A stretch of 64,000 bases of DNA from Terriglobia bacterium (GTDB lineage: Bacteria; Acidobacteriota; Terriglobia; UBA7540): NCBI GenBank assembly GCA_035712365.1, contig DASTAW010000015.1, forward strand, positions 124,001-188,000, written 5' to 3'. Under the pieces are notes generated by a model that was given only the letters and a program-made list of their open reading frames with translations, did not search any database and was not told the DNA's origin. Within the stretch, counting starts at the first letter, position 1; each line of letters begins with the position of its first letter. Both the position numbers and the translations under genes were made by a program. This document shows positions 1-64,000 of this stretch, piece after piece.

Positions 1-91
1 CCTGCTGAAACTGCCACCGGCGCCCAAGACGCGGCCATTTCGATGCACGACAAAATTCAACCGGCTGTTATGGGTCATGGGAGGAATTTCC

Positions 92-2611
92 ATGCGTAAG
101 CACTTCCTATGTTTTCTAATCCTGGCGGGGTTCGTGTTCTTCACTGCGGTCAGCAGCGTGAAAGGACAGGCCCCGCTTCCTGGACCTCTCGACCTGACGC
201 ACCAACCCTCCGACACGTTGATGAAGGTTTACGCACAAATTCGTCAACTGGCCGGCAGCAATCAGGCGGCTGCCGCCGAAAACGCAGACTGGAAAAAGGA
301 CGCCGCCACTTTCCATCTTACGAACGGACAGATGACGCTGGCGGCTCCGGTGGCAGGCCGGGTGCTCGGAGCTGTGTTTACCGGTAATGGGAACTTCGAA
401 CTCGACCCGCCCACGCCTGCCGAGCAGCACCAGATTGCGCGGTTTGCCAAGGCCCCCAAGCTGAACGACACTTTTCACCAGGCCATCTTTCTCTTCACGG
501 ATGATTCCCTCCAAGAACTTCAGAAACTCATGGTTTTCCAGCCTCGCGGCGACGCCGCAGCGGCAGGCAAGGCCCTGGATGACGCGCAAAAGAAATTTTC
601 GGAAAGCTTCAACGACTGGACGGACAATGTTCGCAATGGCAATTTCCAGATGCAAAATATCCCGGCACGCATGCTCGCCGACCTCACCGACCCGACCAGC
701 CGGGGATTTTTCCTCGCAGACTTCAAAGGAGGGCATTCAGGGAATCTGCTGTTCGTGATTAGTTGGAACCGTCCGACGCTCGTCCTGCCTTCTCTCGGTA
801 ACGACGAAGAAGAAATTCTGATCCACTATGATCGAGGCAGTTACTGGGAGTGGTGGGCCGGATTTCATCTTGTCTCGGAGTACGCCAAGGCGCCCTGGCC
901 TGAGCATCTAACCCAGCTCGCGCACTGCGGCAAGGAAACGATTGAAGCGGTGATCAACGATCACGCCCGGCTTTCCGCCACAGCCGAAATGCTGGCTGAA
1001 GTTCCCTCGGCCCGGTTGCGGCTGCTCCCCCTCAACCTTCGCGGGGTGTTGCGGATTCAAGCCGTGACGGATGGGTCCGGCAACAAGCTTGCGTTCATTC
1101 AGGAAGGTCGCAAGCTCGACAGCGATCCCTGGGTGGTCCTAGCGGCGCCTGCCGAACCCGGGCAAGCTTTCACTCTCAAGATTATCTATGCCGAAGACTC
1201 CACATCCGACAGCCATATCATCCAACAGAGAGGCAGCGGGCTTTATTACGTAACCTCGCGCGAATCCTGGTACCCGAACTTCGGTGGCTTCAATGACCGT
1301 ACAGAATTCCATCTGCGCATCACTTCACCGAAGAGATACGAACTGGCTGCCACCGGGCGGCTGGTGAAAACCCAGAAAGACCACGATACCCTGACCACGG
1401 AGTGGGAATCACAGCTTCCCTTTCCCGTCGCCGGCTTTAACTACGGCGACTTCGTCACCAAGTCGGCGTCCGACTCCAATCTGACCGTCAATGCTTATGC
1501 CGGCAAGGAGGTGCCCAACGAGTTGAAGCAGGTCCAGAACACACTCGACGTTGCCGGACTCGTTACCCGAGGCGATGCCGCCGCCGAGTATGGAATCCTG
1601 ACTGGCGGCTTTAACACGGCGTCAAACACGCTGTACGCAGCCAAGGTCAGCCTTGCAGCCATGCGACTTTATGAGGACTATTTCGGGCCGCTGCCGTTCA
1701 AAACCATCTCCGTCACCGAGCAACCGGTCCTCGGTTACGGCCAGAGCTGGCCCACTTTGATCTTTCTGCCTTACGACTCCCTGCTGGACTCCACCACGCG
1801 TAACAACCTGCACTTGCAAGACACGGGCGAGGCGCGCGAGTTCTACAATCTGGTGGCGGCGCATGAAATGTCCCATCAATGGTGGGGGCATCTGGTCGGA
1901 TGGAAGACCTACCGGGACCAGTGGCTTTCAGAAGGTTTTGCGGAATTTTCCTCCGCCCTATACCTCCAGGCTACGGAACCAAAAAAATGGGACGATTTCT
2001 GGGACCTTAAGCGGAAGTGGCTGCTGGGTAAAGACCGCGCGGGCGTGCGGCCGGTGGACGTCGGCCCTATCGTCCTCAATGATCAGTTGGATTCTTATCT
2101 CGAACCCTCTGCTTCCCAGCATCTGATTTATGAAAAAGGCGCTTACGTACTGGAAATGTTGCGGATGGTCCTGGCTGATGCGAAATCCAAAAGCCCCGAT
2201 GCTGCTTTCATCAACATTATGCGCGACTTCACGAGCACTTATGCTGGAAAGAACGCGAGCACCGCCGATTTCCAACACATCGTGGAGAAGCACGTAGGGC
2301 AGCCGATGGACTGGTTCTTCAATGAATGGGTCTACGGCAACGAAACTCCCTCTTACGATTTCCGTTATCAGCTACAGGGTGGGGGGAGCGGCAAAACGAC
2401 AGTCTCATTCACACTCACGCAGTCGGGTGTCTCGGGTTCCTTCCAGATGGGAGTTCCGCTCTACGTCACCTATCAGGGTAAAACGGGGCGCATCGGCTTC
2501 ATACAGATGAAGGGACCTTCGACACGCAATGCACAGTTTCAACTGCCTTTTCACCCCAGCAACATCAGCATTGATGCGGAACGGGACCTGCTGGCCGTGG
2601 TCCATGAATAG
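92..2611 (+). CDS. Secreted M1-family zinc aminopeptidase
   Basis: Metalloprotease of the gluzincin M1 family (839 aa), expected to trim N-terminal residues from peptides in the periplasm. The zinc site is complete: HEMSH at residues 591-595 and the third ligand Glu614 in WLSEGFAEF, which is the family spacing HExxH-(18)-E. A long N-terminal half (about residues 30-480) of beta-rich character precedes the catalytic domain. MRKHFLCFLILAGFVFF is a clear signal peptide. I start at the second ATG because GGGAGGA at 79-85 is well placed for position 92; an upstream in-frame ATG at 77 overlaps that ribosome site. The gene stands alone on the plus strand and converges on the MFS transporter gene. 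The canonical exopeptidase GAMEN motif was not identified by eye, so endo- versus aminopeptidase activity is inferred from family only. Confidence 0.88.
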   Translation: MRKHFLCFLILAGFVFFTAVSSVKGQAPLPGPLDLTHQPSDTLMKVYAQIRQLAGSNQAAAAENADWKKDAATFHLTNGQMTLAAPVAGRVLGAVFTGNGNFELDPPTPAEQHQIARFAKAPKLNDTFHQAIFLFTDDSLQELQKLMVFQPRGDAAAAGKALDDAQKKFSESFNDWTDNVRNGNFQMQNIPARMLADLTDPTSRGFFLADFKGGHSGNLLFVISWNRPTLVLPSLGNDEEEILIHYDRGSYWEWWAGFHLVSEYAKAPWPEHLTQLAHCGKETIEAVINDHARLSATAEMLAEVPSARLRLLPLNLRGVLRIQAVTDGSGNKLAFIQEGRKLDSDPWVVLAAPAEPGQAFTLKIIYAEDSTSDSHIIQQRGSGLYYVTSRESWYPNFGGFNDRTEFHLRITSPKRYELAATGRLVKTQKDHDTLTTEWESQLPFPVAGFNYGDFVTKSASDSNLTVNAYAGKEVPNELKQVQNTLDVAGLVTRGDAAAEYGILTGGFNTASNTLYAAKVSLAAMRLYEDYFGPLPFKTISVTEQPVLGYGQSWPTLIFLPYDSLLDSTTRNNLHLQDTGEAREFYNLVAAHEMSHQWWGHLVGWKTYRDQWLSEGFAEFSSALYLQATEPKKWDDFWDLKRKWLLGKDRAGVRPVDVGPIVLNDQLDSYLEPSASQHLIYEKGAYVLEMLRMVLADAKSKSPDAAFINIMRDFTSTYAGKNASTADFQHIVEKHVGQPMDWFFNEWVYGNETPSYDFRYQLQGGGSGKTTVSFTLTQSGVSGSFQMGVPLYVTYQGKTGRIGFIQMKGPSTRNAQFQLPFHPSNISIDAERDLLAVVHE

Positions 2612-2762
2612 AACAACACGCTGTGAAAGCAGACGGAGACCGTATCAATCTCGACGACTAACCCCCGATCCAAATCTTCAGTCCTGGTCCATCCGCTCAA
2701 CATGCGCAGGCGTTGTAAGCGTGTGCGCGTACACGAGCGTGACACCCCAGGCAGTGTTGGAT

Positions 2763-4082
2763 TCAGGCTCGAGCAGGATGCGTGATGGGCTTGATTTTGG
2801 GAATAATCAGGTGCACCAGCCCCAGCGCGATGGGGTGCATAGTGCCGCAGATGATAAACAGCGGAACGTAGGAGTGGGTGAACTGCAGAACATAGCCCGC
2901 CAGCGGAGCAATGATCATGCCGCCCACGGCGCCCGCTGCCCCGCCGATTCCCACCACCGAGGCAACGTCGCGCTTGGGAAAGATGTCGGAAGACAGCGTA
3001 AAAAGGTTCGCCGACCAACCCTGGTGGGCGGAAGTAGAAACCGAGATCAGCGCCAGCGCCAGCCAGATGTTCCCGGTCAAGACCGCAGCAATGCCGGCGG
3101 GCATGGAGAAGGCGCACACGGCCATGGCGGTCTTGCGGCCGGCATTCACGCTCCAGCCTCTCCGTATAAGGAAGCCGGATAGCCAGCCGCCGCCTACACT
3201 GCCGATAATCGCGGCAACAAATGGGATGGTGCCGAACCACTCAAGCTGTTGAATGCTGAAGCCTCGCGCCTGCACCAGGTACTTGGGCAGCCAGAAAACG
3301 TAGAACCACCAGATGGGATCGGTGAGGAACTTGGCCACTGTAAAGCCCCACGCCTCACGATACGCCAGCAGCCGGCGCCACTCGATTTTTGCCTCGGGTT
3401 CTTCTTCTTCGTCCGGCTCCCGCAGTTCGATCTTCTTCAGTTCCTCCAGCGACAGCCAGCGATGCAGCCTGGGCGTTCGATAAACCGCCAGCCATACCAC
3501 CATGATGATCAGCGCGAAAATCCCGGTGACAATGAAGGCCGCTTGCCATCCCCAGCGCAGCAGGATGGCGCCCACCACCGGATAGGCAATGACGTTGCCG
3601 ATATTGGTTCCGGAATTGAAAATACCGGTGGCCAGCGCACGCTCTCGCTTCGGGAACCATTCCGCAACGGCCTTGATGGAGGCCGGGAAGTTGCCCGCTT
3701 CGCCCGCGCCCAGCATAAACCTCGCAGCGCCGAAGGAAAACACACCGCGCGCCAACGCGTGCCCGATGGTAGCCAATCCCCACCATCCCATGGAGATCGC
3801 ATAACCCACTCTGGTGCCCAGCCAGTCAACGATGCCGCCCGAGATCAGCATGAAGATGGCATAGGCCCACATGAAGGCGGCGATGATCCAGCCGTAATCA
3901 GCTTCAGTAATATGGAAAAGCTGCTGAAGGTGCGGCGCCAGAATGGCGATGGTGCCGCGGTCAATATAATTGACGGTGGAACCACAGAAAAGCAGAGCGC
4001 AAATCCACCATCGCAGATGCGGAAGGCTGCGGAGCCGCTGTCCGGAGACTTGAGATTTCGTCACTTGAGTCGTGTCGGCCAT
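2763..4082 (-). CDS. MFS sugar-acid transporter, ExuT/ACS-family-like
   Basis: Inner-membrane major facilitator protein of 439 aa with about 12 hydrophobic segments. It matches the anion:cation symporter branch that imports hexuronates and related sugar acids: an N-terminal NYIDRGTIAILAPHL segment, a GAGEAGNFPASIKAVAEWFP motif near residues 125-145, and a charged central loop (REPDEEEEPEAK) between the two six-helix halves. It lies downstream of, and parallel to, iolB and the DUF6807 gene, which supports import of an inositol- or uronate-type substrate. A separate promoter candidate sits at 4181-4209, so it can be transcribed apart from iolB. The substrate cannot be read from sequence; hexuronate is the default for this family. 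Confidence 0.85.
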   Translation of the reverse strand: MADTTQVTKSQVSGQRLRSLPHLRWWICALLFCGSTVNYIDRGTIAILAPHLQQLFHITEADYGWIIAAFMWAYAIFMLISGGIVDWLGTRVGYAISMGWWGLATIGHALARGVFSFGAARFMLGAGEAGNFPASIKAVAEWFPKRERALATGIFNSGTNIGNVIAYPVVGAILLRWGWQAAFIVTGIFALIIMVVWLAVYRTPRLHRWLSLEELKKIELREPDEEEEPEAKIEWRRLLAYREAWGFTVAKFLTDPIWWFYVFWLPKYLVQARGFSIQQLEWFGTIPFVAAIIGSVGGGWLSGFLIRRGWSVNAGRKTAMAVCAFSMPAGIAAVLTGNIWLALALISVSTSAHQGWSANLFTLSSDIFPKRDVASVVGIGGAAGAVGGMIIAPLAGYVLQFTHSYVPLFIICGTMHPIALGLVHLIIPKIKPITHPARA

Positions 4083-4180
4083 AGGGAATCCGTAGCGCCG
4101 AACGCCGGGGCAGGACGCGCGTTTGAAAGCAGCAACTGACGATCAGCTACGCCGGGACGCCTTGGCCCGTGGCGGAAGGC

Positions 4181-4209
4181 ATTCTACGACCGCAGAGTGT
4201 GTGTGTCAA
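4181..4209 (-). promoter_or_regulatory. Sigma70-type promoter for the MFS transporter gene
   Basis: Read on the minus strand: TTGACA (4204-4209), a 17-base spacer, then TAGAAT (4181-4186). The -35 is perfect and the -10 matches 5 of 6. The predicted start of transcription is about 90 bases upstream of the transporter ATG. Confidence 0.65.
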
Positions 4210-4235
4210 AACAATCCTGACAAACAATCCTGACA
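4210..4235 (-). repeat. Perfect tandem 13-mer directly upstream of the MFS promoter
   Basis: AACAATCCTGACA occurs twice with no gap (4210-4222, 4223-4235). On the transcribed strand the two copies occupy roughly -37 to -62 relative to the predicted start, where direct-repeat activator sites usually lie. The role as a regulator site is inferred from position only. Confidence 0.6.
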
Positions 4236-4318
4236 CAAATGGGAAGGTTCTTTCCAGGCATGCTCCCGGACCTGGTTCTGCCGGCACCAGCGGGCGTTCG
4301 CACAATTTACGCCCGCAG

Positions 4319-5134
4319 TTATTGCTGTTTCACCCAGGCGTGTTGCGGGTCGTCGCTCCAGGCGCCATAGCGGCGCTCTTCTCCGGCCAGCACCCAGGTG
4401 TAATGCAACTCGTAGCCCGGCGCAGCCACCACCGGATGGTAACCCTTGGGCAACAGCACTGTATCGCCGTCGCGAACCACAAAAACGGTTGAAAAACCAT
4501 CGGGATCGTCCGGCGCGGTGTAAGTCCAGATGAACCCGTAGCCCTGCGAAGGCTTGACGCGGAAAAAGTAGACTTCCTCCAGCACCGCCTCGTTTGGAGG
4601 ATTTTTGCGGTCGTGTTTGTGCGGAGGATAGCTGGACCAGTTGCCCGAAGGGTTCAGAGTTTCGCCGGCGAGCAACCGCTCGGCCTGAGTGTCCAGGTCG
4701 AGCGCGGAATAGACGTTCCGCTGCCAGTTGTCGCGCCCCGCGCGATTGAGGGTGACGTCTGAACCCTGCAGCAGGCGCGGCACCGTGGCGGCGCCCGAAG
4801 GGGCGGAGAAAATACCGATGTCCACGGCGTCCGAAGTTGCCTTGATGTCAAAAGTGGATTGCATGGGAATGTAAACCATCACGGGCGGGCCGGAAAAGAC
4901 ATCGGCACGGCCGCCGGCGTTTTCATAGACCTGCCGCTCGCCCTTGCCGCTTTTGATCGAAACTGATGCGGTGCCGGAAAAGATGTCCAACACGTACTCG
5001 CGATTGCCTGACGTGCCGGAGTGCGTCTCTCCGTTTTTCAATTGCACGCGGGCGAAATCCAGAAACTTCATGGTTCCGGGCGCGACAATCTGCCGGTACT
5101 TTCCATCGGCCTTGGCTTTAATGTGGCGTTCCAT
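4319..5134 (-). CDS. iolB: 5-deoxy-glucuronate isomerase (IolB)
   Basis: Cytoplasmic cupin isomerase of 271 aa that converts 5-deoxy-D-glucuronate to 2-deoxy-5-keto-D-gluconate in myo-inositol breakdown. The C-terminal cupin carries the expected metal ligands: PPHKHD (residues about 171-176), EEVYFFR, and GYHPV. The ending YTWVLAGEERRYG...DPQHAWV is typical of IolB, and the length equals the family's. The ATG at 5134 has GGAGAG a few bases upstream. No other iol gene is present, so the enzyme may serve a partial pathway or a related sugar acid delivered by the neighbouring MFS transporter. KduI (5-keto-4-deoxyuronate isomerase) is the nearest alternative and less likely from the C-terminal motif. 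Confidence 0.85.
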   Translation of the reverse strand: MERHIKAKADGKYRQIVAPGTMKFLDFARVQLKNGETHSGTSGNREYVLDIFSGTASVSIKSGKGERQVYENAGGRADVFSGPPVMVYIPMQSTFDIKATSDAVDIGIFSAPSGAATVPRLLQGSDVTLNRAGRDNWQRNVYSALDLDTQAERLLAGETLNPSGNWSSYPPHKHDRKNPPNEAVLEEVYFFRVKPSQGYGFIWTYTAPDDPDGFSTVFVVRDGDTVLLPKGYHPVVAAPGYELHYTWVLAGEERRYGAWSDDPQHAWVKQQ

Positions 5135-5242
5135 AGACTCTCTCCTTTCAGGATCGTCGGGGACACAATGACCTGGAAAACCCGGGGACTCCGACGGGCC
5201 GTCATGTGACCGCGACCGGTCTCCTGGTGTTGCACTGGATGG

Positions 5243-6253
5243 TTAGTGCCCTGCGGCATACTGCTCCCATGCTGCCGCAACATCGGCCTGCTTCTCATCG
5301 CCATGATGAATCAGCACGCGATAGCGCAGGGTTAGGCTGCCGCCCGCAGCGATCGTGTAACTGCCGTCGAGTTTGGGATTGTTGAAGAACACGCTCAGGC
5401 CGAAAGGATTGACGCCAAACAGGCCGTAGCCTCTCGCCGTCCAGGTAGTAGGATGCCGGAAATTGCGAGGACTATCGAAAATGGCAATGCCAACCTCTTC
5501 GCCATCCACCTTGCCATTGTAATCCACCCAATTCGCCTTCTTCCCCCAGATTTCCTTTTCACCTGCCCCACCGTTTGAATTGACCATCCGGCCTGGCGGC
5601 GAGTCAAGCGCATGGACTACGCGGATGGCGAACGTCCCTTCCTTGGTGTCGGCAATTTTCAGGGGCCCGTGATTGGCACGCAGCGTGAAGGCGCAATCGA
5701 TGACGCGATTATTCTTGTCCCCGGAAAAAGTATAGGCCTGAACTTCTTCGCCCATGACTTCTCCAGCCGGCTTGACAAGGTCGAAAGCCGCACGGAGCAC
5801 GCCTGAGTTAGGGCCTCCCTGCATTTCTTCAATCCGGCGAATCACCGTACGCCCCTTGGGCAGATCTTGGCTTGGATAGAAGACGCCGTTCACGGTCTGC
5901 TCCTCCCGTGTCAGGTTCTTCTCCGCCCAGAAGTCGATCTTGTTGATGTCGCCGTGCCCGAAATACATGGCACGCTGGTGAGGGTGATCGTGGTCCTCGC
6001 CAGGCAGGTCAGTCACCATGGGCCAACCGCGCGTCACAATAGTCCCCTGCGCGCTCCGCAGCGGCGAGAGATAGGGCTTGGGAGATTCCGTGCCGAAGTG
6101 GTAAGTGGTGAACGGAGCGCCGGCAATTCTAACGGAAATCGTGTCTCCGGTCCGAGTGATTTCTACGGGTCCCTGCCCCTGAAGCAGCGCGCTGCTCAAC
6201 AGGAGCATAGCCCCGGTTGCAGCCGCCAAGGGGGCCAACTTCCTATTTGTCAT
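5243..6253 (-). CDS. Secreted PmoA-like DUF6807 protein
   Basis: Exported protein of 336 aa. Residues 1-26 form a signal peptide (positive start, LLLSSALLQGQ). The rest matches the DUF6807 family that databases often call PmoA-like: YHFGTESPKPYLSPL, the histidine cluster GEDHDHPHQRAMYFGHGD and a C-terminal LRYRVLIHHGD. The methane-oxygenase label in databases is historical; members occur in sugar-degradation loci of Acidobacteria, Bacteroidetes and Planctomycetes and their activity is not established. It is first in a minus-strand run with iolB (108-base gap), so a role in handling an imported sugar acid is plausible. A promoter candidate lies at 6368-6396. Confidence 0.75.
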   Translation of the reverse strand: MTNRKLAPLAAATGAMLLLSSALLQGQGPVEITRTGDTISVRIAGAPFTTYHFGTESPKPYLSPLRSAQGTIVTRGWPMVTDLPGEDHDHPHQRAMYFGHGDINKIDFWAEKNLTREEQTVNGVFYPSQDLPKGRTVIRRIEEMQGGPNSGVLRAAFDLVKPAGEVMGEEVQAYTFSGDKNNRVIDCAFTLRANHGPLKIADTKEGTFAIRVVHALDSPPGRMVNSNGGAGEKEIWGKKANWVDYNGKVDGEEVGIAIFDSPRNFRHPTTWTARGYGLFGVNPFGLSVFFNNPKLDGSYTIAAGGSLTLRYRVLIHHGDEKQADVAAAWEQYAAGH

Positions 6254-6367
6254 GGATCCGTCCTGGTTGGTTTTGAAAAGATCCTTCTGGCGATAAGTTG
6301 GGGGTTCAGCATGATGTTTGGAAACCTTCCGAGGTTTTTCGCCGATCGCCTTTTCTGGAAACTGCGA

Positions 6368-6396
6368 ATTCTAACATCAAAAAAGAGCGAGTTCAA
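6368..6396 (-). promoter_or_regulatory. Promoter candidate for the DUF6807 gene
   Basis: Minus strand: TTGAAC (6391-6396), 17-base spacer, TAGAAT (6368-6373). The -10 hexamer equals that of the MFS promoter at 4181. The leader would be about 110 bases. Confidence 0.45.
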
Positions 6397-6691
6397 ACAC
6401 GCGAATTTTGCAGTTTACGCAATTTGCAGGGACTAAGCCGAACCGTCAAGCGCGCTGGCGTCGTTTTTCAGAAACGGAAATTCGCTGGATTTGCTTAACT
6501 TGTAAGATTCCCCCTAACGCCCCACGCGCCGAAATGCAACTCTAGTTTGCCGTCGGGTTTTGGCGAAGCCGCTCAGAGGCGAATTCCAGGGTCAATATCA
6601 AAGGAGCCACCTTCTTCAAGCCGACTCGCTGGAGCTGACAGCCGTCTTCGAAAATTTTTGCAAGGGTTTTAATTTCAATCCGGTACACAGA

Positions 6692-6720
6692 TTGACAGAG
6701 TTGGATGCCTCTGTTAGTCT
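6692..6720 (+). promoter_or_regulatory. Promoter candidate for the polysaccharide cluster
   Basis: TTGACA (6692-6697), 17-base spacer ending in TGT, then TAGTCT (6715-6720). The -35 is perfect; the weak -10 is helped by the TGn extension. The same TGn-TAGTCT arrangement recurs at 22630-22658. The leader would be about 525 bases, so a nearer promoter may exist. Confidence 0.35.
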
Positions 6721-7251
6721 CGTTGATGATTAGTAGTTTCTAATGATCGCCGATGGCGGCAGAAGAGACGCGGGACCTGGAGCGTAAGTGTTCAGGAAGT
6801 AGTTGGCCCAAATTGAGTTCAACCCATTCCGAACAAAGGCCGGGAGCGGCCACGGGAAGTCTGCCCAGCGTGAATTTGGTATTTTGGCCTGCAGAACTGA
6901 GAGCGTTCCTGCAATGAGAGTGGTGGACCGGCGTCTGCAACAAATCTTGGAGCGAGGAATGGAGGCCGCTGAAGGGGTCGCCTGTCGTCCTGCCATAGGA
7001 AACGATCAAGTGGGACACGGGAGGACCTTGCCGGCGCTCTGCTGGAAGGCCAGGCTTGCGGGGGATACTTGGTTCAAATTCGTGCCCTCAACTGACCTGA
7101 AGCTGGCAGCCATTCTCACCATCAATTCAGAGTTTCATGCACAGCTCGACCACACAGGATTGGGAGGATGAGTTACGCCTTCGTGATCCAGGGCATGGAG
7201 AAGTTACACCCAATAAATTCGAGGCGGCTCGCCCGGTAGTGAAGGAATGGT

Positions 7252-9558
7252 ATGGAAAATGAAATAACGCCGATCAATCGGACGCAAAGCGTCGAGCGCC
7301 TCAACGGGCATTACTTGCGCGAAGCTGACATTCTGGATGTCTCGCCCGAAGAGTCGCCACGGCTGCTGGATTATTGGCATGTGATCCTGAAGCGGCGATG
7401 GGCAGTGCTGACTTCCCTCCTGATCGTGTTCACCACCGTGGCCATCGGGACCTTCAAGCAAGAACCCATTTACGCCGGCAGGGTGCTGATCGAAATCAAT
7501 CCCGAAGAGCCCCAGGTGCTGAGCTTCCAGCAGATTGCCCAGGCGGGGCCTGCATGGGACCTTCAGAGTTACCGTGAAACGCAGTATAAAATTCTAAAGA
7601 GCCGCTCGCTTTCAGAACGGGTGGTGCGGGACCTGCGCCTTTACCAGTATCCAGAGTTTTATCGAAGCCGCAGTTTTTTGGGGCTGGTCACGAAGGACCC
7701 CGACAAAATCCCTTCCTCCTCAGACCCGAACCCTCCGGACCCCAACTCGGAAGCGTACGGCAACAGCGTGGGCAATTTCATGAGGGCTGTCGCGGTCAGT
7801 CCCATTGAACGCAGCAATCTTGTTGAAGTCACCTTCTACTCTCAAAATGCGGCCTTGGCGTCGCGGATTGCCAATCAGCTAAGCGAAGACTATATCGACC
7901 AAAATCTCCAGGTGAAGTGGAATGAAGCCTTGAAGGCGTCGGAATGGCTTTCTGGGCGGCTGGTTGAGCTGAAGGCAAAGCTCAAATCTTCTGAAGATGC
8001 CCTGCAGGCCTATGCGGCTAAGAATTCCATCCTATTTATTCAGAACGCTGTAAACGCGCAGGCTCAGAGCATGGCCAATGCCCGCCTGGAACAGCTTGAG
8101 GAGGAGTACACCAGGGCCCAGGGGGACCGGGCCCAGAAGCAAGCCCAGTACAGCCTGGTCCAGGCAGGCAAGGTGCAGGACCTCCCAGGAATTCTTGACA
8201 ACAGGCTCATTCAAACACTCGAGCAAACTCTTTCTGACCTGAAGCGCCAGTATTCCGAACTGACGGCTACCGTGAAACCTGGATATCCGAAAGCGATGGC
8301 CCTCAAGAAACAGATTGACACGCTCCAGGCTAATCTCGACCACCAGAAGCAGGCCCTGACTCAAAACATTGCGCAACAGTATGACGCCGCCGTTGTGCGG
8401 GAGACATATCTGAACAAGCTGATTAGCCAGCAGGAAGGGCTGGTGGACGTTGTCTCTCAAAAAACCATTCAGTACAACCTCCTGAAGCGCGAGGTGGACA
8501 CGAACCGCTCGCTTTATGACGGCGTTCTGCAGCGGATGAAGGAAGCTCAGGTAGCCGCTGGATTGAACGCCAGTAATATCAGGGTGGTTGATCCGGCGCA
8601 GGTACCGAAAGGACCGGCCAAGCCCCGGGTGATGCTCAACCTTGCCTTCGGTTTAATTCTGGGCCTGAGCATGGGTGTGGGACTGGCATTCTTCCAGGAA
8701 TATCTGGACAATACGCTCAAGACCCCTGATGAAGTGGAGTCTCTGCTTCGTCTTCCTTCTCTGGGCCTTATTCCCTCGGTCCATCTGAATGGTTCCTCAA
8801 AATTATTGGAACAGGGAATCACCACCATCGGGAATGGCTCGAATGGTTCCTACGGCCTGGCTTTGCAGAAAGACCCTATGGCTGTGGAGGCTTTCAGGTC
8901 CCTGCGAACGTCGATTCTGCTTTCAGCCAACCCCGTGCCCAAATTATTGCTGGTAACCAGCGCGCTGCCGGGTGAAGGCAAGACCACCACCACGGTGAAC
9001 CTGGGCGCCACCCTATCCAGCCTGGGCAGCAAGGTCTTGATTGTGGATTGTGACATGCGGCGGCCTGCCTGCCATCGGGCAGCAGGAGTAAAAAACAGTC
9101 CGGGCTTTGTCCAATGCCTGACGAGGCGGGTCCAGCTCTCAGAGGCCATTTTGCCGGTCAATGGAGTTCCCAATCTTTCCATCATCCCCTGCGGACCCAT
9201 CCCTCCCAACCCCGCGGAAGTTCTGTCGTCTTCGCTGACGGCGGAGCTGCTGAAGAGGCTCCACGCGGAATTCGAGTACGTGCTCGTCGATTCTCCACCT
9301 ATTCTGACGGTCGCCGACAGCCGCATCCTTGCCACGATTACGGACGCGGTGGTCCTGGTCACCCGTGCCTATGAAACTCCCTACGACGTTGTTCGCAGGG
9401 CCAGGACATTGCTCTATGGGTCCGGGGCGCGCATTCTCGGGGTGGCACTGAACGATGTTCAGATCCACAAGTCGAATTATGGCGGCAAGTACGGCGCCTA
9501 CCAGCAATACGGTTACGGATATGGCAGCGATTACCGCGCGGACGGCCAGGCGACGTAG
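7252..9558 (+). CDS. Polysaccharide co-polymerase fused to bacterial tyrosine kinase (Wzz/GumC-CpsD type)
   Basis: Inner-membrane protein of 768 aa controlling chain length and export of exopolysaccharide. Layout: cytoplasmic N-terminus, membrane helix near residues 50-70 and Wzz domain, long coiled coil (about 200-410), second helix (LAFGLILGLSMGVGLAFF, about 463-480), then a BY-kinase domain. Kinase motifs are complete: Walker A LPGEGKTTT (about 571-579), Walker A' LIVDCDMRRP (about 595-604), Walker B VLVDSPP (about 676-682). The tail carries seven tyrosines within the last 27 residues, the usual autophosphorylation cluster. GAAGGA at 7241-7246 supports the ATG at 7252. It heads the glycan cluster, as expected for its regulator. 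Confidence 0.93.
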   Translation: MENEITPINRTQSVERLNGHYLREADILDVSPEESPRLLDYWHVILKRRWAVLTSLLIVFTTVAIGTFKQEPIYAGRVLIEINPEEPQVLSFQQIAQAGPAWDLQSYRETQYKILKSRSLSERVVRDLRLYQYPEFYRSRSFLGLVTKDPDKIPSSSDPNPPDPNSEAYGNSVGNFMRAVAVSPIERSNLVEVTFYSQNAALASRIANQLSEDYIDQNLQVKWNEALKASEWLSGRLVELKAKLKSSEDALQAYAAKNSILFIQNAVNAQAQSMANARLEQLEEEYTRAQGDRAQKQAQYSLVQAGKVQDLPGILDNRLIQTLEQTLSDLKRQYSELTATVKPGYPKAMALKKQIDTLQANLDHQKQALTQNIAQQYDAAVVRETYLNKLISQQEGLVDVVSQKTIQYNLLKREVDTNRSLYDGVLQRMKEAQVAAGLNASNIRVVDPAQVPKGPAKPRVMLNLAFGLILGLSMGVGLAFFQEYLDNTLKTPDEVESLLRLPSLGLIPSVHLNGSSKLLEQGITTIGNGSNGSYGLALQKDPMAVEAFRSLRTSILLSANPVPKLLLVTSALPGEGKTTTTVNLGATLSSLGSKVLIVDCDMRRPACHRAAGVKNSPGFVQCLTRRVQLSEAILPVNGVPNLSIIPCGPIPPNPAEVLSSSLTAELLKRLHAEFEYVLVDSPPILTVADSRILATITDAVVLVTRAYETPYDVVRRARTLLYGSGARILGVALNDVQIHKSNYGGKYGAYQQYGYGYGSDYRADGQAT

Positions 9559-9720
9559 GGGCACGTATTACTGATCCGGGATTAGACTCTGCCAGACGAA
9601 CCCTTCATTAATCACACCTTTCAAAACCGGCGCCGAGATCCTGGGCAGGTTTGCGGCTGAGCATCGCGGTCCTTGCACCCGTGTGGCAGACGGGCGCCGC
9701 CATAACCGGGGTCGCGGGGC

Positions 9721-9726
9721 TATAAT
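9721..9726 (+). promoter_or_regulatory. -10-like hexamer upstream of the epimerase/decarboxylase gene
   Basis: A perfect TATAAT lies 63 bases before the ATG at 9789, but no acceptable -35 is seen at 16-18 bases upstream and no TGn extension. Weak evidence only. Confidence 0.25.
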
Positions 9727-9788
9727 GTTCCAGAAGCATGGGGCAGATAACGTGATATGCGCGGTTCACCCGGGCACTTAGAGGACAA

Positions 9789-10763
9789 ATGCGAATTTTA
9801 ATCAGTGGGGGAGCAGGCTTTCTCGGCAGGCATTTTTGCGCGGCGATGCTTACGCAGGGGAATGAAGTCCTTTGCATGGACAATCTCATGACAGGACGCC
9901 GCGAAAACATAGGAGAATTTGAGCAAGGCCCGTCATTCCGGTTCATCATTCAGGACGTCACGAAACCCTTTGAAATCGAGGGGCCACTGGACGCTGTCGT
10001 TCACATGGCGTGTCCGGCAAGCCCACCTGATTATCTCCGGTTCCCGATTGAGACCCTGGAAGTGGGGACCATCGGAACCCGCAACTTGCTCGCCTTGACC
10101 CTGGCCAAGAAAGCGCGCTTTCTGCTCACCAGCACTTCGGAAGTTTACGGCGACCCGAATGTGAGCCCTCAAACCGAACGCTACTGGGGCCACGTGAATC
10201 CCATCGGTCCCCGGAGTGTCTATGACGAAGCCAAGCGAGCCTCTGAGGCCCTGACTATGGCCTATCATCGGCGCCACGGCCTGGACACTCGGATCGCAAG
10301 AATATTCAATACTTACGGCCCCTGGATGCGCGCCAGCGATGGCCGGGTAGTTTCCAATTTTATTGTTCAGGCCCTCGAGGGAAAGGAACTGACAATTTAC
10401 GGCGATGGAAGCCAGACAAGAAGTTTCTGCTACGTCAGTGACCTGATCGACGGCCTGATGCGCCTCTTGCTGGCTGGCTCTGATTCCCGGGCGGCGGGCG
10501 CACAAGCAGAAGACTGGGGAATTCATTATCCGGTTAACCTTGGCAATCCGAGGGAAGAGAAAATCGTTGCTATCGCTCGAATCATCACGGAAATGACAGG
10601 CAGTCCAAGCCCGGTAGGTTTCCATCCTTTGCCGACCGACGACCCCAAGGTGCGCTGTCCAGACATCTCCCGCGCCCGCCGCCTGCTTGGATGGGAACCA
10701 AAAGTGTCGTTGGAAGAGGGACTGCAAGCCACAATCGAGTACTTCCGGGAACACACCAACTGA
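9789..10763 (+). CDS. UDP-glucuronate decarboxylase-like NAD-dependent epimerase/dehydratase
   Basis: Cytoplasmic short-chain dehydrogenase of the extended class, 324 aa, forming a nucleotide-sugar precursor, most likely UDP-xylose from UDP-glucuronate. Rossmann motif GGAGFLG (about residues 7-13), substrate strip [24 protein letters not shown] and catalytic YDEAK followed by [10 protein letters not shown]. The strings [16 protein letters not shown] and ACPASPP are characteristic of UXS-type decarboxylases rather than GalE. GAGGA precedes the ATG. It follows the BY-kinase gene by 230 bases on the same strand and faces a methyltransferase gene. A dTDP-glucose dehydratase-like activity is the main alternative. 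Confidence 0.85.
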
Positions 10764-10809
10764 CCCGACAGCAACGAAATCCGATTACTCCGAGCTCTGA
10801 GTGCAACAA

Positions 10810-11619
10810 TCAACCTTGCTTGACAGCGACCATCGCAAGTGAACACGCCAACCTTTCTTTTCGAACCGGCCAGAGGAAGTCAAGATAGGAAAACAGGTTG
10901 AGCAGAGGTGAGAAGCACGAAGATAAGGGTTGCAGATTGATAAGCCAGCGATAGAAGGCAAAACAGACCAGTGCGCTGGGGGGATAGGTGTACGGCTTGC
11001 ATTGCATCTCACCGAATCCTGCATCACCCAGCACGACCTGCAGACTTCCTTTCCAGTATCCGTCGCGAACATGGCCAACTAGTTCATGAAACCGCCGGCC
11101 GAAGATCCGGGGATAGTTGGGCGTTGGCGTCGAGATGATCACTTTCCCTCCCGGTTTCAGAATCCGGCCAATCTCCTTCATCAGGATCACATCCTCAACC
11201 ACATGCTCAATAACATCAATCAGCAAGACCACATCGAACGTTCCATCAGCAAAGCTTTCCAGGCCTGGAACCCGCAGAACCCGGAAATCAATGTTCGACA
11301 CTTCGTTCAGGCTTCTTGCGCTTTCCGCGGTTCGGATCGCTGCACCGTCAGCATCGACTGCGACGATGCTGACATTCCGGTGCTGCCGCGCTACTGCAAA
11401 TGATATGATCCCGGAAGAGCAGCCGATTTCCAGTACGATGGGACGGCCGCGAAAGGCGCCGCCGGAAAGAATCGGCTTCAAGGCCCGCCACCGGATATGA
11501 GTATGAAGATCGGGATGTCCGTAAGCACGGCAGTAGCCCAGCATCAGAAGCTTCTTTAGCAAACCGCGCTTCAACTCTGGATCGCAGCACAAGGCCGCCT
11601 GTTCTTCGCCAATTGCCAT
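10810..11619 (-). CDS. Class I SAM-dependent methyltransferase
   Basis: Cytoplasmic methyltransferase of 269 aa. The SAM-binding glycine motif LEIGCSSGIISFAVA (residues about 63-77) is followed by the acidic VAVDADGAA strand end, then DVVLLIDVIEHVVED and LKPGGKVIISTPTP, the usual motifs of Ubie/UbiG-like enzymes. The C-terminal third has two hydrophobic stretches (ALVCFAFYRWLINLQPLSSC and a later one) that may hold it at the membrane. It lies 18 bases after the flippase gene on the minus strand, so the two form an operon inside an otherwise plus-strand glycan cluster. GAGGCAGG precedes the start. The acceptor, probably a sugar or lipid-linked glycan, is unknown. Confidence 0.78.
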   Translation of the reverse strand: MAIGEEQAALCCDPELKRGLLKKLLMLGYCRAYGHPDLHTHIRWRALKPILSGGAFRGRPIVLEIGCSSGIISFAVARQHRNVSIVAVDADGAAIRTAESARSLNEVSNIDFRVLRVPGLESFADGTFDVVLLIDVIEHVVEDVILMKEIGRILKPGGKVIISTPTPNYPRIFGRRFHELVGHVRDGYWKGSLQVVLGDAGFGEMQCKPYTYPPSALVCFAFYRWLINLQPLSSCFSPLLNLFSYLDFLWPVRKERLACSLAMVAVKQG

Positions 11620-11637
11620 AGCTAAGCCTGCCTCATT

Positions 11638-12975
11638 TCAGTCCCCCTGTTGCCCGACCTTGAGTCGGAGCGGATTCAAACCGTGCTTCAGCGTGTAAAG
11701 GAAAGAGCTTACGTTAACAAAGGTTTCAGCAGCCACGACACATGCGGCCATGCCCTTTGCTCCGTAAGCAGGAACCAGCAGAAAGGCGAGCCCCACGTTC
11801 ACCAGTCCAGCGCCAAGTAGTATCTTAACCACGGCATAGTCCCGCTTGAAGGACATCATCATCAGCGTTGACCAGACCGCAGCCAGCGCCAGGTTCAGGA
11901 CATTGAAAGAAAGGATTCGCAAAATGCCTGCCGAGGCCATGAACTTCGCTCCAAACACCAGTCTCACGATGATGGGCGAGCCAACCATCATCACTGCAAA
12001 GATTGCGATTCCAAGCGGGACCAGTAGAGCAAGGACCTTTCTACCTTCGCGAAGGGTAAGCTCCTTCGAAGCGTGGGCCAGCTTATTGATCCTGGGAAAG
12101 AACGCCTGGTAGATCGGACCCAGCGGATCCATTGCCACTCTAACGAGACGTTCCGCGGCATCATAATAGCCCACCACTGAAATGTCCGGAACCAGCATTC
12201 CCAATATGAAGGCGTTCCCTGAAAGATAAAGTATTGACGCCCCAGAAGACAGAAACAGGGCCCAGCCGTCCTTCAAACTCGTCATGATGTCGCGCCAGCT
12301 CGGCGAGACAAGCCGAATTTGGAACTTCAAAAAAGCAAAGACCGCGCCACAAGCCCCTGTAAGAAACGCTTGCCCGGACAGAATGATGGCGCAAGCCAGG
12401 AGGTCATTGGGACCACGCACAAGAAGAATCAAGGCCAGCAATCCGATCGCTCTGATCGAAACGTTGATAGCGGCGATAGCTCCCATTCTTTCGAGGCCCT
12501 GAAAGAGCCAGGTCGGGAAGAGTACCCTCCCAAACATGATGCCCGTCAGGGCCAAAACAAGCAATGCGGCCATCCTTACTTTGGCAACCAGCAAGGTGAC
12601 AGGAAGCAACGCCATGAGGCAAAGCAGGCAAAGGCAAAGTTTCGCTCCCCAGATGCTCATTGCGACACGGCTGACCGACGCAATGTTCTCCCTCCGGGTC
12701 GATATCTCCCGCGTGGCGGACCAGTCAAATCCATAATCAACGACGACGGCAAAACTGTTGACCAGACCCTGGGCGAACCCAAGGAGGCCGAAAGATTCAG
12801 CGCCCAATACACGGACCAGATAAGGAATAGTGATTAATTGGAGGAGATAGTTGGAAAAGCGGAACGAGTAGAGGGAAAAAGCGTTTCGCGCGACCGCGCT
12901 TTGGAGGACCCGCCGGACTAGCAGCCGAAAATTCCCGAGGGAGTTCAATCCTGTTGCTTCGAGGGAATCTTTCAT
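11638..12975 (-). CDS. Wzx-type polysaccharide flippase
   Basis: Inner-membrane protein of 445 aa with about 12 to 14 hydrophobic helices. It belongs to the polysaccharide biosynthesis/MATE-like exporter superfamily that flips lipid-linked repeat units to the periplasmic face. Typical N-terminal string: RFSNYLLQLITIPYLVRVLG, followed by GLLGFAQGLVNSFAVVVDYG, both close to Wzx consensus. It forms an operon with the downstream methyltransferase gene and is divergent from the flavoprotein gene. A Wzy-like polymerase at 17636 and the Wzz-kinase at 7252 complete a Wzx/Wzy-dependent set. No clear ribosome site precedes the ATG. Confidence 0.87.
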   Translation of the reverse strand: MKDSLEATGLNSLGNFRLLVRRVLQSAVARNAFSLYSFRFSNYLLQLITIPYLVRVLGAESFGLLGFAQGLVNSFAVVVDYGFDWSATREISTRRENIASVSRVAMSIWGAKLCLCLLCLMALLPVTLLVAKVRMAALLVLALTGIMFGRVLFPTWLFQGLERMGAIAAINVSIRAIGLLALILLVRGPNDLLACAIILSGQAFLTGACGAVFAFLKFQIRLVSPSWRDIMTSLKDGWALFLSSGASILYLSGNAFILGMLVPDISVVGYYDAAERLVRVAMDPLGPIYQAFFPRINKLAHASKELTLREGRKVLALLVPLGIAIFAVMMVGSPIIVRLVFGAKFMASAGILRILSFNVLNLALAAVWSTLMMMSFKRDYAVVKILLGAGLVNVGLAFLLVPAYGAKGMAACVVAAETFVNVSSFLYTLKHGLNPLRLKVGQQGD

Positions 12976-13310
12976 GAACGTCCGTATGCGTCTGTCGCCC
13001 TTACGTTCCGTGTATCAAACCTGAGCAGCCGCTCCCTTTTTTGAGCGATGAACTTTCCCATGCCTCCCTCTCCGTGTCAACCGAAACTTGCCCCGATTGA
13101 TCCGCTACTCAACACTACGCTTCACCCTTATACCGTCTCAGGATACCAGCACCTCGATCATTTGCTGTAAAGTTCCTGATATACAATGAATGCTCCGCCG
13201 GGGACGGGGCGTGCTTTCCTATAGACCCGAGTGTGGCCCAGCCTGGCAGGGCAGGCCTCCATGATTCACCAGGAATGGCCCGAGAAACATACGGTGATGG
13301 CAAACAGAGA
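12976..13310. other. Divergent intergenic region of the glycan cluster
   Basis: 335 bases between the flippase gene (minus) and the flavoprotein gene (plus). Contains a TACAAT -10-like hexamer at 13182-13187 without a good -35. No gene or strong repeat is seen. Confidence 0.4.
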
Positions 13311-14675
13311 ATGATGCAGCGAATTGTGATTATTGGGGCAGGACCGACGGGCATGGGCGCAGGCTTGAGATTAGCCGACCTCGGTCACGAAAACTGGGCC
13401 TTGTATGAGCGTCAAGATTACCCGGGCGGGCATGCGGCGTCTTTTGTTGACGAACACGGGTTTACCTGGGACGAAGGCGGGCATGTCATCTTTTCCCATT
13501 TCCCCTACTTCGATCAGTTGATCGACAGGTTCCTCGGAGATGAGGTCCATGAGCGCATCCGCGAAAGCTGGATTGTCAACGGCCGCAATTGGGTACCGTA
13601 TCCTTTCCAGAACAACCTCCGCTATCTTCCCAAAGAAGCTCAGGTCGAGTGCCTGCTGGGCGCGGCCAGGGCATGGGGAAATTCAAGCGCGAACCGCGCT
13701 TGCAATTTTCGGGATTGGATCGTGGCAACGTTCGGGGATGGAATTGCCGCCCAGTTCATGTTTCCTTACAATACCAAGGTTTGGACGACGCCGCTGGAGG
13801 AGATGTCAAAGGACTGGATTGCGGACCGCGTCTCTGTGGTGGACTTCAAACGCCTGCTCCACAACGTTGTTTGCGGCCAGGATGACCTGGGCTGGGGTCC
13901 CAACAGCAAATTCAAGTTCCCTTTGCATGGCGGAACGGGTGAACTCTATCGCCGGGTCAGCACGCATCTTGGCGACCACATCACATATGGAAAGGACCTG
14001 GTGGAAGTCGATATGCAACGGCGCACCGTATCGTTCGCCGATGGGACCGGCGAACGATTCGATTCGCTCATCAGCACGGTCCCGGTTGATCGGCTGGTCA
14101 ATCTCCTGAAACCTGCTGAAAATCGGCTCATCGAAGCTGCGAGCCAGTTGAAGCACAACAATCTGGTCGTGCTCGGAGTAGGGCTGAAAAAGAAACTCGA
14201 TACAACGAAGTGCTGGGTCTATTTCCCGTCACCTGAGATTCCATTTTATCGGGCGACATACTTTTCCAATTACTCACCCTTTAACGTCCCGCGCGGCGAC
14301 GTGGAACATTACAGCTCTTTGATGTGTGAGGTCTCTTTGCGGGATGGCTCGTCGATTGACCGCAATGACCTGATGGAACGCGCCGTAGCGGGGCTCATCC
14401 GCGAAGGCCTGCTGGAACCTGGCGACCGTGAGCGGGTGGTTTCACGCTATGTTCGGGAAGTGCCGTATTCTTACCCTATCCCCACGCTGGACCGTGATGC
14501 CGCGCTGGAGATCATCCTGCCCGGACTTTTGCAGATGAAGATTTATTCGCGTGGCAGGTTCGGGGCCTGGCGCTACGAAGTGGGGAACATGGACCACTCC
14601 GTGATGATGGGAGTGGAAGCCGTTGATCACATCCTGGAAGGCAAGCGGGAGAAGGTGGTCCATGACGACTGCTAA
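13311..14675 (+). CDS. UDP-galactopyranose mutase-like FAD protein
   Basis: Flavoprotein of 454 aa. It opens with the FAD Rossmann motif IVIIGAGPTGMGAGLRL (residues about 4-20) and ends with the second flavin-contact region (RYEVGNMDHSVMMGVEAVD). The central FPYNTKVWTTPLEEMSKDW resembles the YTxKQWG...EL region of UDP-galactopyranose mutase, and GHVIFSHFPYFDQLIDRF and GRNWVPYPFQNNL fit the same family. Protoporphyrinogen-oxidase-like or desaturase-like activity is the alternative. I start at the ATG at 13311 since the protein then begins right before the FAD strand; an in-frame ATG at 13233 would add 26 residues of unlikely sequence. Its end overlaps the next glycosyltransferase by 14 bases, so both are translated together. 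Confidence 0.72.
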   Translation: MMQRIVIIGAGPTGMGAGLRLADLGHENWALYERQDYPGGHAASFVDEHGFTWDEGGHVIFSHFPYFDQLIDRFLGDEVHERIRESWIVNGRNWVPYPFQNNLRYLPKEAQVECLLGAARAWGNSSANRACNFRDWIVATFGDGIAAQFMFPYNTKVWTTPLEEMSKDWIADRVSVVDFKRLLHNVVCGQDDLGWGPNSKFKFPLHGGTGELYRRVSTHLGDHITYGKDLVEVDMQRRTVSFADGTGERFDSLISTVPVDRLVNLLKPAENRLIEAASQLKHNNLVVLGVGLKKKLDTTKCWVYFPSPEIPFYRATYFSNYSPFNVPRGDVEHYSSLMCEVSLRDGSSIDRNDLMERAVAGLIREGLLEPGDRERVVSRYVREVPYSYPIPTLDRDAALEIILPGLLQMKIYSRGRFGAWRYEVGNMDHSVMMGVEAVDHILEGKREKVVHDDC

Positions 14676-15612
14676 GAGCCATCCTCGTATTGCCGCCGTG
14701 GTGGTCACCTACAACCGTCGTGTTCTGCTGGCGGGTTGTCTTGATGCCCTCATCGCCCAGGAGCGCCCGCTCGATGAAATTCTGGTCATCGACAACGCAT
14801 CCACTGACGGCACCGCAGAAATGTTAAGCGAAAAATACGATGGCATGATGACCCACGTTCGGCTGGAGGAGAATGTGGGTGGAGCAGGCGGCTTTTACGA
14901 AGGCATTCGCCTGGCGCATGAAAAAGGACACGACTGGATCTGGGTGATGGACGACGACGTGGAGCCGATGCCTGACGCATTGATGACGCTCGTCGAATCT
15001 CCAGCCTTTAACGATCTTTCTGTGGGGTACCTGGCATCTCTTGTGCTTGACTCCAACGGGAAAGCCCAGGTTTTCCCTTACAGACGGTTCAATTGGCTGA
15101 TGGCAGCCTGCCCGGCCATCAGCGAGGGATCTCTCGGTCAATCGCTTGTCCCCATCGAAGCTGCGGGCTTTCTGGGCGGGATGATTCGGCGAGAGGCCAT
15201 CGACGCTGTCGGGCTGCCAGTCAAAGATCTATTCATTTACTGGGATGACACGGAGTTTATCTATCGCATTTCGAGGCGGTTTAAGGTCTTCCTGGTTCCC
15301 GCCAGCAAAGTCATTCACAAATACGTTTGGGTGCCGTCTCCTCGAAGCAGTACCCTGGTGAAAAAGTCGAGGGGCCCGGCAGCACCGCTGAGTGAAAGCT
15401 GGAGGTTCTATTACAATCTTCGCAACTCGATTTTCATCAGAACCCGATATGTGAAGCCCTGGCTGGCTCCTTTGGTTCCTGTGCTGGCTGTTACAAGGCC
15501 GCTTGGAGCCGCGCTCGTCTTCTACGATCACAAGATTGCCCGTTGCAAGGTCCTTTGCCAGGCAGCTATCGACGGTGTCCTTGGCCGGCTCGGGAAACGG
15601 ATCAGCCCCTGA
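14662..15612 (+). CDS. Family 2 glycosyltransferase (GlfT2/rhamnosyltransferase-like)
   Basis: Membrane-associated inverting glycosyltransferase of 316 aa with a GT-A fold: AAVVVTYNRRVLLAGCLDAL at the N-terminus, IDNASTDGT nucleotide-binding loop, the metal-binding acidic triad WVMDDDVEP (about residues 92-100), and FIYWDDTEFIYRI as the acceptor/base region. The WxxDDDxxP and YWDDxE combination is shared with galactofuranosyl- and rhamnosyltransferases. GGGAGAAGGTGG just upstream of the ATG at 14662 decides the start. The gene overlaps the UGM-like flavoprotein gene, suggesting that the sugar produced by one is used by the other. The C-terminus has one or two hydrophobic segments that may anchor it. 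Confidence 0.83.
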   Translation: MTTAKSHPRIAAVVVTYNRRVLLAGCLDALIAQERPLDEILVIDNASTDGTAEMLSEKYDGMMTHVRLEENVGGAGGFYEGIRLAHEKGHDWIWVMDDDVEPMPDALMTLVESPAFNDLSVGYLASLVLDSNGKAQVFPYRRFNWLMAACPAISEGSLGQSLVPIEAAGFLGGMIRREAIDAVGLPVKDLFIYWDDTEFIYRISRRFKVFLVPASKVIHKYVWVPSPRSSTLVKKSRGPAAPLSESWRFYYNLRNSIFIRTRYVKPWLAPLVPVLAVTRPLGAALVFYDHKIARCKVLCQAAIDGVLGRLGKRISP

Positions 15613-15675
15613 AAAAAAGCACCAGGGATTTGGGCCATCCCGCCTGTACAAAGGATGGCTTCCTGGACGTGAGAC

Positions 15676-16518
15676 ATGAGAACCAGTAGCCACCCCCGTA
15701 TACTCGCGGAGCGCTCGCTGCTCTATGCGAAGACCCTGCTGACCGCCAGAGATGCGACGAGCCTTTACCGGGCCCTTCTGGTCAAGCTGGAAGATGAAGT
15801 GCTCGTGGAGAGATTGGGACGGCCGAGAAGAATTGGGGCGCGGAAACATATCATCGTGAATTTTGATATATCTTTTTATTGTGACAACCACACCGTGTCC
15901 ATGTACTACGAAATTTTCGGGGCGGCAGCATACAGCTTTTTCCCCGCTTTTGTTCCTCAGGGGGGCGATATCGTGGTGGACCTGGGCGCCAACCAGGGGA
16001 TATTCACGTGTTATGCTGCGATGCGGGTCCCGCACGGCTGGGTGTATGCGGTTGAACCAGATGCCGAAAACCTGACGTGGCTTAAGGCCCATCTGGACTT
16101 GAACGGTATTTCCAACGCAACCGTAATCCCCAAGTGCGTCGGGGATCGAACCGGCAAGGCCTGCTTCAGGAAAGGCGATTCGAGCGGAACGGGGTGCGTC
16201 GTCGATGTGAGTGAACAGGGGCCCGGGTTTACGGAAGTGGACCAGATCACGCTGGAGGAAATGATGACGGCCTACCAGCTCCCGAAGATCGACTTGCTCA
16301 AAATCGATGTCGAGGGTTTCGAAACCAGGGTACTTTCCGGAGCGGACGGACGGCTGGGATCGATTCGGAGAATTGTTTTGGAGTATCACTCCCCAACCCT
16401 TGCGAACGAGGTCACAGAGACACTGCAGCGCAAGGGCTTCCGCTTGCTGCAAAATCCCGGGCCGGTGCTTTCACACATTCTATATTTCGAGAATAGCGCG
16501 CTGTGTCAGCATCAATAG
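15676..16518 (+). CDS. FkbM-family methyltransferase
   Basis: SAM-dependent O-methyltransferase of 280 aa from the FkbM family, common in surface-glycan loci where it methylates sugar hydroxyls. Motif I is VVDLGANQGIFTCYAA (about residues 99-114), with acidic VYAVEPDAEN, then the diagnostic C-terminal string IDLLKIDVEGFETRVLSGA followed by IVLEYHSP. The LKIDVEG motif separates FkbM enzymes from other methyltransferases. It overlaps the following methyltransferase gene by 16 bases, so the two are likely co-translated and may act on the same repeat unit. The N-terminal 90 residues are less conserved. Confidence 0.85.
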   Translation: MRTSSHPRILAERSLLYAKTLLTARDATSLYRALLVKLEDEVLVERLGRPRRIGARKHIIVNFDISFYCDNHTVSMYYEIFGAAAYSFFPAFVPQGGDIVVDLGANQGIFTCYAAMRVPHGWVYAVEPDAENLTWLKAHLDLNGISNATVIPKCVGDRTGKACFRKGDSSGTGCVVDVSEQGPGFTEVDQITLEEMMTAYQLPKIDLLKIDVEGFETRVLSGADGRLGSIRRIVLEYHSPTLANEVTETLQRKGFRLLQNPGPVLSHILYFENSALCQHQ

Positions 16519-17327
16519 CGATTGCCAGGCGCCTCATAACGCTGAATCGTGGTTGGTCACGGAAGCTGGACGCGCTCCTTGACCCTCACGGTCGCAGAGG
16601 CGATGGCTCCGTTGACTTCATGGCTGCGATACGGTCTGCCCTTCACCCCGGCATGGTGGTGCTGGACGTTGGGGGAGGAAAGAGGCCAGCCATCGCCCCT
16701 GACCTGAAGGCCTCGCTAGATCTGCGCGTGATCGGTGTCGATATTTCACAGGAAGAACTCGAGGCGGCGCCGCCAGGCTGTTACGATCAGACGATCTGTG
16801 GTGACATTACAGAGGGAACTGCTCTGCCCGCAGCAGATTTGGCCATCGCTCGCAGCGTCACGGAGCACGTTACTAACCCGAGCGCAATGTACCTTCATAT
16901 ACTGCGCGCCCTCCGCCCAGGCGGTTCCCTGATCAGCTACGTCCCCAACAAGTTCGCGCCGTACGCGCTGCTCAACGCGGCCTTGCCGAACCAACTTTCG
17001 AAAGTTCTGTTGAGTTTTCTCCACTGGGAAAGCAAGGGGGAGACGGGCTTCCCCGCCCATTACCGCCATTGCTATCCCTCTCGTTTGGAAGCTCTCTTGT
17101 TGGGTGTGGGATTCAGAGATGTGCAAATCTATCCTGCATATCGTTCTGAATATTGCAACTTCCTCTTGCCTTTGCACGCTTCCGAACTGGCCTGGCAAAT
17201 TTTCACTTCACGCTTGAACCAACGGAACCTGTGTGAAACTTTCACGGTGATCGCGCAGAAGCAGCCGGAGAGCTGCGGCGCAAGTTCTGTCGATGCAGCC
17301 AGAGTTGTGGGCGATCTGACCCATTGA
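16503..17327 (+). CDS. Class I SAM-dependent methyltransferase
   Basis: Methyltransferase of 274 aa, cytoplasmic or peripheral. Motif I VVLDVGGGKRPAIAP (about residues 51-65), VIGVDISQEELEAAP as the acidic strand, DLAIARSVTEHVTNP as motif II and LRPGGSLISYVPNKFAPYA as motif III. The last part (HYRHCYPSRLEALLLGVGFRDVQIY) is typical of Methyltransf_11-type glycan enzymes. Start at the ATG inside the end of the FkbM gene (16-base overlap). It is the last of a four-gene coupled run that begins with the flavoprotein gene; a repeat-bearing 300-base gap follows. Confidence 0.78.
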   Translation: MSASIAIARRLITLNRGWSRKLDALLDPHGRRGDGSVDFMAAIRSALHPGMVVLDVGGGKRPAIAPDLKASLDLRVIGVDISQEELEAAPPGCYDQTICGDITEGTALPAADLAIARSVTEHVTNPSAMYLHILRALRPGGSLISYVPNKFAPYALLNAALPNQLSKVLLSFLHWESKGETGFPAHYRHCYPSRLEALLLGVGFRDVQIYPAYRSEYCNFLLPLHASELAWQIFTSRLNQRNLCETFTVIAQKQPESCGASSVDAARVVGDLTH

Positions 17328-17421
17328 ACAGATGAGAGGCTTTAGAATCTAATCTCGCTGTCCCGGCATGCCAGGGCGACCAATCTACTGAGGATTACAA
17401 AATATGGTGACAAGATAGTTT

Positions 17422-17482
17422 GTAGCGCCGTCGTCCTGGCGGCAATTTCAGGGCCGGTCCCGCTTGGCGGGACCAGCGCTAC
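17422..17482. repeat. GTAGCGC-ended palindromic element, copy 1 (61 bp)
   Basis: GTAGCGC (17422-17428) and its inverted copy GCGCTAC (17476-17482) bound an element holding a perfect 8-bp hairpin: GGTCCCGC, loop TTG, GCGGGACC (17456-17474). It lies in the 308-base gap 17328-17635, which holds no gene. Relatives: 40561-40668, 52643-52724, 56623-56724 and 62584-62639. Confidence 0.7.
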
Positions 17483-17591
17483 GGAAGTCCGTCACTCTAT
17501 TATGCAATCCTCATTGGGCCTGGCAGACGCTTCGGAGACACTTTATCCTTCAGGAACCCGCGCGCATCTACCCCGAAGGTCGTGCGTGTTC

Positions 17592-17597
17592 TATAAT
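17592..17597 (+). promoter_or_regulatory. -10 hexamer upstream of the polymerase gene
   Basis: Perfect TATAAT whose predicted start of transcription (about 17604) gives a 32-base leader with the ribosome site AGGAAG. No good -35 is visible, so support is moderate. It argues against a GTG start at 17600. Confidence 0.35.
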
Positions 17598-17635
17598 CGG
17601 TGGTTGTACGATGGTCGGGTTTCCAGGAAGCAAAC

Positions 17636-19048
17636 TTGACTGAAATCGCAGTTTCTCTTGCTGTTGCCGGAATCATCGCCGCGATCATCTGGCGGTATAA
17701 AACCGTTTTCTGCCTCCCTGTTTTTTGGGCGGCGCTGTTCGCGTTCATATTCGTGGGGCTTCTGCAAATTCATGCCCAGTTCGGGGGCCCTTCCTATGAA
17801 TATGCAGCCGCCGGCTTCGCAATGTTTTTTCTGGGCCTTCTCGTAGCCGATTTCCTTTTTTCCCTTCGGGGCGGTAAATCTAGAATTAAGACTCGAAATC
17901 TGCGGGTTAAGCGCAACTCGTCAAGCGCTGATCCAAAGCCCGGCAATCAACCCGGGCTGACGCGGATCAAGCTGCTGTTTCCAGCTTTGCCTTTGAGTGT
18001 CGGCTTGTTTGTATCGCTTCTTGCCGCGACTTTCGTGACGATCATCTTTTTTGCTAATCAGGGATTCCCAATCCTTGCCAGTAATCCTGCGCTCGCCTGG
18101 GTCCAATCGACCAGCGGCGTGGTCAATCGGCTGATGACGGTTTTCGGCCCTGGCTGCTATGCGGTCCTTGGGCTTATGGCATGGGCCGTTTATCGCGAAA
18201 CCGGTTCCCCCATGGCCAAGGGAATGATGTATCTGGGACTAGGGCTTGCAATCCTTGCCAACGGGTTGCTTGCTACCAAGAGCGCAGCCATCATGGTGTT
18301 TGTCTGGTTTAACATTTTGCTTTTTTACATGAACAAGAAACGGGAATTCTGGAAAACTGTGTTGCCCCTGATTATCATCGTCGTTCCAGTATCGGCAATC
18401 ATCGTAGCGGTTCGCATGGTGTCCTATCAAGGGTACTGGCAGGCGGAAGGCATCTATCAAACCTACGCGGATCGGCTTACCACCATGGCTGCGGATCCCC
18501 TCGATTTTACGTTCAAGTACATGGAACGCTTCGGAGGCCCCATGCACGGCCGTGCGCTCCGTCTTGAAATGAAGCGGATCAACGAGCAATTGACAGGCGC
18601 GCCCAAAACGCCGGTGATATCAGAATATGTGTACAACCTCATGCAGGGTTTGCCGCCCGACAGCGTGGATTTGTCGGTCACCTTGACACCGGAAGGGACA
18701 GGATACATCGAGTGGGGAATGGCGGGCTTGTTGTTGTATTCGTTCCTTCAGGGGTTGGGATTCGGCCTGGTCCACAGGTATCTTTATCGCCAGGAAACAA
18801 TGAACCTTGTTTCGCTGGTCGTGTGGGGCGGGATTGTCAGTTACGGCATCCAGCTCAGCAGCACCGGAATCATCTTAGTCGGCCTTGAGGGCGTTGCATT
18901 GTCGATACTTCCCCCTCTGGTGCTGCTCCTCCCCTTTTGCATTTTCTTCCTGCTGCCGATGGCCCGGAAGTATCGCAATACCGCCGGCCGAAGAATTCCC
19001 AGGCTTCCCGCGTTGCCCATCCAGCCTGGCCGCGGAGCAGCAAGGTGA
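17636..19048 (+). CDS. Wzy-like O-antigen/oligosaccharide repeat-unit polymerase
   Basis: Integral membrane protein of 470 aa with about 11 to 12 hydrophobic helices and a large periplasmic loop (about residues 270-370, with YWQAEGIYQTYADR and LTPEGTGYIEWGMAG), the layout of Wzy polymerases. Sequence identity in this family is low, so the call rests on topology and on the nearby Wzx flippase and Wzz regulator, which leave a polymerase missing otherwise. I choose TTG at 17636 because AGGAAG (17625-17630) stands 5 bases before it and the first helix follows directly (AVSLAVAGIIAAIIW). A GTG at 17600 in frame is possible but lies upstream of the inferred transcript start. Confidence 0.7.
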   Translation: MTEIAVSLAVAGIIAAIIWRYKTVFCLPVFWAALFAFIFVGLLQIHAQFGGPSYEYAAAGFAMFFLGLLVADFLFSLRGGKSRIKTRNLRVKRNSSSADPKPGNQPGLTRIKLLFPALPLSVGLFVSLLAATFVTIIFFANQGFPILASNPALAWVQSTSGVVNRLMTVFGPGCYAVLGLMAWAVYRETGSPMAKGMMYLGLGLAILANGLLATKSAAIMVFVWFNILLFYMNKKREFWKTVLPLIIIVVPVSAIIVAVRMVSYQGYWQAEGIYQTYADRLTTMAADPLDFTFKYMERFGGPMHGRALRLEMKRINEQLTGAPKTPVISEYVYNLMQGLPPDSVDLSVTLTPEGTGYIEWGMAGLLLYSFLQGLGFGLVHRYLYRQETMNLVSLVVWGGIVSYGIQLSSTGIILVGLEGVALSILPPLVLLLPFCIFFLLPMARKYRNTAGRRIPRLPALPIQPGRGAAR

Positions 19049-19090
19049 CGTCACCCGTGCTCAGCAGCTAGATCGGGAGCTACACTGCCG

Positions 19091-20263
19091 ATGCGCAAGG
19101 TTCTATTTTTCTGTTATGACCTGAAAGACGGCGGATCTCCACAGGTGGCGTCGGGCATTCTCAATCACCTGAACCGGGATGTGTTTAATCCGGTCTTGGT
19201 CACCTATTCGGAAGCGAGAGTTTTTCCAGTCCCTGAAGGAACCACCGAATACACTCTCCACATCCATGGGGGCGGCAGCCTGTTTCAGAAGCTGAAAGCC
19301 AACCTGACAGCGGTATTCCGACTGCGGCGGATAATTCGTCTGGAAGAGCCTGAGATCGCCGTCGGGATGGGTGGAATGACCAATTGGGGACTGATTCTGG
19401 CGGCTAGGCTGGCGAGGAAGAACACGAGCGTCATCATTGGGGAGCATGGAGCGGGGGCATTGAAGTATCGCGCAGATCGGGTGACGTCACTGATGATGCG
19501 TCTCCTCAACTGGTTCCTGTATCCGCTTGCCGACCGGATTGTCGCAATCTCCGACGGCGTGCGGCAATATCTTGTGAGAGAAATGAAGGTTGCGGAGGGG
19601 GAAATAGTTCTTATTCACAACCCGGTCGACATCAAAAGAATCCAGAAGCTGTCTCGGGAACAGGTCGACGATCCATGGTTGCATGACAGAGACAGGCCTG
19701 TGGTACTTTGGGTCGGCAGAATGGCAACCGTGAAGGGACTGGAATACCTGGTTGGCGCCTTCGAGCGCGTGATCAAGGAAATCGATGCCCGGCTGGTCCT
19801 GGTCGGTGAAGGCTCACTGGAGAATGCGATTCGTGAACTGGTCAGACAGAAAGGACTGCAGGAAAAGGTCCGCTTCGCAGGTTTTCAGAGCAACCCCTAT
19901 CGCTACATGTCCCGGAGCTCCGTGTTCGCGTTTCCGTCCCTTAGCGAGGGATTTGGAATGGTTCTTGTAGAGGCCATGGCGTGCGGGCTGCCCGTGGTAG
20001 CGACGGACTGCGTGGCCGGGCCGTCGGAAGTCCTTCTGAACGGCAAATGTGGAATCCTGGTTCCGGTGGCCGATGAGGAGGCCCTGGCGCGAGGGATCGT
20101 TTCGCTGCTGACCGATACGGCCCTCCGTGAGCGACTGATCTCGGCTGCGATGGAACGGGTAACCGATTTCGAACCGGCTAAAGTGATCGCCTCATATGAG
20201 CGGCTATTTCTGGAATTGTGCAATGATCACCGGATTCAAGATCCCGTTCCTGCCGCAAGTTGA
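19091..20263 (+). CDS. GT4-family glycosyltransferase
   Basis: Retaining GT-B glycosyltransferase of 390 aa, cytoplasmic face of the membrane. The C-terminal Glycos_transf_1 domain is well formed: RPVVLWVGRMATVKGLEYLVGA-like strand (about residues 200-220), RLVLVGEGSLE, and the nucleotide-sugar E-x7-E motif in PSLSEGFGMVLVEAMACG, then GLPVVATDCVAGPSEVL and GILVPVADEEALA. N-terminal domain starts MRKVLFFCYDLKDGGSPQV, typical of Glyco_transf_4. It follows the polymerase gene closely and is adjacent to two further glycosyltransferase genes. The donor and linkage are unknown. Confidence 0.88.
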   Translation: MRKVLFFCYDLKDGGSPQVASGILNHLNRDVFNPVLVTYSEARVFPVPEGTTEYTLHIHGGGSLFQKLKANLTAVFRLRRIIRLEEPEIAVGMGGMTNWGLILAARLARKNTSVIIGEHGAGALKYRADRVTSLMMRLLNWFLYPLADRIVAISDGVRQYLVREMKVAEGEIVLIHNPVDIKRIQKLSREQVDDPWLHDRDRPVVLWVGRMATVKGLEYLVGAFERVIKEIDARLVLVGEGSLENAIRELVRQKGLQEKVRFAGFQSNPYRYMSRSSVFAFPSLSEGFGMVLVEAMACGLPVVATDCVAGPSEVLLNGKCGILVPVADEEALARGIVSLLTDTALRERLISAAMERVTDFEPAKVIASYERLFLELCNDHRIQDPVPAAS

Positions 20264-20298
20264 TAGAATCATCCGGCATCGGCCGGGATAATCCTGAT

Positions 20299-21321
20299 AT
20301 GGGAAAAGTTCCAAGCCTTAACCTCCTTACCTGCAACTGGCACACGGGCTATCTCTACAACCTGTCGAAAATCGGGCATCAGTGGCTCGTCATGGGCGAA
20401 TGGCAGGAGTGGAACCGTCCCATGCCGGCAAATTACAAGCTGGGAACATGGGACACCGCGCGGCGGGATTTCGCACGGTTTGACGCTGTGATCGGGCACG
20501 ATGTTCGGCACGACCTGGGAAGGCTTCTTCCTTACTGCCTGCGCTACCATAAGCCTTACATTCAGGTCATCCATGGCCGAAGAGCGCGCAGCGGATTCAG
20601 CCGCAGCAGGATTCGCAGATTTGCGAAGCAGCTCTACTCCAGTGCCGTGCTGCGCCCTCTGGTTGTTCTGGGACTGATGAGGGTCGTGTTCATCTCTCCC
20701 TACGCGCGGTCCGATTGGGGATTCGATGGGACGACAATCGACCAGGGCATACCTCTGGATGAAATGGAGGCCTATCAGGGCACGGAGCGGTCTCTCCTGG
20801 TTGTCGGCAACACCCTGCACAGGGAGCATTTTGCCTTCGATGAGCTGATGGAAATCCGGAAACAGGTTCCTGTCACCGTCGTCGGCGAGAATCCGCACGT
20901 TCCTGGTTCCCGCCCTTCGAAAAACTGGGATGACTTGAGGTCGCTCTACTCACGCCACCGAGCGTATCTGAACCTTACACGTGAGCCCGAGGCCGGCCAC
21001 AACCTGGCCTTGCTGGAGGCGATGGCCTCCGGTATGCCGGCGATTGCGCTGAAGCATCCGTTTACTCCCATCCGGGACGGCGAAAACGGTTTCCTGGTGG
21101 AAAACGTGTCGCAGGCTGTCGAGCGCGCGAAGCAGCTCCTGGGCAATGACGAACTCGCCAGAAGCCTGGGAAGGTGCGCCCAAGACACGGTCGAGCGTGA
21201 TTTTTCGGTGAGTGCTTTTCGCGAGCGCTGGAGCGAACTGCTGGCGGACAGCATCGGAGCGGCGTTATCCCGGCGTGCTGTCGGAAGCGGGGCTGGCAAA
21301 GGAGAAACGAATCGTTTCTGA
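20299..21321 (+). CDS. Glycosyltransferase, GT4-like
   Basis: Protein of 340 aa with a GT-B-like C-terminus: LLVVGNTLHREHFAFDEL, YLNLTREPEAGHNLALLEAMASG (shortened here; the E-x7-E-type pair lies near residues 240-250), then MPAIALKHPFTPIRDGENGFLV. The N-terminal half (LLTCNWHTGYLYNLSKIGHQW, HDVRHDLGRLLPYCLRYHKPY) is shorter than in standard GT4 enzymes. The start is uncertain: I use the ATG at 20299; an in-frame TTG at 20260 would overlap the stop of the previous gene. Part of the three-gene glycosyltransferase run. Confidence 0.75.
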   Translation: MGKVPSLNLLTCNWHTGYLYNLSKIGHQWLVMGEWQEWNRPMPANYKLGTWDTARRDFARFDAVIGHDVRHDLGRLLPYCLRYHKPYIQVIHGRRARSGFSRSRIRRFAKQLYSSAVLRPLVVLGLMRVVFISPYARSDWGFDGTTIDQGIPLDEMEAYQGTERSLLVVGNTLHREHFAFDELMEIRKQVPVTVVGENPHVPGSRPSKNWDDLRSLYSRHRAYLNLTREPEAGHNLALLEAMASGMPAIALKHPFTPIRDGENGFLVENVSQAVERAKQLLGNDELARSLGRCAQDTVERDFSVSAFRERWSELLADSIGAALSRRAVGSGAGKGETNRF

Positions 21322-21387
21322 AATTACGGAGTGACTCGCTTTACGGGAAATGGACTGCTCCGGCTGCGCACCAGATCGAGGTATCAG

Positions 21388-22485
21388 GTGAAACTTCTGC
21401 TCGAAGACGGGTTCTCGGTGGAGAAAGGAACGGGCGTGGGCAGGTATACCGTGAACCTCGCGCGAGAACTGGGAAAGTATCCTGAAATCGAGGTTCTTCC
21501 GCCAGCGAGGAACCTGGTCCGGAAAATCCGCCCCTCGATCGCCCGGCGCCTCGCCTACGCAGCATGGCTCGAAACAGCTTTCCAGGCTCAGATTCTCAGA
21601 CTTGATGCCGACGTCGTCCATTTTACAAACTACCTTGTACCGCGTAATCGCAAATCCAAGGCCAGGTTTGTGGCGTCCGTCCACGACTTGACTGCCTGGA
21701 AAATGCCTGAATCCCTTCCTCGGACCTATGTAAGTTATATCCGCAAAGCTATTTCGCGGGCAGTCAATGTTGCCGATCTCATTCTTTGCCCTTCGGCCTC
21801 AATAAGGAAAGAGGTCATCGAACGCTTCGGCCTGGCCAAAGAAAAGGTTCGGAGCGCCTGGAACGGGGACTCGCGTCTGCCCGAAGTACCGGCCGGAAGG
21901 TGCGAAGAACTTCGCCGTCAGCTTGCCAGTCGGTTGCGCCTCCATAAGCCCTACATCCTTTTCGTTGGTACGCTCGAACGGCGGAAGAATGTGACCACAC
22001 TGGTGGAGGCGTTTGCCCGCGTCGCCGAGGAGTTTGACCTGCAGTGCGTGATGGTGGGCAAACCCGGCTTCGGGTTTCCGGAAATCAGGAGTTCAATTGA
22101 GCACCAGAGTTGTCGCGAACGGTATATCCTGGCCGGGTTCGTGACCGACGAAGAGCTTGCCTGGCTTTATACGCACGCTGAACTTTTTGCATTCCCTTCC
22201 TGGTATGAAGGATTTGGCACTCCATTGGTGGAGGCAATGTGTTTCGGGCTGCCGATTGTCGCCTCGCGCATCCCTTCCACAGAGGAAGTTGCGGCCGAGG
22301 CAGCCGTCTACTATGATAGCCCGCCAGACCATGAAGCATTGGCTGGCAAGATCAGTGAAGTTCTAAACAGTTCTGAAGTCAGGCGGGGATTGGGCCTGAG
22401 CGGTAAGCAACGGTCTGAAAAATTCAGTTGGAAGAACCTGGCCCGAACGCACATTGATGCCTACCGGTACTGTCTGAATGCCTGA
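21388..22485 (+). CDS. GT4-family glycosyltransferase
   Basis: Glycosyltransferase of 365 aa, GT-B fold. Residues 1-25 (VKLLLEDGFSVEKGTGVGRY) hold the usual N-terminal strand and glycine-rich acceptor loop. The C-terminal domain has YILFVGTLERRKNVTTLVEA, ERYILAGFVTDEELAWLY and the catalytic FPSWYEGFGTPLVEAMCFG with its E-x7-E pair. The start GTG at 21388 is chosen since GAGG lies 6 bases before it and family members begin at this strand; an upstream GTG at 21331 lacks a spaced ribosome site. It is the last gene of the glycan cluster. Confidence 0.82.
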   Translation: MKLLLEDGFSVEKGTGVGRYTVNLARELGKYPEIEVLPPARNLVRKIRPSIARRLAYAAWLETAFQAQILRLDADVVHFTNYLVPRNRKSKARFVASVHDLTAWKMPESLPRTYVSYIRKAISRAVNVADLILCPSASIRKEVIERFGLAKEKVRSAWNGDSRLPEVPAGRCEELRRQLASRLRLHKPYILFVGTLERRKNVTTLVEAFARVAEEFDLQCVMVGKPGFGFPEIRSSIEHQSCRERYILAGFVTDEELAWLYTHAELFAFPSWYEGFGTPLVEAMCFGLPIVASRIPSTEEVAAEAAVYYDSPPDHEALAGKISEVLNSSEVRRGLGLSGKQRSEKFSWKNLARTHIDAYRYCLNA

Positions 22486-22629
22486 TGACTGGATCCACGA
22501 AACCCAAGCTCGGGCTGCACGCTGGCCACTCCTGTCCGGGGCTGACAGCTTAGTGAGCCAAACGGTGCCGTGCCACGCGGTCAGGTCGGGCAGCATCCCC
22601 CGCATCCGCAACAAAACAAAAGGCGCGAA

Positions 22630-22658
22630 TTGACGACAGATACCGCCTGTGCTAGTCT
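22630..22658 (+). promoter_or_regulatory. Promoter for the Lol-like module, predicted leaderless
   Basis: TTGACG (22630-22635), 17-base spacer ending in TGC, TAGTCT (22653-22658). The expected start of transcription falls on the GTG at 22665, which has no ribosome site. Same TGn-TAGTCT form as 6692-6720. Confidence 0.5.
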
Positions 22659-22664
22659 AAGAAC

Positions 22665-23564
22665 TTGTGTGAACCATGCCCCAAGTTCCCGATTTTGACC
22701 GGGCGTTTGGCCGCTGTCCCACTCCTCCTGGCAGTGATGATTGGAGGGTGGAGCTGCGCTGTTAAGCATAAGATCCGTCTTTCCCCACCGCCAGTTTCAG
22801 CCCCTCCCAGGCAAGCCACCGTTGCGGAGCTTGCCAGAGAGGTTGATGCGTGGAGCCAGCGCATTAGCACCATGACCGCAACCGTCGAGTTTAAGCCGAC
22901 CACCGGCTCGGTCTATACAGGAGTCATCAACGAGTACCAGACCGTCGGCGGCTTTATCCTCCTGAAGAAACCAGCCACGATCCGCATTCTTGGCCAGGCG
23001 CCGGTGGTTAAGACAGAAATTTTTGACATGGTTTCCGACGGACGGCAATTTCGAGTTTCCATCCCTCCAAAAAACAAGTTCATCGAGGGAAGGGTCGACT
23101 ACCGAGGATCGGCCAATCAGCCTCTGGAAAATCTCAGGCCCTCTCATATTCTGGATGCCCTGCTCATTCCTCCCGTCGATGAAACAAAAGAGAAGTTCTT
23201 CAATGAGGAGGTCCACGCGTCCAATGACAAGTACTATTACGTCATCAATGTCGTTGAACCGAACGGCTCGGGTGAGTTGGCCCTGAAACGGAAAGTGTGG
23301 ATCGATCGCTCCGATATGAGTATTACCGGCCTTCAGCTTTACGGGCCCGGAGGAACGCTCGTGGAAGGTGTTGAATACACCGATTATCGCGACTTCCAGG
23401 GGATCCGTTATCCTGCCCAGATCACCTTGAATCGTCCGGAAGAAGGCTACACGCTTTCCATTACGGTGGAAAAGGCCACGTTCAATCAACCGATTCCGCC
23501 GGACAAATTTGTGTTGAAACAGCCGCCAAACTCAACCCTGGTCGAATTGGGCGGAGAAAAGTAG
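22665..23564 (+). CDS. LolA/LolB-like envelope lipoprotein
   Basis: Exported protein of 299 aa, not firmly recognised. The N-terminal hydrophobic segment (AAVPLLLAVMIGGWSCA) ends in a possible, atypical lipobox cysteine near residue 31. The mature part resembles the LolA/LolB beta-barrel half: a helical start (ATVAELAREVDAWSQRISTM), then GFILLKKPATIRILGQAP, EIFDMVSDGRQFRVSIPPKN and a long strand-rich C-terminus ending GFKLP-like VLKQPPN. It is close in style to the DUF4292-type outer-membrane lipoproteins. It heads a run with an FtsX-type permease 13 bases downstream and an ATPase, so it is likely the outer-membrane or periplasmic acceptor of that transporter. GTG start chosen from promoter position; other starts at TTG 22695 are possible. 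Confidence 0.6.
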   Translation: MCEPCPKFPILTGRLAAVPLLLAVMIGGWSCAVKHKIRLSPPPVSAPPRQATVAELAREVDAWSQRISTMTATVEFKPTTGSVYTGVINEYQTVGGFILLKKPATIRILGQAPVVKTEIFDMVSDGRQFRVSIPPKNKFIEGRVDYRGSANQPLENLRPSHILDALLIPPVDETKEKFFNEEVHASNDKYYYVINVVEPNGSGELALKRKVWIDRSDMSITGLQLYGPGGTLVEGVEYTDYRDFQGIRYPAQITLNRPEEGYTLSITVEKATFNQPIPPDKFVLKQPPNSTLVELGGEK

Positions 23565-23577
23565 CCGGGGGAGGACC

Positions 23578-24678
23578 GTGGTCAACAGGATGATCTTCGA
23601 GAATATTCTTCACCGGCCGATCCGCACGCTGGTGAGCGTTCTGGCCGTGGCCATTGAGGTGGGGATGGTGATGCTCGTCGTCGGAATGACCCACGGCATG
23701 GTGAATGAAACGGCAAAAAGGGTCCAGGGCGTGGGAGCGGACATCATGGTGCAGCCTCCCGGCGCCTCGTTGTTCCTCGGGCTGACCCAGGCCCCAATGC
23801 CGGTCCAGGTGGGTGATCGTCTTGCGGAAATCCCGCATGTGCTGGCGGTAACCCCCGTGCTGTTGTTTCTCAACACGCGTGGCGGCATCAATCTGATTTA
23901 TGGCGTTGATATGCCGAGCTTCAAGCGGGTGAGCGGCGGATTTGTCTACCTGAAAGGCGGTCCCTTCGAGCATCCGTATGACATGCTTGTGGACGACTGG
24001 TATGCCCGTTCGAATGACGTAAAAGTTGGGCAAACGCTGAATCTGCTGAATAACAACTTCCGCGTCTCCGGTATTGTTGAGCACGGCATGGGAGCGCGGA
24101 TTTTCATTCCCTTATCGACCGCCCAGGACCTTACCGGGGCGCATGATAAAGCTTCGATCTTTTATATCAAGTGCACCGACCCCGGATACATTCCGTCTGT
24201 TTCCACGGCGATTCGCAACCTGCTGCCGACGCACCAGATCCTCGCCGTCAAGGAATATGTCTCGCTGATGACGTCGAATGATCTTCCCGCGTTGGACGCC
24301 TTTATTACGGCCATGATTGCGGTAGCGGTGGGAATCGGCTTTATGGTCATTTTTCTTTCGATGTACACGACAATTACTGAAAGAACGCGCGAAATCGGTA
24401 TTTTAAAGTCACTGGGGGCAGGCAAAAGGTATATCATAGGTGTGATACTGCAGGAAGCCGGACTGCTCAGCATCATCGGCATCCTTGCAGGATATGGAGG
24501 AACGTGGCTGGCAAGAAAAGGCATTGTGGCGGCGTTCCCTACTTTAACCGTTGAATTGACCTTACATTGGGCGCTCTGGGCGGGACTGCTGGCCCTGGGA
24601 GGTTCATTGATGGGCGCCTTCTACCCGGCAATACGTGCGGCCCGCCTCGACCCAGTGGACTCGCTGGCGTACGAGTAG
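23578..24678 (+). CDS. ABC transporter permease, MacB/LolC-E type (FtsX domain)
   Basis: Inner-membrane permease of 366 aa with the four-helix type VII ABC topology: helix 1 ([20 protein letters not shown], about residues 18-37), a periplasmic MacB_PCD domain (about 50-235), then three C-terminal FtsX helices, the first at [19 protein letters not shown]. The coupling-helix motif [19 protein letters not shown] is intact, and the end [14 protein letters not shown] is the family signature. GTG at 23578 is preceded by GGGGGAGGA. It lies between a LolA/B-like gene and an ATPase gene. Only one permease is present, so a homodimer is expected; lipoprotein or lipid extraction fits the neighbours. Confidence 0.88.
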
Positions 24679-24752
24679 GAGAACGTTGGAGCACGATGGG
24701 ATCTATATTTCTGGAGACCGCTGCGGAGGAAAGCCGGAACAGATTTGGTTGT

Positions 24753-25424
24753 ATGGAACCCATTATCTCAACGGAGAACCTGACAAAAACCTATCGAGTC
24801 GGGAAAGTTGACGTTCCGGCGCTGCGCGGGGTGGACCTTGTCGTCCAGGAAGGAGAATTTCTCGCTGTTGTGGGGCCCTCCGGATGTGGCAAATCAACCC
24901 TGCTGCACGTCCTGGGAGGTTTAACCCGGCCCAGCGGCGGCCGCGTGCTGGTGGATGGCAACAACTTCCTCGAGATGAACGACGGGGAACGCACAAAATT
25001 TCGCCGCCACAAGATCGGTTTTGTATTCCAGCGGTACAATCTGCTGCCCACCCTGACTGCCAGGCACAACATCGCGATTGCACAACACATTCAGGGTGAC
25101 GGATTCAATCCGCATCGGTTCGGCTCAGTGGCGGAGATGCTGGGCATTAGAGACAAGCTGGACCGTAAACCTTATGCGCTCTCAGGTGGCGAGCAGCAAC
25201 GCGTGGCGATTGCGCGCGCGGTTATCTGCGAGCCTAAGCTCCTGCTGGCCGATGAGCCCACTGGCAACCTGGACACTGAAAACTCCCAGGTTGTGCTGAA
25301 CATGCTGCGAAACCTGAACCGGGACTTTCGCCAGACCATCCTGATGATCACGCACAACCCGGAGGCGGCTTCAGTGGGCGACCGGATTATTCGCATGCGT
25401 GACGGCCGAGTCGTTTCCGATTGA
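24753..25424 (+). CDS. ABC transporter ATP-binding protein, LolD/MacB-like
   Basis: ATPase of 223 aa for the adjacent permease. Walker [12 protein letters not shown] (about residues 39-49), Q-loop [14 protein letters not shown], signature [14 protein letters not shown], Walker [13 protein letters not shown] and switch histidine MITHNPE are all intact. The sequence class is that of LolD/MacB/FtsE subunits that drive type VII permeases. I use the ATG at 24753, which starts directly before [12 protein letters not shown]; an in-frame ATG at 24696, 18 bases after the permease stop and behind TTGGAG, would add 19 residues and cannot be excluded. Co-transcribed with the permease. Confidence 0.88.
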
Positions 25425-25464
25425 TTCCACAAGCTTTTCTCGATATCTTACCAATAACACTTGT

Positions 25465-25926
25465 ATGGCACCTGGCACCGAGTTCGGCGAAGAAACCGTT
25501 CAGCGCCCCAACGTACACGCGGCGGGCGCCAGGCGCCCGTCTCTCGGCTTCAAGATCAGGCTGGTGATCAAGCGGGCGATTTTCTGGTCTTACGAGCGGG
25601 GAAGCTGGCAATATGACGTCATCTGCCTGCTGATTCTGGCCTTCATTTTTCTCTCTCCCACCGAGTGGTTCCACGATCGCCCTCGCCTCCAGTTGAGTGA
25701 CTTACGACACGTCCAGGGAATTGTTGAAGTCAGTCACACAGACCAGGTGTGGGTCTATCAACTGGATGCCAGGCTTGTGGAATCGCTCGGGAAAGTTCCC
25801 GTCAACGACGCTGTACATCAGTTGCTCCTGCAACGCGTTACGCCGCCCTTCGAGATAAGGTCCATCAGCCCGATCCTCGGAACAGGGGACGTAATTCTCG
25901 GCTACACGGTCGAGCTCAAACGCTGA
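25465..25926 (+). CDS. Small membrane protein with a periplasmic C-terminal domain, uncharacterised
   Basis: Protein of 153 aa with one membrane helix (VICLLILAFIFLSP, about residues 53-66) preceded by a basic cytoplasmic part (KIRLVIKRAIFWSYERGSWQYD) and followed by a soluble periplasmic domain of about 85 residues. I do not recognise a domain of known function; the RGSWQYDVICLLILAFIF segment is a feature I associate with acidobacterial proteins in similar loci. It lies between the ABC ATPase and a LolA-like gene with tight spacing, which suggests an accessory or adaptor subunit of the transporter. The start is uncertain: a GTG at 25399 inside the ATPase gene is in frame; neither has a good ribosome site. 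Confidence 0.6.
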   Translation: MAPGTEFGEETVQRPNVHAAGARRPSLGFKIRLVIKRAIFWSYERGSWQYDVICLLILAFIFLSPTEWFHDRPRLQLSDLRHVQGIVEVSHTDQVWVYQLDARLVESLGKVPVNDAVHQLLLQRVTPPFEIRSISPILGTGDVILGYTVELKR

Positions 25927-25981
25927 GAAGGCATCCCTCGGCCGCCGAGGGGACTCTTATGGAACAGGGCTATTGCGTGAC

Positions 25982-26695
25982 ATGAGCATGTCCGGAATCA
26001 AATCAAAGGGTGTTTGCATCTGCCTATCTTGCGTTTTGCTGGCGATAAACGCCCTGCCGGTTTTTTCAAAAGCCCGGAAGGAGCGGTTGGACCTCACTCA
26101 AGTCCTTTCCCATATGGACCAGACTGCCAAACGCCTCAAGACGCTCTCCGCGGACCTCGAGTACACTAAAGTGACGGTCCTGGTCAATGACTTTTCCACA
26201 GAATCCGGCGAGCTGTATTTTCGAAATTCGAAAACACCCGATATCCTTATCAAGTTTACGGCGCCGGTACCTAAGATCATCCTTTTCAGGAAGAACAAGG
26301 CGGAGATCTACCAGCCAAAAATCAATCAGATCCAGGAATTTGATCCCAGCAAGCATTCTCAACTGATCCAGCAGTTTCTGCTGCTGGGATTCGGCACCCA
26401 GTCGGACGACATGCAAAAAGTCTATGCGGTGAAATACCTGAGAGAAGAAGGGTTGGGCGGGGATACGACTGCCCTTCTGGAACTGACTCCCCGGGAGGAG
26501 AGCGTGGCGTCTCAGCTTTCAAAGGTCCAACTTTGGATCAGCGAGGAATCCTGGCTTCCGGTGCAGCAGAAGTTTTTTGAGGCGGGCGGCGATTACTTAG
26601 TGGCCCGTTACAGTTCTGTCAAGGTTAATCGCAATCTGCCATCCTCCACCTTTCAGATCCACGTTGCAAAGGATGCCAAGCGGGTCAGGAGGTAA
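25982..26695 (+). CDS. LolA-like periplasmic carrier protein
   Basis: Exported protein of 237 aa of the outer-membrane lipoprotein-sorting (LolA/DUF4412-like) group. Signal peptide in the first 30 residues (GVCICLSCVLLAINALPVFS). The mature part shows the LolA order: amphipathic helix LTQVLSHMDQTAKRLKTLSA, strand FSTESGELYFRNSKTPDILI, KFTAPVPKIILFRKNKAEIYQPK, then LLELTPRE and LWISEESWLPVQQKF. LolA proteins carry acylated lipoproteins or lipids between membranes. It closes the five-gene module begun by another LolA/B-like protein, so a permease, ATPase and two carriers lie together. The start is the ATG at 25982; TTG at 25973 is an alternative. Confidence 0.75.
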   Translation: MSMSGIKSKGVCICLSCVLLAINALPVFSKARKERLDLTQVLSHMDQTAKRLKTLSADLEYTKVTVLVNDFSTESGELYFRNSKTPDILIKFTAPVPKIILFRKNKAEIYQPKINQIQEFDPSKHSQLIQQFLLLGFGTQSDDMQKVYAVKYLREEGLGGDTTALLELTPREESVASQLSKVQLWISEESWLPVQQKFFEAGGDYLVARYSSVKVNRNLPSSTFQIHVAKDAKRVRR

Positions 26696-26954
26696 GCGCT
26701 TCCTGCAAAGCGACTTGCCGTGAACGGTCTCGCCGATTGAGAGCCGGTTCTTACGCTTCGACCGTCCCTTTCCACATTTGAGAGTGAAATGGTTGCAGAT
26801 TGCGTCAATCTTGTCGTATATCTATAATTTAGCAGGCGATAATGGGCAAGTTTGAGGAATCCCAGCTTCCCAGGATCATATTTCGCATGCACCGTCGGGG
26901 CTGTTTGGGAGCATTGCATTCCGCGTTCGCGGGTTTAGTGGTGACTTGATCTTG

Positions 26955-27986
26955 ATGAACAAAGTCGCTCTGAAGCGAAAATCCCGATTTGTTCGCACGA
27001 GAGTGCGAGAGCTTCGGATGATCTCCAAAGCCTTGCTCTCCTCTCGGCATCCCGTCCTTGCCCACATCATCCCTATTCGCCGCTGCAACCTTTCCTGTGC
27101 CTACTGCAACGAGTACGACAATTTTTCCAAGCCGTTGCCGCTTGAAACGATGTATCGCCGGCTTGACCGCCTGTCCGATCTGGGGACGAGCATCATAACC
27201 ATCAGCGGGGGCGAGCCGTTGCTCCATCCGCAGCTCGAAGCTATCATCAGGCATATTCGGTGGCGCGGCATGATGGCCGGCATGATCACCAACGGCTATC
27301 TGCTGACGCAGGCGCGAATCAACTCCCTGAACGATGCGGGGCTCGAACATCTCCAGATCAGCATCGACAACGTCAAGCCCGACGACATCTCAAAGAAAAG
27401 CCTGAAAGTGCTTGACCAGAAGTTGCAACTGCTTGCCGGGCATGCGGTGTTTCAGGTCAATATCAATTCGGTTCTGGGCAGCGCCGTCAATGATCCCGAG
27501 GACGCGCTCACCGTTGCACGCCGCGCCATCGAACTCGGTTTTACGTCCACGGTTGGCGTCATCCACGATCATGAAGGGCAGTTTCGTCCGCTCAGCGCGC
27601 AGCAACAAAAGATATTCAGCACCATCATGGGCATGGGCAAGCGCTCATACTCACGATTTAATCGCCATCAGAAGTATGTGGCCCAGGGGATTCCGCGCGA
27701 TTGGCGATGCCGCGCCGGAAGCCGCTATCTCTATGTCTGCGAGGACGGCCTGGTCCATTACTGCTCGCAGCAGCGGGGTTATCCCGGCATCCCTCTGGAA
27801 AACTACACACCGCAGCACCTTTACCACGAGTACCGCACCATCAAATCGTGCGCCTCGCGCTGTACCATCCAGTGCGTGCAGCACATCGCGCTGCTTGATA
27901 ACTGGCGCGATCCCCAGACCCAGCCCGGATTTGAGCGGCCCGTCGAGCCGGTGGGAGAACTCCAGCCGACCGTTCCCGACAACTAA
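26955..27986 (+). CDS. Radical SAM protein with cysteine-rich C-terminus (SPASM-like)
   Basis: Cytoplasmic radical SAM enzyme of 343 aa. The [4Fe-4S] motif is CNLSCAYC (Cys44, Cys48, Cys51), followed by GGEPLLHP (about residues 96-103) and the barrel strand MAGMITNGYLL. The last 100 residues contain further cysteines in CRAGSRYLYVCEDG, HYCSQQRG and CASRCTIQCVQH, as in auxiliary-cluster SPASM proteins. Members modify peptides, nucleosides or lipids (HpnH-like enzymes are one comparison); no precursor peptide is evident nearby. It starts 260 bases after the Lol-like module and its stop overlaps the convergent tRNA methylase stop by 4 bases. The substrate is unknown. ATG at 26955 chosen; TTG at 26946 possible. 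Confidence 0.82.
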   Translation: MNKVALKRKSRFVRTRVRELRMISKALLSSRHPVLAHIIPIRRCNLSCAYCNEYDNFSKPLPLETMYRRLDRLSDLGTSIITISGGEPLLHPQLEAIIRHIRWRGMMAGMITNGYLLTQARINSLNDAGLEHLQISIDNVKPDDISKKSLKVLDQKLQLLAGHAVFQVNINSVLGSAVNDPEDALTVARRAIELGFTSTVGVIHDHEGQFRPLSAQQQKIFSTIMGMGKRSYSRFNRHQKYVAQGIPRDWRCRAGSRYLYVCEDGLVHYCSQQRGYPGIPLENYTPQHLYHEYRTIKSCASRCTIQCVQHIALLDNWRDPQTQPGFERPVEPVGELQPTVPDN

Positions 27987-28765
27987 ACCTGCTCATCCGG
28001 GCAGTCTTCTTTGCCGAACGCCCGGCCTGTATTCAATTTCCATTCCAATTGTGCGAGCACACCGCCGAGCACGCGCACATCGTGGTTGCTCAAGCGCAGG
28101 TCGATCAACAGCCGGCGGAGTTTCAAAACCTGCGCCTGCTTTCCCTTGGGCTTGAAATAGCCGGCGTGGTCCAGGAGCCTGGCGGCACGATCGAGGATGT
28201 GGTCGAGCGATTGAAGGTTGGCCGGCAATGACGAATGCGCGCGCCCGCTGGCGGCAGCGTGGGGAAATCCAGCGGCTCGCGCCAGCTCAAAGCAGACAAC
28301 CGCTACGGATTGTCCCAGGTTCATCGAGGGGCACTCGCCGGTTGTAGGAATCCGCACCAGCATGTGGCAGTAACTCAAATGATCATTCAATAAGCCGGTC
28401 TTTTCAGAACCAAACAAGACCGCAGCGCGCGCCCGGGCGGGAAGCTTCACTGCGGTTGAGGCGAAGTCGGTGAGCAGAACGGGACCACGATCCAGGTTTC
28501 GTCGCGAGCCCGTCGTGGTCCCCACCACGAAGTTGCAGTCGCCAATTGCTTCGGGAAGCCGGTCTGCCATGCGCGCCGATTTCAGGACATGCCCAGCGCC
28601 GACGGCCGAACGGGCCTCCCTCCAGACAGGGTCATATGGGGCCACAATCACCAGGTCATCAAAACCGAAATTGGCCATGGCGCGTGCAGCGGCGCCGATG
28701 TTGAGGGGATTGCGGGGCCGCACCAGCACCATGCGCCAATTCACTCCAGCCACTTTCATGCACAA
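27983..28765 (-). CDS. trmJ: TrmJ-like tRNA 2'-O-methyltransferase (SPOUT)
   Basis: Knotted SPOUT methyltransferase of 260 aa that methylates a ribose 2'-OH, in TrmJ at tRNA position 32. Motif 1 is VLVRPRNPLNIGAAARAMANFG (shortened reading: NPLNIGAAARAM, about residues 19-30), motif 2 AAVLFGSEKTGLLN and motif 3 IPTTGECPSMNLGQSVAVVCFEL with the knot asparagine. The C-terminal extension of about 80 residues is also as in TrmJ. It lies 38 bases after the LolA-like protein gene on the minus strand and converges on the radical SAM gene. TrmL or other TrmH-family specificity is the alternative. Confidence 0.8.
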   Translation of the reverse strand: MCMKVAGVNWRMVLVRPRNPLNIGAAARAMANFGFDDLVIVAPYDPVWREARSAVGAGHVLKSARMADRLPEAIGDCNFVVGTTTGSRRNLDRGPVLLTDFASTAVKLPARARAAVLFGSEKTGLLNDHLSYCHMLVRIPTTGECPSMNLGQSVAVVCFELARAAGFPHAAASGRAHSSLPANLQSLDHILDRAARLLDHAGYFKPKGKQAQVLKLRRLLIDLRLSNHDVRVLGGVLAQLEWKLNTGRAFGKEDCPDEQV

Positions 28766-28803
28766 GATTTTACCAGCGGAAACACCTGTCCCGGAGGGCC
28801 AGG

Positions 28804-30129
28804 CTATTTTTTGGGCGTGGAACTGGAAGGAGGAGTATTGGCATCCGGCGGGGCCGGCTTGGCCGGGTCGATCGACTCGACAGCCTTAATCACGGAACTT
28901 GCCTTGAACTGTTTGTAATCCGTGTAGCGGATGATCTCTTTGATGTGCACCGGGCCCGATGCGAAATAGAGGGTGTCGTCCGCCAGCGTAAAAGTGGGAA
29001 ACCAGAATTTGCCGTCGATCTGCTGCCGCCAGGTCGTGAAGGATGGGAAAAAGTTTTGCTCCTTGCTGGTGTTCACCTCTGGCACCTGGCGTCCCTGGGC
29101 CTTGACAATCTGCAGATCGCGATCGTCCACCCAAACCACACCCTTAAAGTATTGCTTATGTTTCTTGATTTCTATTGGGCGGATGGAGAAGACATAGGCC
29201 GTAATGTAATCCACTTTCACGTGACCGAGATACTTGATCTCATATTCATTAAGCTCGTCGGTGGTGAGAACGAAAGGCTGGATGCTGCGCATCGCATCCA
29301 GGTCCTGCTCGGTCATCGTCACCTCCGTCAGCGAGCTCGTAGGCGCATACGTAACCTTTTCGATCCGGTGTCCCTGGTCGTCAAAAAGAATGTCCCAATT
29401 CTGCTGCCACATGCCGTTGACCCTGCCGTCAGCGTCCAGCGTTTCAACTTTGTTGATCTGACGATAGGTGTAATTATCCCTGGCCTGCTTGAACGTCAGT
29501 TCTTTAGCTGCAAAGGCGTGAATGATGTTCTGGATCTGGGCGGGGCTGGGATCGCTCAGGTTCGGCGAAGGAGCCTCCGTCGCCTGCTTTGACCCTGCCG
29601 TCAGGGGAGGCGGAGCCTCGCCCCCGGCAGACTGTGCAGAACTGCTGGAAGGACGGGCGATCGCATCGTTAATCTTTTGATTGACCGCCGAAGTCCTGGA
29701 GCTTTGCGACGAGGCGGTCGATGCGGGCGGATTGGATATATTCGTGACCTGGGGACCGGAGCCGGGGAGTTCAGGGTTTATGCCCGAACTCGAACCAGGA
29801 GCTCTCTGGGAGGCTTCCGTGGCAGGGCCCGACTTTTTCGCCGCGCTTTGGCGATTGCTGCTAACCATCGCGTCAATCAGCGCCTGCGTAGCGCCCTGCT
29901 TCTGGAATTTTTGAATCAGCTCCGGAGTCAACTGAAAGTCCACGCCCCGCTGCTCCACCAGCGTGATCATCTTCGACTCGGAAGCGCCGCCAATCAGGAG
30001 CAGAGTAATGTCGTCCTGGCTCAAGGGTTGAGCGCCGCGCAGCGGAAGCACAAAAATTCCGGCCAGCGCCACCAGGAGTGCCAGCGACTTGAGATATGAC
30101 CTTGTTTGAGGAATTGTTTTGATGCCCAT
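28804..30129 (-). CDS. Exported LolA-like outer-membrane protein with disordered linker
   Basis: Secreted protein of 441 aa. The signal peptide ends near residue 33 (LALLVALAGIFVLPLRGAQ). Residues about 35-90 form a small helical domain (DDITLLLIGGASESKMITLV; GATQALIDAMV), followed by a Ser/Pro/Gly/Ala-rich linker of about 100 residues. The C-terminal half resembles the LolA-type sorting fold (VETLDADGRVNGMWQQNWDI, FVLTTDELNEYEIKYLG, VVWVDDRDLQIVKAQGRQVP, FWFPTFTLADDTLYFASGPV). It may be a surface or periplasmic carrier; function is unproven. It shares its transcript with the tRNA methylase gene. An extended -10 promoter lies at 30296-30304. Confidence 0.65.
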   Translation of the reverse strand: MGIKTIPQTRSYLKSLALLVALAGIFVLPLRGAQPLSQDDITLLLIGGASESKMITLVEQRGVDFQLTPELIQKFQKQGATQALIDAMVSSNRQSAAKKSGPATEASQRAPGSSSGINPELPGSGPQVTNISNPPASTASSQSSRTSAVNQKINDAIARPSSSSAQSAGGEAPPPLTAGSKQATEAPSPNLSDPSPAQIQNIIHAFAAKELTFKQARDNYTYRQINKVETLDADGRVNGMWQQNWDILFDDQGHRIEKVTYAPTSSLTEVTMTEQDLDAMRSIQPFVLTTDELNEYEIKYLGHVKVDYITAYVFSIRPIEIKKHKQYFKGVVWVDDRDLQIVKAQGRQVPEVNTSKEQNFFPSFTTWRQQIDGKFWFPTFTLADDTLYFASGPVHIKEIIRYTDYKQFKASSVIKAVESIDPAKPAPPDANTPPSSSTPKK

Positions 30130-30295
30130 TTAATTAATGCACTGCCCTCAACCGCCTCCCCTGGGGCCTAATGATGTAGAAGTCGCCTTGGGATAAAAAG
30201 GTTGCTCGGCGGTCCCCGGGAACCTGCTCCCGGTGGGGCCCCAAGGTCTCCCTTCTGCCCCCTCCAGGCGGTTCGGCGCTTTTGCGGCTACTTTA

Positions 30296-30304
30296 ATTAT
30301 AGCA
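30296..30304 (-). promoter_or_regulatory. Extended -10 promoter for the LolA-like gene
   Basis: Minus strand TGC-TATAAT, perfect -10 with extension; the -35 region is poor. The leader would be about 160 bases. Confidence 0.45.
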
Positions 30305-30472
30305 TCGGGCGCCGGCGCGTCGGAAGTGGCCAACGAACCCGCGAACCAGACCGTGGCGGAGGCCGCTCGCAAAATCCGCGGCTGCGGAAGCTGGCCGGTC
30401 GAATAAGGAGCTGCAGCCAGGAAAAAGGACTGGCGGGCATATGCGGAGAGGGAATAACTCCTGCGCATTTGC

Positions 30473-30500
30473 TTGCCTGAAATGCCAAATATGCTACACT
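30473..30500 (+). promoter_or_regulatory. Promoter candidate for the DUF1080 gene
   Basis: TTGCCT (30473-30478), 16-base spacer ending in TGC, TACACT (30495-30500). The TGn extension compensates for a fair -35. Leader of about 138 bases. Confidence 0.45.
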
Positions 30501-30644
30501 ACCGAGTCGCAAGAGCATCGTTATTCTCTGAGTGCCTCTGAATTTGCGTAGGGCGTTGCTACCACTGGCGGCGTGGCGTCCCTCGAAATCGCGGATTCGC
30601 TCAAGAGCCCAGGACGCTTCTTTCTTATCTGATCGAGGTGCAAA

Positions 30645-31304
30645 ATGGTGAAACACTTGTTGCTGTGCTGTGCCATTCTTGGATTCGTCACGGCGCCCGG
30701 AATGGCCCAGAGTGGCGGCTGGAAGCAGCTTTTCAACGGGAAGAATATGGAGGGCTGGGAGCACGTGGGGCCCGGCGGCTTCAAGATTGCCGACGGCCTG
30801 CTGGAATCATACGGAGGCATGGGACTGCTGTGGTACACGGGCCGGAAATTCGGCGATTACCAGATTCGTGTCGTCTACAAAATGCGCGACAAGAATGACA
30901 ATTCCGGCGTCTTCATCCGAATTCCGATCGAACCGCGCGAACCCTGGATGCCCGTCTATTACGGCTATGAAGTTCAAATCGACAATGACCCGAAAGGGGA
31001 GACCAAGGAGTATCATTCCACCGGATGCCTTTACTCCATCTCGAAGGCCCTTGCCTATCCTGGGAAGGGATCGGGACAGTGGAACACCATGGTGATCACG
31101 CTCGACGGTCCGCACACGATCGTTACGGTGAACGGCGTCAAGGTGACGGATTACACCGAAGGCCAGGCGGCGCCGCCTCGCAAGTTCAACTTTGAACCCT
31201 ATCGCGGACCGCGCCCCAATGAAGGCTACTTCGGACTCCAGAACCACAGCAACAACGACATTGTGTTCTTCAAGGAAGTTGCCGTTCGGCCCTTGCAAAA
31301 ATAA
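30645..31304 (+). CDS. Secreted DUF1080 protein (3-keto-disaccharide hydrolase-like)
   Basis: Exported jelly-roll protein of 219 aa. After a signal peptide (LLLCCAILGFVTAPGMAQ) comes the Pfam DUF1080 pattern: GWKQLFNGKNMEGWEHVG (residues about 24-41), DGLLESYGGMGLLWYT, FGDYQIRVVYKM, NSGVFIRIP, GYEVQIDND and the C-terminal GYFGLQNHSNNDIVFFKEVAV. Characterised family members cleave 3-keto-glycosides after oxidation of a disaccharide. GAGGTG precedes the ATG. The Tat-exported isomerase gene follows after 22 bases, so the two likely act on the same sugar in the periplasm. Confidence 0.85.
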   Translation: MVKHLLLCCAILGFVTAPGMAQSGGWKQLFNGKNMEGWEHVGPGGFKIADGLLESYGGMGLLWYTGRKFGDYQIRVVYKMRDKNDNSGVFIRIPIEPREPWMPVYYGYEVQIDNDPKGETKEYHSTGCLYSISKALAYPGKGSGQWNTMVITLDGPHTIVTVNGVKVTDYTEGQAAPPRKFNFEPYRGPRPNEGYFGLQNHSNNDIVFFKEVAVRPLQK

Positions 31305-31326
31305 ACTTCAACTTTCGGAGGCGAAA

Positions 31327-32256
31327 ATGGACGACAAGTTCACACGCAGACGTTTCCTGCAATCGGCGGGGGCAGCAGCCTACGTGGGGGCCGGGCTTGC
31401 CATGCCCGGGCAGGCGCAAGCGGCCGACAGCGGCGCGGATACCAGCAGCGTGGCAGGCAAGGCCAGAATGTTCCCGGGGTGTTGCGCATATTCTTACCGC
31501 AAATATCTGGCGAGCGGGCAGATGAGTATGCAGGACTTCATTCACGAGATCGTAAAGATCGGCTCAGTGGGCGCAGACATGACGGTTTACTGGTTTAAAT
31601 CCACTGATCCTGCTTACCTCGCTGAGCTTCGGCATCTCGCCTTCAAGAACGGCGTGCCGCTTTCCGGGGCGGGTTGCAGGTCCAGCATGGTCCAGGCCAG
31701 CGCTGACAAGCGCCGCGAAGTGCTGGCAGATATCAAGAAGTGGGTGGACGTTTCACAGGGACTGGGAGTTCCACACCTGCGGATTTTCGGAGGCAAGCTT
31801 CCCAGCGGCGCAACTGTGAAGCAGGGGACCGATTGGGTGGTGGAAACCATGAAGCCTGCCTGCGATTATGCCGGCAATAAGGGCATCACGCTCGGCATCG
31901 AGGACCACTCCGGCGTCACGCAGAATTCTGACGTTTGCCTGGAAATCATGCACCGGGTAGACTCGCCTTACGCAGGCATCAACCTCGATATCACTCACTT
32001 CACCCCAACAGGCTCCGAGGACCAGTATGCCCAGATCAAAGCCTGCATTCCGTACGCCACCCAAACCCACATTCGCGATCATTTCGATGACGGCACGCCC
32101 ATCGATCTGGATCGTGTGTGGAAGATGTTCCAGGAAGGCGGCTACAAAGGCTACATGTCCCTTGAATACGAAGGCAGGGGAGAAGATCCCATGACCGGCA
32201 TTCCCAAAATGATGAGCAGGGTCAGGGAACTCTGCCAAAAGTACTCCAGCGCATAA
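31327..32256 (+). CDS. Tat-exported sugar phosphate isomerase/epimerase-like TIM-barrel protein
   Basis: Protein of 309 aa with a twin-arginine signal (TRRRFLQSAGAAAYVGAG, residues 5-22). The mature part is an AP-endonuclease-2-type TIM barrel (xylose isomerase-like): SVGADMTVYWF, LGVPHLRIFGG, GITLGIEDHSGVT (metal-ligand Glu), GINLDITHFTP, ATQTHIRDHFDD and GYMSLEYEGRGEDP. Such barrels, when exported beside DUF1080 proteins, are thought to act on keto-sugars. GGAGG five bases before the ATG at 31327 fixes the start. Co-transcribed with the DUF1080 gene. Confidence 0.82.
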   Translation: MDDKFTRRRFLQSAGAAAYVGAGLAMPGQAQAADSGADTSSVAGKARMFPGCCAYSYRKYLASGQMSMQDFIHEIVKIGSVGADMTVYWFKSTDPAYLAELRHLAFKNGVPLSGAGCRSSMVQASADKRREVLADIKKWVDVSQGLGVPHLRIFGGKLPSGATVKQGTDWVVETMKPACDYAGNKGITLGIEDHSGVTQNSDVCLEIMHRVDSPYAGINLDITHFTPTGSEDQYAQIKACIPYATQTHIRDHFDDGTPIDLDRVWKMFQEGGYKGYMSLEYEGRGEDPMTGIPKMMSRVRELCQKYSSA

Positions 32257-32325
32257 GCCCGGTAGGTCGCCAAGAGGCAATTCCCATTCCTGTTATTCCG
32301 AGCCGTTCGCCCCTTTTGCTCGCGG

Positions 32326-32415
32326 GTGGCACGGGCGTCCTCGCCCGTGCTTCGGTCAAAAAATCACGGCCAGGATGGCCGTGGCACAACATGGCGGCCA
32401 AATCGAGTCACCACC
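32326..32415. repeat. Double-hairpin element, degenerate copy
   Basis: GTGGCAC followed by a 9-bp hairpin (GCACGGGCG, loop TCCT, inverted copy; 32329-32350) and a 7-bp hairpin (CACGGCC ... GGCCGTG; 32365-32383), ending in GAGTCACCACC. It parallels 46137-46224 almost base for base, but the left inverted end present there is missing here. Confidence 0.65.
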
Positions 32416-32430
32416 GCGGCCCATTGGTAA

Positions 32431-32459
32431 TTGAAAAACGCTGCGGTCTTCGCTATATT
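32431..32459 (+). promoter_or_regulatory. Promoter of the FmdB-like gene, predicted leaderless
   Basis: TTGAAA (32431-32436), 17-base spacer, TATATT (32454-32459). The predicted start of transcription (about 32466) is next to the ATG at 32467, and no ribosome site exists between. Confidence 0.6.
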
Positions 32460-32466
32460 GGCTGAT

Positions 32467-32685
32467 ATGCCTATTTTCGAGTATCAATGCCGGAACTGCG
32501 GCTCCAGATTTGAGAAGATTTCGTACGCGTCAGGCGCAGAAATCCTGTGCAAGCATTGCTCAAGCCCCAAGGTCGAGAAGCTTTTGTCGGTGTTTGCCGT
32601 TGCGGGCGCTTCCCGCCAGGGAGTGTCGAGCGAACCCGGCCCCTGCCCGTGCGGGGCTCCTCGCCGCGGTATGTGCGGTGAATAA
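32467..32685 (+). CDS. FmdB-family zinc-ribbon protein
   Basis: Small protein of 72 aa with the FmdB regulatory-protein zinc ribbon: MPIFEYQCRNCGSRFE (CxxC at Cys8/Cys11), then LCKHCSSPKVEKLLS with the second CxxC. The Gly/Pro/Cys-rich tail (GPCPCGAPRRGMCGE) is also usual. Its biochemical role is unknown; it is widespread and often close to envelope or respiration genes. The start is set by homology (MPIFEY) and by the promoter at 32431-32459, which would make the mRNA leaderless. Confidence 0.85.
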   Translation: MPIFEYQCRNCGSRFEKISYASGAEILCKHCSSPKVEKLLSVFAVAGASRQGVSSEPGPCPCGAPRRGMCGE

Positions 32686-32913
32686 CGGATCCCCAAGCCC
32701 GCAGATTTCCAGTTCCGATCTTTTGTTATACCCTTGGGAACGATGGGAGATTTACTCCGCCGTTTCGGTCCCCGAAGCCGTCCGTGGAATCTGCCCGCCA
32801 GGGCCGAGACTCACAGCTCGCAACAGGAGGCGGTGCGCCGAGTGTCCTCACCCAAGGCAGGAATAGCGGCTGCCCGTCCGCTCACTGCCGGCGCGAAGCC
32901 ATGATGAGGGTCG

Positions 32914-33732
32914 ATGCTGAGGCCTGAAATAAGATCCCTTGAGAAGCATGAAGAATTCAAAGAATGTGAAAACGCCCAGAAGGCTATCTGGGGCGGCCTG
33001 AGCGTAGCGTCAGAAGTCATGCTGGTGACACAAAAGGCCGGCGGGGCCGTGCTGGGAGCGTTTATCAAGGGGAAGCTGGCCGGCTTCATTTATGCCCTCC
33101 TCGCCCGGCGCAATGGGCAACTCAGCCACTGGTCCCACATGATGGGCATACTGCCTCAGTACCGCAGCCAGGGGCTCGGCCTTCAACTGAAACTGGCGCA
33201 CCGGAAGCTCGCACTCTCGCAGGGCATCAAGTCCATCCGCTGGACCTATGATCCCCTCCAATCCCCCAACGCCACCCTGAACCTGAGCAAGCTGGGCGCC
33301 CGCGTTGAAGAGTATGTCGTCAATTATTACGGCCAGTTTCACAGCATAATTGAGCAGGGTCTTTCGAGCGATCGCTTTGTGGTGAATTGGCCGATTGCTT
33401 CAAGGCCCATAGGGCGGCTGCTTGCTGAAGGCAGGAAAACGGCGGCAATTCCGGACGTACCCAGGATCAATCTGACCGCCATGAACAACAGCGGATTTCT
33501 AGTGAATCGGAAGGTTGATTTTAACCTTCGCGAGCACAGACTGCTGGTTGAGATTCCTGCGGATACGGACCTTATGCGCGCGAAAGCGCTGGGGCACGCA
33601 AAACGCTGGCGGACTCAAACACGCGAGATATTCCTGGAATACCTTTCGAAGGGTTATTCGGTGCGCAACTTCCTCACGGAAGGCCAGAACACCGTCAGGC
33701 CGCGTTGTTTTTATCTGCTTGTCCGCAAATGA
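32914..33732 (+). CDS. GNAT-superfamily acetyltransferase (COG3375-like)
   Basis: Cytoplasmic protein of 272 aa of the predicted GNAT family. Acetyl-CoA binding loop region: SHMMGILPQYRSQGLGLQLK (residues about 73-92, with the Q/RxxGxG/A pattern QYRSQGLG), preceded by AVLGAFIKGKLAGFIYALLA. The segment SIRWTYDPLQSPNATLNLSKLG is typical of this COG. The C-terminal 100 residues are an extension of unknown role (LREHRLLVEIPADTDLMRAK). GAGGG before the ATG. It precedes sixA by about 130 bases, with a promoter between, so it is likely separate. The acyl acceptor is unknown. Confidence 0.78.
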   Translation: MLRPEIRSLEKHEEFKECENAQKAIWGGLSVASEVMLVTQKAGGAVLGAFIKGKLAGFIYALLARRNGQLSHWSHMMGILPQYRSQGLGLQLKLAHRKLALSQGIKSIRWTYDPLQSPNATLNLSKLGARVEEYVVNYYGQFHSIIEQGLSSDRFVVNWPIASRPIGRLLAEGRKTAAIPDVPRINLTAMNNSGFLVNRKVDFNLREHRLLVEIPADTDLMRAKALGHAKRWRTQTREIFLEYLSKGYSVRNFLTEGQNTVRPRCFYLLVRK

Positions 33733-33792
33733 GCTTCAGGCACTCGTTTTGCACGGTGCCGGCAGGTCGAGGAAGAATTGCGACGGGTGTCC

Positions 33793-33822
33793 TTGAATCC
33801 GTCCGGGCGCCCAAAATACAAT
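33793..33822 (+). promoter_or_regulatory. Promoter candidate for sixA
   Basis: TTGAAT (33793-33798), 18-base spacer, TACAAT (33817-33822); leader about 38 bases, with AAGGAAAAA before the ATG. Confidence 0.5.
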
Positions 33823-33866
33823 AGAGATGGCTTCGGAATTTCAGCGCCGGGTTCAAAAAGGAAAAA

Positions 33867-34409
33867 ATGGCTTCTATCGACGATAAGAGCGAAAACACGG
33901 ACGGAAAGGGTTATCAACTTTATGTCATGCGCCATGGAATTGCGGTTGCGCGGGGCGACCCGAATTTCCCTGATGACGCCCAGCGCCCGTTGACGCCAGA
34001 GGGCAAGAAGAAGTTGAGGACCATCGCAAAGGGCCTGTTCCGCCTTGGGCTTCGAGTGGATTCCATTATCACCAGCCCGCTGGTCCGGGCTTCGGAAACG
34101 GCCGCAGTTGTGGCAGAGATTCTCGATAGAGGCATCAAAATCGAGTCCTCGGATTTCCTCCGTCCCGGCGGGTCATTGCAGGCATTGCTGACTTCTCTCG
34201 GCAAGCGGAATGACCACCGCAGCGTTCTGGTGGTCGGGCACGAACCAGACTTGAGCGAGGGCGTGGCAAAATTGATCGGAAACACCCGGGCCAGTTTTCA
34301 GTTCAAGAAAGGCGGATGTTGCCGTATTGATTTCGACAAGTTTCCGCCTCGTCCTCCGGGAAAACTCATCTGGTGGCTCACACCGCGAGTAATGCGGAAG
34401 ATCGGATAA
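33867..34409 (+). CDS. sixA: SixA-type phosphohistidine phosphatase
   Basis: Histidine phosphatase-superfamily protein of 180 aa. The catalytic motif is YVMRHGIAVARG (RHG at about residues 22-24, nucleophile His23), with DDAQRPLTPEGKKKL after it, SPLVRASETAAVVAEIL (second Arg) and the second catalytic histidine in VLVVGHEPDLSE. SixA removes phosphate from histidine phosphotransfer proteins, in E. coli from PtsO (NPr) of the nitrogen PTS. Here it is followed by a CHAD-domain gene on the same strand, a pairing consistent with phosphate or polyphosphate handling. Confidence 0.87.
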   Translation: MASIDDKSENTDGKGYQLYVMRHGIAVARGDPNFPDDAQRPLTPEGKKKLRTIAKGLFRLGLRVDSIITSPLVRASETAAVVAEILDRGIKIESSDFLRPGGSLQALLTSLGKRNDHRSVLVVGHEPDLSEGVAKLIGNTRASFQFKKGGCCRIDFDKFPPRPPGKLIWWLTPRVMRKIG

Positions 34410-34602
34410 GGATCCTTCACCTTTGTTTTTCCTCATGATTCACTCTTCGAACAACCACCGTGTTGTGTTCAACCCTGGTTTGCTTGTAGACTGTTGATAT
34501 AGAAACATCAGGTTGGTTTTGGACCGTGCGCCAACTGCTGGCGGCATCTTCGACCGACAGCGGCGCCGCCGGCGCCAGAGCCGCCCGCTTCAGGCGGCAT
34601 GC

Positions 34603-35727
34603 ATGGCTCACTTAAACGGACACGCCACATCCAATGCCTTTCCGGACGCTCCGCCATCCGTATTCCTGCCGAAAGCGCCGGTGGAGGAAGACGGCGCGCA
34701 AAGCGCCCAGGCACAGGACCGGGACGCCCGGCGGAAAGCTCCAGGCGGGGAAGACAACGGCGCCCGGCCGGGTGAGTGGGCGCAGGTCTTCGAGCTGGCC
34801 CGCAAGCACCTCGACCGCTGCGTCGCTCTTGAACCGAAAGTCCTCCACGGCGATGATCCGGACGCCATCCATGATTTGCGCGTGGCTACGCGGCGTCTTC
34901 AGCAGGTGATTGACCTGATACATCCTTCGCCTCATTCGGGCGACATCCGTAAACTGTACCGTGGCCTCAAGCGCTGCCGAAGTTCGCTGTCGGAAATCCG
35001 GAATTATGACGTTTTGCTTGCAAAGGTTGATGCGGCGCTTGGCCGGAAGCGCACTGCCCGCCGGGAAGCCTGGGAAGCAATTGGGGAATATCTACGAGGC
35101 TTGCGTTCGGTCCGGATGGAAAAGTCTTTGCGCAAACTGGCAAAGGCCAATCTTTCCTCCATCTACGTGCGCCTGAAAGAATTCCTTCCCTCGAACGGGA
35201 CCTCCGGCGATGTGCCGGGCAATTCCTCCGGCAACGGCGCAGAGCGGCATCTTGAGGCAGAGCAATTCTACGAGCGCGTCGCCGATGCCCTGAAGACCGT
35301 CTGGGCCGAGCTTGAACAGCAAATCGCCCGTTCGCGTCATGAACGCGACGCCTCGGTGCTGCACCACACGCGCGTTGCCGCCAAGCGAGCGCGGTACCTG
35401 ATTGAAGCGGTCCAAGCTTGCGAGGCGCCCGGAAGCAGAGAAGTCCTGATCTGGCTGCGAAGCTTGCAGTCCCAACTGGGCCACTGGCACGATCGGGTGG
35501 TGTTTGAGGAGTACGTTCTCGGAATGCTCGCTGACCGTGACTTTCTGCGCGACCATCTGGAAATGGCGATTCAGATTGAACGCTTGATGATGGCGAACCG
35601 TGCTGCGAAATCAAAATTAGAGAAGAAGTACGTTGAATTGGTCCGCGACAGGACGGGCTTCCTGAAAGCTCGGGAGTGGGTGCGCCAGATGGTGGATTCG
35701 CCGGCCACTCTGTTTGCCGGGTCCTGA
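34603..35727 (+). CDS. CHAD-domain protein
   Basis: Protein of 374 aa, mainly helical. The CHAD domain (conserved histidine alpha-helical domain) covers about residues 70-350: DDPDAIHDLRVATRRLQQVI carries the conserved HDLRVATRR and DASVLHHTRVAAKRARYLIEA the second HxxRVxxKRxRY half, showing the internal duplication of the domain. CHAD domains bind inorganic polyphosphate and localise to polyP granules in studied bacteria. No CYTH triphosphatase partner is fused or adjacent. The N-terminus (about 65 residues) is charged and probably disordered. Start: ATG at 34603 with AGGCGG upstream; a TTG at 34513 is in frame. It converges on the dTMP kinase-like pair. Confidence 0.85.
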   Translation: MAHLNGHATSNAFPDAPPSVFLPKAPVEEDGAQSAQAQDRDARRKAPGGEDNGARPGEWAQVFELARKHLDRCVALEPKVLHGDDPDAIHDLRVATRRLQQVIDLIHPSPHSGDIRKLYRGLKRCRSSLSEIRNYDVLLAKVDAALGRKRTARREAWEAIGEYLRGLRSVRMEKSLRKLAKANLSSIYVRLKEFLPSNGTSGDVPGNSSGNGAERHLEAEQFYERVADALKTVWAELEQQIARSRHERDASVLHHTRVAAKRARYLIEAVQACEAPGSREVLIWLRSLQSQLGHWHDRVVFEEYVLGMLADRDFLRDHLEMAIQIERLMMANRAAKSKLEKKYVELVRDRTGFLKAREWVRQMVDSPATLFAGS

Positions 35728-35737
35728 AACGGGCCAT

Positions 35738-36514
35738 TCAGTTTCCGGCGCCGTTGGTGTTTGCCGGGAGGGGCGTTTCAGCCGGCGTTTCATGGTCCCC
35801 TGCCGCTGCTGTTGCCTCGGGGGATAGGTGCTCGCCCTGCGTCAGCACATCGCTGATCCCCGCTCGCAGGGCCTCAAAGACTTCAGGGACGTCCCGAGTG
35901 GCGTCAATCACCTTGAATTGGTATTCTTCCACGAGATTTTCGAACTGCGCCAGCAGGGCGCTCTGGTACTTCTGGAAGCTCTCATACATGTCTTCGCTTG
36001 GATGCAGGTCCATACCGGATTCCCAGTAATCAAATCCCGTCGAGAAAACCACGCGCGGAATCAGTTCATCCACGCCAATCCTGAGGTAAAACACGGCGTC
36101 GGGAACCAGCGCAAAGCGGTAAACGTTCCGAATCCATGACGGTTCTATTCCCCGGATGGAGGCCCGCGCAATGAGCGAGTAGATGTAGCGGTCTGTCAGC
36201 ACCACAAAGCCCGCGCGCAATGCCGGAACGATTTCATTTTCCAGGCGGTCGGCAAAGTCCGTGGCGTAAAACAGGCTGAGCGTCACCCGGCCCATCGTAT
36301 GGCCCTGCTTGGCCTGTTTGATTCCCTTCCCGGCCAGCTTGGACCGCGTCATTCCGGTATCCACAACCGCCCGTCCCTGTTGCTCGAGCCACGGCTTCAG
36401 CAACTGGATCTGGGTTGAGCGCCCAACGCCGTCGGTGCCTTCGATCACAATCAGCTTGCCGGGCAGGTTTTCCAGCCTCATCTCCGGCAAAATCACGCCG
36501 TAGGTTGATCTCAT
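35738..36514 (-). CDS. dTMP kinase-like P-loop protein with altered Walker A
   Basis: P-loop nucleotide kinase-like protein of 258 aa. The P-loop reads IEGTDGVGRSTQ: the catalytic lysine of GxxGxGK[ST] is arginine (Arg32, codon CGC at 36419-36421). The rest of the fold seems intact: FYATDFADRLENEIVPALR, the DRYIYS motif of thymidylate kinases, and a LID/helix region RFALVPDAVFYLRIGVDELI. The last 30 residues are an extra tail. It starts in an ATGA overlap with its paralogue upstream, so the two are translated together and may form a heterodimer. The arginine may lower or abolish activity. It converges on the CHAD gene, 10 bases apart. Confidence 0.75.
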   Translation of the reverse strand: MRSTYGVILPEMRLENLPGKLIVIEGTDGVGRSTQIQLLKPWLEQQGRAVVDTGMTRSKLAGKGIKQAKQGHTMGRVTLSLFYATDFADRLENEIVPALRAGFVVLTDRYIYSLIARASIRGIEPSWIRNVYRFALVPDAVFYLRIGVDELIPRVVFSTGFDYWESGMDLHPSEDMYESFQKYQSALLAQFENLVEEYQFKVIDATRDVPEVFEALRAGISDVLTQGEHLSPEATAAAGDHETPAETPLPANTNGAGN

Positions 36515-37194
36515 GGCGCCACCCTCAGTCGTTTGGCCTGCGCGAGTTTCGCCTTTACAAGCTGACGCATGCGGGTTTGCTGCTCTTCGATGGGCTGGGT
36601 GGCGTCCACCATGGTCAGGTCGAATTCCGGAATCATCTTGTCGTACTCTGCAAGGATCTGCCCCTGGAACATCTCAAAGCTCTCCACTGGATCGGCGCTC
36701 AGTTCCATATCCATGCCAGCCTCGTAAAATTTGAATCCGCTGCGGCCGTTCAGCAACCGCTTCATGGCCACCTCCAGAGGTACGCGGAAATAAAAAGCCA
36801 GCGTTGGCTTTACGGCAAACGCATAGAGCTCTCGAACCCACCCAGGGTCCATCCCGCGCGCCACGTCCCGCGCAAAGGCCGTGTAGATGTAGCGGTCGCA
36901 AAGCACAACCGCGCCCGCCTTCAGCAGCGGGAGGATGTTGTGCTCCATGCGGTCCGCAAAGTCCGTGGCGTGAATCAGGCAGAAACTGGCGGGGCTTAGC
37001 ATCTTCTTCTTCTTGCCCCGGCGCGTGGTGTCACGCACCAGAGGCGAAGAGTTCCATTCACTGAACACCGTCCCATACCCTTCGGCCCGAAGCCACTGAT
37101 GGAGAAGGTTCAGTTGCGTTGATTTGCCGGAACCGTCGATGCCCTCGACGACAAACAACTTCCCCGGAAAGCGATGCTCACCGTAACGTTTCAT
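36511..37194 (-). CDS. tmk: dTMP kinase-like protein (intact P-loop)
   Basis: Nucleotide kinase of 227 aa. The P-loop VEGIDGSGKSTQLNLL has the catalytic Lys24, and DRYIYTAFARDVA gives the DRY motif. The usual REPGG motif of classical Tmk is not seen; in its place is EWNSSPLVRDTTRRGKKKKM, with a basic cluster. The family is thus a diverged dTMP kinase branch; phosphorylation of dTMP is inferred and another phosphate acceptor is possible. The gene is first of two, overlapping its paralogue by 4 bases (ATGA). An extended -10 promoter is at 37240-37268. Confidence 0.72.
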   Translation of the reverse strand: MKRYGEHRFPGKLFVVEGIDGSGKSTQLNLLHQWLRAEGYGTVFSEWNSSPLVRDTTRRGKKKKMLSPASFCLIHATDFADRMEHNILPLLKAGAVVLCDRYIYTAFARDVARGMDPGWVRELYAFAVKPTLAFYFRVPLEVAMKRLLNGRSGFKFYEAGMDMELSADPVESFEMFQGQILAEYDKMIPEFDLTMVDATQPIEEQQTRMRQLVKAKLAQAKRLRVAP

Positions 37195-37239
37195 GGGAAA
37201 AAGCCCACGCGGGTGTGGAAAACCGTCCTGAAGAACTTA

Positions 37240-37268
37240 ACTATAGCATATCAACCGCGTCCGTTGAA
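37240..37268 (-). promoter_or_regulatory. Promoter of the kinase pair
   Basis: Minus strand: TTCAAC (37263-37268), 17-base spacer ending TGC, TATAGT (37240-37245). The leader is about 38 bases. Confidence 0.45.
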
Positions 37269-37323
37269 GCGCGTGGCCTATGGACAGATGGGCTGCCTTG
37301 AAGCAGCCTGTAGGCTATGCTGA

Positions 37324-37348
37324 CCCCGGCACGGCAAACCTGCCGGGG
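37324..37348. terminator. 8-bp GC hairpin downstream of the TIG gene
   Basis: CCCCGGCA (37324-37331) and TGCCGGGG (37341-37348) with a 9-base loop. It lies 77 bases beyond the stop of the minus-strand TIG gene. There is no T-run on that side, so a terminator role is tentative; it may be one of the region's palindromic repeats. Confidence 0.35.
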
Positions 37349-37424
37349 ACGGTCTTTCTTTCGATGGGACCGGCACAGGGCGGTTACGAAGCAGCGGTAG
37401 CCCGCCTGGCATGCGGACAAAGGC

Positions 37425-38561
37425 TCACTTTAATGCGCTGCGCAGGGATTCGACGATGGAATTAGTATCGGCGGGAGCCAGTGACGAGGCTACAAAATTG
37501 TACCTCTTTCCTGAAGTCAGGATGATGTGGAAAGTCCCGGTGTTCAACCCAAAAAACACGTTTGGAGCAATCTCCTGTATATCAGCGGCCTTGGCTGTAA
37601 ATACCACTTTCCCGTCCTGCTCGTATTGCAGCTTCCCGCCTTTAATCCCCAGCTCGCCCTTGGCTTTGTCCGGACTTTGGAGAATGCTGGTGGCCTCGCC
37701 AAGATTGTAGACGCTGAATTGCTGCGCGGCCGCGTTCGATGAAGTTGAAGGTTTTTCCGCCGCGGTCCCCCCCGAACTGGCCGTGGTTCCTGAACTCGGC
37801 GCGGTTCCCGGACCTTGCGCGGTTCCGGAACTTGCCTGTGTTCCCGAATTCGTCGCACTGCTTCCGGCGACCTCAAAGCCCACCTCAACTTCGCTGCCGT
37901 CCGGATTGATAATAAACAGGCTGGTCTTGCCTGCGGGAGCATTGGGCGCGAGTTCGATCTGGGCCACCAGTTGCGTCGATTTCTTGAACTCGGTCGCCAT
38001 AACACGAATGCCGGGGTTGGCAAACGCGACCTTGGCGCCCTCCTTGAAGTTCTTGCCCGTCACTTTCACGCTTTGTGTGCTGCCAGCCGCCGCCCGTGAT
38101 GGATCAACTTTAGTCACCACCGGCCCGTTTGCGGAGGCGGTCTGGCTTTGCTGCGGAGCGCTTGTGGCAGGCGCAGCCGTTGTGATAGCGAAGCCGGTTT
38201 GGGCCGAGGCGCCCGAGGGGTTTGAAACGTAGAGGACCGTTGATTGCTGTTTCGCCATCTCGCCGATAGCAATGTCCACTTCCAACTCCGTCTCGCTGGT
38301 GCGGCGCGTTGCGAGCACATGGATGGCCGGGTCCGAAAACGAGACGTATGCTCCAGCCAGGAAGTTTTCACCCGCGATCTTCACGGTGGTCCGGCTGCCT
38401 GCCTGCGCGGCGGAGGGCTGGACGCTGGCAATCGCCGGGACCGCGTCCGCCGCGGCGGGAGCCAGTGGCCCGGCATGCGTCAGGCGAGGGCCGCCCACAG
38501 CAACCACGCTGATCAGCGCGAATGCGCCCGCAACAACCGCAATCCGAAATGGACCTGCCAT
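37425..38561 (-). CDS. Exported IPT/TIG-domain protein
   Basis: Secreted or membrane-tethered protein of 378 aa. Signal or anchor segment at residues 1-30 (RIAVVAGAFALISVVAVGG). Two IPT/TIG immunoglobulin-like domains follow: PAIASVQPSAAQAGSRTTVK with IAGENFLAGAYVSFSDPAI (about 43-120), and VTKVDPSRAAAGSTQSVKVT with GKNFKEGAKVAFANPGI (about 148-230). A Ser/Thr/Gly linker then leads to a C-terminal domain of about 100 residues (NLGEATSILQSPDKAKGELG...FHIILTSGKRYNFVASSL) with a PH-like feel. Probably a surface or periplasmic adhesion/scaffold protein. It lies 11 bases after the FG-GAP gene and is likely co-transcribed. Confidence 0.7.
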   Translation of the reverse strand: MAGPFRIAVVAGAFALISVVAVGGPRLTHAGPLAPAAADAVPAIASVQPSAAQAGSRTTVKIAGENFLAGAYVSFSDPAIHVLATRRTSETELEVDIAIGEMAKQQSTVLYVSNPSGASAQTGFAITTAAPATSAPQQSQTASANGPVVTKVDPSRAAAGSTQSVKVTGKNFKEGAKVAFANPGIRVMATEFKKSTQLVAQIELAPNAPAGKTSLFIINPDGSEVEVGFEVAGSSATNSGTQASSGTAQGPGTAPSSGTTASSGGTAAEKPSTSSNAAAQQFSVYNLGEATSILQSPDKAKGELGIKGGKLQYEQDGKVVFTAKAADIQEIAPNVFFGLNTGTFHIILTSGKRYNFVASSLAPADTNSIVESLRSALK

Positions 38562-38572
38562 TCAATCACCTG

Positions 38573-40357
38573 TCAGGCGCCCAGCTTCGACTTCTTAACG
38601 ATCCCTTGACCTTCGCGGATGGTCAGAATCTGGTTGACCTCAACGTCCGTGAACTTCTCGATTTTCTGGGTGGTGGGCCACTTCACTTCTATCAGATCGA
38701 TTTTGCCAGCTTTGCCCACGCCAAAGTGCAGCCGGAGATCGCTCTGCGACATCACGCTGGTTCCGCTGTGGACTTCATTCATCTGGCGGTGTTTCCCGGT
38801 TGTCACGTAAGCCCGGGCGCCGATTGCCGTGCGGTTGCACACGGTCCCGATCAGCTTGATCTTGATCCAGTTGTTCTTGTCCCCACCGTCGTTCCGAAGC
38901 AGCGACGGCGCATCATTCATGTTGTTGATCACGATGTCAATGTCGCCGTCGTTGTCGTAATCTCCAAAGGCGGCCCCGCGGCTGGAAAAGCGTTCGTTGA
39001 TTCCCGGCCCCATGTCCGCAGAGACGTTTTTGAACCGGCCATTCCCCAGGTTCCGATAGACAATCCGGGGCTCCTTGAACGTCTGGCTCAGGTGGTGCTG
39101 GTCCACCTCGGGATAGACGTGGCCATTCACCTGGACAATATCCGGCCAGCCGTCGTTGTCATAATCCACAAAGCCGCATCCCCACTTCACGTCCTGGGTG
39201 TCTCCGCCTACCCCGGCCATAAACGTGACGTCGGTGAACGTGCCATCGCCGTTGTTGCGGTAAAGGTCTGACGTGTCATCGGAGAAATTGGTTTTGAAGA
39301 TGTCGAACCAGCCGTCGCAATCGTAATCGGCAACGCCCACGCCCATCCCGGCCTGCTCCTGGCCGTCTTCGTTGTAGGCGCAGCCGGCCATCACGCCAAT
39401 ATCTTCAAACGTTCCGTCGTGTTTGTTTTGGAAAAATATGCTCGGCTCGGAATCGACAGCCACGTAGATGTCCGGCCAGCCGTCGTTGTCAAAATCATAC
39501 GCCACGGCTGTGATCGAATATCGCGGACCCGGCTTCAGGATTCCCGATTTCTCCGACACGTCCGTGAAGCTCCCGTCGCCGTTGTTGTGGAACAGAAGGT
39601 TTGACCCGCCCGGCAGCCCGCGCGGCCCGCACATCACGGGAAGGCCTTTCCACTGGCAGGAGCCGGACTTTCCCGGGACGGGCACCTTGTCGATGTCCAG
39701 CACAATGTAATTGCAGACAAACAGGTCCAGGTGGCCATCGCGGTCGTAATCGATCCACGTGCAGCCGGAGCCCCATCGCACGCCATCCTGATACAGGCCG
39801 GCCTTCCGGGTGACATCGGTAAACGTGCCGTCGCCGTTGTTGTGGAACAGAACGTTCTGTCCCCAGAAGGTCAGGAAGAGATCGTCCCAGCCGTCGTTGT
39901 CGTAGTCGCCGACGCAAACTCCCGTTTGCCAGCCGGTGCGCGCGAGACCGGAGTGTTCCGTCACGTCGGTGAAGGTTCCATCGCGGTTGTTTTTGTAAAG
40001 ATGAGTGGTGGGGGCCTGGCCGGCGGGCCACTTTGTGTCCAGCCGGCTGCCATTGGTCAGATAGATGTCAATCCAGCCGTCATTGTCGTAGTCAAAAAAG
40101 GCGATCCCGTTTCCCTTGGCTTCAATAATGTAGTTCTTGTGCTCGACCCCGCCCCACACGTTCACCGCGTTGAGGCCGGCCTCTTTCGCCACGTTAACGT
40201 AAGTCACCGGGATTGAGGTCTCGGGATTCGCAATTTGCGCCGCCTCGAGCACAGGAATCCCTCGCCACTTCCAGATGGGCGTGGTCACAACTTCCATCAG
40301 CGTGGAACCGAGCAGGGCTGCTCCCGAGCCCAGAATCTGGCGGCGAGAAAGTTTCAT
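38573..40357 (-). CDS. Exported FG-GAP/VCBS repeat protein with ASPIC/UnbV domain (CRTAC1-like)
   Basis: Secreted protein of 594 aa. The signal has a twin-arginine-like start (KLSRRQILGSGAALLG). The body is a beta-propeller of FG-GAP/VCBS repeats, each with a calcium-binding loop such as DYDNDGWIDIYLTN, DYDNDGWDDLFLTF, DYDRDGHLDLFVCN, DFDNDGWPDIYVAV, DYDCDGWFDIFKTN, DYDNDGWPDIVQVN and DYDNDGDIDIVINN, i.e. seven blades. The C-terminus is an ASPIC/UnbV domain (GARAYVTTGKHRQMNEVHSG; LRLHFGVGKAGKIDLIEVKWP). Members occur in large numbers in Acidobacteria; suggested roles are carbohydrate binding or cell contact. ATG at 40357 preferred over 40414 since the signal starts there. Confidence 0.85.
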   Translation of the reverse strand: MKLSRRQILGSGAALLGSTLMEVVTTPIWKWRGIPVLEAAQIANPETSIPVTYVNVAKEAGLNAVNVWGGVEHKNYIIEAKGNGIAFFDYDNDGWIDIYLTNGSRLDTKWPAGQAPTTHLYKNNRDGTFTDVTEHSGLARTGWQTGVCVGDYDNDGWDDLFLTFWGQNVLFHNNGDGTFTDVTRKAGLYQDGVRWGSGCTWIDYDRDGHLDLFVCNYIVLDIDKVPVPGKSGSCQWKGLPVMCGPRGLPGGSNLLFHNNGDGSFTDVSEKSGILKPGPRYSITAVAYDFDNDGWPDIYVAVDSEPSIFFQNKHDGTFEDIGVMAGCAYNEDGQEQAGMGVGVADYDCDGWFDIFKTNFSDDTSDLYRNNGDGTFTDVTFMAGVGGDTQDVKWGCGFVDYDNDGWPDIVQVNGHVYPEVDQHHLSQTFKEPRIVYRNLGNGRFKNVSADMGPGINERFSSRGAAFGDYDNDGDIDIVINNMNDAPSLLRNDGGDKNNWIKIKLIGTVCNRTAIGARAYVTTGKHRQMNEVHSGTSVMSQSDLRLHFGVGKAGKIDLIEVKWPTTQKIEKFTDVEVNQILTIREGQGIVKKSKLGA

Positions 40358-40793
40358 GCGGAAATTTGGATGCCGGCCCTCCGGCAAGCGATGCCTCGGC
40401 CAGGGAACTTCCACGGCGGCGTAATTGGCGCCCCGACATGGCGAAATAAATTCGCCGCTACGCAGCTTCCCAAGCTTCGCTCACCCGTCAGCCCGCAACA
40501 AAAACCCAATTATACTACAGCGCCCCGGATCCCACCGGGCGCTGGCGCAACGCAAACCTCGTAGCGGCGGCTTTACGCCGCCATCCGGGTCCCTGCATGG
40601 CGATCCCGCGACGGCGTGGCGAGAGGAGCTCGCCCACAACCGCCAGTGCAGAGATGGCGCGCCGCTACAGCAAGAGCCGCCGCTGGCTATTGCAAACTTG
40701 ATATCACAGATTTCATACCTCAGAACCCAACACCCAGAACCTCCGTTTCATCCTTGATCCTTCATCCTTCACACTTCATCCTTCAACGCTCGC
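40358..40793. other. Repeat-bearing intergenic region upstream of the FG-GAP gene
   Basis: 436 bases with a -10-like TATAAT on the minus strand (40509-40514), a GTAGCGGCG-ended element (40561-40668), and a TTCATCC-type array (40746-40787). No gene is supported. Confidence 0.55.
40561..40668. repeat. GTAGCGGCG-ended palindromic element, copy 2 (108 bp)
   Basis: Perfect 9-bp inverted ends GTAGCGGCG (40561-40569) and CGCCGCTAC (40660-40668). The left end is itself a hairpin, GGCGGC-TTTAC-GCCGCC. A further palindrome (AGCGCCC ... GGGCGCT) lies just before, at about 40518-40543. Confidence 0.7.
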
Positions 40794-42077
40794 CTACGCT
40801 GCCGGGTAGTAGGCTTTCCCGCCGCGGATGGTTACCACCGGCTCTATCTTCTGCCGGCCGGTCCGCGTTTTCCTGGCGGAATCGACGAAAACAAAATTCC
40901 CTTCCCGCAATTCCAGCACGCTGACGTCAGCCTCGGCGCCCGAACGCAGAGTGCCGATTTCAGCCCCAAAATTGAACACCCGGGTTGGGTTCACCGTGGC
41001 GCGTTCCACCACCTGGCGGAGGCTCAAGCCCAGCAGAAGGAATTTTGAAAGCGTAGTAACCATGTCAAACACCGGACCGTTGATGTTGGCGGAATAGAGG
41101 TCGGTCGAAATCGTGTCCGGCAGGAATTCCTGCTTCAGGCATTCCTCCATTACATCAAACGAAAAACTGCCCGCGCCGTGTCCCACGTCAAACAGCACGC
41201 CGCGCCGCCGGGCTTCAACCACCTCCGGCAACAGCTTTCCGCTGCTGTCCACAATGCCATTCGGATGTCCGTTGAAGGAGTGCGTCACCACGTCTCCCTT
41301 TTTCATCAGGGCCAGGAGTTTGGGCAGAGGCGAATACGATCCGCCAATGTGGATCATCAGGGGAAGATGGGCTTCGTCCGCAGCCTCGCGGGCGCGCTTC
41401 ATGCCCTCATAATCGTTCGGGCCGGTGTAGTCCCTGGAAAAACGGATCTTGAAACCCACCACAAGATCGCGGTTCTTGTTGGCAGCCTCGACGGCCAGTT
41501 TCGGAACGCAATATCTCAGGTCCTCCAGCTCGCCCATATTCGGCGTACCTCCCGCAACCAGGCCAATCGCAACCACGTGAAGCAGCGGCCGGATGCGCGT
41601 GGCGGCCCGCTCGATAATGAACTTGCGGAAGGCTGGAATGGTCAGCGATCCGGAAGTTCCCGCGTCCACCACCGTGGTGACGCCGCGGCGGAGGCAGGCT
41701 GGGTCAGGCTCAATCCCGTAGGGACCCACGTAAGGAAAAACGTGAGTATGGATGTCAATCAATCCCGGCGTCACAATTTTTCCGCCAGCTTCGATCACTT
41801 CCCGCGCCTGGCCCGAGGGAATGTTCGGTGCCACCTTTGCAATCTTCCCGCTCGCAATCGCCACGTCGCGCACGGCGTCGATGTCCTGAGAGGGATCAAT
41901 CACCCTGCCGCCGCGAACCAGCAGGTCGTAGCGTTTGCCAGCGGCGCCTTCCTGCATCCCGCTGGTGCTCATTGGCTTGCTTCCTGGATTGCGAGGTCCG
42001 CCGGCCAGCGCAAAAGAAGCGCCCATGCCGGCCAGCAGTTCACGCCGGGTAAATGAGTTGGAACTCTCGAAGGGCAT
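40794..42077 (-). CDS. Exported amidohydrolase/deacetylase-family metallohydrolase
   Basis: Zinc-dependent hydrolase of 427 aa with a TIM barrel. A Tat-like signal (TRRELLAGMGASFALAGG, residues 9-26) points to the periplasm. Motifs: GGRVIDPSQDIDAVRDVAI (about 56-74), VTPGLIDIHTHVFPYVG (HxH metal ligands), VTTVVDAGTSG, VGFKIRFSRDYTG with the lysine that is carboxylated in this superfamily, then MIHIGGSYSP, THSFNGHPNG and PDTISTDLY (final Asp). It is closest to COG3964 deacetylases/dihydroorotase-like enzymes acting on N-acyl amino acids or esters. GGGAGGA six bases before the ATG. It follows sdhB by 49 bases on the same strand. Confidence 0.82.
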   Translation of the reverse strand: MPFESSNSFTRRELLAGMGASFALAGGPRNPGSKPMSTSGMQEGAAGKRYDLLVRGGRVIDPSQDIDAVRDVAIASGKIAKVAPNIPSGQAREVIEAGGKIVTPGLIDIHTHVFPYVGPYGIEPDPACLRRGVTTVVDAGTSGSLTIPAFRKFIIERAATRIRPLLHVVAIGLVAGGTPNMGELEDLRYCVPKLAVEAANKNRDLVVGFKIRFSRDYTGPNDYEGMKRAREAADEAHLPLMIHIGGSYSPLPKLLALMKKGDVVTHSFNGHPNGIVDSSGKLLPEVVEARRRGVLFDVGHGAGSFSFDVMEECLKQEFLPDTISTDLYSANINGPVFDMVTTLSKFLLLGLSLRQVVERATVNPTRVFNFGAEIGTLRSGAEADVSVLELREGNFVFVDSARKTRTGRQKIEPVVTIRGGKAYYPAA

Positions 42078-42126
42078 CGAAATCCTCCCGGTGAAGTTTG
42101 TGAGACAGGAAAAAATCGAATCGCGC

Positions 42127-42825
42127 TCAAGCCTTACGGAACAGCAAGGCCTTCTTGACTTCCCCGATGGCGCGGGTCACGTTGATGCCGCGCGGGCAGG
42201 CCTCAACGCAGTTGAAAATCGTGCGGCAGCGCCACACGCCTTCCGCAGTGTTCAAGATGTCCAGCCGTTCTTCCTTGCCCTCGTCGCGGCTGTCAAAAAT
42301 AAAACGGTGCGCGTTGACGATGGCCGCCGGCCCCACGTAATCGGGGTTGGCCCAGAACGAAGGGCAGGAGGTTGTGCAGGCGGCGCACAGGATGCATTTG
42401 GTGGTGTCGTCAAATTTTTCGCGGTCTTCCGGTGATTGCAACCGTTCCCGGTCAGGCTCCGGCAAGTCTGTCATGAGGTACGGCTTCATGGCCTTGTACT
42501 TGTCAAAAAACACATCCATATCGACCAGGAGGTCCTTGATCACGCGAAAGCTGCGCATGGGCTCGACGGTAATCCTGCTGCCCAGGTTTTTCAGGAGTAA
42601 TTTGCAGGCCAGGGCGTTGCGGCCGTTGATCAGCATGGCATCGGACCCGCAAACGCCGTGCGCGCAGGAGCGCCGATAGGTGAGAGTGCCGTCGAGATAC
42701 CACTTCACGTGATTCAGGGCGTCGAGCAGGCGGTCGGTGGGGTCGGCCTCAATCTGGTACTCGCCCCACCACGGTTCCTTGTCCTTCTCCGGATTAAAGC
42801 GCCGGATTTTCAGCGTCACCTGCAT
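42127..42825 (-). CDS. sdhB: Succinate dehydrogenase iron-sulfur subunit
   Basis: Complex II subunit of 232 aa that passes electrons from the SdhA flavin to the membrane quinone. All three clusters are visible: [2Fe-2S] CAHGVCGSDAMLINGRNALAC (reading by parts: CAHGVCGSD at about residues 54-62 and a further Cys), [4Fe-4S] CILCAACTTSCPSFW, and [3Fe-4S]/[4Fe-4S] CRTIFNCVEACPRGIN. The length is normal. It is the last sdh gene of the minus-strand operon and lies 37 bases after the unknown gene that separates it from sdhA. Confidence 0.95.
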   Translation of the reverse strand: MQVTLKIRRFNPEKDKEPWWGEYQIEADPTDRLLDALNHVKWYLDGTLTYRRSCAHGVCGSDAMLINGRNALACKLLLKNLGSRITVEPMRSFRVIKDLLVDMDVFFDKYKAMKPYLMTDLPEPDRERLQSPEDREKFDDTTKCILCAACTTSCPSFWANPDYVGPAAIVNAHRFIFDSRDEGKEERLDILNTAEGVWRCRTIFNCVEACPRGINVTRAIGEVKKALLFRKA

Positions 42826-42862
42826 GGACTAATACTTCCTTTCCTTCGGCTGCAATAAGCTC

Positions 42863-43336
42863 TTACATCGCCTCCGGCTCTTCGAGAACCCACGGGACAG
42901 ACTCGGCAAAGAATTCAAGCTGCGCAACCGGCAAGTCCGCGAAAGGCTTCTCAAGTAAGGCGATTCTTGCCGTGAATCCCATAGCAAAGTTCTCATCGAC
43001 CCTTTCCGGATGGAAGAGCGGATCGCCTTCCGTCATCAGGTCCCCTCCACTCAGAATTTGGCCAACAAAGTGAAACCAGCCTCCATAGCTATGGACGCCG
43101 GCATTCATTCGAGCGTGATAAATTTCAGCCTCACGATCATATCGAATTCCCAGCTGCTCAAAAATCTCACGCGCCCGCGGCGGGTAAATATGATCCCGAA
43201 GCGCGGCAAAGTTCCGGCAGGGACTGCAAGAACACTTCTCAGGGCTTCCGATCGTAATTCCTGCGTAGGCTTCCCTGGTCGCCGCAGGATCACACTGAAC
43301 TTGCCAACGAGCGAAGTTGGTGATTTCCCAGTTCAT
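42863..43336 (-). CDS. Uncharacterised cysteine-motif protein inside the sdh operon
   Basis: Soluble protein of 157 aa without signal or membrane helix. I know the pattern from uncharacterised families but cannot assign a function. Features: EKCSCSPCRNFAALRD (Cys35, Cys37, Cys40; C-x-C-x2-C), a helical AREIFEQLGIRYDREAEIYH, and GVHSYGGWFHFVGQIL, then an acidic C-terminus. The cysteine motif may bind metal. It lies 18 bases after sdhA and 37 bases before sdhB, same strand, so it is co-transcribed with complex II. It looks less GC-rich than its neighbours (for example 43100-43170), which hints at later insertion. Roles as an Fe-S assembly or stability factor, or as an unrelated passenger, cannot be told apart. 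Confidence 0.7.
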   Translation of the reverse strand: MNWEITNFARWQVQCDPAATREAYAGITIGSPEKCSCSPCRNFAALRDHIYPPRAREIFEQLGIRYDREAEIYHARMNAGVHSYGGWFHFVGQILSGGDLMTEGDPLFHPERVDENFAMGFTARIALLEKPFADLPVAQLEFFAESVPWVLEEPEAM

Positions 43337-43354
43337 CGATCCTCGAACAAGACC

Positions 43355-45079
43355 TTAGTATTTTCTTTCCATGGGCTCGAACCGGGTGATCGTTACTGGC
43401 TTATACGCCAGATCGATTCCCTTCGGGCCAAGATAAGCCAGGGTGTGCTTCAGGAAATTTGCGTCGTCGCGCTTCGGGAAGTCTTCGCGGGAGTGCGCCC
43501 CGCGGCTCTCCTGCCGGGCCAGCGCCCCTTCCACCAGCACGTCCGCCAGATCGATCAATATTCCAAGTTCGAAAATTTCCAGAAGCTGTGTATTGTATTT
43601 CCTGCCCCGGTCCTCGATCTTGACGTTGGCGTAGCGGCTGCGAATTTCCTTCAGCTTTTCGCGCATGGCGGTCAAAGTTCCAGCGTCGCGGAAAACCGAA
43701 GCCTTCTCCATCATTTCGTTCTGGAGCGTATCCCGGATGTCGGCCCCGCGCTCCTGGCCCTGGCTCGAAAGCAGGCGGGAGAGCATTTCCCGCGAGCGTT
43801 CTTCCGGCTTCTCACGGAGCGGCGGCAGATCGTTCTCTGTGATAAACCGCGCGGCGTGGCGCCCGCTGCGCCGCCCAAACACCAGAATGTCCACCAGCGA
43901 ATTCGTGCCCAGCCGGTTGGCGCCGTGTACGGAGACGCAGGCCGTTTCACCCGCCGCATAAAGACCCGGCAGCGGAGTGTTCTTTTCGTCCACTACCACC
44001 CGGCCATCCAGGTCGGTGGGGATGCCGCCCATGGAATAATGCGCGGTCGGCTGCACGGGAACCAGTTCCTTTGCAGGCTCGATGCCGAGATAGGTCCGGA
44101 CGAAATCGGTGATGTCGGGCAGCTTCATGTCCAGCACTTCGCGTCCCAGGTGCGTCATGTCGAGGTGCAAATAATTCTTTCCGCCAATGCCCCGCCCTTC
44201 GCGCATTTCACGGTACATGGCGCGCGACACCATATCACGCGGGGCCAGGTCCAGCAGCGTGGGCGCGTAGCGCTCCATGAATCGCTCGCCGTCCTTGTTC
44301 CGCAGCACCGAACCTTCGCCGCGCGCGGCCTCGCTGAGCAGAATGCCCATCCTGTAGATGCCGGTCGGGTGGAACTGGAAAAATTCCATGTCCTCCAGCG
44401 GAATTCCGCGGCGCAGCGCCACTCCCATGCCGTCGCCTGTGAGCGCGTGGGCGTTGGAGGTTACGCTGAACATTCTTCCGCAGCCGCCGGTGGCAAACAC
44501 CACAGCCTTGGCGCGGAAGGTGTGCAGTTCGCCGGTGGCCAGGCACAGCGCCACCACGCCCGCGCACCGTCCCTGTTCGACCAGCAGGTCCAGCACGTGG
44601 TATTCGTCGTAGAAGTGCACCTGGTTCTTGAGGCACTGCTGATACATCGTCTGCAGAATCATGTGCCCGGTGCGGTCCGCCGCGTAGCACGACCGCCTGA
44701 CCGGCGCCTTGCCAAACTCGCGCGTGTGGCCGCCAAACGGCCGTTGCGCAATCTTGCCTTCCGGCGTGCGGCTGAAGGGCAGTCCCCAGTGTTCCAGGTC
44801 GTAAACCGTTTCGATGGCTTCGCGGCACAGGATTTCCACCGCGTCCTGGTCGGCCAGGTAATCGCCGCCTTTCACGGTGTCAAACATGTGCCATTCCCAG
44901 TGGTCTTCCTCGTGGTTCCCCAGCGCGGCCCCAATGCCGCCCTGCGCGGCGCCCGTGTGCGATCGGGTGGGATAGAGCTTGCTGATGACGGCCACGCGGC
45001 CGTGCGAAGAGAGCTGCAGCGCGGCCATCAGGCCGGCGCCGCCTGCTCCGATGATCAGCGCATCATAGCTATGGACCAT
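43355..45079 (-). CDS. sdhA: Succinate dehydrogenase flavoprotein subunit
   Basis: Complex II catalytic subunit of 574 aa, oxidising succinate to fumarate. FAD Rossmann motif IIGAGGAGLMAALQLSSHG (about residues 9-27), the covalent-flavin histidine in TRSHTGAAQGGIGAALGN, substrate residues in QFHPTGIY, HYSMGGIPTD and GANRLGTNSLVDILVFG. The C-terminal domain ends in LAYLGPKGIDLAYKPVTITR. The length is typical of bacterial SdhA. It stands between sdhD and the unknown gene; order C-D-A-x-B. Confidence 0.95.
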   Translation of the reverse strand: MVHSYDALIIGAGGAGLMAALQLSSHGRVAVISKLYPTRSHTGAAQGGIGAALGNHEEDHWEWHMFDTVKGGDYLADQDAVEILCREAIETVYDLEHWGLPFSRTPEGKIAQRPFGGHTREFGKAPVRRSCYAADRTGHMILQTMYQQCLKNQVHFYDEYHVLDLLVEQGRCAGVVALCLATGELHTFRAKAVVFATGGCGRMFSVTSNAHALTGDGMGVALRRGIPLEDMEFFQFHPTGIYRMGILLSEAARGEGSVLRNKDGERFMERYAPTLLDLAPRDMVSRAMYREMREGRGIGGKNYLHLDMTHLGREVLDMKLPDITDFVRTYLGIEPAKELVPVQPTAHYSMGGIPTDLDGRVVVDEKNTPLPGLYAAGETACVSVHGANRLGTNSLVDILVFGRRSGRHAARFITENDLPPLREKPEERSREMLSRLLSSQGQERGADIRDTLQNEMMEKASVFRDAGTLTAMREKLKEIRSRYANVKIEDRGRKYNTQLLEIFELGILIDLADVLVEGALARQESRGAHSREDFPKRDDANFLKHTLAYLGPKGIDLAYKPVTITRFEPMERKY

Positions 45080-45205
45080 CCGTAATCCTCAGATCTCTGC
45101 TCTCCGCCTCTGAGTATTAGTCCTATCATGTCATTCCGATCCCGCAAAGCGGGAGAGGAATCTGCTTTTGCCTTTTCATGACTTGCAGACTTGCCGTGGG
45201 GCCTC

Positions 45206-45586
45206 CTAAAAAGGCTTCGCGGGATTGAAAGTCAAAATCACCAGGGAACCCAGCGCCAGGAACATGAATCCCAGCACGTACAGCGAAGCCAGAGAAAACA
45301 CCCGCCAGCCGCCCGGATTCACGTAATCAACAATCATCACGCGCACGCCGTTCAGCCCGTGGATGAAAGCCAGCCAAAGCATCACCACGTCGTAGGTACG
45401 CCAGAACGGCGTGGCATAGCGCATGGCAACAAAATGGTAATTAATCACTTCAACGTTGTTGATGATGTGCATGATGGCAAGGTGTATGAGGACCATGAAC
45501 AATAAAACGACGCCCGATACGCGCATGAAAATCCATGCCAGAAGTTCGACGCCGCCGTGCGGCCTTGGCCGTCCCGCTCCATTCAT
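45206..45586 (-). CDS. sdhD: Succinate dehydrogenase membrane anchor subunit
   Basis: Small inner-membrane subunit of 126 aa with three helices (LLAWIFMRVSGVVLLFMVLIHL; VVMLWLAFIHGLNGVRVMIV; VFSLASLYVLGFMFLALGSL, each read in part). The SGVVLLFMVLIHLAIMH region includes a histidine suitable for heme b or quinone binding. Together with SdhC it anchors complex II. It starts 9 bases after sdhC and is followed by a 126-base gap before sdhA. Assignment of SdhD versus SdhC rests on order and length. Confidence 0.85.
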   Translation of the reverse strand: MNGAGRPRPHGGVELLAWIFMRVSGVVLLFMVLIHLAIMHIINNVEVINYHFVAMRYATPFWRTYDVVMLWLAFIHGLNGVRVMIVDYVNPGGWRVFSLASLYVLGFMFLALGSLVILTFNPAKPF

Positions 45587-45595
45587 CCCTTGCTC

Positions 45596-45970
45596 CTATT
45601 TCACCACCCACGCCAGCATGTAAATCGCGGCGGGCACGAAGATCACGATAAAAATCGCCACCACGGCGTAGAAGATTTTCTTCTGCGCCGTCATCGTTTC
45701 CGGCCGGAAGTCCATGATGATGATTCGAATGCCGTTCAGCGCGTGGTAAAGCACGGCCCCGGCCAGGACCACTTCCCCCACCCGGAACGCCGGGAGCCGG
45801 TAGATCGCAATCGTCTCGTTATAAACCTTGGGACCCCAACCGATCATCGCGGTGTCGATGATGTGCGCCAGCAGGAAGACAAACACGCCGATCCCCGTGA
45901 TGCGGTGCAGCAGCCACGACCATTGGCCTTCGCCCCCGCGATAGCTGATGTACTTTGTGATTTTGCCCAT
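45596..45970 (-). CDS. sdhC: Succinate dehydrogenase cytochrome b subunit
   Basis: Inner-membrane subunit of 124 aa: SWLLHRITGIGVFVFLLAHI (about residues 18-37, with the S-x-x-x-R-x-TG quinone-site pattern HRITG), VLAGAVLYHALNGIRIIIMD with a probable heme ligand His, and a third helix AVVAIFIVIFVPAAIYMLAW. The ATG at 45970 begins MGKITKYISYRGGEGQ; an upstream in-frame ATG at 46060 lies within the promoter and is rejected. First gene of the operon. Confidence 0.88.
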   Translation of the reverse strand: MGKITKYISYRGGEGQWSWLLHRITGIGVFVFLLAHIIDTAMIGWGPKVYNETIAIYRLPAFRVGEVVLAGAVLYHALNGIRIIIMDFRPETMTAQKKIFYAVVAIFIVIFVPAAIYMLAWVVK

Positions 45971-46030
45971 GGTGGTGCGGCGCTCCCTGGGGAAGACGAG
46001 TTGGTGATGGGTCTTTCCGGTTGACTGTTC

Positions 46031-46060
46031 ATTGTATGGCAAACGTCCAGCGGTTGGCAA
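46031..46060 (-). promoter_or_regulatory. Promoter of the sdh operon
   Basis: Minus strand: TTGCCA (46055-46060), 18-base spacer, TACAAT (46031-46036); leader about 54 bases to the sdhC ATG. Confidence 0.5.
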
Positions 46061-46114
46061 ATGGGTGTAAGTTCCGGAGAGGGGTGGATTGTTTATTCTG
46101 CTGCTCCAATGGTA

Positions 46115-46221
46115 GTGACTCAGTTTGATTTGAAATGTGGCACGGGCGTCTCGCCCGTGCTTCGGTCAAAAAAACACGGCCAAGATGGCCGTACCACTAA
46201 AGGGGATGCAAACTGAGTCAC
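46115..46221. mobile_element. MITE-like element with perfect 13-bp inverted ends (107 bp)
   Basis: GTGACTCAGTTTG (46115-46127) and its exact inverted copy CAAACTGAGTCAC (46209-46221) bound a core with two hairpins, GCACGGGCG-type (46140-46160) and ACGGCC...GGCCGT. No coding capacity and no obvious target duplication. The core and right end match 32326-32415. It sits between the divergent sdh promoter and the O-methyltransferase gene. Confidence 0.6.
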
Positions 46222-46316
46222 CACGTTCCACTGCGTGATTGCAACAGACCCTGAGAAAAGTAGTAGAATTGCCCGACGGGCGTAACCCATCGCTAAATCC
46301 GGAGGCTTGCTGGTCC

Positions 46317-47351
46317 ATGGCAGACTCGACGCAACAACTTGACCCTGGTCCAATTCTCCAGGCGGCATTCGCTTTCTGGACTTCCAAGGTCCTCCTCACC
46401 GCTGTCGAGTTGGACGTCTTCACCACGCTCGGCGATCGCCGCATGACCGGAGCGAAACTGGGCGCAGAGATAGGATTGCACGAACGGGGTATCCGTGATT
46501 TCTTCGACGCGCTGGTGGCGATGCAGTTTCTCCATCGCGAGGGCGATGGCCCATCGGCGATGTACTTCAACACTCCTGCGGGCGCACTTTTTCTCGACCG
46601 CAGCAGCCCCCGATACGTCGGCGGCTGGCTGGTGATGCTGAACAACCGGCTTTTCAGGTTCTGGCACGACCTTCCCGAGGCCTTGCGCACCGGGCTGCCG
46701 CAGAATGAAATCAAGCACAGCCAGAAGGGGATGTTCGAGGAACTCTATCAGGACCTGCCGCGGCTAGAACAATTCATGGGCGCCATGACCGGCCTTTCAC
46801 GCATCAACTTTGAAGCCTTCGCCGCCAAATTCGATTTCTCGAAGTTCAGGACCCTGTGCGACGTCGGCGGAGCGACGGGCCTGCTCAGCATCGAAGTTGC
46901 GAAAAAGCACCCGCACCTCCGCTGCACTTCTTTCGATTTGCCGGTGGTCGAGCCGATCGCGCAGAAACACATCGCGGCTGCCGGGCTCAGCGGGCGTGTC
47001 GGCACCGCGGCGGGCGATTTTTTTAAGGACCCGCTGCCCAAGGCGGACATCATCACCATGGGCATGATCCTCCACGATTGGAACCTCGATAAGAAGATGC
47101 AGCTTATCCGCTCAGCTTACGAAGCGCTTCCTCCGGGCGGTGCGCTGGTGGCCATTGAGGCCCTCATCGATGATGCCCGTCGCGAGAATCTGTTTGGTCT
47201 GCTGATGTCTTTGAACATGCTCATCGAATTCGGCGACGCGTTTGACTATTCCGGGGCGGACTTCCGTGGCTGGTGCTCGGAAGTTGGTTTCCGCCGCTTT
47301 GAAGTGATGCACCTCGCAGGCCCTTCGAGCGCCGCCATCGCTTACAAGTAG
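46317..47351 (+). CDS. O-methyltransferase, family 2 (acetylserotonin OMT-like)
   Basis: SAM-dependent enzyme of 344 aa. N-terminal winged-helix dimerisation domain (residues about 10-105: PILQAAFAFWTSKVLLTAVE; MTGAKLGAEIGLHERGIRDF) followed by the catalytic Rossmann domain: LCDVGGATGLLSIEVAKKHP (motif I, about 181-200), SFDLPVVEPIA, and MGMILHDWNLDKKM with the catalytic histidine, then LPPGGALVAIEALIDD. Such enzymes methylate small aromatic or polyketide hydroxyls. ATG at 46317 has GGAGG 11 bases upstream. A weak promoter (TTGCAA at 46239, TAGAAT at 46264, 19-base spacer) lies upstream. It is a single gene; the substrate is unknown. Confidence 0.8.
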   Translation: MADSTQQLDPGPILQAAFAFWTSKVLLTAVELDVFTTLGDRRMTGAKLGAEIGLHERGIRDFFDALVAMQFLHREGDGPSAMYFNTPAGALFLDRSSPRYVGGWLVMLNNRLFRFWHDLPEALRTGLPQNEIKHSQKGMFEELYQDLPRLEQFMGAMTGLSRINFEAFAAKFDFSKFRTLCDVGGATGLLSIEVAKKHPHLRCTSFDLPVVEPIAQKHIAAAGLSGRVGTAAGDFFKDPLPKADIITMGMILHDWNLDKKMQLIRSAYEALPPGGALVAIEALIDDARRENLFGLLMSLNMLIEFGDAFDYSGADFRGWCSEVGFRRFEVMHLAGPSSAAIAYK

Positions 47352-47709
47352 CACGACGAACCACCATCTTCCCTCCCTGTTTCTGAGCTGCGTCATCAGG
47401 CACAGCCAATCGCTATTTGGCCGCGTTCCATTCAGCCTACATTTTTTTGCAAGCGCCGCAGAAACCGTTGACCGTTTCCAACATCAATAACCACAGTTGC
47501 GCAAACGAATAGGGCGCCTGGAAGCCCCGGCGGCGATTTTTCGGGGCTTGCGGAGGGCCTGCGGGCAGTGGATGTGACCGCCGGCAGAAAAAATGTGCTG
47601 GTCTCCGCCCACGCCGATGTATATTCTCAATCGCCTGAGGCCAAAACGTTATTTCCGGTTTATGTCCGAGCGGAAGCCGTGGGCATTTTCGGGAGGAGAG
47701 GACAACTCT
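47352..47709. other. 358-base intergenic region before the sugar isomerase gene
   Basis: Contains a TATATT hexamer at 47620-47625 without a matching -35, and a weak GCCCC/GGGGC hairpin near 47525-47548. No gene, no strong repeat seen. Confidence 0.4.
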
Positions 47710-48975
47710 ATGGGCGACAAAAATGTAATTGAGCGATTGACCCTCGACCGCCGCAATTTTTTTAAAGCTTCTGGGGCGGGCCTGGCCGCGGCCGGCATGA
47801 TCTTGAGTCCGGAGCAAGCTGTCAGGGCGCAGGCGAACGTGGATGTGGAAAAGTTCAACCTGGAGCGCATTGCCTCCAACTCTTTTGGAGTGCGCAACTT
47901 GTTTAAGACCCGGCCCTATAGACGAGCCGTACGTGGCGGAGCGGCCCGTGGGGCGAGGCGCGCCCATGCCGCGGAGTCGGAGGAGGACCTGGCGAACAAT
48001 CCCAATGCCGCCGGACCTCTCGCCGTGGCCAAGGCTGCCGCCGCGGCGCGGGCAAAGGTCCCGACGCCGGCAGAGCAAAGAGCGAAGTACGGCGAAATCA
48101 CGCTGCTGGATTTCCCCCAGTTTACCAGGGACACTTTTCCGGGCGTGACGCATATGGATCTGTTTTCGGGCTTCTTCGGCGATGTTGCCGACGACAGCAT
48201 GTACTTTCCTGAGGGATCGGCGGATAGCGGATTCGATCCTCTGAGTCCTTCCGGGCGAAAATGGCTGGACAAGCTGGCGACGGTCTGCGCGAAGGCGGGC
48301 GTAAAGGTGCAGCATATTTCCAACAATGCGCCGACGAACCTGGCGGAATACGGCACGCCCGAAAAGGACGCGCTTCGCAAGGCGGGAGTGGCGATGGGGA
48401 AGCGATGGATCGAGGGATTGTCCGTCCTGGGCATGAAATCGATGCGGATGAACTCCCCGAGGGCGCTGGGTCCGAGCATTCGGCCCAACGCCGTTCCGCG
48501 CGGGCCGGGCGACGGCTATCCGAGAAATATCGACATCGTGCCGATGATGGCGGCGGCCATCGAGTCGTTTAAGGAGATGGCCGATTTCGGCGGGAACTAC
48601 GGAGTCCGGGTGACGCTCGAAAACCATTGGGGCCTTGCCGCGGACCCCATGAACATTCGCACGATCGTGGATGAAGTGAACCATCCTTATTGCGAGGCTT
48701 CTCCCGACTTCGCCAACTGGGAGCAGGAATACATGTTGTTCAACGGACTCAAGGCGCTGGCGCCCTACTCGCACACCAACGTTCACGCCAAATATTGGGA
48801 CCGCTGGGGCGATAAGAATGATTTGCAGCGGTCGGTCAGAATCATGCTGGCGAACGGATTCAAGGGCACTTTTGCGCTCGAGTATGAGACCGGGCCCTGG
48901 GACCAGGTGGAGGGCTGCCGGCATGAGATGAAAGAGGTGCTGACCGCGCTTTCGACGCCCACCCCGGTGATCTGA
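47710..48975 (+). CDS. Tat-exported sugar isomerase/epimerase-like TIM-barrel protein
   Basis: Protein of 421 aa. Tat-like signal LDRRNFFKASGAGLAAAGM (residues 12-30). An Ala/Arg-rich, low-complexity stretch (about 70-115: RRAVRGGAARGARRAHAAES and AKAAAAARAKVPTP) separates it from an AP-endonuclease-2-type barrel: THMDLFSGFFGD, LATVCAKAGVKVQHIS, GVRVTLENHWGLAADP (metal-ligand Glu), PYSHTNVHAKYWDR and GTFALEYETGPWD. The barrel resembles the isomerase at 31327. GGGAGGAGAGG about 9 bases before the ATG supports the start. The substrate is unknown. Confidence 0.78.
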   Translation: MGDKNVIERLTLDRRNFFKASGAGLAAAGMILSPEQAVRAQANVDVEKFNLERIASNSFGVRNLFKTRPYRRAVRGGAARGARRAHAAESEEDLANNPNAAGPLAVAKAAAAARAKVPTPAEQRAKYGEITLLDFPQFTRDTFPGVTHMDLFSGFFGDVADDSMYFPEGSADSGFDPLSPSGRKWLDKLATVCAKAGVKVQHISNNAPTNLAEYGTPEKDALRKAGVAMGKRWIEGLSVLGMKSMRMNSPRALGPSIRPNAVPRGPGDGYPRNIDIVPMMAAAIESFKEMADFGGNYGVRVTLENHWGLAADPMNIRTIVDEVNHPYCEASPDFANWEQEYMLFNGLKALAPYSHTNVHAKYWDRWGDKNDLQRSVRIMLANGFKGTFALEYETGPWDQVEGCRHEMKEVLTALSTPTPVI

Positions 48976-48991
48976 GGATGTGCAGTTGTGC

Positions 48992-49110
48992 GTGGCACAG
49001 GCCGGCTTTGGATTTGCTGGCACAGGCCGGCTTTGGTTTTGGTGGCACAGGCCCTCGGCCTGTGGCTCTTGCGATCTGAAATCTGAGATCTCAGATTGCA
49101 AATTGCCGTG
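48992..49110. repeat. Short repeats upstream of the mbfA-like gene
   Basis: TGGCACAGGCCGGCTTTGG occurs at 48993-49010 and again at 49018-49036, then a related GTGGCACAGGCCCTCGGCC near 49042-49060. An inverted AT-type word (ATCTGAAATCTGAGATCTCA, 49075-49094) follows; the same word family recurs at 50562, 56449, 56576 and 63097. Confidence 0.55.
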
Positions 49111-49171
49111 CCGCAGGCGCATTCATCGCGAGATTTACGGCTCTTGCCGTTGTTCTGGAGGAGAATCTCTC

Positions 49172-50128
49172 ATGAGAGACTTCAAAAGCCTTTCCGAGCG
49201 CGAAATCCTGGCGCTGGCCATTTCTCTGGAAGAAGAGGACGAACGTGTCTACGCCGACCTCGCCGAAGGATTGCGGGAGAATTTCCCCGCCTCCGCAAAG
49301 GTGTTCGAAGGCATGCGGCTGGAAGAATCCGGCCATCGCCACCGTCTCCTCGAACTCTATCGGCGGAAATTTGGCGAACACATTCCGCTGGTTCGCCGTC
49401 AGGACGTGAAGGGCTTTGTGCAGCGGCGGCCCGTTTGGCTGGTCCAGCCGCTCAACCTGCAGAAAATTCGAAACCAGATCAGCGCCATGGAAGTGGAAAC
49501 GCGCCGCTTCTACGAGTGCGCCGCCCGGCGCGCCACCGACGTCAGCATCCGGCAACTGCTCGATGACCTCGCGCAGGTGGAGCGCGCGCACTCGAAGCGC
49601 GCCCAGGCGCTGGAGCGCCAATTTCTGGGCGGCGGGCAAAAGGAGCGGGAGGAAGAAGCGCAGCGGCGGCTGTTTCTTCTCCAAATCGTCCAGCCGGGAC
49701 TTGCCGGGTTGATGGATGGTTCCGTTTCCACGCTGGCGCCCATCTTTGCAGCCGCCTTTGCCACCATGAGCACCCACGACGCTTTTGCGGTGGGCCTGGC
49801 TGCCTCGGTGGGCGCGGGCATCAGCATGGGTTTCGCCGAAGCGCTTTCAGACGACGGCAACCTCACCGGGCGCGGCCATCCGTGGCTCCGAGGCGGCGTG
49901 TGCGGGCTGATGACCACCCTCGGCGGCATCGGCCACACCTTGCCCTTCCTGATTGGAAATTTTCAGTTGGCGATCACCGTCGCCATCCTGGTGGTGCTGG
50001 TGGAACTCGTCACCATCTCCTGGGTCCGCCATCGCTACATGGATACCCCGGCAATCTCCGCCGCCGTTCAGGTGCTGCTGGGCGGCGCGCTCGTCTTCGT
50101 CGCCGGCGTCCTGATCGGTAAGTCGTAA
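49172..50128 (+). CDS. mbfA: MbfA/Erv-type ferritin-like iron exporter with VIT1 domain
   Basis: Membrane protein of 318 aa. Residues 1-150 are a ferritin-like diiron domain: [18 protein letters not shown] (near residue 20), [19 protein letters not shown] (ExxH), [18 protein letters not shown] and [19 protein letters not shown] (ExxH). Residues about 170-318 form a VIT1/CCC1-type membrane domain with helices at [20 protein letters not shown] and [22 protein letters not shown]. Characterised MbfA proteins export iron and lower H2O2 stress, so an iron/Mn efflux role is expected. GGAGGAGAA precedes the ATG at 49172. No Irr-type regulator is present in the window. Confidence 0.85.
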
Positions 50129-50382
50129 GGATTGGATCTCCCGGACGTTCCGCCGGGGAGTCTCTGTAATAAGCCAGCAGCGCCGACCGCCGCGGTTCTT
50201 TCGGACTGGCGGCATCAAGCCGCCGCTACGCCGTCAGCGGTGCAGGACCTCGTGGCCTGCGGTTGTTGCCAAGGCAGTGGTTAGTGATTAGTGGTTAGCG
50301 ATAAGTGACAATCCCGCCGAAACGAGGCACGGGTGGGGTTTGTTTCAGCCTTCATCCTTCATCGTTCATAATTTCCGCCGCC
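50129..50382. repeat. Repeat-filled region downstream of mbfA
   Basis: Contains GCGGC-type palindromic pieces (50178-50265, ending CCGCCGCTAC like the GTAGCG family), a TTAGTGATTAGTGGTTAGCG stretch at 50281-50300, and a TTCATCC-type array (50351-50370). The segment 50277-50385 resembles 51270-51390. Confidence 0.55.
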
Positions 50383-50535
50383 GTAACGTTCCACCTCAGG
50401 CTCGACAAGCAGTCCAGGGCTGCGAGTTTCAACAATCAACGGGCCCAGGCGAAGGGCACGCTGGCCCTGAATGGCAAGACGATCCACGTCCAGGAGATCA
50501 CGCCGCTCAAGAATTCTCAAGGAAACCTTGCCTGA
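50383..50535 (+). pseudogene. 3' fragment of a DUF5818-like gene
   Basis: An open frame of about 50 codons ending in TGA encodes DKQSRAASFNNQRAQAKGTL and KTIHVQEITPLKNSQGNLA (read in part), the pattern of the C-terminal half of DUF5818-type secreted proteins. It begins abruptly after the repeat-like TTCATCC array; no start codon or 5' half is seen. Probably the remains of a gene cut by the repeat region. Confidence 0.4.
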
Positions 50536-50610
50536 ATAAAACGTTTTGCGGGACTCTGCAATCTGAAATTTCAGATTTGAAATTGCTCTCGCGGCAAGCG
50601 CAAAGCCTTT

Positions 50611-51000
50611 TCAGATAATTTCGACCCGCACCCTGGCGCCAGCCGAAGCCAGCGCCCTGTCACGAGTTACCAGCGGGGCGTCCAGCGCTTCGGCGAGAGC
50701 CAGATAGGCCGCGTCGTACGCCGTTACGTTATGGCGGAGCTGCCAGATGCGCTGCAGCAGGATCAAATGTGGATAGCGATTGAGCGGCAGGTCAGCAAGA
50801 TCGGCGAGCGCCTCGCTGGCCCGTTTCGCTGAAAACACGCCGGAGCGAGCGTAGCGGCGCAGGACCTGCGCCACCTCCAGATCGAGCAGGTGCGGCGCGT
50901 GCAGCGTCTCGCCCGCTGCAAAGATCCGCCCGCCCACTCTCGCAGCCGCCGGGGTTTGCAGCAAAACCTCCAGCACTGCCGAGGCGTCAACGACGATCAA
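50611..51000 (-). CDS. PIN-domain toxin (VapC-like)
   Basis: Predicted RNase of 129 aa. N-terminal MIVVDASAVLEVLLQTP gives the first catalytic Asp (residue 5). TAYDAAYLALAEALDAPLVT and RDRALASAGARVRV provide the later acidic residues (Asp in AYDAAYLALAE and TRDR). The length and order fit VapC/FitB toxins. It overlaps the antitoxin stop by 4 bases (50997-51000), so translation is coupled. A functional toxin-antitoxin pair is inferred. Confidence 0.82.
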   Translation of the reverse strand: MIVVDASAVLEVLLQTPAAARVGGRIFAAGETLHAPHLLDLEVAQVLRRYARSGVFSAKRASEALADLADLPLNRYPHLILLQRIWQLRHNVTAYDAAYLALAEALDAPLVTRDRALASAGARVRVEII

Positions 51001-51227
51001 CGGCTGTTCCTCTCGGCCCGCACGGCGGCTGCGGTAGAGGGCCGCGGCCGCACCGCCCGCCGGGCCGCCAGCCGCCGCTGGAGGTCTTCCAGCCTCGGGC
51101 GCTCCAGCAGGTGGCGGATCTCGCGCAGGAGGTACTCAGAGAGCGACATCCCTTCAAGCGCCGCACGCGCCTTCAGCTCGCGGTGGAGCTCGGACGGCAC
51201 GTTGCGAATCTGGACCATGCTTTCCAT
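50997..51227 (-). CDS. Ribbon-helix-helix antitoxin (FitA/VapB-like)
   Basis: DNA-binding antitoxin of 76 aa. VQIRNVPSELHRELKARAAL gives the beta strand and helix A of an RHH fold (FitA type), GMSLSEYLLREIRHLLERP helix B, and the Arg-rich tail would neutralise the PIN active site. The start is decided by the promoter: the predicted start of transcription falls on the ATG at 51227; the alternative start 51257 would lie within the -35. ATG at 51218 (MVQIRNVP) is also possible. Confidence 0.82.
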   Translation of the reverse strand: MESMVQIRNVPSELHRELKARAALEGMSLSEYLLREIRHLLERPRLEDLQRRLAARRAVRPRPSTAAAVRAERNSR

Positions 51228-51233
51228 GTACTC

Positions 51234-51262
51234 AGCATACTTCCATGCAAAACGCATGTCAA
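51234..51262 (-). promoter_or_regulatory. Promoter of the toxin-antitoxin pair, predicted leaderless
   Basis: Minus strand: TTGACA (51257-51262), 17-base spacer, TATGCT (51234-51239), start of transcription about 51227. No ribosome site precedes the ATG. Confidence 0.6.
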
Positions 51263-51548
51263 GGAAAACAGTGGGTAGCGGTTAGCAATAAGTGGCAAGT
51301 GCGCCGAAACGAGGCGCGGGCGGGGTTTGTTTCATCCTTCATCCTTCATCCTTCATCCTTCATCCTTCATAATTCTTCCGCGCCGCCGGCGCGGGGCGGC
51401 GATATAATAGGACACCGGAAAGTCATCACCGGAACAACGGCGGACTCTGGCGCCGGAGCTTCGACGAACCAAACCGCGGACCTCAAAATCGGAGGTTCGC
51501 GCTCCTCACCCTCGCCCCAAACGCCTGTCCCGCCGGCTGGAGGCAGAA
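51263..51548. repeat. Repeat block upstream of the PDZ gene
   Basis: Resembles 50277-50385: TTAG words (51271-51300), a shared CGCCGAAACGAGGC stretch, and a heptamer array TTCATCC of about 5.7 units (51331-51370). A TATAAT at 51403-51408 may serve the PDZ gene, but has no -35. Confidence 0.6.
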
Positions 51549-52604
51549 ATGACGAAAAATAGAATCTGGCCCTGGGCGGGCTTTTTGATCGCGCTCAGCG
51601 TGCTGACGGCTTGCGTTGCGGCCTATGCGGCCAGCGGGAAATCCGACGAGCCGTCGCAATCGATCCACTCCCTACTCAACCCCGGCCACGAAAGCTGGCT
51701 GGGACTCGTTGTCACGGACACCAACGAGGCAACCGCAAAGGAGCTGAAACTTCCGCACATCACCGGAGCGATTGTGATTTCAGTGATCGCCGGCAGCCCC
51801 GCCGAAAAAGCCGGCTTCCAGAAAAATGACGTCATTATGGAATTTGACGGCCAGCGCGTGCGCAGCGCGGCGCAACTGCAACGGCTGATCGAAGAAACGC
51901 CGCCCGACCGTACCGTCAGCGTCCAGATCAGCCGCCAGGGAAAGCTGCAAACGCTGGAGGTGAAAATCGGCGCGCGCGGGCCGAGCGCGCTGCTCGAAAC
52001 GCCGGAGATCCCCGAATTCAAGACCTGGATAGGGCCGGAATTGCAAGAGCCGCAAACGCCGGAGCCGTTTGTGGAGCCTGTGCCGAAGGGAAAGATCATT
52101 CCGGTGCCGCCGGTGATACCCAAATTCCATTTCTATCTGGGCCCGCTGCCCAACCACAACCCGCAACCGCCGAGTGAAGTGGAACCCTTCATCGAGCCGG
52201 GGCCGCAGGGTGAAATGCCGTCGCCATCCAAGCCCTTTAGCAATCCGTTCCCGGCGCCCGAAAACTCCCTGGGGATTTCCGGCGACGATCTCACGCCGCA
52301 GCTCGCCCGCTTCTTTGGAGTGAAGCAGGGCAAGGGAGTGCTGGTGAGCCGCGTGGACCCGTCGAGCCCCGCAAGCGCGGCAGGATTGAAGGCGGGAGAC
52401 GTGATCGTCCGCGTGGGCTCGCAACAGATCGGATCGATGGCGGAACTCGAATGGGCGCTCCAGTCCCAGGCGAACCAGCAGCACAAGGTGACGCTCGCGA
52501 TCGTCCGGGACCACCACGAGCATGAAATGAGCATCCTTCTAGCTCCGCGCAACAACGGCATCAGGCCCGAACCCATCATGGCGCGGAGAGTACAGCAGTG
52601 GTAA
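51549..52604 (+). CDS. Exported protein with two PDZ domains
   Basis: Envelope protein of 351 aa. A signal peptide or anchor (PWAGFLIALSVLTACVAAYA, residues 8-27), then PDZ 1 (about 50-140: WLGLVVTDTNEATAKELKLP, VISVIAGSPAEKAGFQKNDV, IMEFDGQRVRSAAQLQRLIE) and PDZ 2 (about 235-330: LGISGDDLTPQLARFFGVK, VLVSRVDPSSPASAAGLKAGD, VIVRVGSQQIGSMAELEWAL), separated by a Pro-rich linker of about 80 residues. No protease domain is present, so it is not a DegP; a protein-binding scaffold is likely. A -10-like TATAAT lies at 51403-51408. Confidence 0.8.
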   Translation: MTKNRIWPWAGFLIALSVLTACVAAYAASGKSDEPSQSIHSLLNPGHESWLGLVVTDTNEATAKELKLPHITGAIVISVIAGSPAEKAGFQKNDVIMEFDGQRVRSAAQLQRLIEETPPDRTVSVQISRQGKLQTLEVKIGARGPSALLETPEIPEFKTWIGPELQEPQTPEPFVEPVPKGKIIPVPPVIPKFHFYLGPLPNHNPQPPSEVEPFIEPGPQGEMPSPSKPFSNPFPAPENSLGISGDDLTPQLARFFGVKQGKGVLVSRVDPSSPASAAGLKAGDVIVRVGSQQIGSMAELEWALQSQANQQHKVTLAIVRDHHEHEMSILLAPRNNGIRPEPIMARRVQQW

Positions 52605-52642
52605 GTGGTTAGTGGTTAGTGTCCGGTGGCGCGATTGCCACT

Positions 52643-52724
52643 GTAGCGCAGACCGCCGCGTTTGCGGTCTGCGGGTTTTCCTGGGAGAAGGACCGCCGAC
52701 CTCAGAATCGGAGGTCCACGCTAC
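52643..52724. repeat. GTAGCGC-ended palindromic element, copy 3 (82 bp)
   Basis: GTAGCGC (52643-52649), then a perfect 10-bp hairpin CGCAGACCGC/GCGGTCTGCG (52647-52673, loop CGCGTTT); a second hairpin (GACCTC...GAGGTC) and an ending GCTAC (52720-52724). It precedes the padR promoter. Confidence 0.7.
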
Positions 52725-52767
52725 TCACCGACTCACCGACTGAAATCCGCCCATAAAAAAATAATGG

Positions 52768-52796
52768 TTGAATGTCTACCCTCGTTAGGGTAGGAT
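52768..52796 (+). promoter_or_regulatory. padR promoter with operator palindrome in the spacer
   Basis: TTGAAT (52768-52773), 17-base spacer, TAGGAT (52791-52796); predicted start of transcription about 52803, next to the ATG at 52804 (leaderless). The spacer holds the perfect inverted repeat CTACCCT-CGTT-AGGGTAG (52776-52793). TCTACC recurs at 52798-52803. This fits autorepression by PadR. Confidence 0.65.
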
Positions 52797-52803
52797 ATCT
52801 ACC

Positions 52804-53160
52804 ATGCCAGAGACGAGAGAACCTGCCAACCGGCTTGAGCTGATGCAAGGCACGCTCGACATGCTGATCCTGCGCACGCTGGTGCTCGGCCCCGCGCACG
52901 GGCACGAAATCGCCAAACACATCCAGCGCACCACCGATGACGTGTTGCAGGTCGAGCACGGATCGCTTTATCCCGCGCTCCATCGCCTCGAGCGCAAAGG
53001 CTGGGTGACGGCACGGTGGGAAATGCCCCGGGGCCGCAAGCGCGAGTTCAAATATTACCGGCTCACGCCCGCCGGCAAAAAGCAGCTTGCCACCGAGCAC
53101 TCAAAGTGGAGGCGGCTCGTGGCCTCCATTGGCCGGGTGATGGAAACGGCGCAAGAATAA
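52804..53160 (+). CDS. PadR-family transcriptional regulator
   Basis: Winged-helix repressor of 118 aa. LELMQGTLDMLILRTLVLGP (about residues 10-29) opens the PadR fold; HGHEIAKHIQRTTDDVLQVEHG and SLYPALHRLERKGWVTARWE supply the recognition helix and wing; the C-terminal YYRLTPAGKKQLATEHSKWR helix forms the dimer. PadR/ADOP pairs are a standard layout in Acidobacteria, so it probably controls the three permease genes downstream, although 359 bases separate it from the first. The palindrome in its own promoter indicates self-regulation. Confidence 0.9.
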   Translation: MPETREPANRLELMQGTLDMLILRTLVLGPAHGHEIAKHIQRTTDDVLQVEHGSLYPALHRLERKGWVTARWEMPRGRKREFKYYRLTPAGKKQLATEHSKWRRLVASIGRVMETAQE

Positions 53161-53519
53161 TTATGAATTCTGAATTATAAGGATGAAATGGGGGCGCAAA
53201 GCATAGCGTCTTTCCGAGGGCTGATGTTTTTGATCGGCCCGAGGAATCTGCTTTCTTTCGTGAGGCGGTAGCGCAGGCCCTTGCGGCCTGCGGTTCTTGC
53301 TTTTGGTTCTGGCGGCGCAGGCCCCTGGCCTGCGGCCTTTGCTGTAGCGGCGCGTTTACCGCGCCATTTGCGATTGGTGATTTGCGATTGATGACTGAGC
53401 GATTGAAATCAATTATGAATTCTGGGTTCTGAGCGAGTAGCGAGCGAGTAGTTTTACTGAAGGCTGAATGCTGATGGCTGACGAACGAACTCCGAAAGCC
53501 GCGGTAAACGAGGTGCAAT
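53161..53519. repeat. Composite repeat between padR and the first ADOP gene
   Basis: 359 bases. GTAGCGC at 53268, then paired GC palindromes (GCAGGCCCTTGCGGCCTGCG and CGCAGGCCCCTGGCCTGCGG) and GTAGCGGCGCGTTTACCGCGCC at 53345-53366. Near-identical copies lie at 56196-56305 and 59590-59695. A word GGCTGAATGCTGATGGCTGA follows at 53462-53481. Confidence 0.65.
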
Positions 53520-56195
53520 ATGAAATTCTGGCGACGGGGAGGACGGCGGCAACGCGAGTCAGACCTTGAGCGCGAGCTGCGCGGCCATCTGGAGCTCGAA
53601 GCCGAAGAGCAGCAGTCCGCGGGCGTGTCTCCCCAAGAAGCCGCCTACGCCGCTCGCCGCGCCCTGGGCAACACCACGCAGATCAAGGAGGACGTGCGCA
53701 CGGCCTGGGGGTTCCAGTGGTTCGAAACCCTGCTCCAGGACTTGCGCTACGGCCTCCGCCAGCTTCGCCGCAATCCGGGCTTTACGGCCGTCGCTGTCAT
53801 CACTCTTGCCTTCGGCATTGGAGCGAACGCCGCCATTTTCAGCGTCATCCAGGCGCTACTACTGCGCTCGCTTCCCGTGCCGAATCCACAGGAACTGTTG
53901 CAAGTTGACATTACGGTAAACGGCATAAAGAGCGATAGCTTCTCTTATCCCATCATTCGGGCGCTTTCGGAACGGAAGGACGTTTTTCGAAATCTGGGCG
54001 GATTCTGCGCCAACCCCTTTAACGTCGGGCTGCGCGGCATGACCGTCCAGACTCCCGGCGAATGGGTAAGCGGAGGCTTCTTTCCTGCGCTGGAGTTGAA
54101 GCCTGCCGCGGGGCGGTTGCTGGCCCCTGCAGACGACCAGCCCGGAGCTCCGCTCGTCGCCGTCATCAGCAGCGGCTATTGGGAACGAAATTTTCATCGC
54201 GACCCGCGAGCAGTTGGTTCGACATTGATCGTGGAACGCCATCCGGTGACCATCGTGGGTGTAGAGCCGCCAGGATTTACTGGTGCGGATGTTGGCGCGG
54301 TTGCCGATCTGACGATGGCCTTTGAGGCCAAAAGGCAACTGAATCCCTACGACGCAGGATTGCTTGAAGCGGGCAACTACTTCATCCGCGTTGTGGCACG
54401 GCCCGCGCATGATCTCACGCCTGATCAGATTCGCGCCCGCCTCCATGTTATCTGGCCGCCAATGGCCGCGGTCTCTGTCACTCCGAAGACGCCGCCTAAG
54501 CGCCTCCAGGCCATGCTCGCGTCATCCCTCGACGTTGAGCCAGGCGGCACAGGTTGGACGCCCCTCAGAAATCAGTATGCGAAGCCACTCTACGTCCTCA
54601 TGGCGCTGTCCGGCCTGGTGTTGCTGGTGGCCTGCGCCAATGTCGCCAACCTGTTGCTGGCTCGCTCGACGGCGCGCCGCCATGAAATTGCAGTGCGACA
54701 CGCCGTGGGAGCCGGCCGAGGACGCATCATTCGCCAGTTTCTCTCTGAGGGCCTTCTTTTAGCGGTGATGGGCGCGGCCGCTGGATTACTGGTCGCGCGA
54801 ATCGGCGGCGCGCTCCTGTTGCGGCTCGCATCGAACGCGTCCTATCCTATCCTTCTTCCCGTGGGTCTGGACGGGCAGGTGTTGGTTTTCATGATGGGTG
54901 TCACGATTCTCACGGGGTTATTGTTTGCGGTGGCGCCGGCGCTTCGGGCGGGCTCGATTGCTCCGGCGCTGGCCTTGAAAGGCGGCGGGCAGTCGTCTCC
55001 CCAAAAAGGTGCCGGGCTTGTTCCCATGCTCGTCGCCGTCCAGGTGGCGTGGTCCCTTCTGCTCCTCATCGGCGCCGGACTCTTCATTCGCACCCTACAA
55101 AAACTTCAGGCGATCGATCCCGGTTTCCAGGACGAAGGAGTACTGTTGTTGGATGTAAACGCTCGTAATGCTCTTCGGGCCGTCGGCCCGCAAGGTGACA
55201 AAGCGGTCTACTCTGTCCTCCGCGATGGCCTGGAAGAGATTTCCCAATTAAATGGAGTGGAGGCAGTGAGTGTCTCGAACTACACGCCCATCTCCGGAGG
55301 ATACTGGTCGCAAGACGTGCTCGTAGACGGGCGGCCAGAGAGTGGCGAGAACCCCGCATTCTTTGCCGTTTCTCCCGGATTTTTTGAAGCTTTACGAATT
55401 CCGTTCGTCGCCGGCCGCGACTTCAAGCTTCGCGACGACGTTGGCGCCCCGCCGGTGGCGATCGTCAATCAGGAATTTGTGCGACGGTTCATGCCGAACG
55501 GGCTACCTCTTGGCCGTCGCGTCTCCGTGGCCGAGTCGCCGTTTTGGCAGAATATGGAAATCGTCGGCGTGACGGCAAATTTCGTACCCTACCTGTTGAG
55601 CCAGCCGACGAGGCCGTGCGTCTTTGTTCCGTTCTTCCAGCAACCGCCGGGCCGCGTGGCGTTTGGAACTTTCGAGATTCACGCGCGCGGGTCTCTCAGC
55701 GCGGTTTCCGCCGCTGTCGAGGGTGTCGCCCGCAGATTGTTGCCGGGAGCTCCGGTAAAGGCCCGGCCGTTCACTGCTCAGGTGGAAGACTCCATCCGCA
55801 CCGAAATCTTGATGGCGAAACTCGCGGGATTTTTCGGCGGGGTAGCCCTCCTCCTTGCAGCCCTTGGGGTTTATGGTTTGCTTGCGTATACCGTAGCGGG
55901 GCGAACCGGAGAGATCGGTGTTCGGATGGCACTGGGCGCCCAGAAAAAAGATGTGTTCGTAATGGTCGTTGCGCAGGGGCTTAGGCTGATACTGATCGGT
56001 TTGGTTTTCGGCGTTGCAGGCGCGCTCGCATTGACGCGTTTCCTGTCGGGCATGCTCTATGGCATCAAGCCCACCGACCCCCTCACGTTCATCGCCGTCT
56101 CGCTGATTCTGATTGCCATTGCGCTCGCGGCCTGTTACATCCCCGCCCGCCGCGCCGCCAAGGTCGATCCCATGGTGGCGCTGCGATATGAGTAG
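53520..56195 (+). CDS. ADOP-type ABC permease, copy 1
   Basis: Acidobacterial duplicated orphan permease of 891 aa. N-terminal permease-prefix domain MKFWRRGGRRQRESDLEREL through [20 protein letters not shown] (about residues 1-70), TM1 VAVITLAFGIGANAAIFSVI, MacB_PCD periplasmic domain (about 115-340), an FtsX block (LYVLMALSGLVLLVACANVA, about 360), a second MacB_PCD domain and a C-terminal FtsX block ending [19 protein letters not shown]. It represents two fused FtsX-type halves. No ATPase is adjacent, as usual for this family; the ATPase at 24753 is far off. The ends match the two following copies, while the periplasmic middle differs strongly. Substrate unknown. Confidence 0.9.
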   Translation: MKFWRRGGRRQRESDLERELRGHLELEAEEQQSAGVSPQEAAYAARRALGNTTQIKEDVRTAWGFQWFETLLQDLRYGLRQLRRNPGFTAVAVITLAFGIGANAAIFSVIQALLLRSLPVPNPQELLQVDITVNGIKSDSFSYPIIRALSERKDVFRNLGGFCANPFNVGLRGMTVQTPGEWVSGGFFPALELKPAAGRLLAPADDQPGAPLVAVISSGYWERNFHRDPRAVGSTLIVERHPVTIVGVEPPGFTGADVGAVADLTMAFEAKRQLNPYDAGLLEAGNYFIRVVARPAHDLTPDQIRARLHVIWPPMAAVSVTPKTPPKRLQAMLASSLDVEPGGTGWTPLRNQYAKPLYVLMALSGLVLLVACANVANLLLARSTARRHEIAVRHAVGAGRGRIIRQFLSEGLLLAVMGAAAGLLVARIGGALLLRLASNASYPILLPVGLDGQVLVFMMGVTILTGLLFAVAPALRAGSIAPALALKGGGQSSPQKGAGLVPMLVAVQVAWSLLLLIGAGLFIRTLQKLQAIDPGFQDEGVLLLDVNARNALRAVGPQGDKAVYSVLRDGLEEISQLNGVEAVSVSNYTPISGGYWSQDVLVDGRPESGENPAFFAVSPGFFEALRIPFVAGRDFKLRDDVGAPPVAIVNQEFVRRFMPNGLPLGRRVSVAESPFWQNMEIVGVTANFVPYLLSQPTRPCVFVPFFQQPPGRVAFGTFEIHARGSLSAVSAAVEGVARRLLPGAPVKARPFTAQVEDSIRTEILMAKLAGFFGGVALLLAALGVYGLLAYTVAGRTGEIGVRMALGAQKKDVFVMVVAQGLRLILIGLVFGVAGALALTRFLSGMLYGIKPTDPLTFIAVSLILIAIALAACYIPARRAAKVDPMVALRYE

Positions 56196-56753
56196 TAGCG
56201 CAGGCCCTTGTGGCCTGCGGTTCTTGCCTTTGGGTTTCGGTGGCGCAGGCCCCTGGCCTGCGGGCTTTGCTGTAGCGGCGCGTTTACCGCGCCATTTGTG
56301 ATTTTCGATTGAGCGATTGGGTGATTGAGCGACCGAAAGGAAGTATGAAGTGTAAAGGATGAAAGCAGGCGGAAACCACAATTACAAATTACGAGTTACG
56401 AATGGCTTTTGTGTTTTTGGGTTCTGAGTTCTGGGTTATGGGATCTGCAATCTGAAATTTGAGATTTCGCGGCCCGGCTGGTCACGAAGCACTAGCCACT
56501 GACCACTGGTTCTCATGGTTCTCATGGTTCTCATGGTTCTGAGGTCAGGGTCCTGAGTTATGGGCTTCGGGTCTGAAATTTGGAATCTGAAATTTGAGAT
56601 TTCAAATCGCGCCAGCGAGCCCGTAGCGCGACCGCCGGGGTTGCGGTCTGCGAGTTTTGCTGAAGGCTGAATGCTGATAGCTGACGAACGAACCGCGGAC
56701 CTCAAAATCGCAGGTCCGCGCTACACCGGAAGCGGCAGCAAACGAGGTGCGAC
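56196..56753. repeat. Composite repeat between ADOP copies 1 and 2
   Basis: 558 bases without a gene. Order: GC palindromes (56196-56270), GTAGCGGCGCGTTTACCGCGCC (56273-56294), ATTTGTGATTTTCGATTGAG word, GGATGAA-type words, four GGTTCTCAT repeats (56506-56539), AT-type inverted word (56576-56610), then a full GTAGCGC...GCGCTAC element (56623-56724). Much of 56271-56620 is repeated at 62921-63140. Confidence 0.7.
56623..56724. repeat. GTAGCGC-ended palindromic element, copy 4 (102 bp)
   Basis: GTAGCGC (56623-56629) and GCGCTAC (56718-56724), with a GACCGCCGGGGTTGCGGTC hairpin inside. The right end stands 29 bases before the ADOP copy 2 start. Confidence 0.7.
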
Positions 56754-59552
56754 ATGAAATTCTGGCGATGGGGCGAGCGGCGGCAGCGCGAGGCGGAGCT
56801 TGAGCGCGAGCTGCGCGGCCATCTGGATCTGGAAGCGGAAGAGCAGCAGGAAGCCGGCGTCTCTCCCGAAGAAGCCGCCTACGCCGCCCGCCGCGCCCTG
56901 GGCAATACCACGCAGATCAAGGAAGACGTGCGCTCGGCCTGGGGCTTCCAGTGGCTCGAAACCCTGCTCCAGGACCTTCGCTACGGCCTCCGCCAGCTCC
57001 GCCGCAACCCGGGCTTCACGATCGTCGCGGTTCTTACTCTGGCGCTCGGCATCGGCGCAAACACTGCCATATTTAGTGTTGTGAACGCCGTGGTGCTGCG
57101 GCCGCTGCCCTATCCGCACAGCGACCGGCTGGTGTGGATTGCCGAATCGATTCCGGCGTTTAAGGCCGAAATCGCGACTGGCGGAGACTTCGTCGATTGG
57201 AAAGATCAGAGCCACACTTTGGACCGGATCGCCGCCTACGACAGGGGAGCCAGGGCGGAGGGCTCCGGGGGCGGCGGGTCCGCCGACTTCAATCTCACCG
57301 GCCGTGGCACGCCAGCACGGGTCCAGGGCGCGGAGGTAAGCGCCAGCTTCTTCGCCACTCTGGGCGTGGAGCCACAACTCGGGCGGGCCTTCACCGGGAA
57401 TGAGGACCAGCCGAACGGGCCTCACGTGGTGGTCCTGATGCACTCCTTCTGGCAGCAGTATTTTGGCTCCGACGCTCACGTGCTGGGCCAGACGGTCAAC
57501 CTCGACACCGCACCCTACACCGTGGTGGGCGTGATGCCGGCGAGCTTCCGTTTCCCGGGGGATTCGGATGCCCAGATCCTGCTGCCGCTGGCTCTCAATC
57601 AGGCCGGTGAGCGGCTTCGCACTCAGTCCCAAAGACTGGTTCGGATTATCGGCCGGTTGAAGCCCGGCGTCTCGCTCGCTGCCGCCCGGGCCGACCTGGA
57701 TGAAATCCGGCAACGAGCGCAGCCGTCCGGCGAACCCATGCTGGCCGGGGGCGAAGGCGGTCCCGCTCGGCGGGATCGCGCAATGCGGAATCCAGGGCCC
57801 GGCGGTCCCGGTGGCCGATTGCGCTACGACACTTCAGGTCGCCCGGAGGCGGCTGCGAGTGGCCGCACGGCCCCGCCGGCCAGCGAGCTCAAAGTGGTGC
57901 CACTCGCCGAACACCTGGCGGGGAACCTGCGCCCGGCCATGCTGACCTTGCTCGGGGCAGTCGGCCTGGTCTTGCTGATCGCTTGCGCCAACGTCGCCAA
58001 CTTGATGCTGACGCGCGCCTCAGCCCGGACGCGGGAAGTGGCGATGCGGGCCGCCCTCGGCGCGGGGCGCTGGCGCCTGGTCCGGCAGCTCCTGGTGGAG
58101 AGTGTGACACTGGCGGTGGCCGGTGGCGTGGCGGGATTGCTGCTTGCGGCCTGGAGCGTCGATGCCATGGCGCGCCTCATCCCGGCGGGCCCCGGAGGCG
58201 GCATCCTGGCGGTGGCGGCGCCCAAAGTGGATGGCAACGTTCTGCTTTTTGCGCTGGCCGCCTCGATTTTCACTGGAATCCTTTTCGGTCTTGCGCCTGC
58301 CGTTACCCTCACGCGTTCTGACCTTGCCGAAGGGCTCAAGGAAAGCGCTCAGGTGGCAAGCTCCGGCGGCCGCCGCGGGTGGCTTCGAGGAGCACTGGCC
58401 GTGGCTGAACTTTCCCTCGCGCTGGTACTACTGATCGGCGCCGGCCTGCTCATCAAGAGCTTCTATCGCGTCCTCCAGGTCAGCCCAGGCTTCGTGCCGG
58501 AACACGTTCTGACCATGGACCTCAGCCTTACGGACGCGCAATACCCGGCGCCCCGGCAGAAATCGGAGTTCTTCTCGCAAGTCCTGCGCCGCGTCGAGTC
58601 TTTGCCGGGCGTTCGCTCTGCGGCCCTCGCTGATTCTCTGCCGCTCAGTCCATATCAAACCTTCCTGATGATGCCCCTCAACCGTCTTCTGCCGAGGGTG
58701 GCGCTCTCGAGTTCCACAAGGGTGATGATATCGCGGCTCAAGGTGAGCCCGGGGTACTTCTACACGCTTGGCATTCCGGTGCTTAAAGGCCGCACCTTCA
58801 CCGGCCACGACAACGAGCAGGCGCTGAAAGTTGCGGTGGTGAACGAGACCTTGGCGCGCCACCTTTGGCCGTCAGAGGACCCCATCGGCAAACAGTTCCC
58901 GCTCTTCGGCGATAATCTGATCGTGGTCGGCGTAGTAGGCAACACCCGCCACGAAGGCTTGAGCCAGGACACCGAGGCCGAGTTTTACGTGCCCTATCTC
59001 CAATCGCCGGACGACTCCATGCAACTCGCCGTCCGCACCACCGCTGAGCCGGACAGCATCGTCTCCGCGGTGCGCGCCCAGGTCAGGGACATCGATCCCG
59101 ACCAGCCGCTCTATCACGTGGCCGCGCTCCAACAGGTCCTGTCGGAGTCGCTGGCCCCGCGGCGCTTTAACCTGCTTCTGCTGGGGATTTTCGCCCTCAT
59201 TGCCCTTGCGCTGGCAACGGTTGGGATCTACGGTGTGATGGCGTTCTCGGTGACCCAGCGTACCCACGAGATCGGCATTCGCATGGCCCTCGGAGCGCAG
59301 AAGGGTCAAGTGTTGAGGATGGTGATCGGACATGGACTCAAGCTGGCGGTGATCGGCATTGCCGTCGGCATCGCCGGAGCGCTGGCGCTGACGCGATTCC
59401 TGACGAGCTTGCTCTACGGCGTCAAGCCCACCGACCCGCTGACGTTCGTCGCCGTCTCGATGATTCTGATCGCCGTGGCGCTCGCGGCCTGCTACATTCC
59501 CGCCCGCCGCGCCGCCAAAGTCGATCCCATGGTGGCGCTGAGGTACGAGTGA
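56754..59552 (+). CDS. ADOP-type ABC permease, copy 2
   Basis: Orphan permease of 932 aa with the same layout as copy 1: prefix domain [20 protein letters not shown] to [22 protein letters not shown]1 [20 protein letters not shown], MacB_PCD, FtsX ([20 protein letters not shown], about residue 400), MacB_PCD, FtsX. It is the longest copy, with a Gly/Arg/Ala-rich loop of about 50 residues before the first FtsX block ([20 protein letters not shown]). The C-terminus ([20 protein letters not shown] and [17 protein letters not shown]-like end) is nearly the same as in copy 3 at the DNA level. GAGGTG precedes the ATG. No ATPase nearby. Confidence 0.9.
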
Positions 59553-59773
59553 GGCAGCGGTTAGGGATTAGTGGTTAGTGAGTAGCCGGGTAGCGCAGGC
59601 CCTTGCGGCCTGCGGTTCTTGCCTTTGGTTCTGGTGGCGCAGGCCCCTGGCCTGCGGCCTTTGCTGTAGCGGCGCGTTTACCGCGCCATTCGCGATTTGC
59701 TTGTGCTGAATGCTGAGAGCTGACTGCCGAACGCTGATAGCTGAGAGATGAAAGCTGCCAAACGAGGTGCAAG
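59553..59773. repeat. Composite repeat between ADOP copies 2 and 3
   Basis: GTAGCGC at 59590, twin GCAGGCCC palindromes and GTAGCGGCGCGTTTACCGCGCC (about 59666-59687); nearly identical to 53268-53366 and 56200-56294. A GCTGAATGCTGAGAGCTGAC word follows. Confidence 0.65.
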
Positions 59774-62533
59774 ATGAAATTCTGGCGATGGGGTAAGCGG
59801 CGGCAACGCGAGGCAGAGCTCGAGCGCGAGTTGCGCAGCCATCTGGAATTGGAATCGGAAGAGCAACAGGCCGCGGGCGTCTCTCCGGAAGAAGCCGCCT
59901 ACGCCGCCCGGCGCGCCCTGGGCAACACCACTCAGATCAAGGAAGACGTGCGCACGGCCTGGGGATTCCAGTGGCTCGAAACCCTGCTCCAGGACGTCCG
60001 CTACGGCCTTCGCCAGCTTCGCCGCAACCCGGGATTCACCATCGTCGCGGCTCTTACTCTGGCGCTCGGCATTGGAGCCAACACGGCGATTTTCAGTTTG
60101 ATCGACGCCGTGGCCTTGAAAGGCTTGCCAGTGAAAAACCCGGAGCAGCTTCAAGTGCTCACCTGGACATGTGGCTCGAACACCCTTCCCCTCGCCAGCA
60201 ATGTTGGCTACAAGTTTCGGGACTCGGCCGGCGGTCAGGTGTGCTCATCATTTTCGTACCCATTGTTTGAGCAATTCCAAACTCAAACCGACACTTTCTC
60301 GAGCGTCTTCGGATATGCGCCCCTGGGTTCTGGGAAGCCGAATTTAAATGTCAGCGTTGAAGGTCACGTCGGCACGATTGCGGGGGAGATGGTGACGGGC
60401 GGCTATTTTTCAGGCCTCGGTGTCACGCCCATTCTCGGCCGGCCAATTACCGCGGAAGATGAGAAACCCAATGCCCCAGCAACGGCAATTATCAGCTACC
60501 GATATTGGGCCGGCGAGTTGAACCGCAACCCTGGCGTCATTGGCAAAACCATTGCCCTAAATGGAATGCCTTTTACCATCATCGGCGTAATGCCGTCTGA
60601 TTTCTTTGGCCTTGACTCTGAGAGTCTGACGGACGTTTGGGTCCCCGCCGCACCCCGGCTTGGTTTGGCGCCCTGGGGAAAACCACCCACTGCTGGCCGC
60701 TCGCTGTTTACTTCCGAAGATCAGTACTGGCTGATCGTCATGGGCCGGCTGCGGCCTGCAGTTACAAGTCCTCAGGCAACTGCGCGGTTGAACCTGCTCT
60801 TCGGACAGAGGCTTGCAGTTCTCCCAAAGTCAAGCCCTAAGGTGGAAAGCCTCCCTCAAGTAATACTCTTACCTGCCAGGAATGGGTTGGCAGGTCTGAG
60901 GCAGCAGCTTTCGGTGCCACTTCTGATGTTAGGAATCATGACGGGCCTCGTACTGCTGATTGCCTGCGCTAATGTGGCCAGTCTGTTACTGGTCCGGGCT
61001 GTGACACGACGGAGGGAAATCGGTATCCGCTTGGCGGTCGGAGCATCGCGGTCACGCTTGGTCCGTCAGCTACTCACGGAAAGTGTTCTGCTGGCGGGCA
61101 TTGGCGGAACCATGGGCTTGCTGTTCGGGATCTGGATCCTCCGCGTTCTTCTGCTGATGCTTTCCGGCAATGGAGAACAGGTTCCTCATAATGTTGGGCT
61201 CGATCCAACCGTATTGGGGTTTACGGTTGCGGTGGCTCTTTTGACCGGCATCCTATTTGGCCTCGCACCTTCGCTGCGTGCGACGGAGTTGAGCGTGACG
61301 CCGCGTTTGAAGGAAACTGAGGACCGCATCATCGGCGGCGGCCAACGAACCCTCAGGCTTGGGAATGTCATGGTGATCGGTCAAGTTGCTGTTTCTCTCG
61401 TCCTGTTGGTAGCTGCAGGTCTTCTGGTGAGCACGCTGCGTAATCTCAAAAGCCAAAATCTTGGCTTTGACACGCACAACCTGCTCCTCTTCAGCGTCGA
61501 TCCAACTGCGCTCAATTACGATCGACCACATTTGCTCCATTTATACGATCAATTGCAGCAAGGGCTTGAGACGCTTCCGGGCGTAAGGGCAGCCACATTA
61601 TCGCTATTGGGCTTGGCCTCCGGCGCAGTCAACACAGACCAGATCTCGATCGACGGATACAAGATGGACCGAGGCCAGACTCCCGAAATCTTTTGGAACG
61701 CTGTCGGTCCTGGCTTCTTTGAGACGATGGAGATTCCGCTTTTGATCGGGCGGGGCATTAACTCACATGATACGGAGGGATCATCGAAAGTGGCAGTAGT
61801 GAATGAAAGCTTGGCGCGGTACTTTTTTGGCGATGCGAATCCGATTGGTCGACGAATCAGAATTGGAGCCAACCAGCAGCAGAACGATACGCTCGAGATC
61901 GTGGGCATCGCCAAGGACGTCAAAGACTCAGATCTGCATGAGAGCCCTCCCCGGACCATTTACATTCCCTATGCGCAAATGCCCGGACCGCTCGGCAGCA
62001 TTCAATTCGAGATACGCACAAATATAAGCGCAGCCGCCCTGGTTCCCTCGGTTCGGGGCCTCGTGCGTGAGCTTGATTCTCATCTGCCAATCTTGGACGT
62101 GAAGACTGAAAGGGAACAGATCGATGAGTCAGTTTTGCAGGAACGGCTATTTGCCGGTCTTTCCTCCTTTGCTGGTGCATTCGCCCTCTTGCTGGCATGC
62201 ATCGGGCTGTACGGCACGGTCGCCCACTCCGTCAACAGAAGAACCCATGAAATCGGCATTCGCATGGCGCTCGGAGCCGCGCGGCGCGATGCAACGAGGC
62301 TCATCATCTCCCAGGGCGTCGCATTGACGCTGGTCGGTGTTGCCGTCGGCATTGCCGGCGCGCTGGCGCTGACGCGCTTTTTGTCGAGCCTGCTTTACGG
62401 CGTCAAGCCCACCGACCCGCTCACGTTTGCCGCCGTCTCGCTCATCCTGATCGCCGTGGCGCTCGCGGGCTGCTACATCCCCGCCCGCCGCGCCGCCAAA
62501 GTCGATCCCATGGTGGCGCTGAGATATGAGTGA
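59774..62533 (+). CDS. ADOP-type ABC permease, copy 3
   Basis: Orphan permease of 919 aa: prefix domain ([20 protein letters not shown]), TM1 [20 protein letters not shown], MacB_PCD, FtsX ([20 protein letters not shown]), second MacB_PCD, C-terminal FtsX with [20 protein letters not shown] and the family ending. It differs from copies 1 and 2 mainly in the periplasmic parts, with extra cysteines (TWTCGSNTLPLASN, QVCSSFSYPL). The middle is also less GC-rich in its codons than the ends, which suggests a mosaic origin. Last gene of the cluster. Confidence 0.9.
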   Translation: MKFWRWGKRRQREAELERELRSHLELESEEQQAAGVSPEEAAYAARRALGNTTQIKEDVRTAWGFQWLETLLQDVRYGLRQLRRNPGFTIVAALTLALGIGANTAIFSLIDAVALKGLPVKNPEQLQVLTWTCGSNTLPLASNVGYKFRDSAGGQVCSSFSYPLFEQFQTQTDTFSSVFGYAPLGSGKPNLNVSVEGHVGTIAGEMVTGGYFSGLGVTPILGRPITAEDEKPNAPATAIISYRYWAGELNRNPGVIGKTIALNGMPFTIIGVMPSDFFGLDSESLTDVWVPAAPRLGLAPWGKPPTAGRSLFTSEDQYWLIVMGRLRPAVTSPQATARLNLLFGQRLAVLPKSSPKVESLPQVILLPARNGLAGLRQQLSVPLLMLGIMTGLVLLIACANVASLLLVRAVTRRREIGIRLAVGASRSRLVRQLLTESVLLAGIGGTMGLLFGIWILRVLLLMLSGNGEQVPHNVGLDPTVLGFTVAVALLTGILFGLAPSLRATELSVTPRLKETEDRIIGGGQRTLRLGNVMVIGQVAVSLVLLVAAGLLVSTLRNLKSQNLGFDTHNLLLFSVDPTALNYDRPHLLHLYDQLQQGLETLPGVRAATLSLLGLASGAVNTDQISIDGYKMDRGQTPEIFWNAVGPGFFETMEIPLLIGRGINSHDTEGSSKVAVVNESLARYFFGDANPIGRRIRIGANQQQNDTLEIVGIAKDVKDSDLHESPPRTIYIPYAQMPGPLGSIQFEIRTNISAAALVPSVRGLVRELDSHLPILDVKTEREQIDESVLQERLFAGLSSFAGAFALLLACIGLYGTVAHSVNRRTHEIGIRMALGAARRDATRLIISQGVALTLVGVAVGIAGALALTRFLSSLLYGVKPTDPLTFAAVSLILIAVALAGCYIPARRAAKVDPMVALRYE

Positions 62534-63389
62534 GGCAGTGATCAGTGGTTAGTGGCAACCAAGAGCGGGAACGAGGGCACGCTGTAGCGGCGAGTTTACC
62601 TCGCCACCTCTCGAATTGGCGGCGTAAAGCCGCCGCTACAGAGTCGGGCCGCATCTGCAAGGGGGATGCGGCAATTCCGGTGTCGAGGCTTGGAGAAAGT
62701 TCAGGCCGAAGGGTCGCTGGCCACCACAGCTTATAACCTCACGCGGATGTGGCGAGCGGCCCCGAAGGCAGCGGGCTAGCCCCGGCGGAGAACCGGCCCA
62801 GAGTCGCAAGTGACCATCTCGGGCTGAATCCAGAATCATAAATCCATCTCGCACATTACGCGAATGGCAAAGCACCAACGCAAAACCGAGTTCGCACACA
62901 GACTCTTTAGCCCCTGAATCTGTAACGGCGCGTTTACCGCGCCATTTGTGATTTTCGATTGAGCGACCGAAAGGAAGTATGAAGTGGGAAGGATGAAGGA
63001 TGAAAGCAGGCGGAAATCGCAGTTACAGATTGCGAGGCCACTGACCACTGGTTCTGATGATTCTGAGTTCAGGGTTATGAGTCATGGGTTTGAGATCTGA
63101 ACTTTGGAATCTGAAATTTGAGATTTCAAATCGCGCCAGCGGGCCGGTCGCGCCGGCCCTGCCGGCAACCGACAGTGCATGATCTAGGCTCAATTAGTAG
63201 CCTACTAACCGGCCCCAACCACAAAAATGAGACGTTTGGGACTTTTGTTAAAAAATTAATGAATTTTGTAAATATATTAATATCAATAACTTATATATTA
63301 TTCCAGCTTCCAAAAACTGCGGCTTTGCGAAATTGTGTTCAATTCCCGCACAGCGGGTAATAACTACACCCTCGGATCTGAACTCATAA
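62534..63389. repeat. 856-base gene-free region after ADOP copy 3
   Basis: Contains a GTAGCGGCG...CGCCGCTAC element (62584-62639), a copy of the ADOP1-ADOP2 intergenic block (62921-63140), and a strongly AT-rich stretch (about 63236-63315). Both flanking genes converge on it. No gene is supported. Confidence 0.65.
62584..62639. repeat. GTAGCGGCG-ended palindromic element, copy 5 (56 bp)
   Basis: Perfect inverted ends GTAGCGGCG (62584-62592) and CGCCGCTAC (62631-62639), each part of a smaller hairpin (GGCGAG-TTTAC-CTCGCC; GGCGGC-GTAAA-GCCGCC). Confidence 0.75.
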
Positions 63390-64000
63390 TTAGCGGCTCC
63401 CGTTCTCCCGTCGTTGCGACCGCCAGGCAGGCCCGCTCGGGAACTCGTATTCGTCAAGAGACTCCGCCTTCATGGTGATGCTGTAGCCCGGAATGGCCGG
63501 CGGCATGTAGCGCCCGTTCTTGATCACCACGGGATCGAGGAAGTGGTCATGCAGGTGATCGACGTATTCCAGGATTCGGTTCTCGATCGACGCTCCGACG
63601 GCGATGTAGTCGAAGATCGCCAGGTGTTGCACGTACTCGCACAAGCCCACGCCGCCCGCGTGCGGGCACACCGGCACTCCGAATTTTGCCGCCATCAGAA
63701 GTATGGCCAGGATCTCATTGATGCTGCCAACGCGGCAACTGTCAATCTGGCAGAAGCTGATCGCCTTGCTCTGGAAAAGCTGCTTGAAGATCACGCGGTT
63801 CTGGCACTGCTCGCCGGTTGCCACGCCGATGGGAGCAACGGCGCGGGCGATGCTGGCGTGGCCCAGCACGTCGTCAGGACTGGTGGGCTCTTCAATCCAC
63901 CAGGGATTGAACTGCGCCAGCACCTTCATGTTGGCGATGGCTTCATCCACGCCCCAAACCTGGTTGGCGTCCATCATCAGCTTGCGGTCCCAGCCGATTT
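63390..64000 (-). CDS. L-fuconate dehydratase, 3' part (enolase superfamily)
   Basis: C-terminal 202 codons of an enolase-superfamily dehydratase; the 5' part lies beyond the window end. LMMDANQVWGVDEAI is the metal-ligand strand, WWIEEPTSPDD and ATGEQCQNR follow, then CQIDSCRVGSINEILAIL, PVCPHAGGVGLCEYVQHLAI and LEYVDHLHDHFLDPVVIKNG, which is the pattern of L-fuconate dehydratase (compare human ENOSF1). The enzyme converts L-fuconate to 2-keto-3-deoxy-L-fuconate in the cytoplasm. It fits the sugar-acid theme of the left end of the window. The stop is TAA at 63390-63392. Confidence 0.85.
   Translation of the reverse strand, partial: IGWDRKLMMDANQVWGVDEAIANMKVLAQFNPWWIEEPTSPDDVLGHASIARAVAPIGVATGEQCQNRVIFKQLFQSKAISFCQIDSCRVGSINEILAILLMAAKFGVPVCPHAGGVGLCEYVQHLAIFDYIAVGASIENRILEYVDHLHDHFLDPVVIKNGRYMPPAIPGYSITMKAESLDEYEFPSGPAWRSQRRENGSR

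Follow-up and report, generated by a model that had tools for sequence, protein, structure and literature searches.

PadR-type repressors canonically bind an inverted repeat of the form ATGT-N8 to N10-ACAT. The members of PadR subfamily 2, the LmrR type, are proteins of about 100 residues with a single winged-helix domain and a C-terminal dimerization helix. LmrR of Lactococcus lactis represses its own gene and transporter genes, from operators at lmrR and lmrCD, with more than one dimer per promoter region and contact with the -35 and -10 elements; in the parts of the two accounts drawn on here, these differ as to whether it is the lmrR or the lmrCD operator that takes two dimers (PMC4534193, PMC5428041). 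LftR, LstR and LltR of Listeria monocytogenes are autoregulatory PadR repressors of membrane-protein genes, for which the sections consulted (PMC6624303, PMC6457526) describe no tandem dyad merged with promoter hexamers, unlike the operator considered below. The small PadR protein bcPadR1 of Bacillus cereus binds the promoter region of its own gene; according to the portion of the report used here, its proposed site is a single inverted repeat, ATGT-N10-ATAA (PMC3506622). In acidobacteria, protein models exist for a PadR family (padR_acidobact, TIGR03433) and for the ADOP family of permeases (TIGR03434), and these cover the proteins only. A search of the literature by title and abstract, with subscription journals thinly covered, returned no description of an operator or regulon of an acidobacterial PadR or ADOP.

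The locus analysed here, from a Terriglobia bacterium, belongs to both families according to these models. It lies in a stretch of 64,000 nucleotides (contig DASTAW010000015.1, positions 124,001 to 188,000), which is referred to below as the window. It resembles the LmrR system, as far as the extracts cited above describe it, in having a small PadR, presumed control of its own gene and of transporter genes, and a precedent for two dimers, binding in the present case being deduced from the DNA sequence. It differs from LmrR in that the ATGT-N8/10-ACAT site is replaced by GTAG-N5-CTAC, present twice and merged with the promoter hexamers at the promoter period, and in that the partner genes encode ADOP permeases; the two dyads likewise set it apart from the single inverted repeat proposed for bcPadR1. 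What would be new is a different operator word and the merger of operator and promoter, in an otherwise known type of autoregulated PadR switch.

The padR locus and its palindrome

The PadR protein of the window scores 143.1 bits with TIGR03433 (E = 2.5e-42, model positions 1-100 of 101, cut-off 101.8 bits) and 78.3 bits with the PadR winged-helix model PF03551 (gathering score 27), and is thus a member by both. Its length is compatible with that of PadR subfamily 2, and solved PadR structures resemble it in sequence, the best being 4ejo (E = 1.8e-13). Three ADOP genes follow on the same strand (Table 1). The genome as a whole (4.67 Mb) has 38 ADOPs and 18 padR_acidobact genes above the cut-offs. 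The gap between padR and the first ADOP gene is filled with sequence that is repeated before each ADOP; the repeated blocks common to these gaps (D3 and D4) lie at 53267-53375, 56195-56303, 59589-59697 and 62920-62966 and include a GGCGCGTTTACCGCGCC stem, and the ADOP genes with their leaders look like tandem duplications. A PDZ-domain gene precedes padR, and some 1.4 kb upstream of the former a gene at 48980-50128 matches the model of the iron exporter MbfA above its cut-off (502.8 bits).

Table 1. Positions of the genes and of the operator and promoter elements in the window.
Feature	Position	Strand	Remarks
Left dyad GGTTG-AATGT-CTACC	52766..52780	+	Core GTTGAATGTCTAC at 52767-52779; contains the -35-like hexamer; GGTTGAACGTCTACC in most of the ortholog group
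-35-like hexamer TTGAAT	52768..52773	+	4/6 to the sigma-70 consensus; family-wide TTGAC enrichment 35-42 nt before the start codon
Palindrome CTACCCT-CGTT-AGGGTAG	52776..52793		Two inner half-sites of the dyads plus extensions
Right dyad GGTAG-GATAT-CTACC	52789..52803	+	Core GTAGGATATCTAC at 52790-52802; contains the -10-like hexamer; kept in the ortholog group, degenerate in L030
-10-like hexamer TAGGAT	52791..52796	+	4/6 to the sigma-70 consensus; family-wide TAGANT at the same place in the right dyad
padR gene	52804..53160	+	118 aa; TIGR03433 and PF03551 profile matches; predicted leaderless mRNA
ADOP family permease 1	53520..56195	+	TIGR03434, 831.5 bits (cut-off 622.3); 359-nt gap from padR; presumed read-through target
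ADOP family permease 2	56754..59552	+	TIGR03434, 974.8 bits (cut-off 622.3); presumed read-through target
ADOP family permease 3	59774..62533	+	TIGR03434, 910.0 bits (cut-off 622.3); presumed read-through target

The original prediction was of a PadR operator, a perfect palindrome, placed exactly between the -35 and -10 elements of the padR promoter, with its half-site word TCTACC recurring before the ATG. All of these elements are present at the positions given once the coordinates are re-checked, the second TCTACC lying at 52798-52803, directly before the ATG at 52804. The placement is less neat than was claimed: the spacer between TTGAAT and TAGGAT is 17 nt (52774-52790), of which the palindrome spans 15 bases, leaving the first two free and running on over the first three bases of TAGGAT. 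A promoter scan of the window does not list the TTGAAT/TAGGAT pair. The canonical PadR operator is not found in 52766-52804, where the ATGT at 52772-52775 is not followed by an ACAT at a distance of 8-10 bases.

By itself the palindrome is no proof, because perfect 7+7 palindromes with a 4-base loop are common; there are 10 in the 64-kb window, and the shape as such is unremarkable. What goes beyond chance is its exact sequence, together with the fact that the ortholog group keeps the block as a whole. The exact palindrome has one perfect match in the 4.67-Mb genome, and TCTACCCT-N4-AGGGTAG is matched in five of 399 genomes of the class. In four of these (G000, G002, G219 and G293) a PadR gene comes directly after the match; in the fifth, G375, there is no PadR in the stretch examined. 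The PadR of G002 is 91% identical to that of the window and has the palindrome arms with the loop changed to GAAT, while G006 has kept the arms around a loop of five bases. At the orthologous loci, too, the element is present: the block GGTTGAAYGTCTACC...GGTAGRATNTCTACC-ATG, or its GTAG variant (L129, L146-L148), can be recognized in 13 promoters of the window ortholog group, which include close paralogs, and the sequence upstream of the block is not shared among them. There are exceptions: the loop of L029 is longer by one base, L031 has lost the CCT/AGG extension, and L030, with a PadR 87% identical to that of the window, has a right dyad that is nevertheless degenerate (GATAG-AATCT-CTTCC). 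A role of the palindrome as an RNA hairpin or terminator was considered and rejected, since it lies upstream of the predicted transcription start.

The dyad pair before PadR and ADOP genes

Comparison with the wider family indicates that the palindrome is the inner part of a larger, two-part operator made of two 13-bp dyads, GTAG-N5-CTAC, which in the window recur with a period of 23 bp; the right dyad core ends one base before the ATG. The comparison used the upstream regions of 105 padR_acidobact genes, namely the window gene, 17 paralogs from its own genome, genes from 60 relative genomes, and those of G219 and G293; 107 regions had been gathered, and two of them were dropped, L085 because of a contig end and L087 for want of a recognizable start codon. 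It should be noted that 58 paralogs in the sample were hand-picked among the matches listed, and that start codons were assigned by rule, as the closest in-frame ATG lying 12 nt or more ahead of a conserved motif. With the distance left free, GTAG-N5-CTAC occurs in 31 of the 105 regions, as against 0.07 expected per gap from shuffles, and the inner pair occurs both as CTAC-N10-GTAG (18 regions) and as CTAC-N11-GTAG (nine). Since the dyad stands out at free distance and the inner-pair distance varies, the rigid unit is the 13-bp dyad. The identification of the operator with the central palindrome is accordingly not supported, the recurrent element being GTAG-N5-CTAC in two copies, each of which holds one promoter hexamer. 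The TCTACC before the ATG does recur, as had been noted, and is best read as the outer half of the second dyad and not as an extra half-site word.

Allowing up to two mismatches, the dyad pair is found in 29 of the 105 regions, compared with 0.1 per shuffled set. Its period is 23 or 24 bp in all of them except L032, where it is 32 bp and where no good -35 is seen by eye. The remaining 76 promoters of the family are without a dyad pair at this threshold and have other, single or no recognized sites; among them, six promoters of one clade have the right dyad only, plus a TTGACA -35, from which a single dyad seems to be self-sufficient.

A scan of 299 genomes of the class for the exact pair, GTWG-N5-CTAC-N10/11-GTAG-N5-CTAC, gave 64 distinct sites in 50 genomes, with N10 in 46 and N11 in 18. 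There is a PadR match within 200 nt of 57 sites, both sides being allowed because most exact sites are palindromic in the searched letters; one PadR so assigned, that of L162, is 129 nt away, and in the divergent gap L079 the near PadR is on the other side (L035). Six further sites lie 6 to 106 nt before ADOP genes, the N-terminal pieces of which all match the permease prefix domain and reach 193-271 bits with the ADOP model. At the last site, L134, the contig ends after 3 nt. The same words at N13/14 between the dyads gave no site in the 299 genomes. The reversed pattern was rejected as a control, as its 23 forward matches in 22 genomes involve other words (CATC/GATG), and the control with the same words at another spacing was relied on instead.

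A second scan, of a genome contig collection, gave at least 80 loci; among the matches listed, 68 have a PadR downstream, eight an ADOP and four neither. Of these four, L218 is of low complexity, L275 has a PadR by eye that is cut, L286 is cut, and L244 is unexplained; in the last case (MELC01000027.1, 2222-2257) an exact operator pair has no PadR or ADOP within 250 nt on either side. The two scans, which have several records in common and are not independent of each other, comprise 112 distinct PadR sites between them. The records of the second scan are mostly from Acidobacteriota, with seven of Gemmatimonadota type, one cyanobacterium (L218) and one archaeal bin (L255) among the matches listed. 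The same operator stands before PadR genes in the Gemmatimonadota records L220, L223, L225, L237, L257, L274 and L275 (the last by eye, in a cut contig), which suggests a PadR operator system common to the two phyla, by descent or by transfer. Within the window's own genome, the N10 pattern with up to two mismatches occurs at four places: the window gene, the PadR paralogs L012 and L014, and C20:71609.

Shared promoter bases, translation start and ADOP genes

The dyad period of 23 or 24 bp is that of a hexamer plus 17 or 18 nt, i.e. the -35/-10 period, and is locked to it; as operator and promoter have bases in common, their spacings are equal. Across the 64 exact sites the left dyad mostly reads GTWGACA at the -35 place and the right one GTAGANT at the -10 place, and the same reading is repeated in the 68 PadR sites among the loci listed from the second, overlapping scan. 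TTGAC occurs in 51 of the 105 upstream regions (about 10 expected), with a peak at which the first T is 37 nt before the start codon. At L174/L269 the operator, GTAGACAATCTAC-N10-GTAGATTGTCTAC, is perfectly symmetric outside the loop and gives TAGACA-17-TAGATT on both strands; at such symmetric operators the promoter could work in both directions. In the culturable Terracidiphilus gabretensis S55 (L269) this symmetric copy precedes a PadR.

Hand-written expressions served to label the operator classes, L030 and L032 being placed in class A by hand, and F and 'o' are mixed bags (L014 and L020-L022 are in F by a loose rule); the labels are used only for the statements on Shine-Dalgarno words and on clades. 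A Shine-Dalgarno-like word is present in none of 52 regions of classes A/a/B/C as against 29 of 33 of D/E/F, the count for F being inflated because that class is partly defined by a GGAG word. Nor is there any such word in the last 18 nt of the 30 class A regions. One published sequence criterion for leaderless transcripts, as far as the source was drawn on, is a -10-like TANNNT about 12 bp before the start codon with no Shine-Dalgarno word (PMC3160421). The window padR conforms to this, TAGGAT starting 13 nt before the ATG, and its mRNA is predicted to be leaderless.

It had also been suggested that the switch would control the ADOP array. Elsewhere this has some basis, as the same type of site does stand before ADOP genes, for example in Terriglobus albidus (L280); in the window it is plausible only by way of read-through. 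The ADOP gaps of the window contain no GTAG-N5-CTAC dyad with up to one mismatch; a separate operator for each of these genes was rejected on this ground, and any control of them must therefore be by read-through. In the 12 neighbourhoods compared (L122-L130, L142, L163 and L164) the PadR match has an ADOP match downstream of it on the same strand. The gap between the ends of the two matches is 8 to 75 nt in nine of them (L164, L128, L126, L130, L142, L123, L129, L163 and L127); in L124 it is 271 nt, in L125 304 nt and in L122 628 nt. This arrangement makes a padR-ADOP operon likely. The L128 PadR matches that of the window only in part (53%, residues 6-85), the L130 promoter is not of class A, and L161 has only a partial ADOP match and a different PadR. 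When the regions upstream of 30 of the 38 ADOPs of the own genome were scanned for single dyads, four had one with up to one mismatch (L184, L195, L189 and L196); judging from position and sequence, those of L189 and L196 are right dyads that belong to the immediately preceding PadR genes (L012 and L007).

Mechanism, alternatives and operator classes

The explanation we favour, and consider probable, is an autorepression switch of a padR_acidobact regulator: the operator consists of the same bases as the promoter, each of two dyads probably takes a dimer, and RNA polymerase would be excluded. The two GTWG-N5-CTAC dyads, 23 bp or about two helical turns apart, overlap the -35 on one side and the -10 and start codon on the other. 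One PadR dimer would most likely bind each dyad, both on about the same face of the DNA, and the two together would cover the promoter and exclude RNA polymerase sterically. When the repressor is scarce, or released by a ligand, a leaderless padR mRNA would be made from or next to the ATG, and transcription could then run on into the ADOP permease genes. Several points count against this scheme: the window hexamers are weak, the first ADOP gene is 359 nt away, the half-sites within a dyad are 9 bp apart, centre to centre, a shorter spacing than in ATGT-N8-ACAT, the right dyad of L030 is degenerate despite its closely similar PadR, L032 departs in period and in its -35, and 76 of the 105 promoters do not show the pair at the threshold used. 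As regards the idea of an autorepression switch, the comparison supports a conserved, PadR-associated operator-promoter and does not support the central-palindrome form.

Alternatively, a single PadR dimer might sit on the central palindrome, read as TACC-N8-GGTA, much as canonical PadR proteins do on ATGT-N8-ACAT, with the outer half-sites secondary. We regard this as unlikely, although there is evidence for it. The inner half-sites of the window are 8 bp apart as TACC/GGTA, which is the canonical spacing; the arms are perfect in G002 and G006 despite the changed loops; and LmrR has been reported, in the part of the study used here, to bind 1:1 at a site spaced by 8 bp and 2:1 at one spaced by 10 bp (PMC5428041). 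Flank bases also pair strongly across the central axis: in the 112 PadR sites, 53 against 31.0 expected and 51 against 32.7, whereas within the dyad the values are 41 against 30.2 and 43 against 34.5. Because pairing across the axis exceeds that within the dyad, the central axis matters too, the assembly being symmetric about that of the palindrome, and a central PadR dimer may exist. A central dimer as the sole occupant is at odds with the varying inner distance (N10 or N11 in the exact sites) while the dyad N5 stands out at free distance, with the loss of the CCT/AGG extension in L031, and with the six promoters in which a dyad has no inner partner.

The element could, in principle, belong to another regulator, or be a promoter motif alone, and precede PadR genes by coincidence, given that the binding of PadR to it is deduced from sequence. 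This we hold to be very improbable: 63 of the 64 exact sites in the 299 genomes stand before PadR or ADOP genes, the operator class follows the PadR clade, and a promoter as such does not need GTAG-N5-CTAC dyads. The abundance of perfect 7+7 palindromes in the window and the hexamers with only four of six consensus bases each might even suggest a chance palindrome beside a weak promoter look-alike. Conservation of the block in the ortholog group next to diverged flanks, and enrichment of the dyad pair both over shuffles and over the other spacing, in our view refute that reading, to which we leave next to no probability.

When the operator labels are placed on the PadR tree (104 rows), the eight labels require 16 changes, as against a mean of 65.9 after shuffling, with none of 200 shuffles as low. 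Operator class thus appears to follow PadR clade, with the proviso that the tree is only partly supported (43 of its 101 inner branches are open) and that relatedness alone clusters labels. Classes D and E (L006 and L008 of the own genome, with relatives) are quite different, the promoter being surrounded by long inverted repeats, of which CTTGTACTTCGACA...TGTAGAAGTACAAG is an example for D and TTGATTATTGACA...TGTCAATGACTGAGGGG for E, mostly with Shine-Dalgarno-like words. Class B (L044, L045, L048, L068 and L077) has the operator-like word TTGACATTCTAGGTG...CACCTAGAATG, and class C (L010, L037, L043, L069 and L070) has TTGACATCTTACCC...CTTGGGT, both without Shine-Dalgarno words. At G025:C144, a single gap serves a divergent pair of PadR genes (L035 and L079), one of which has an operator of class A and the other an operator of class C; this gap is a natural test of insulation.

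A broader scheme can be put forward tentatively, and we rate it at somewhat below an even chance. Acidobacterial PadRs would form insulated, self-repressing channels, each with a clade-specific operator word superimposed on the -35 and -10 elements, the promoters being mostly leaderless; the same bases would be read by the repressor and by RNA polymerase, the operator period would be fixed by the promoter period, and each channel would have its own ADOP array, the arrays having expanded with re-coding of the operators. The locus is a clear case of operator spacing equal to promoter spacing through shared bases. A readable operator of this kind amounts to a cis-regulatory code, by which repressors may be assigned to their targets from sequence alone, including those ADOPs that have a site of their own. 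ADOP permeases and PadR regulators are greatly expanded in these bacteria, and a readable operator makes the avoidance of cross-talk among similar repressors directly testable.
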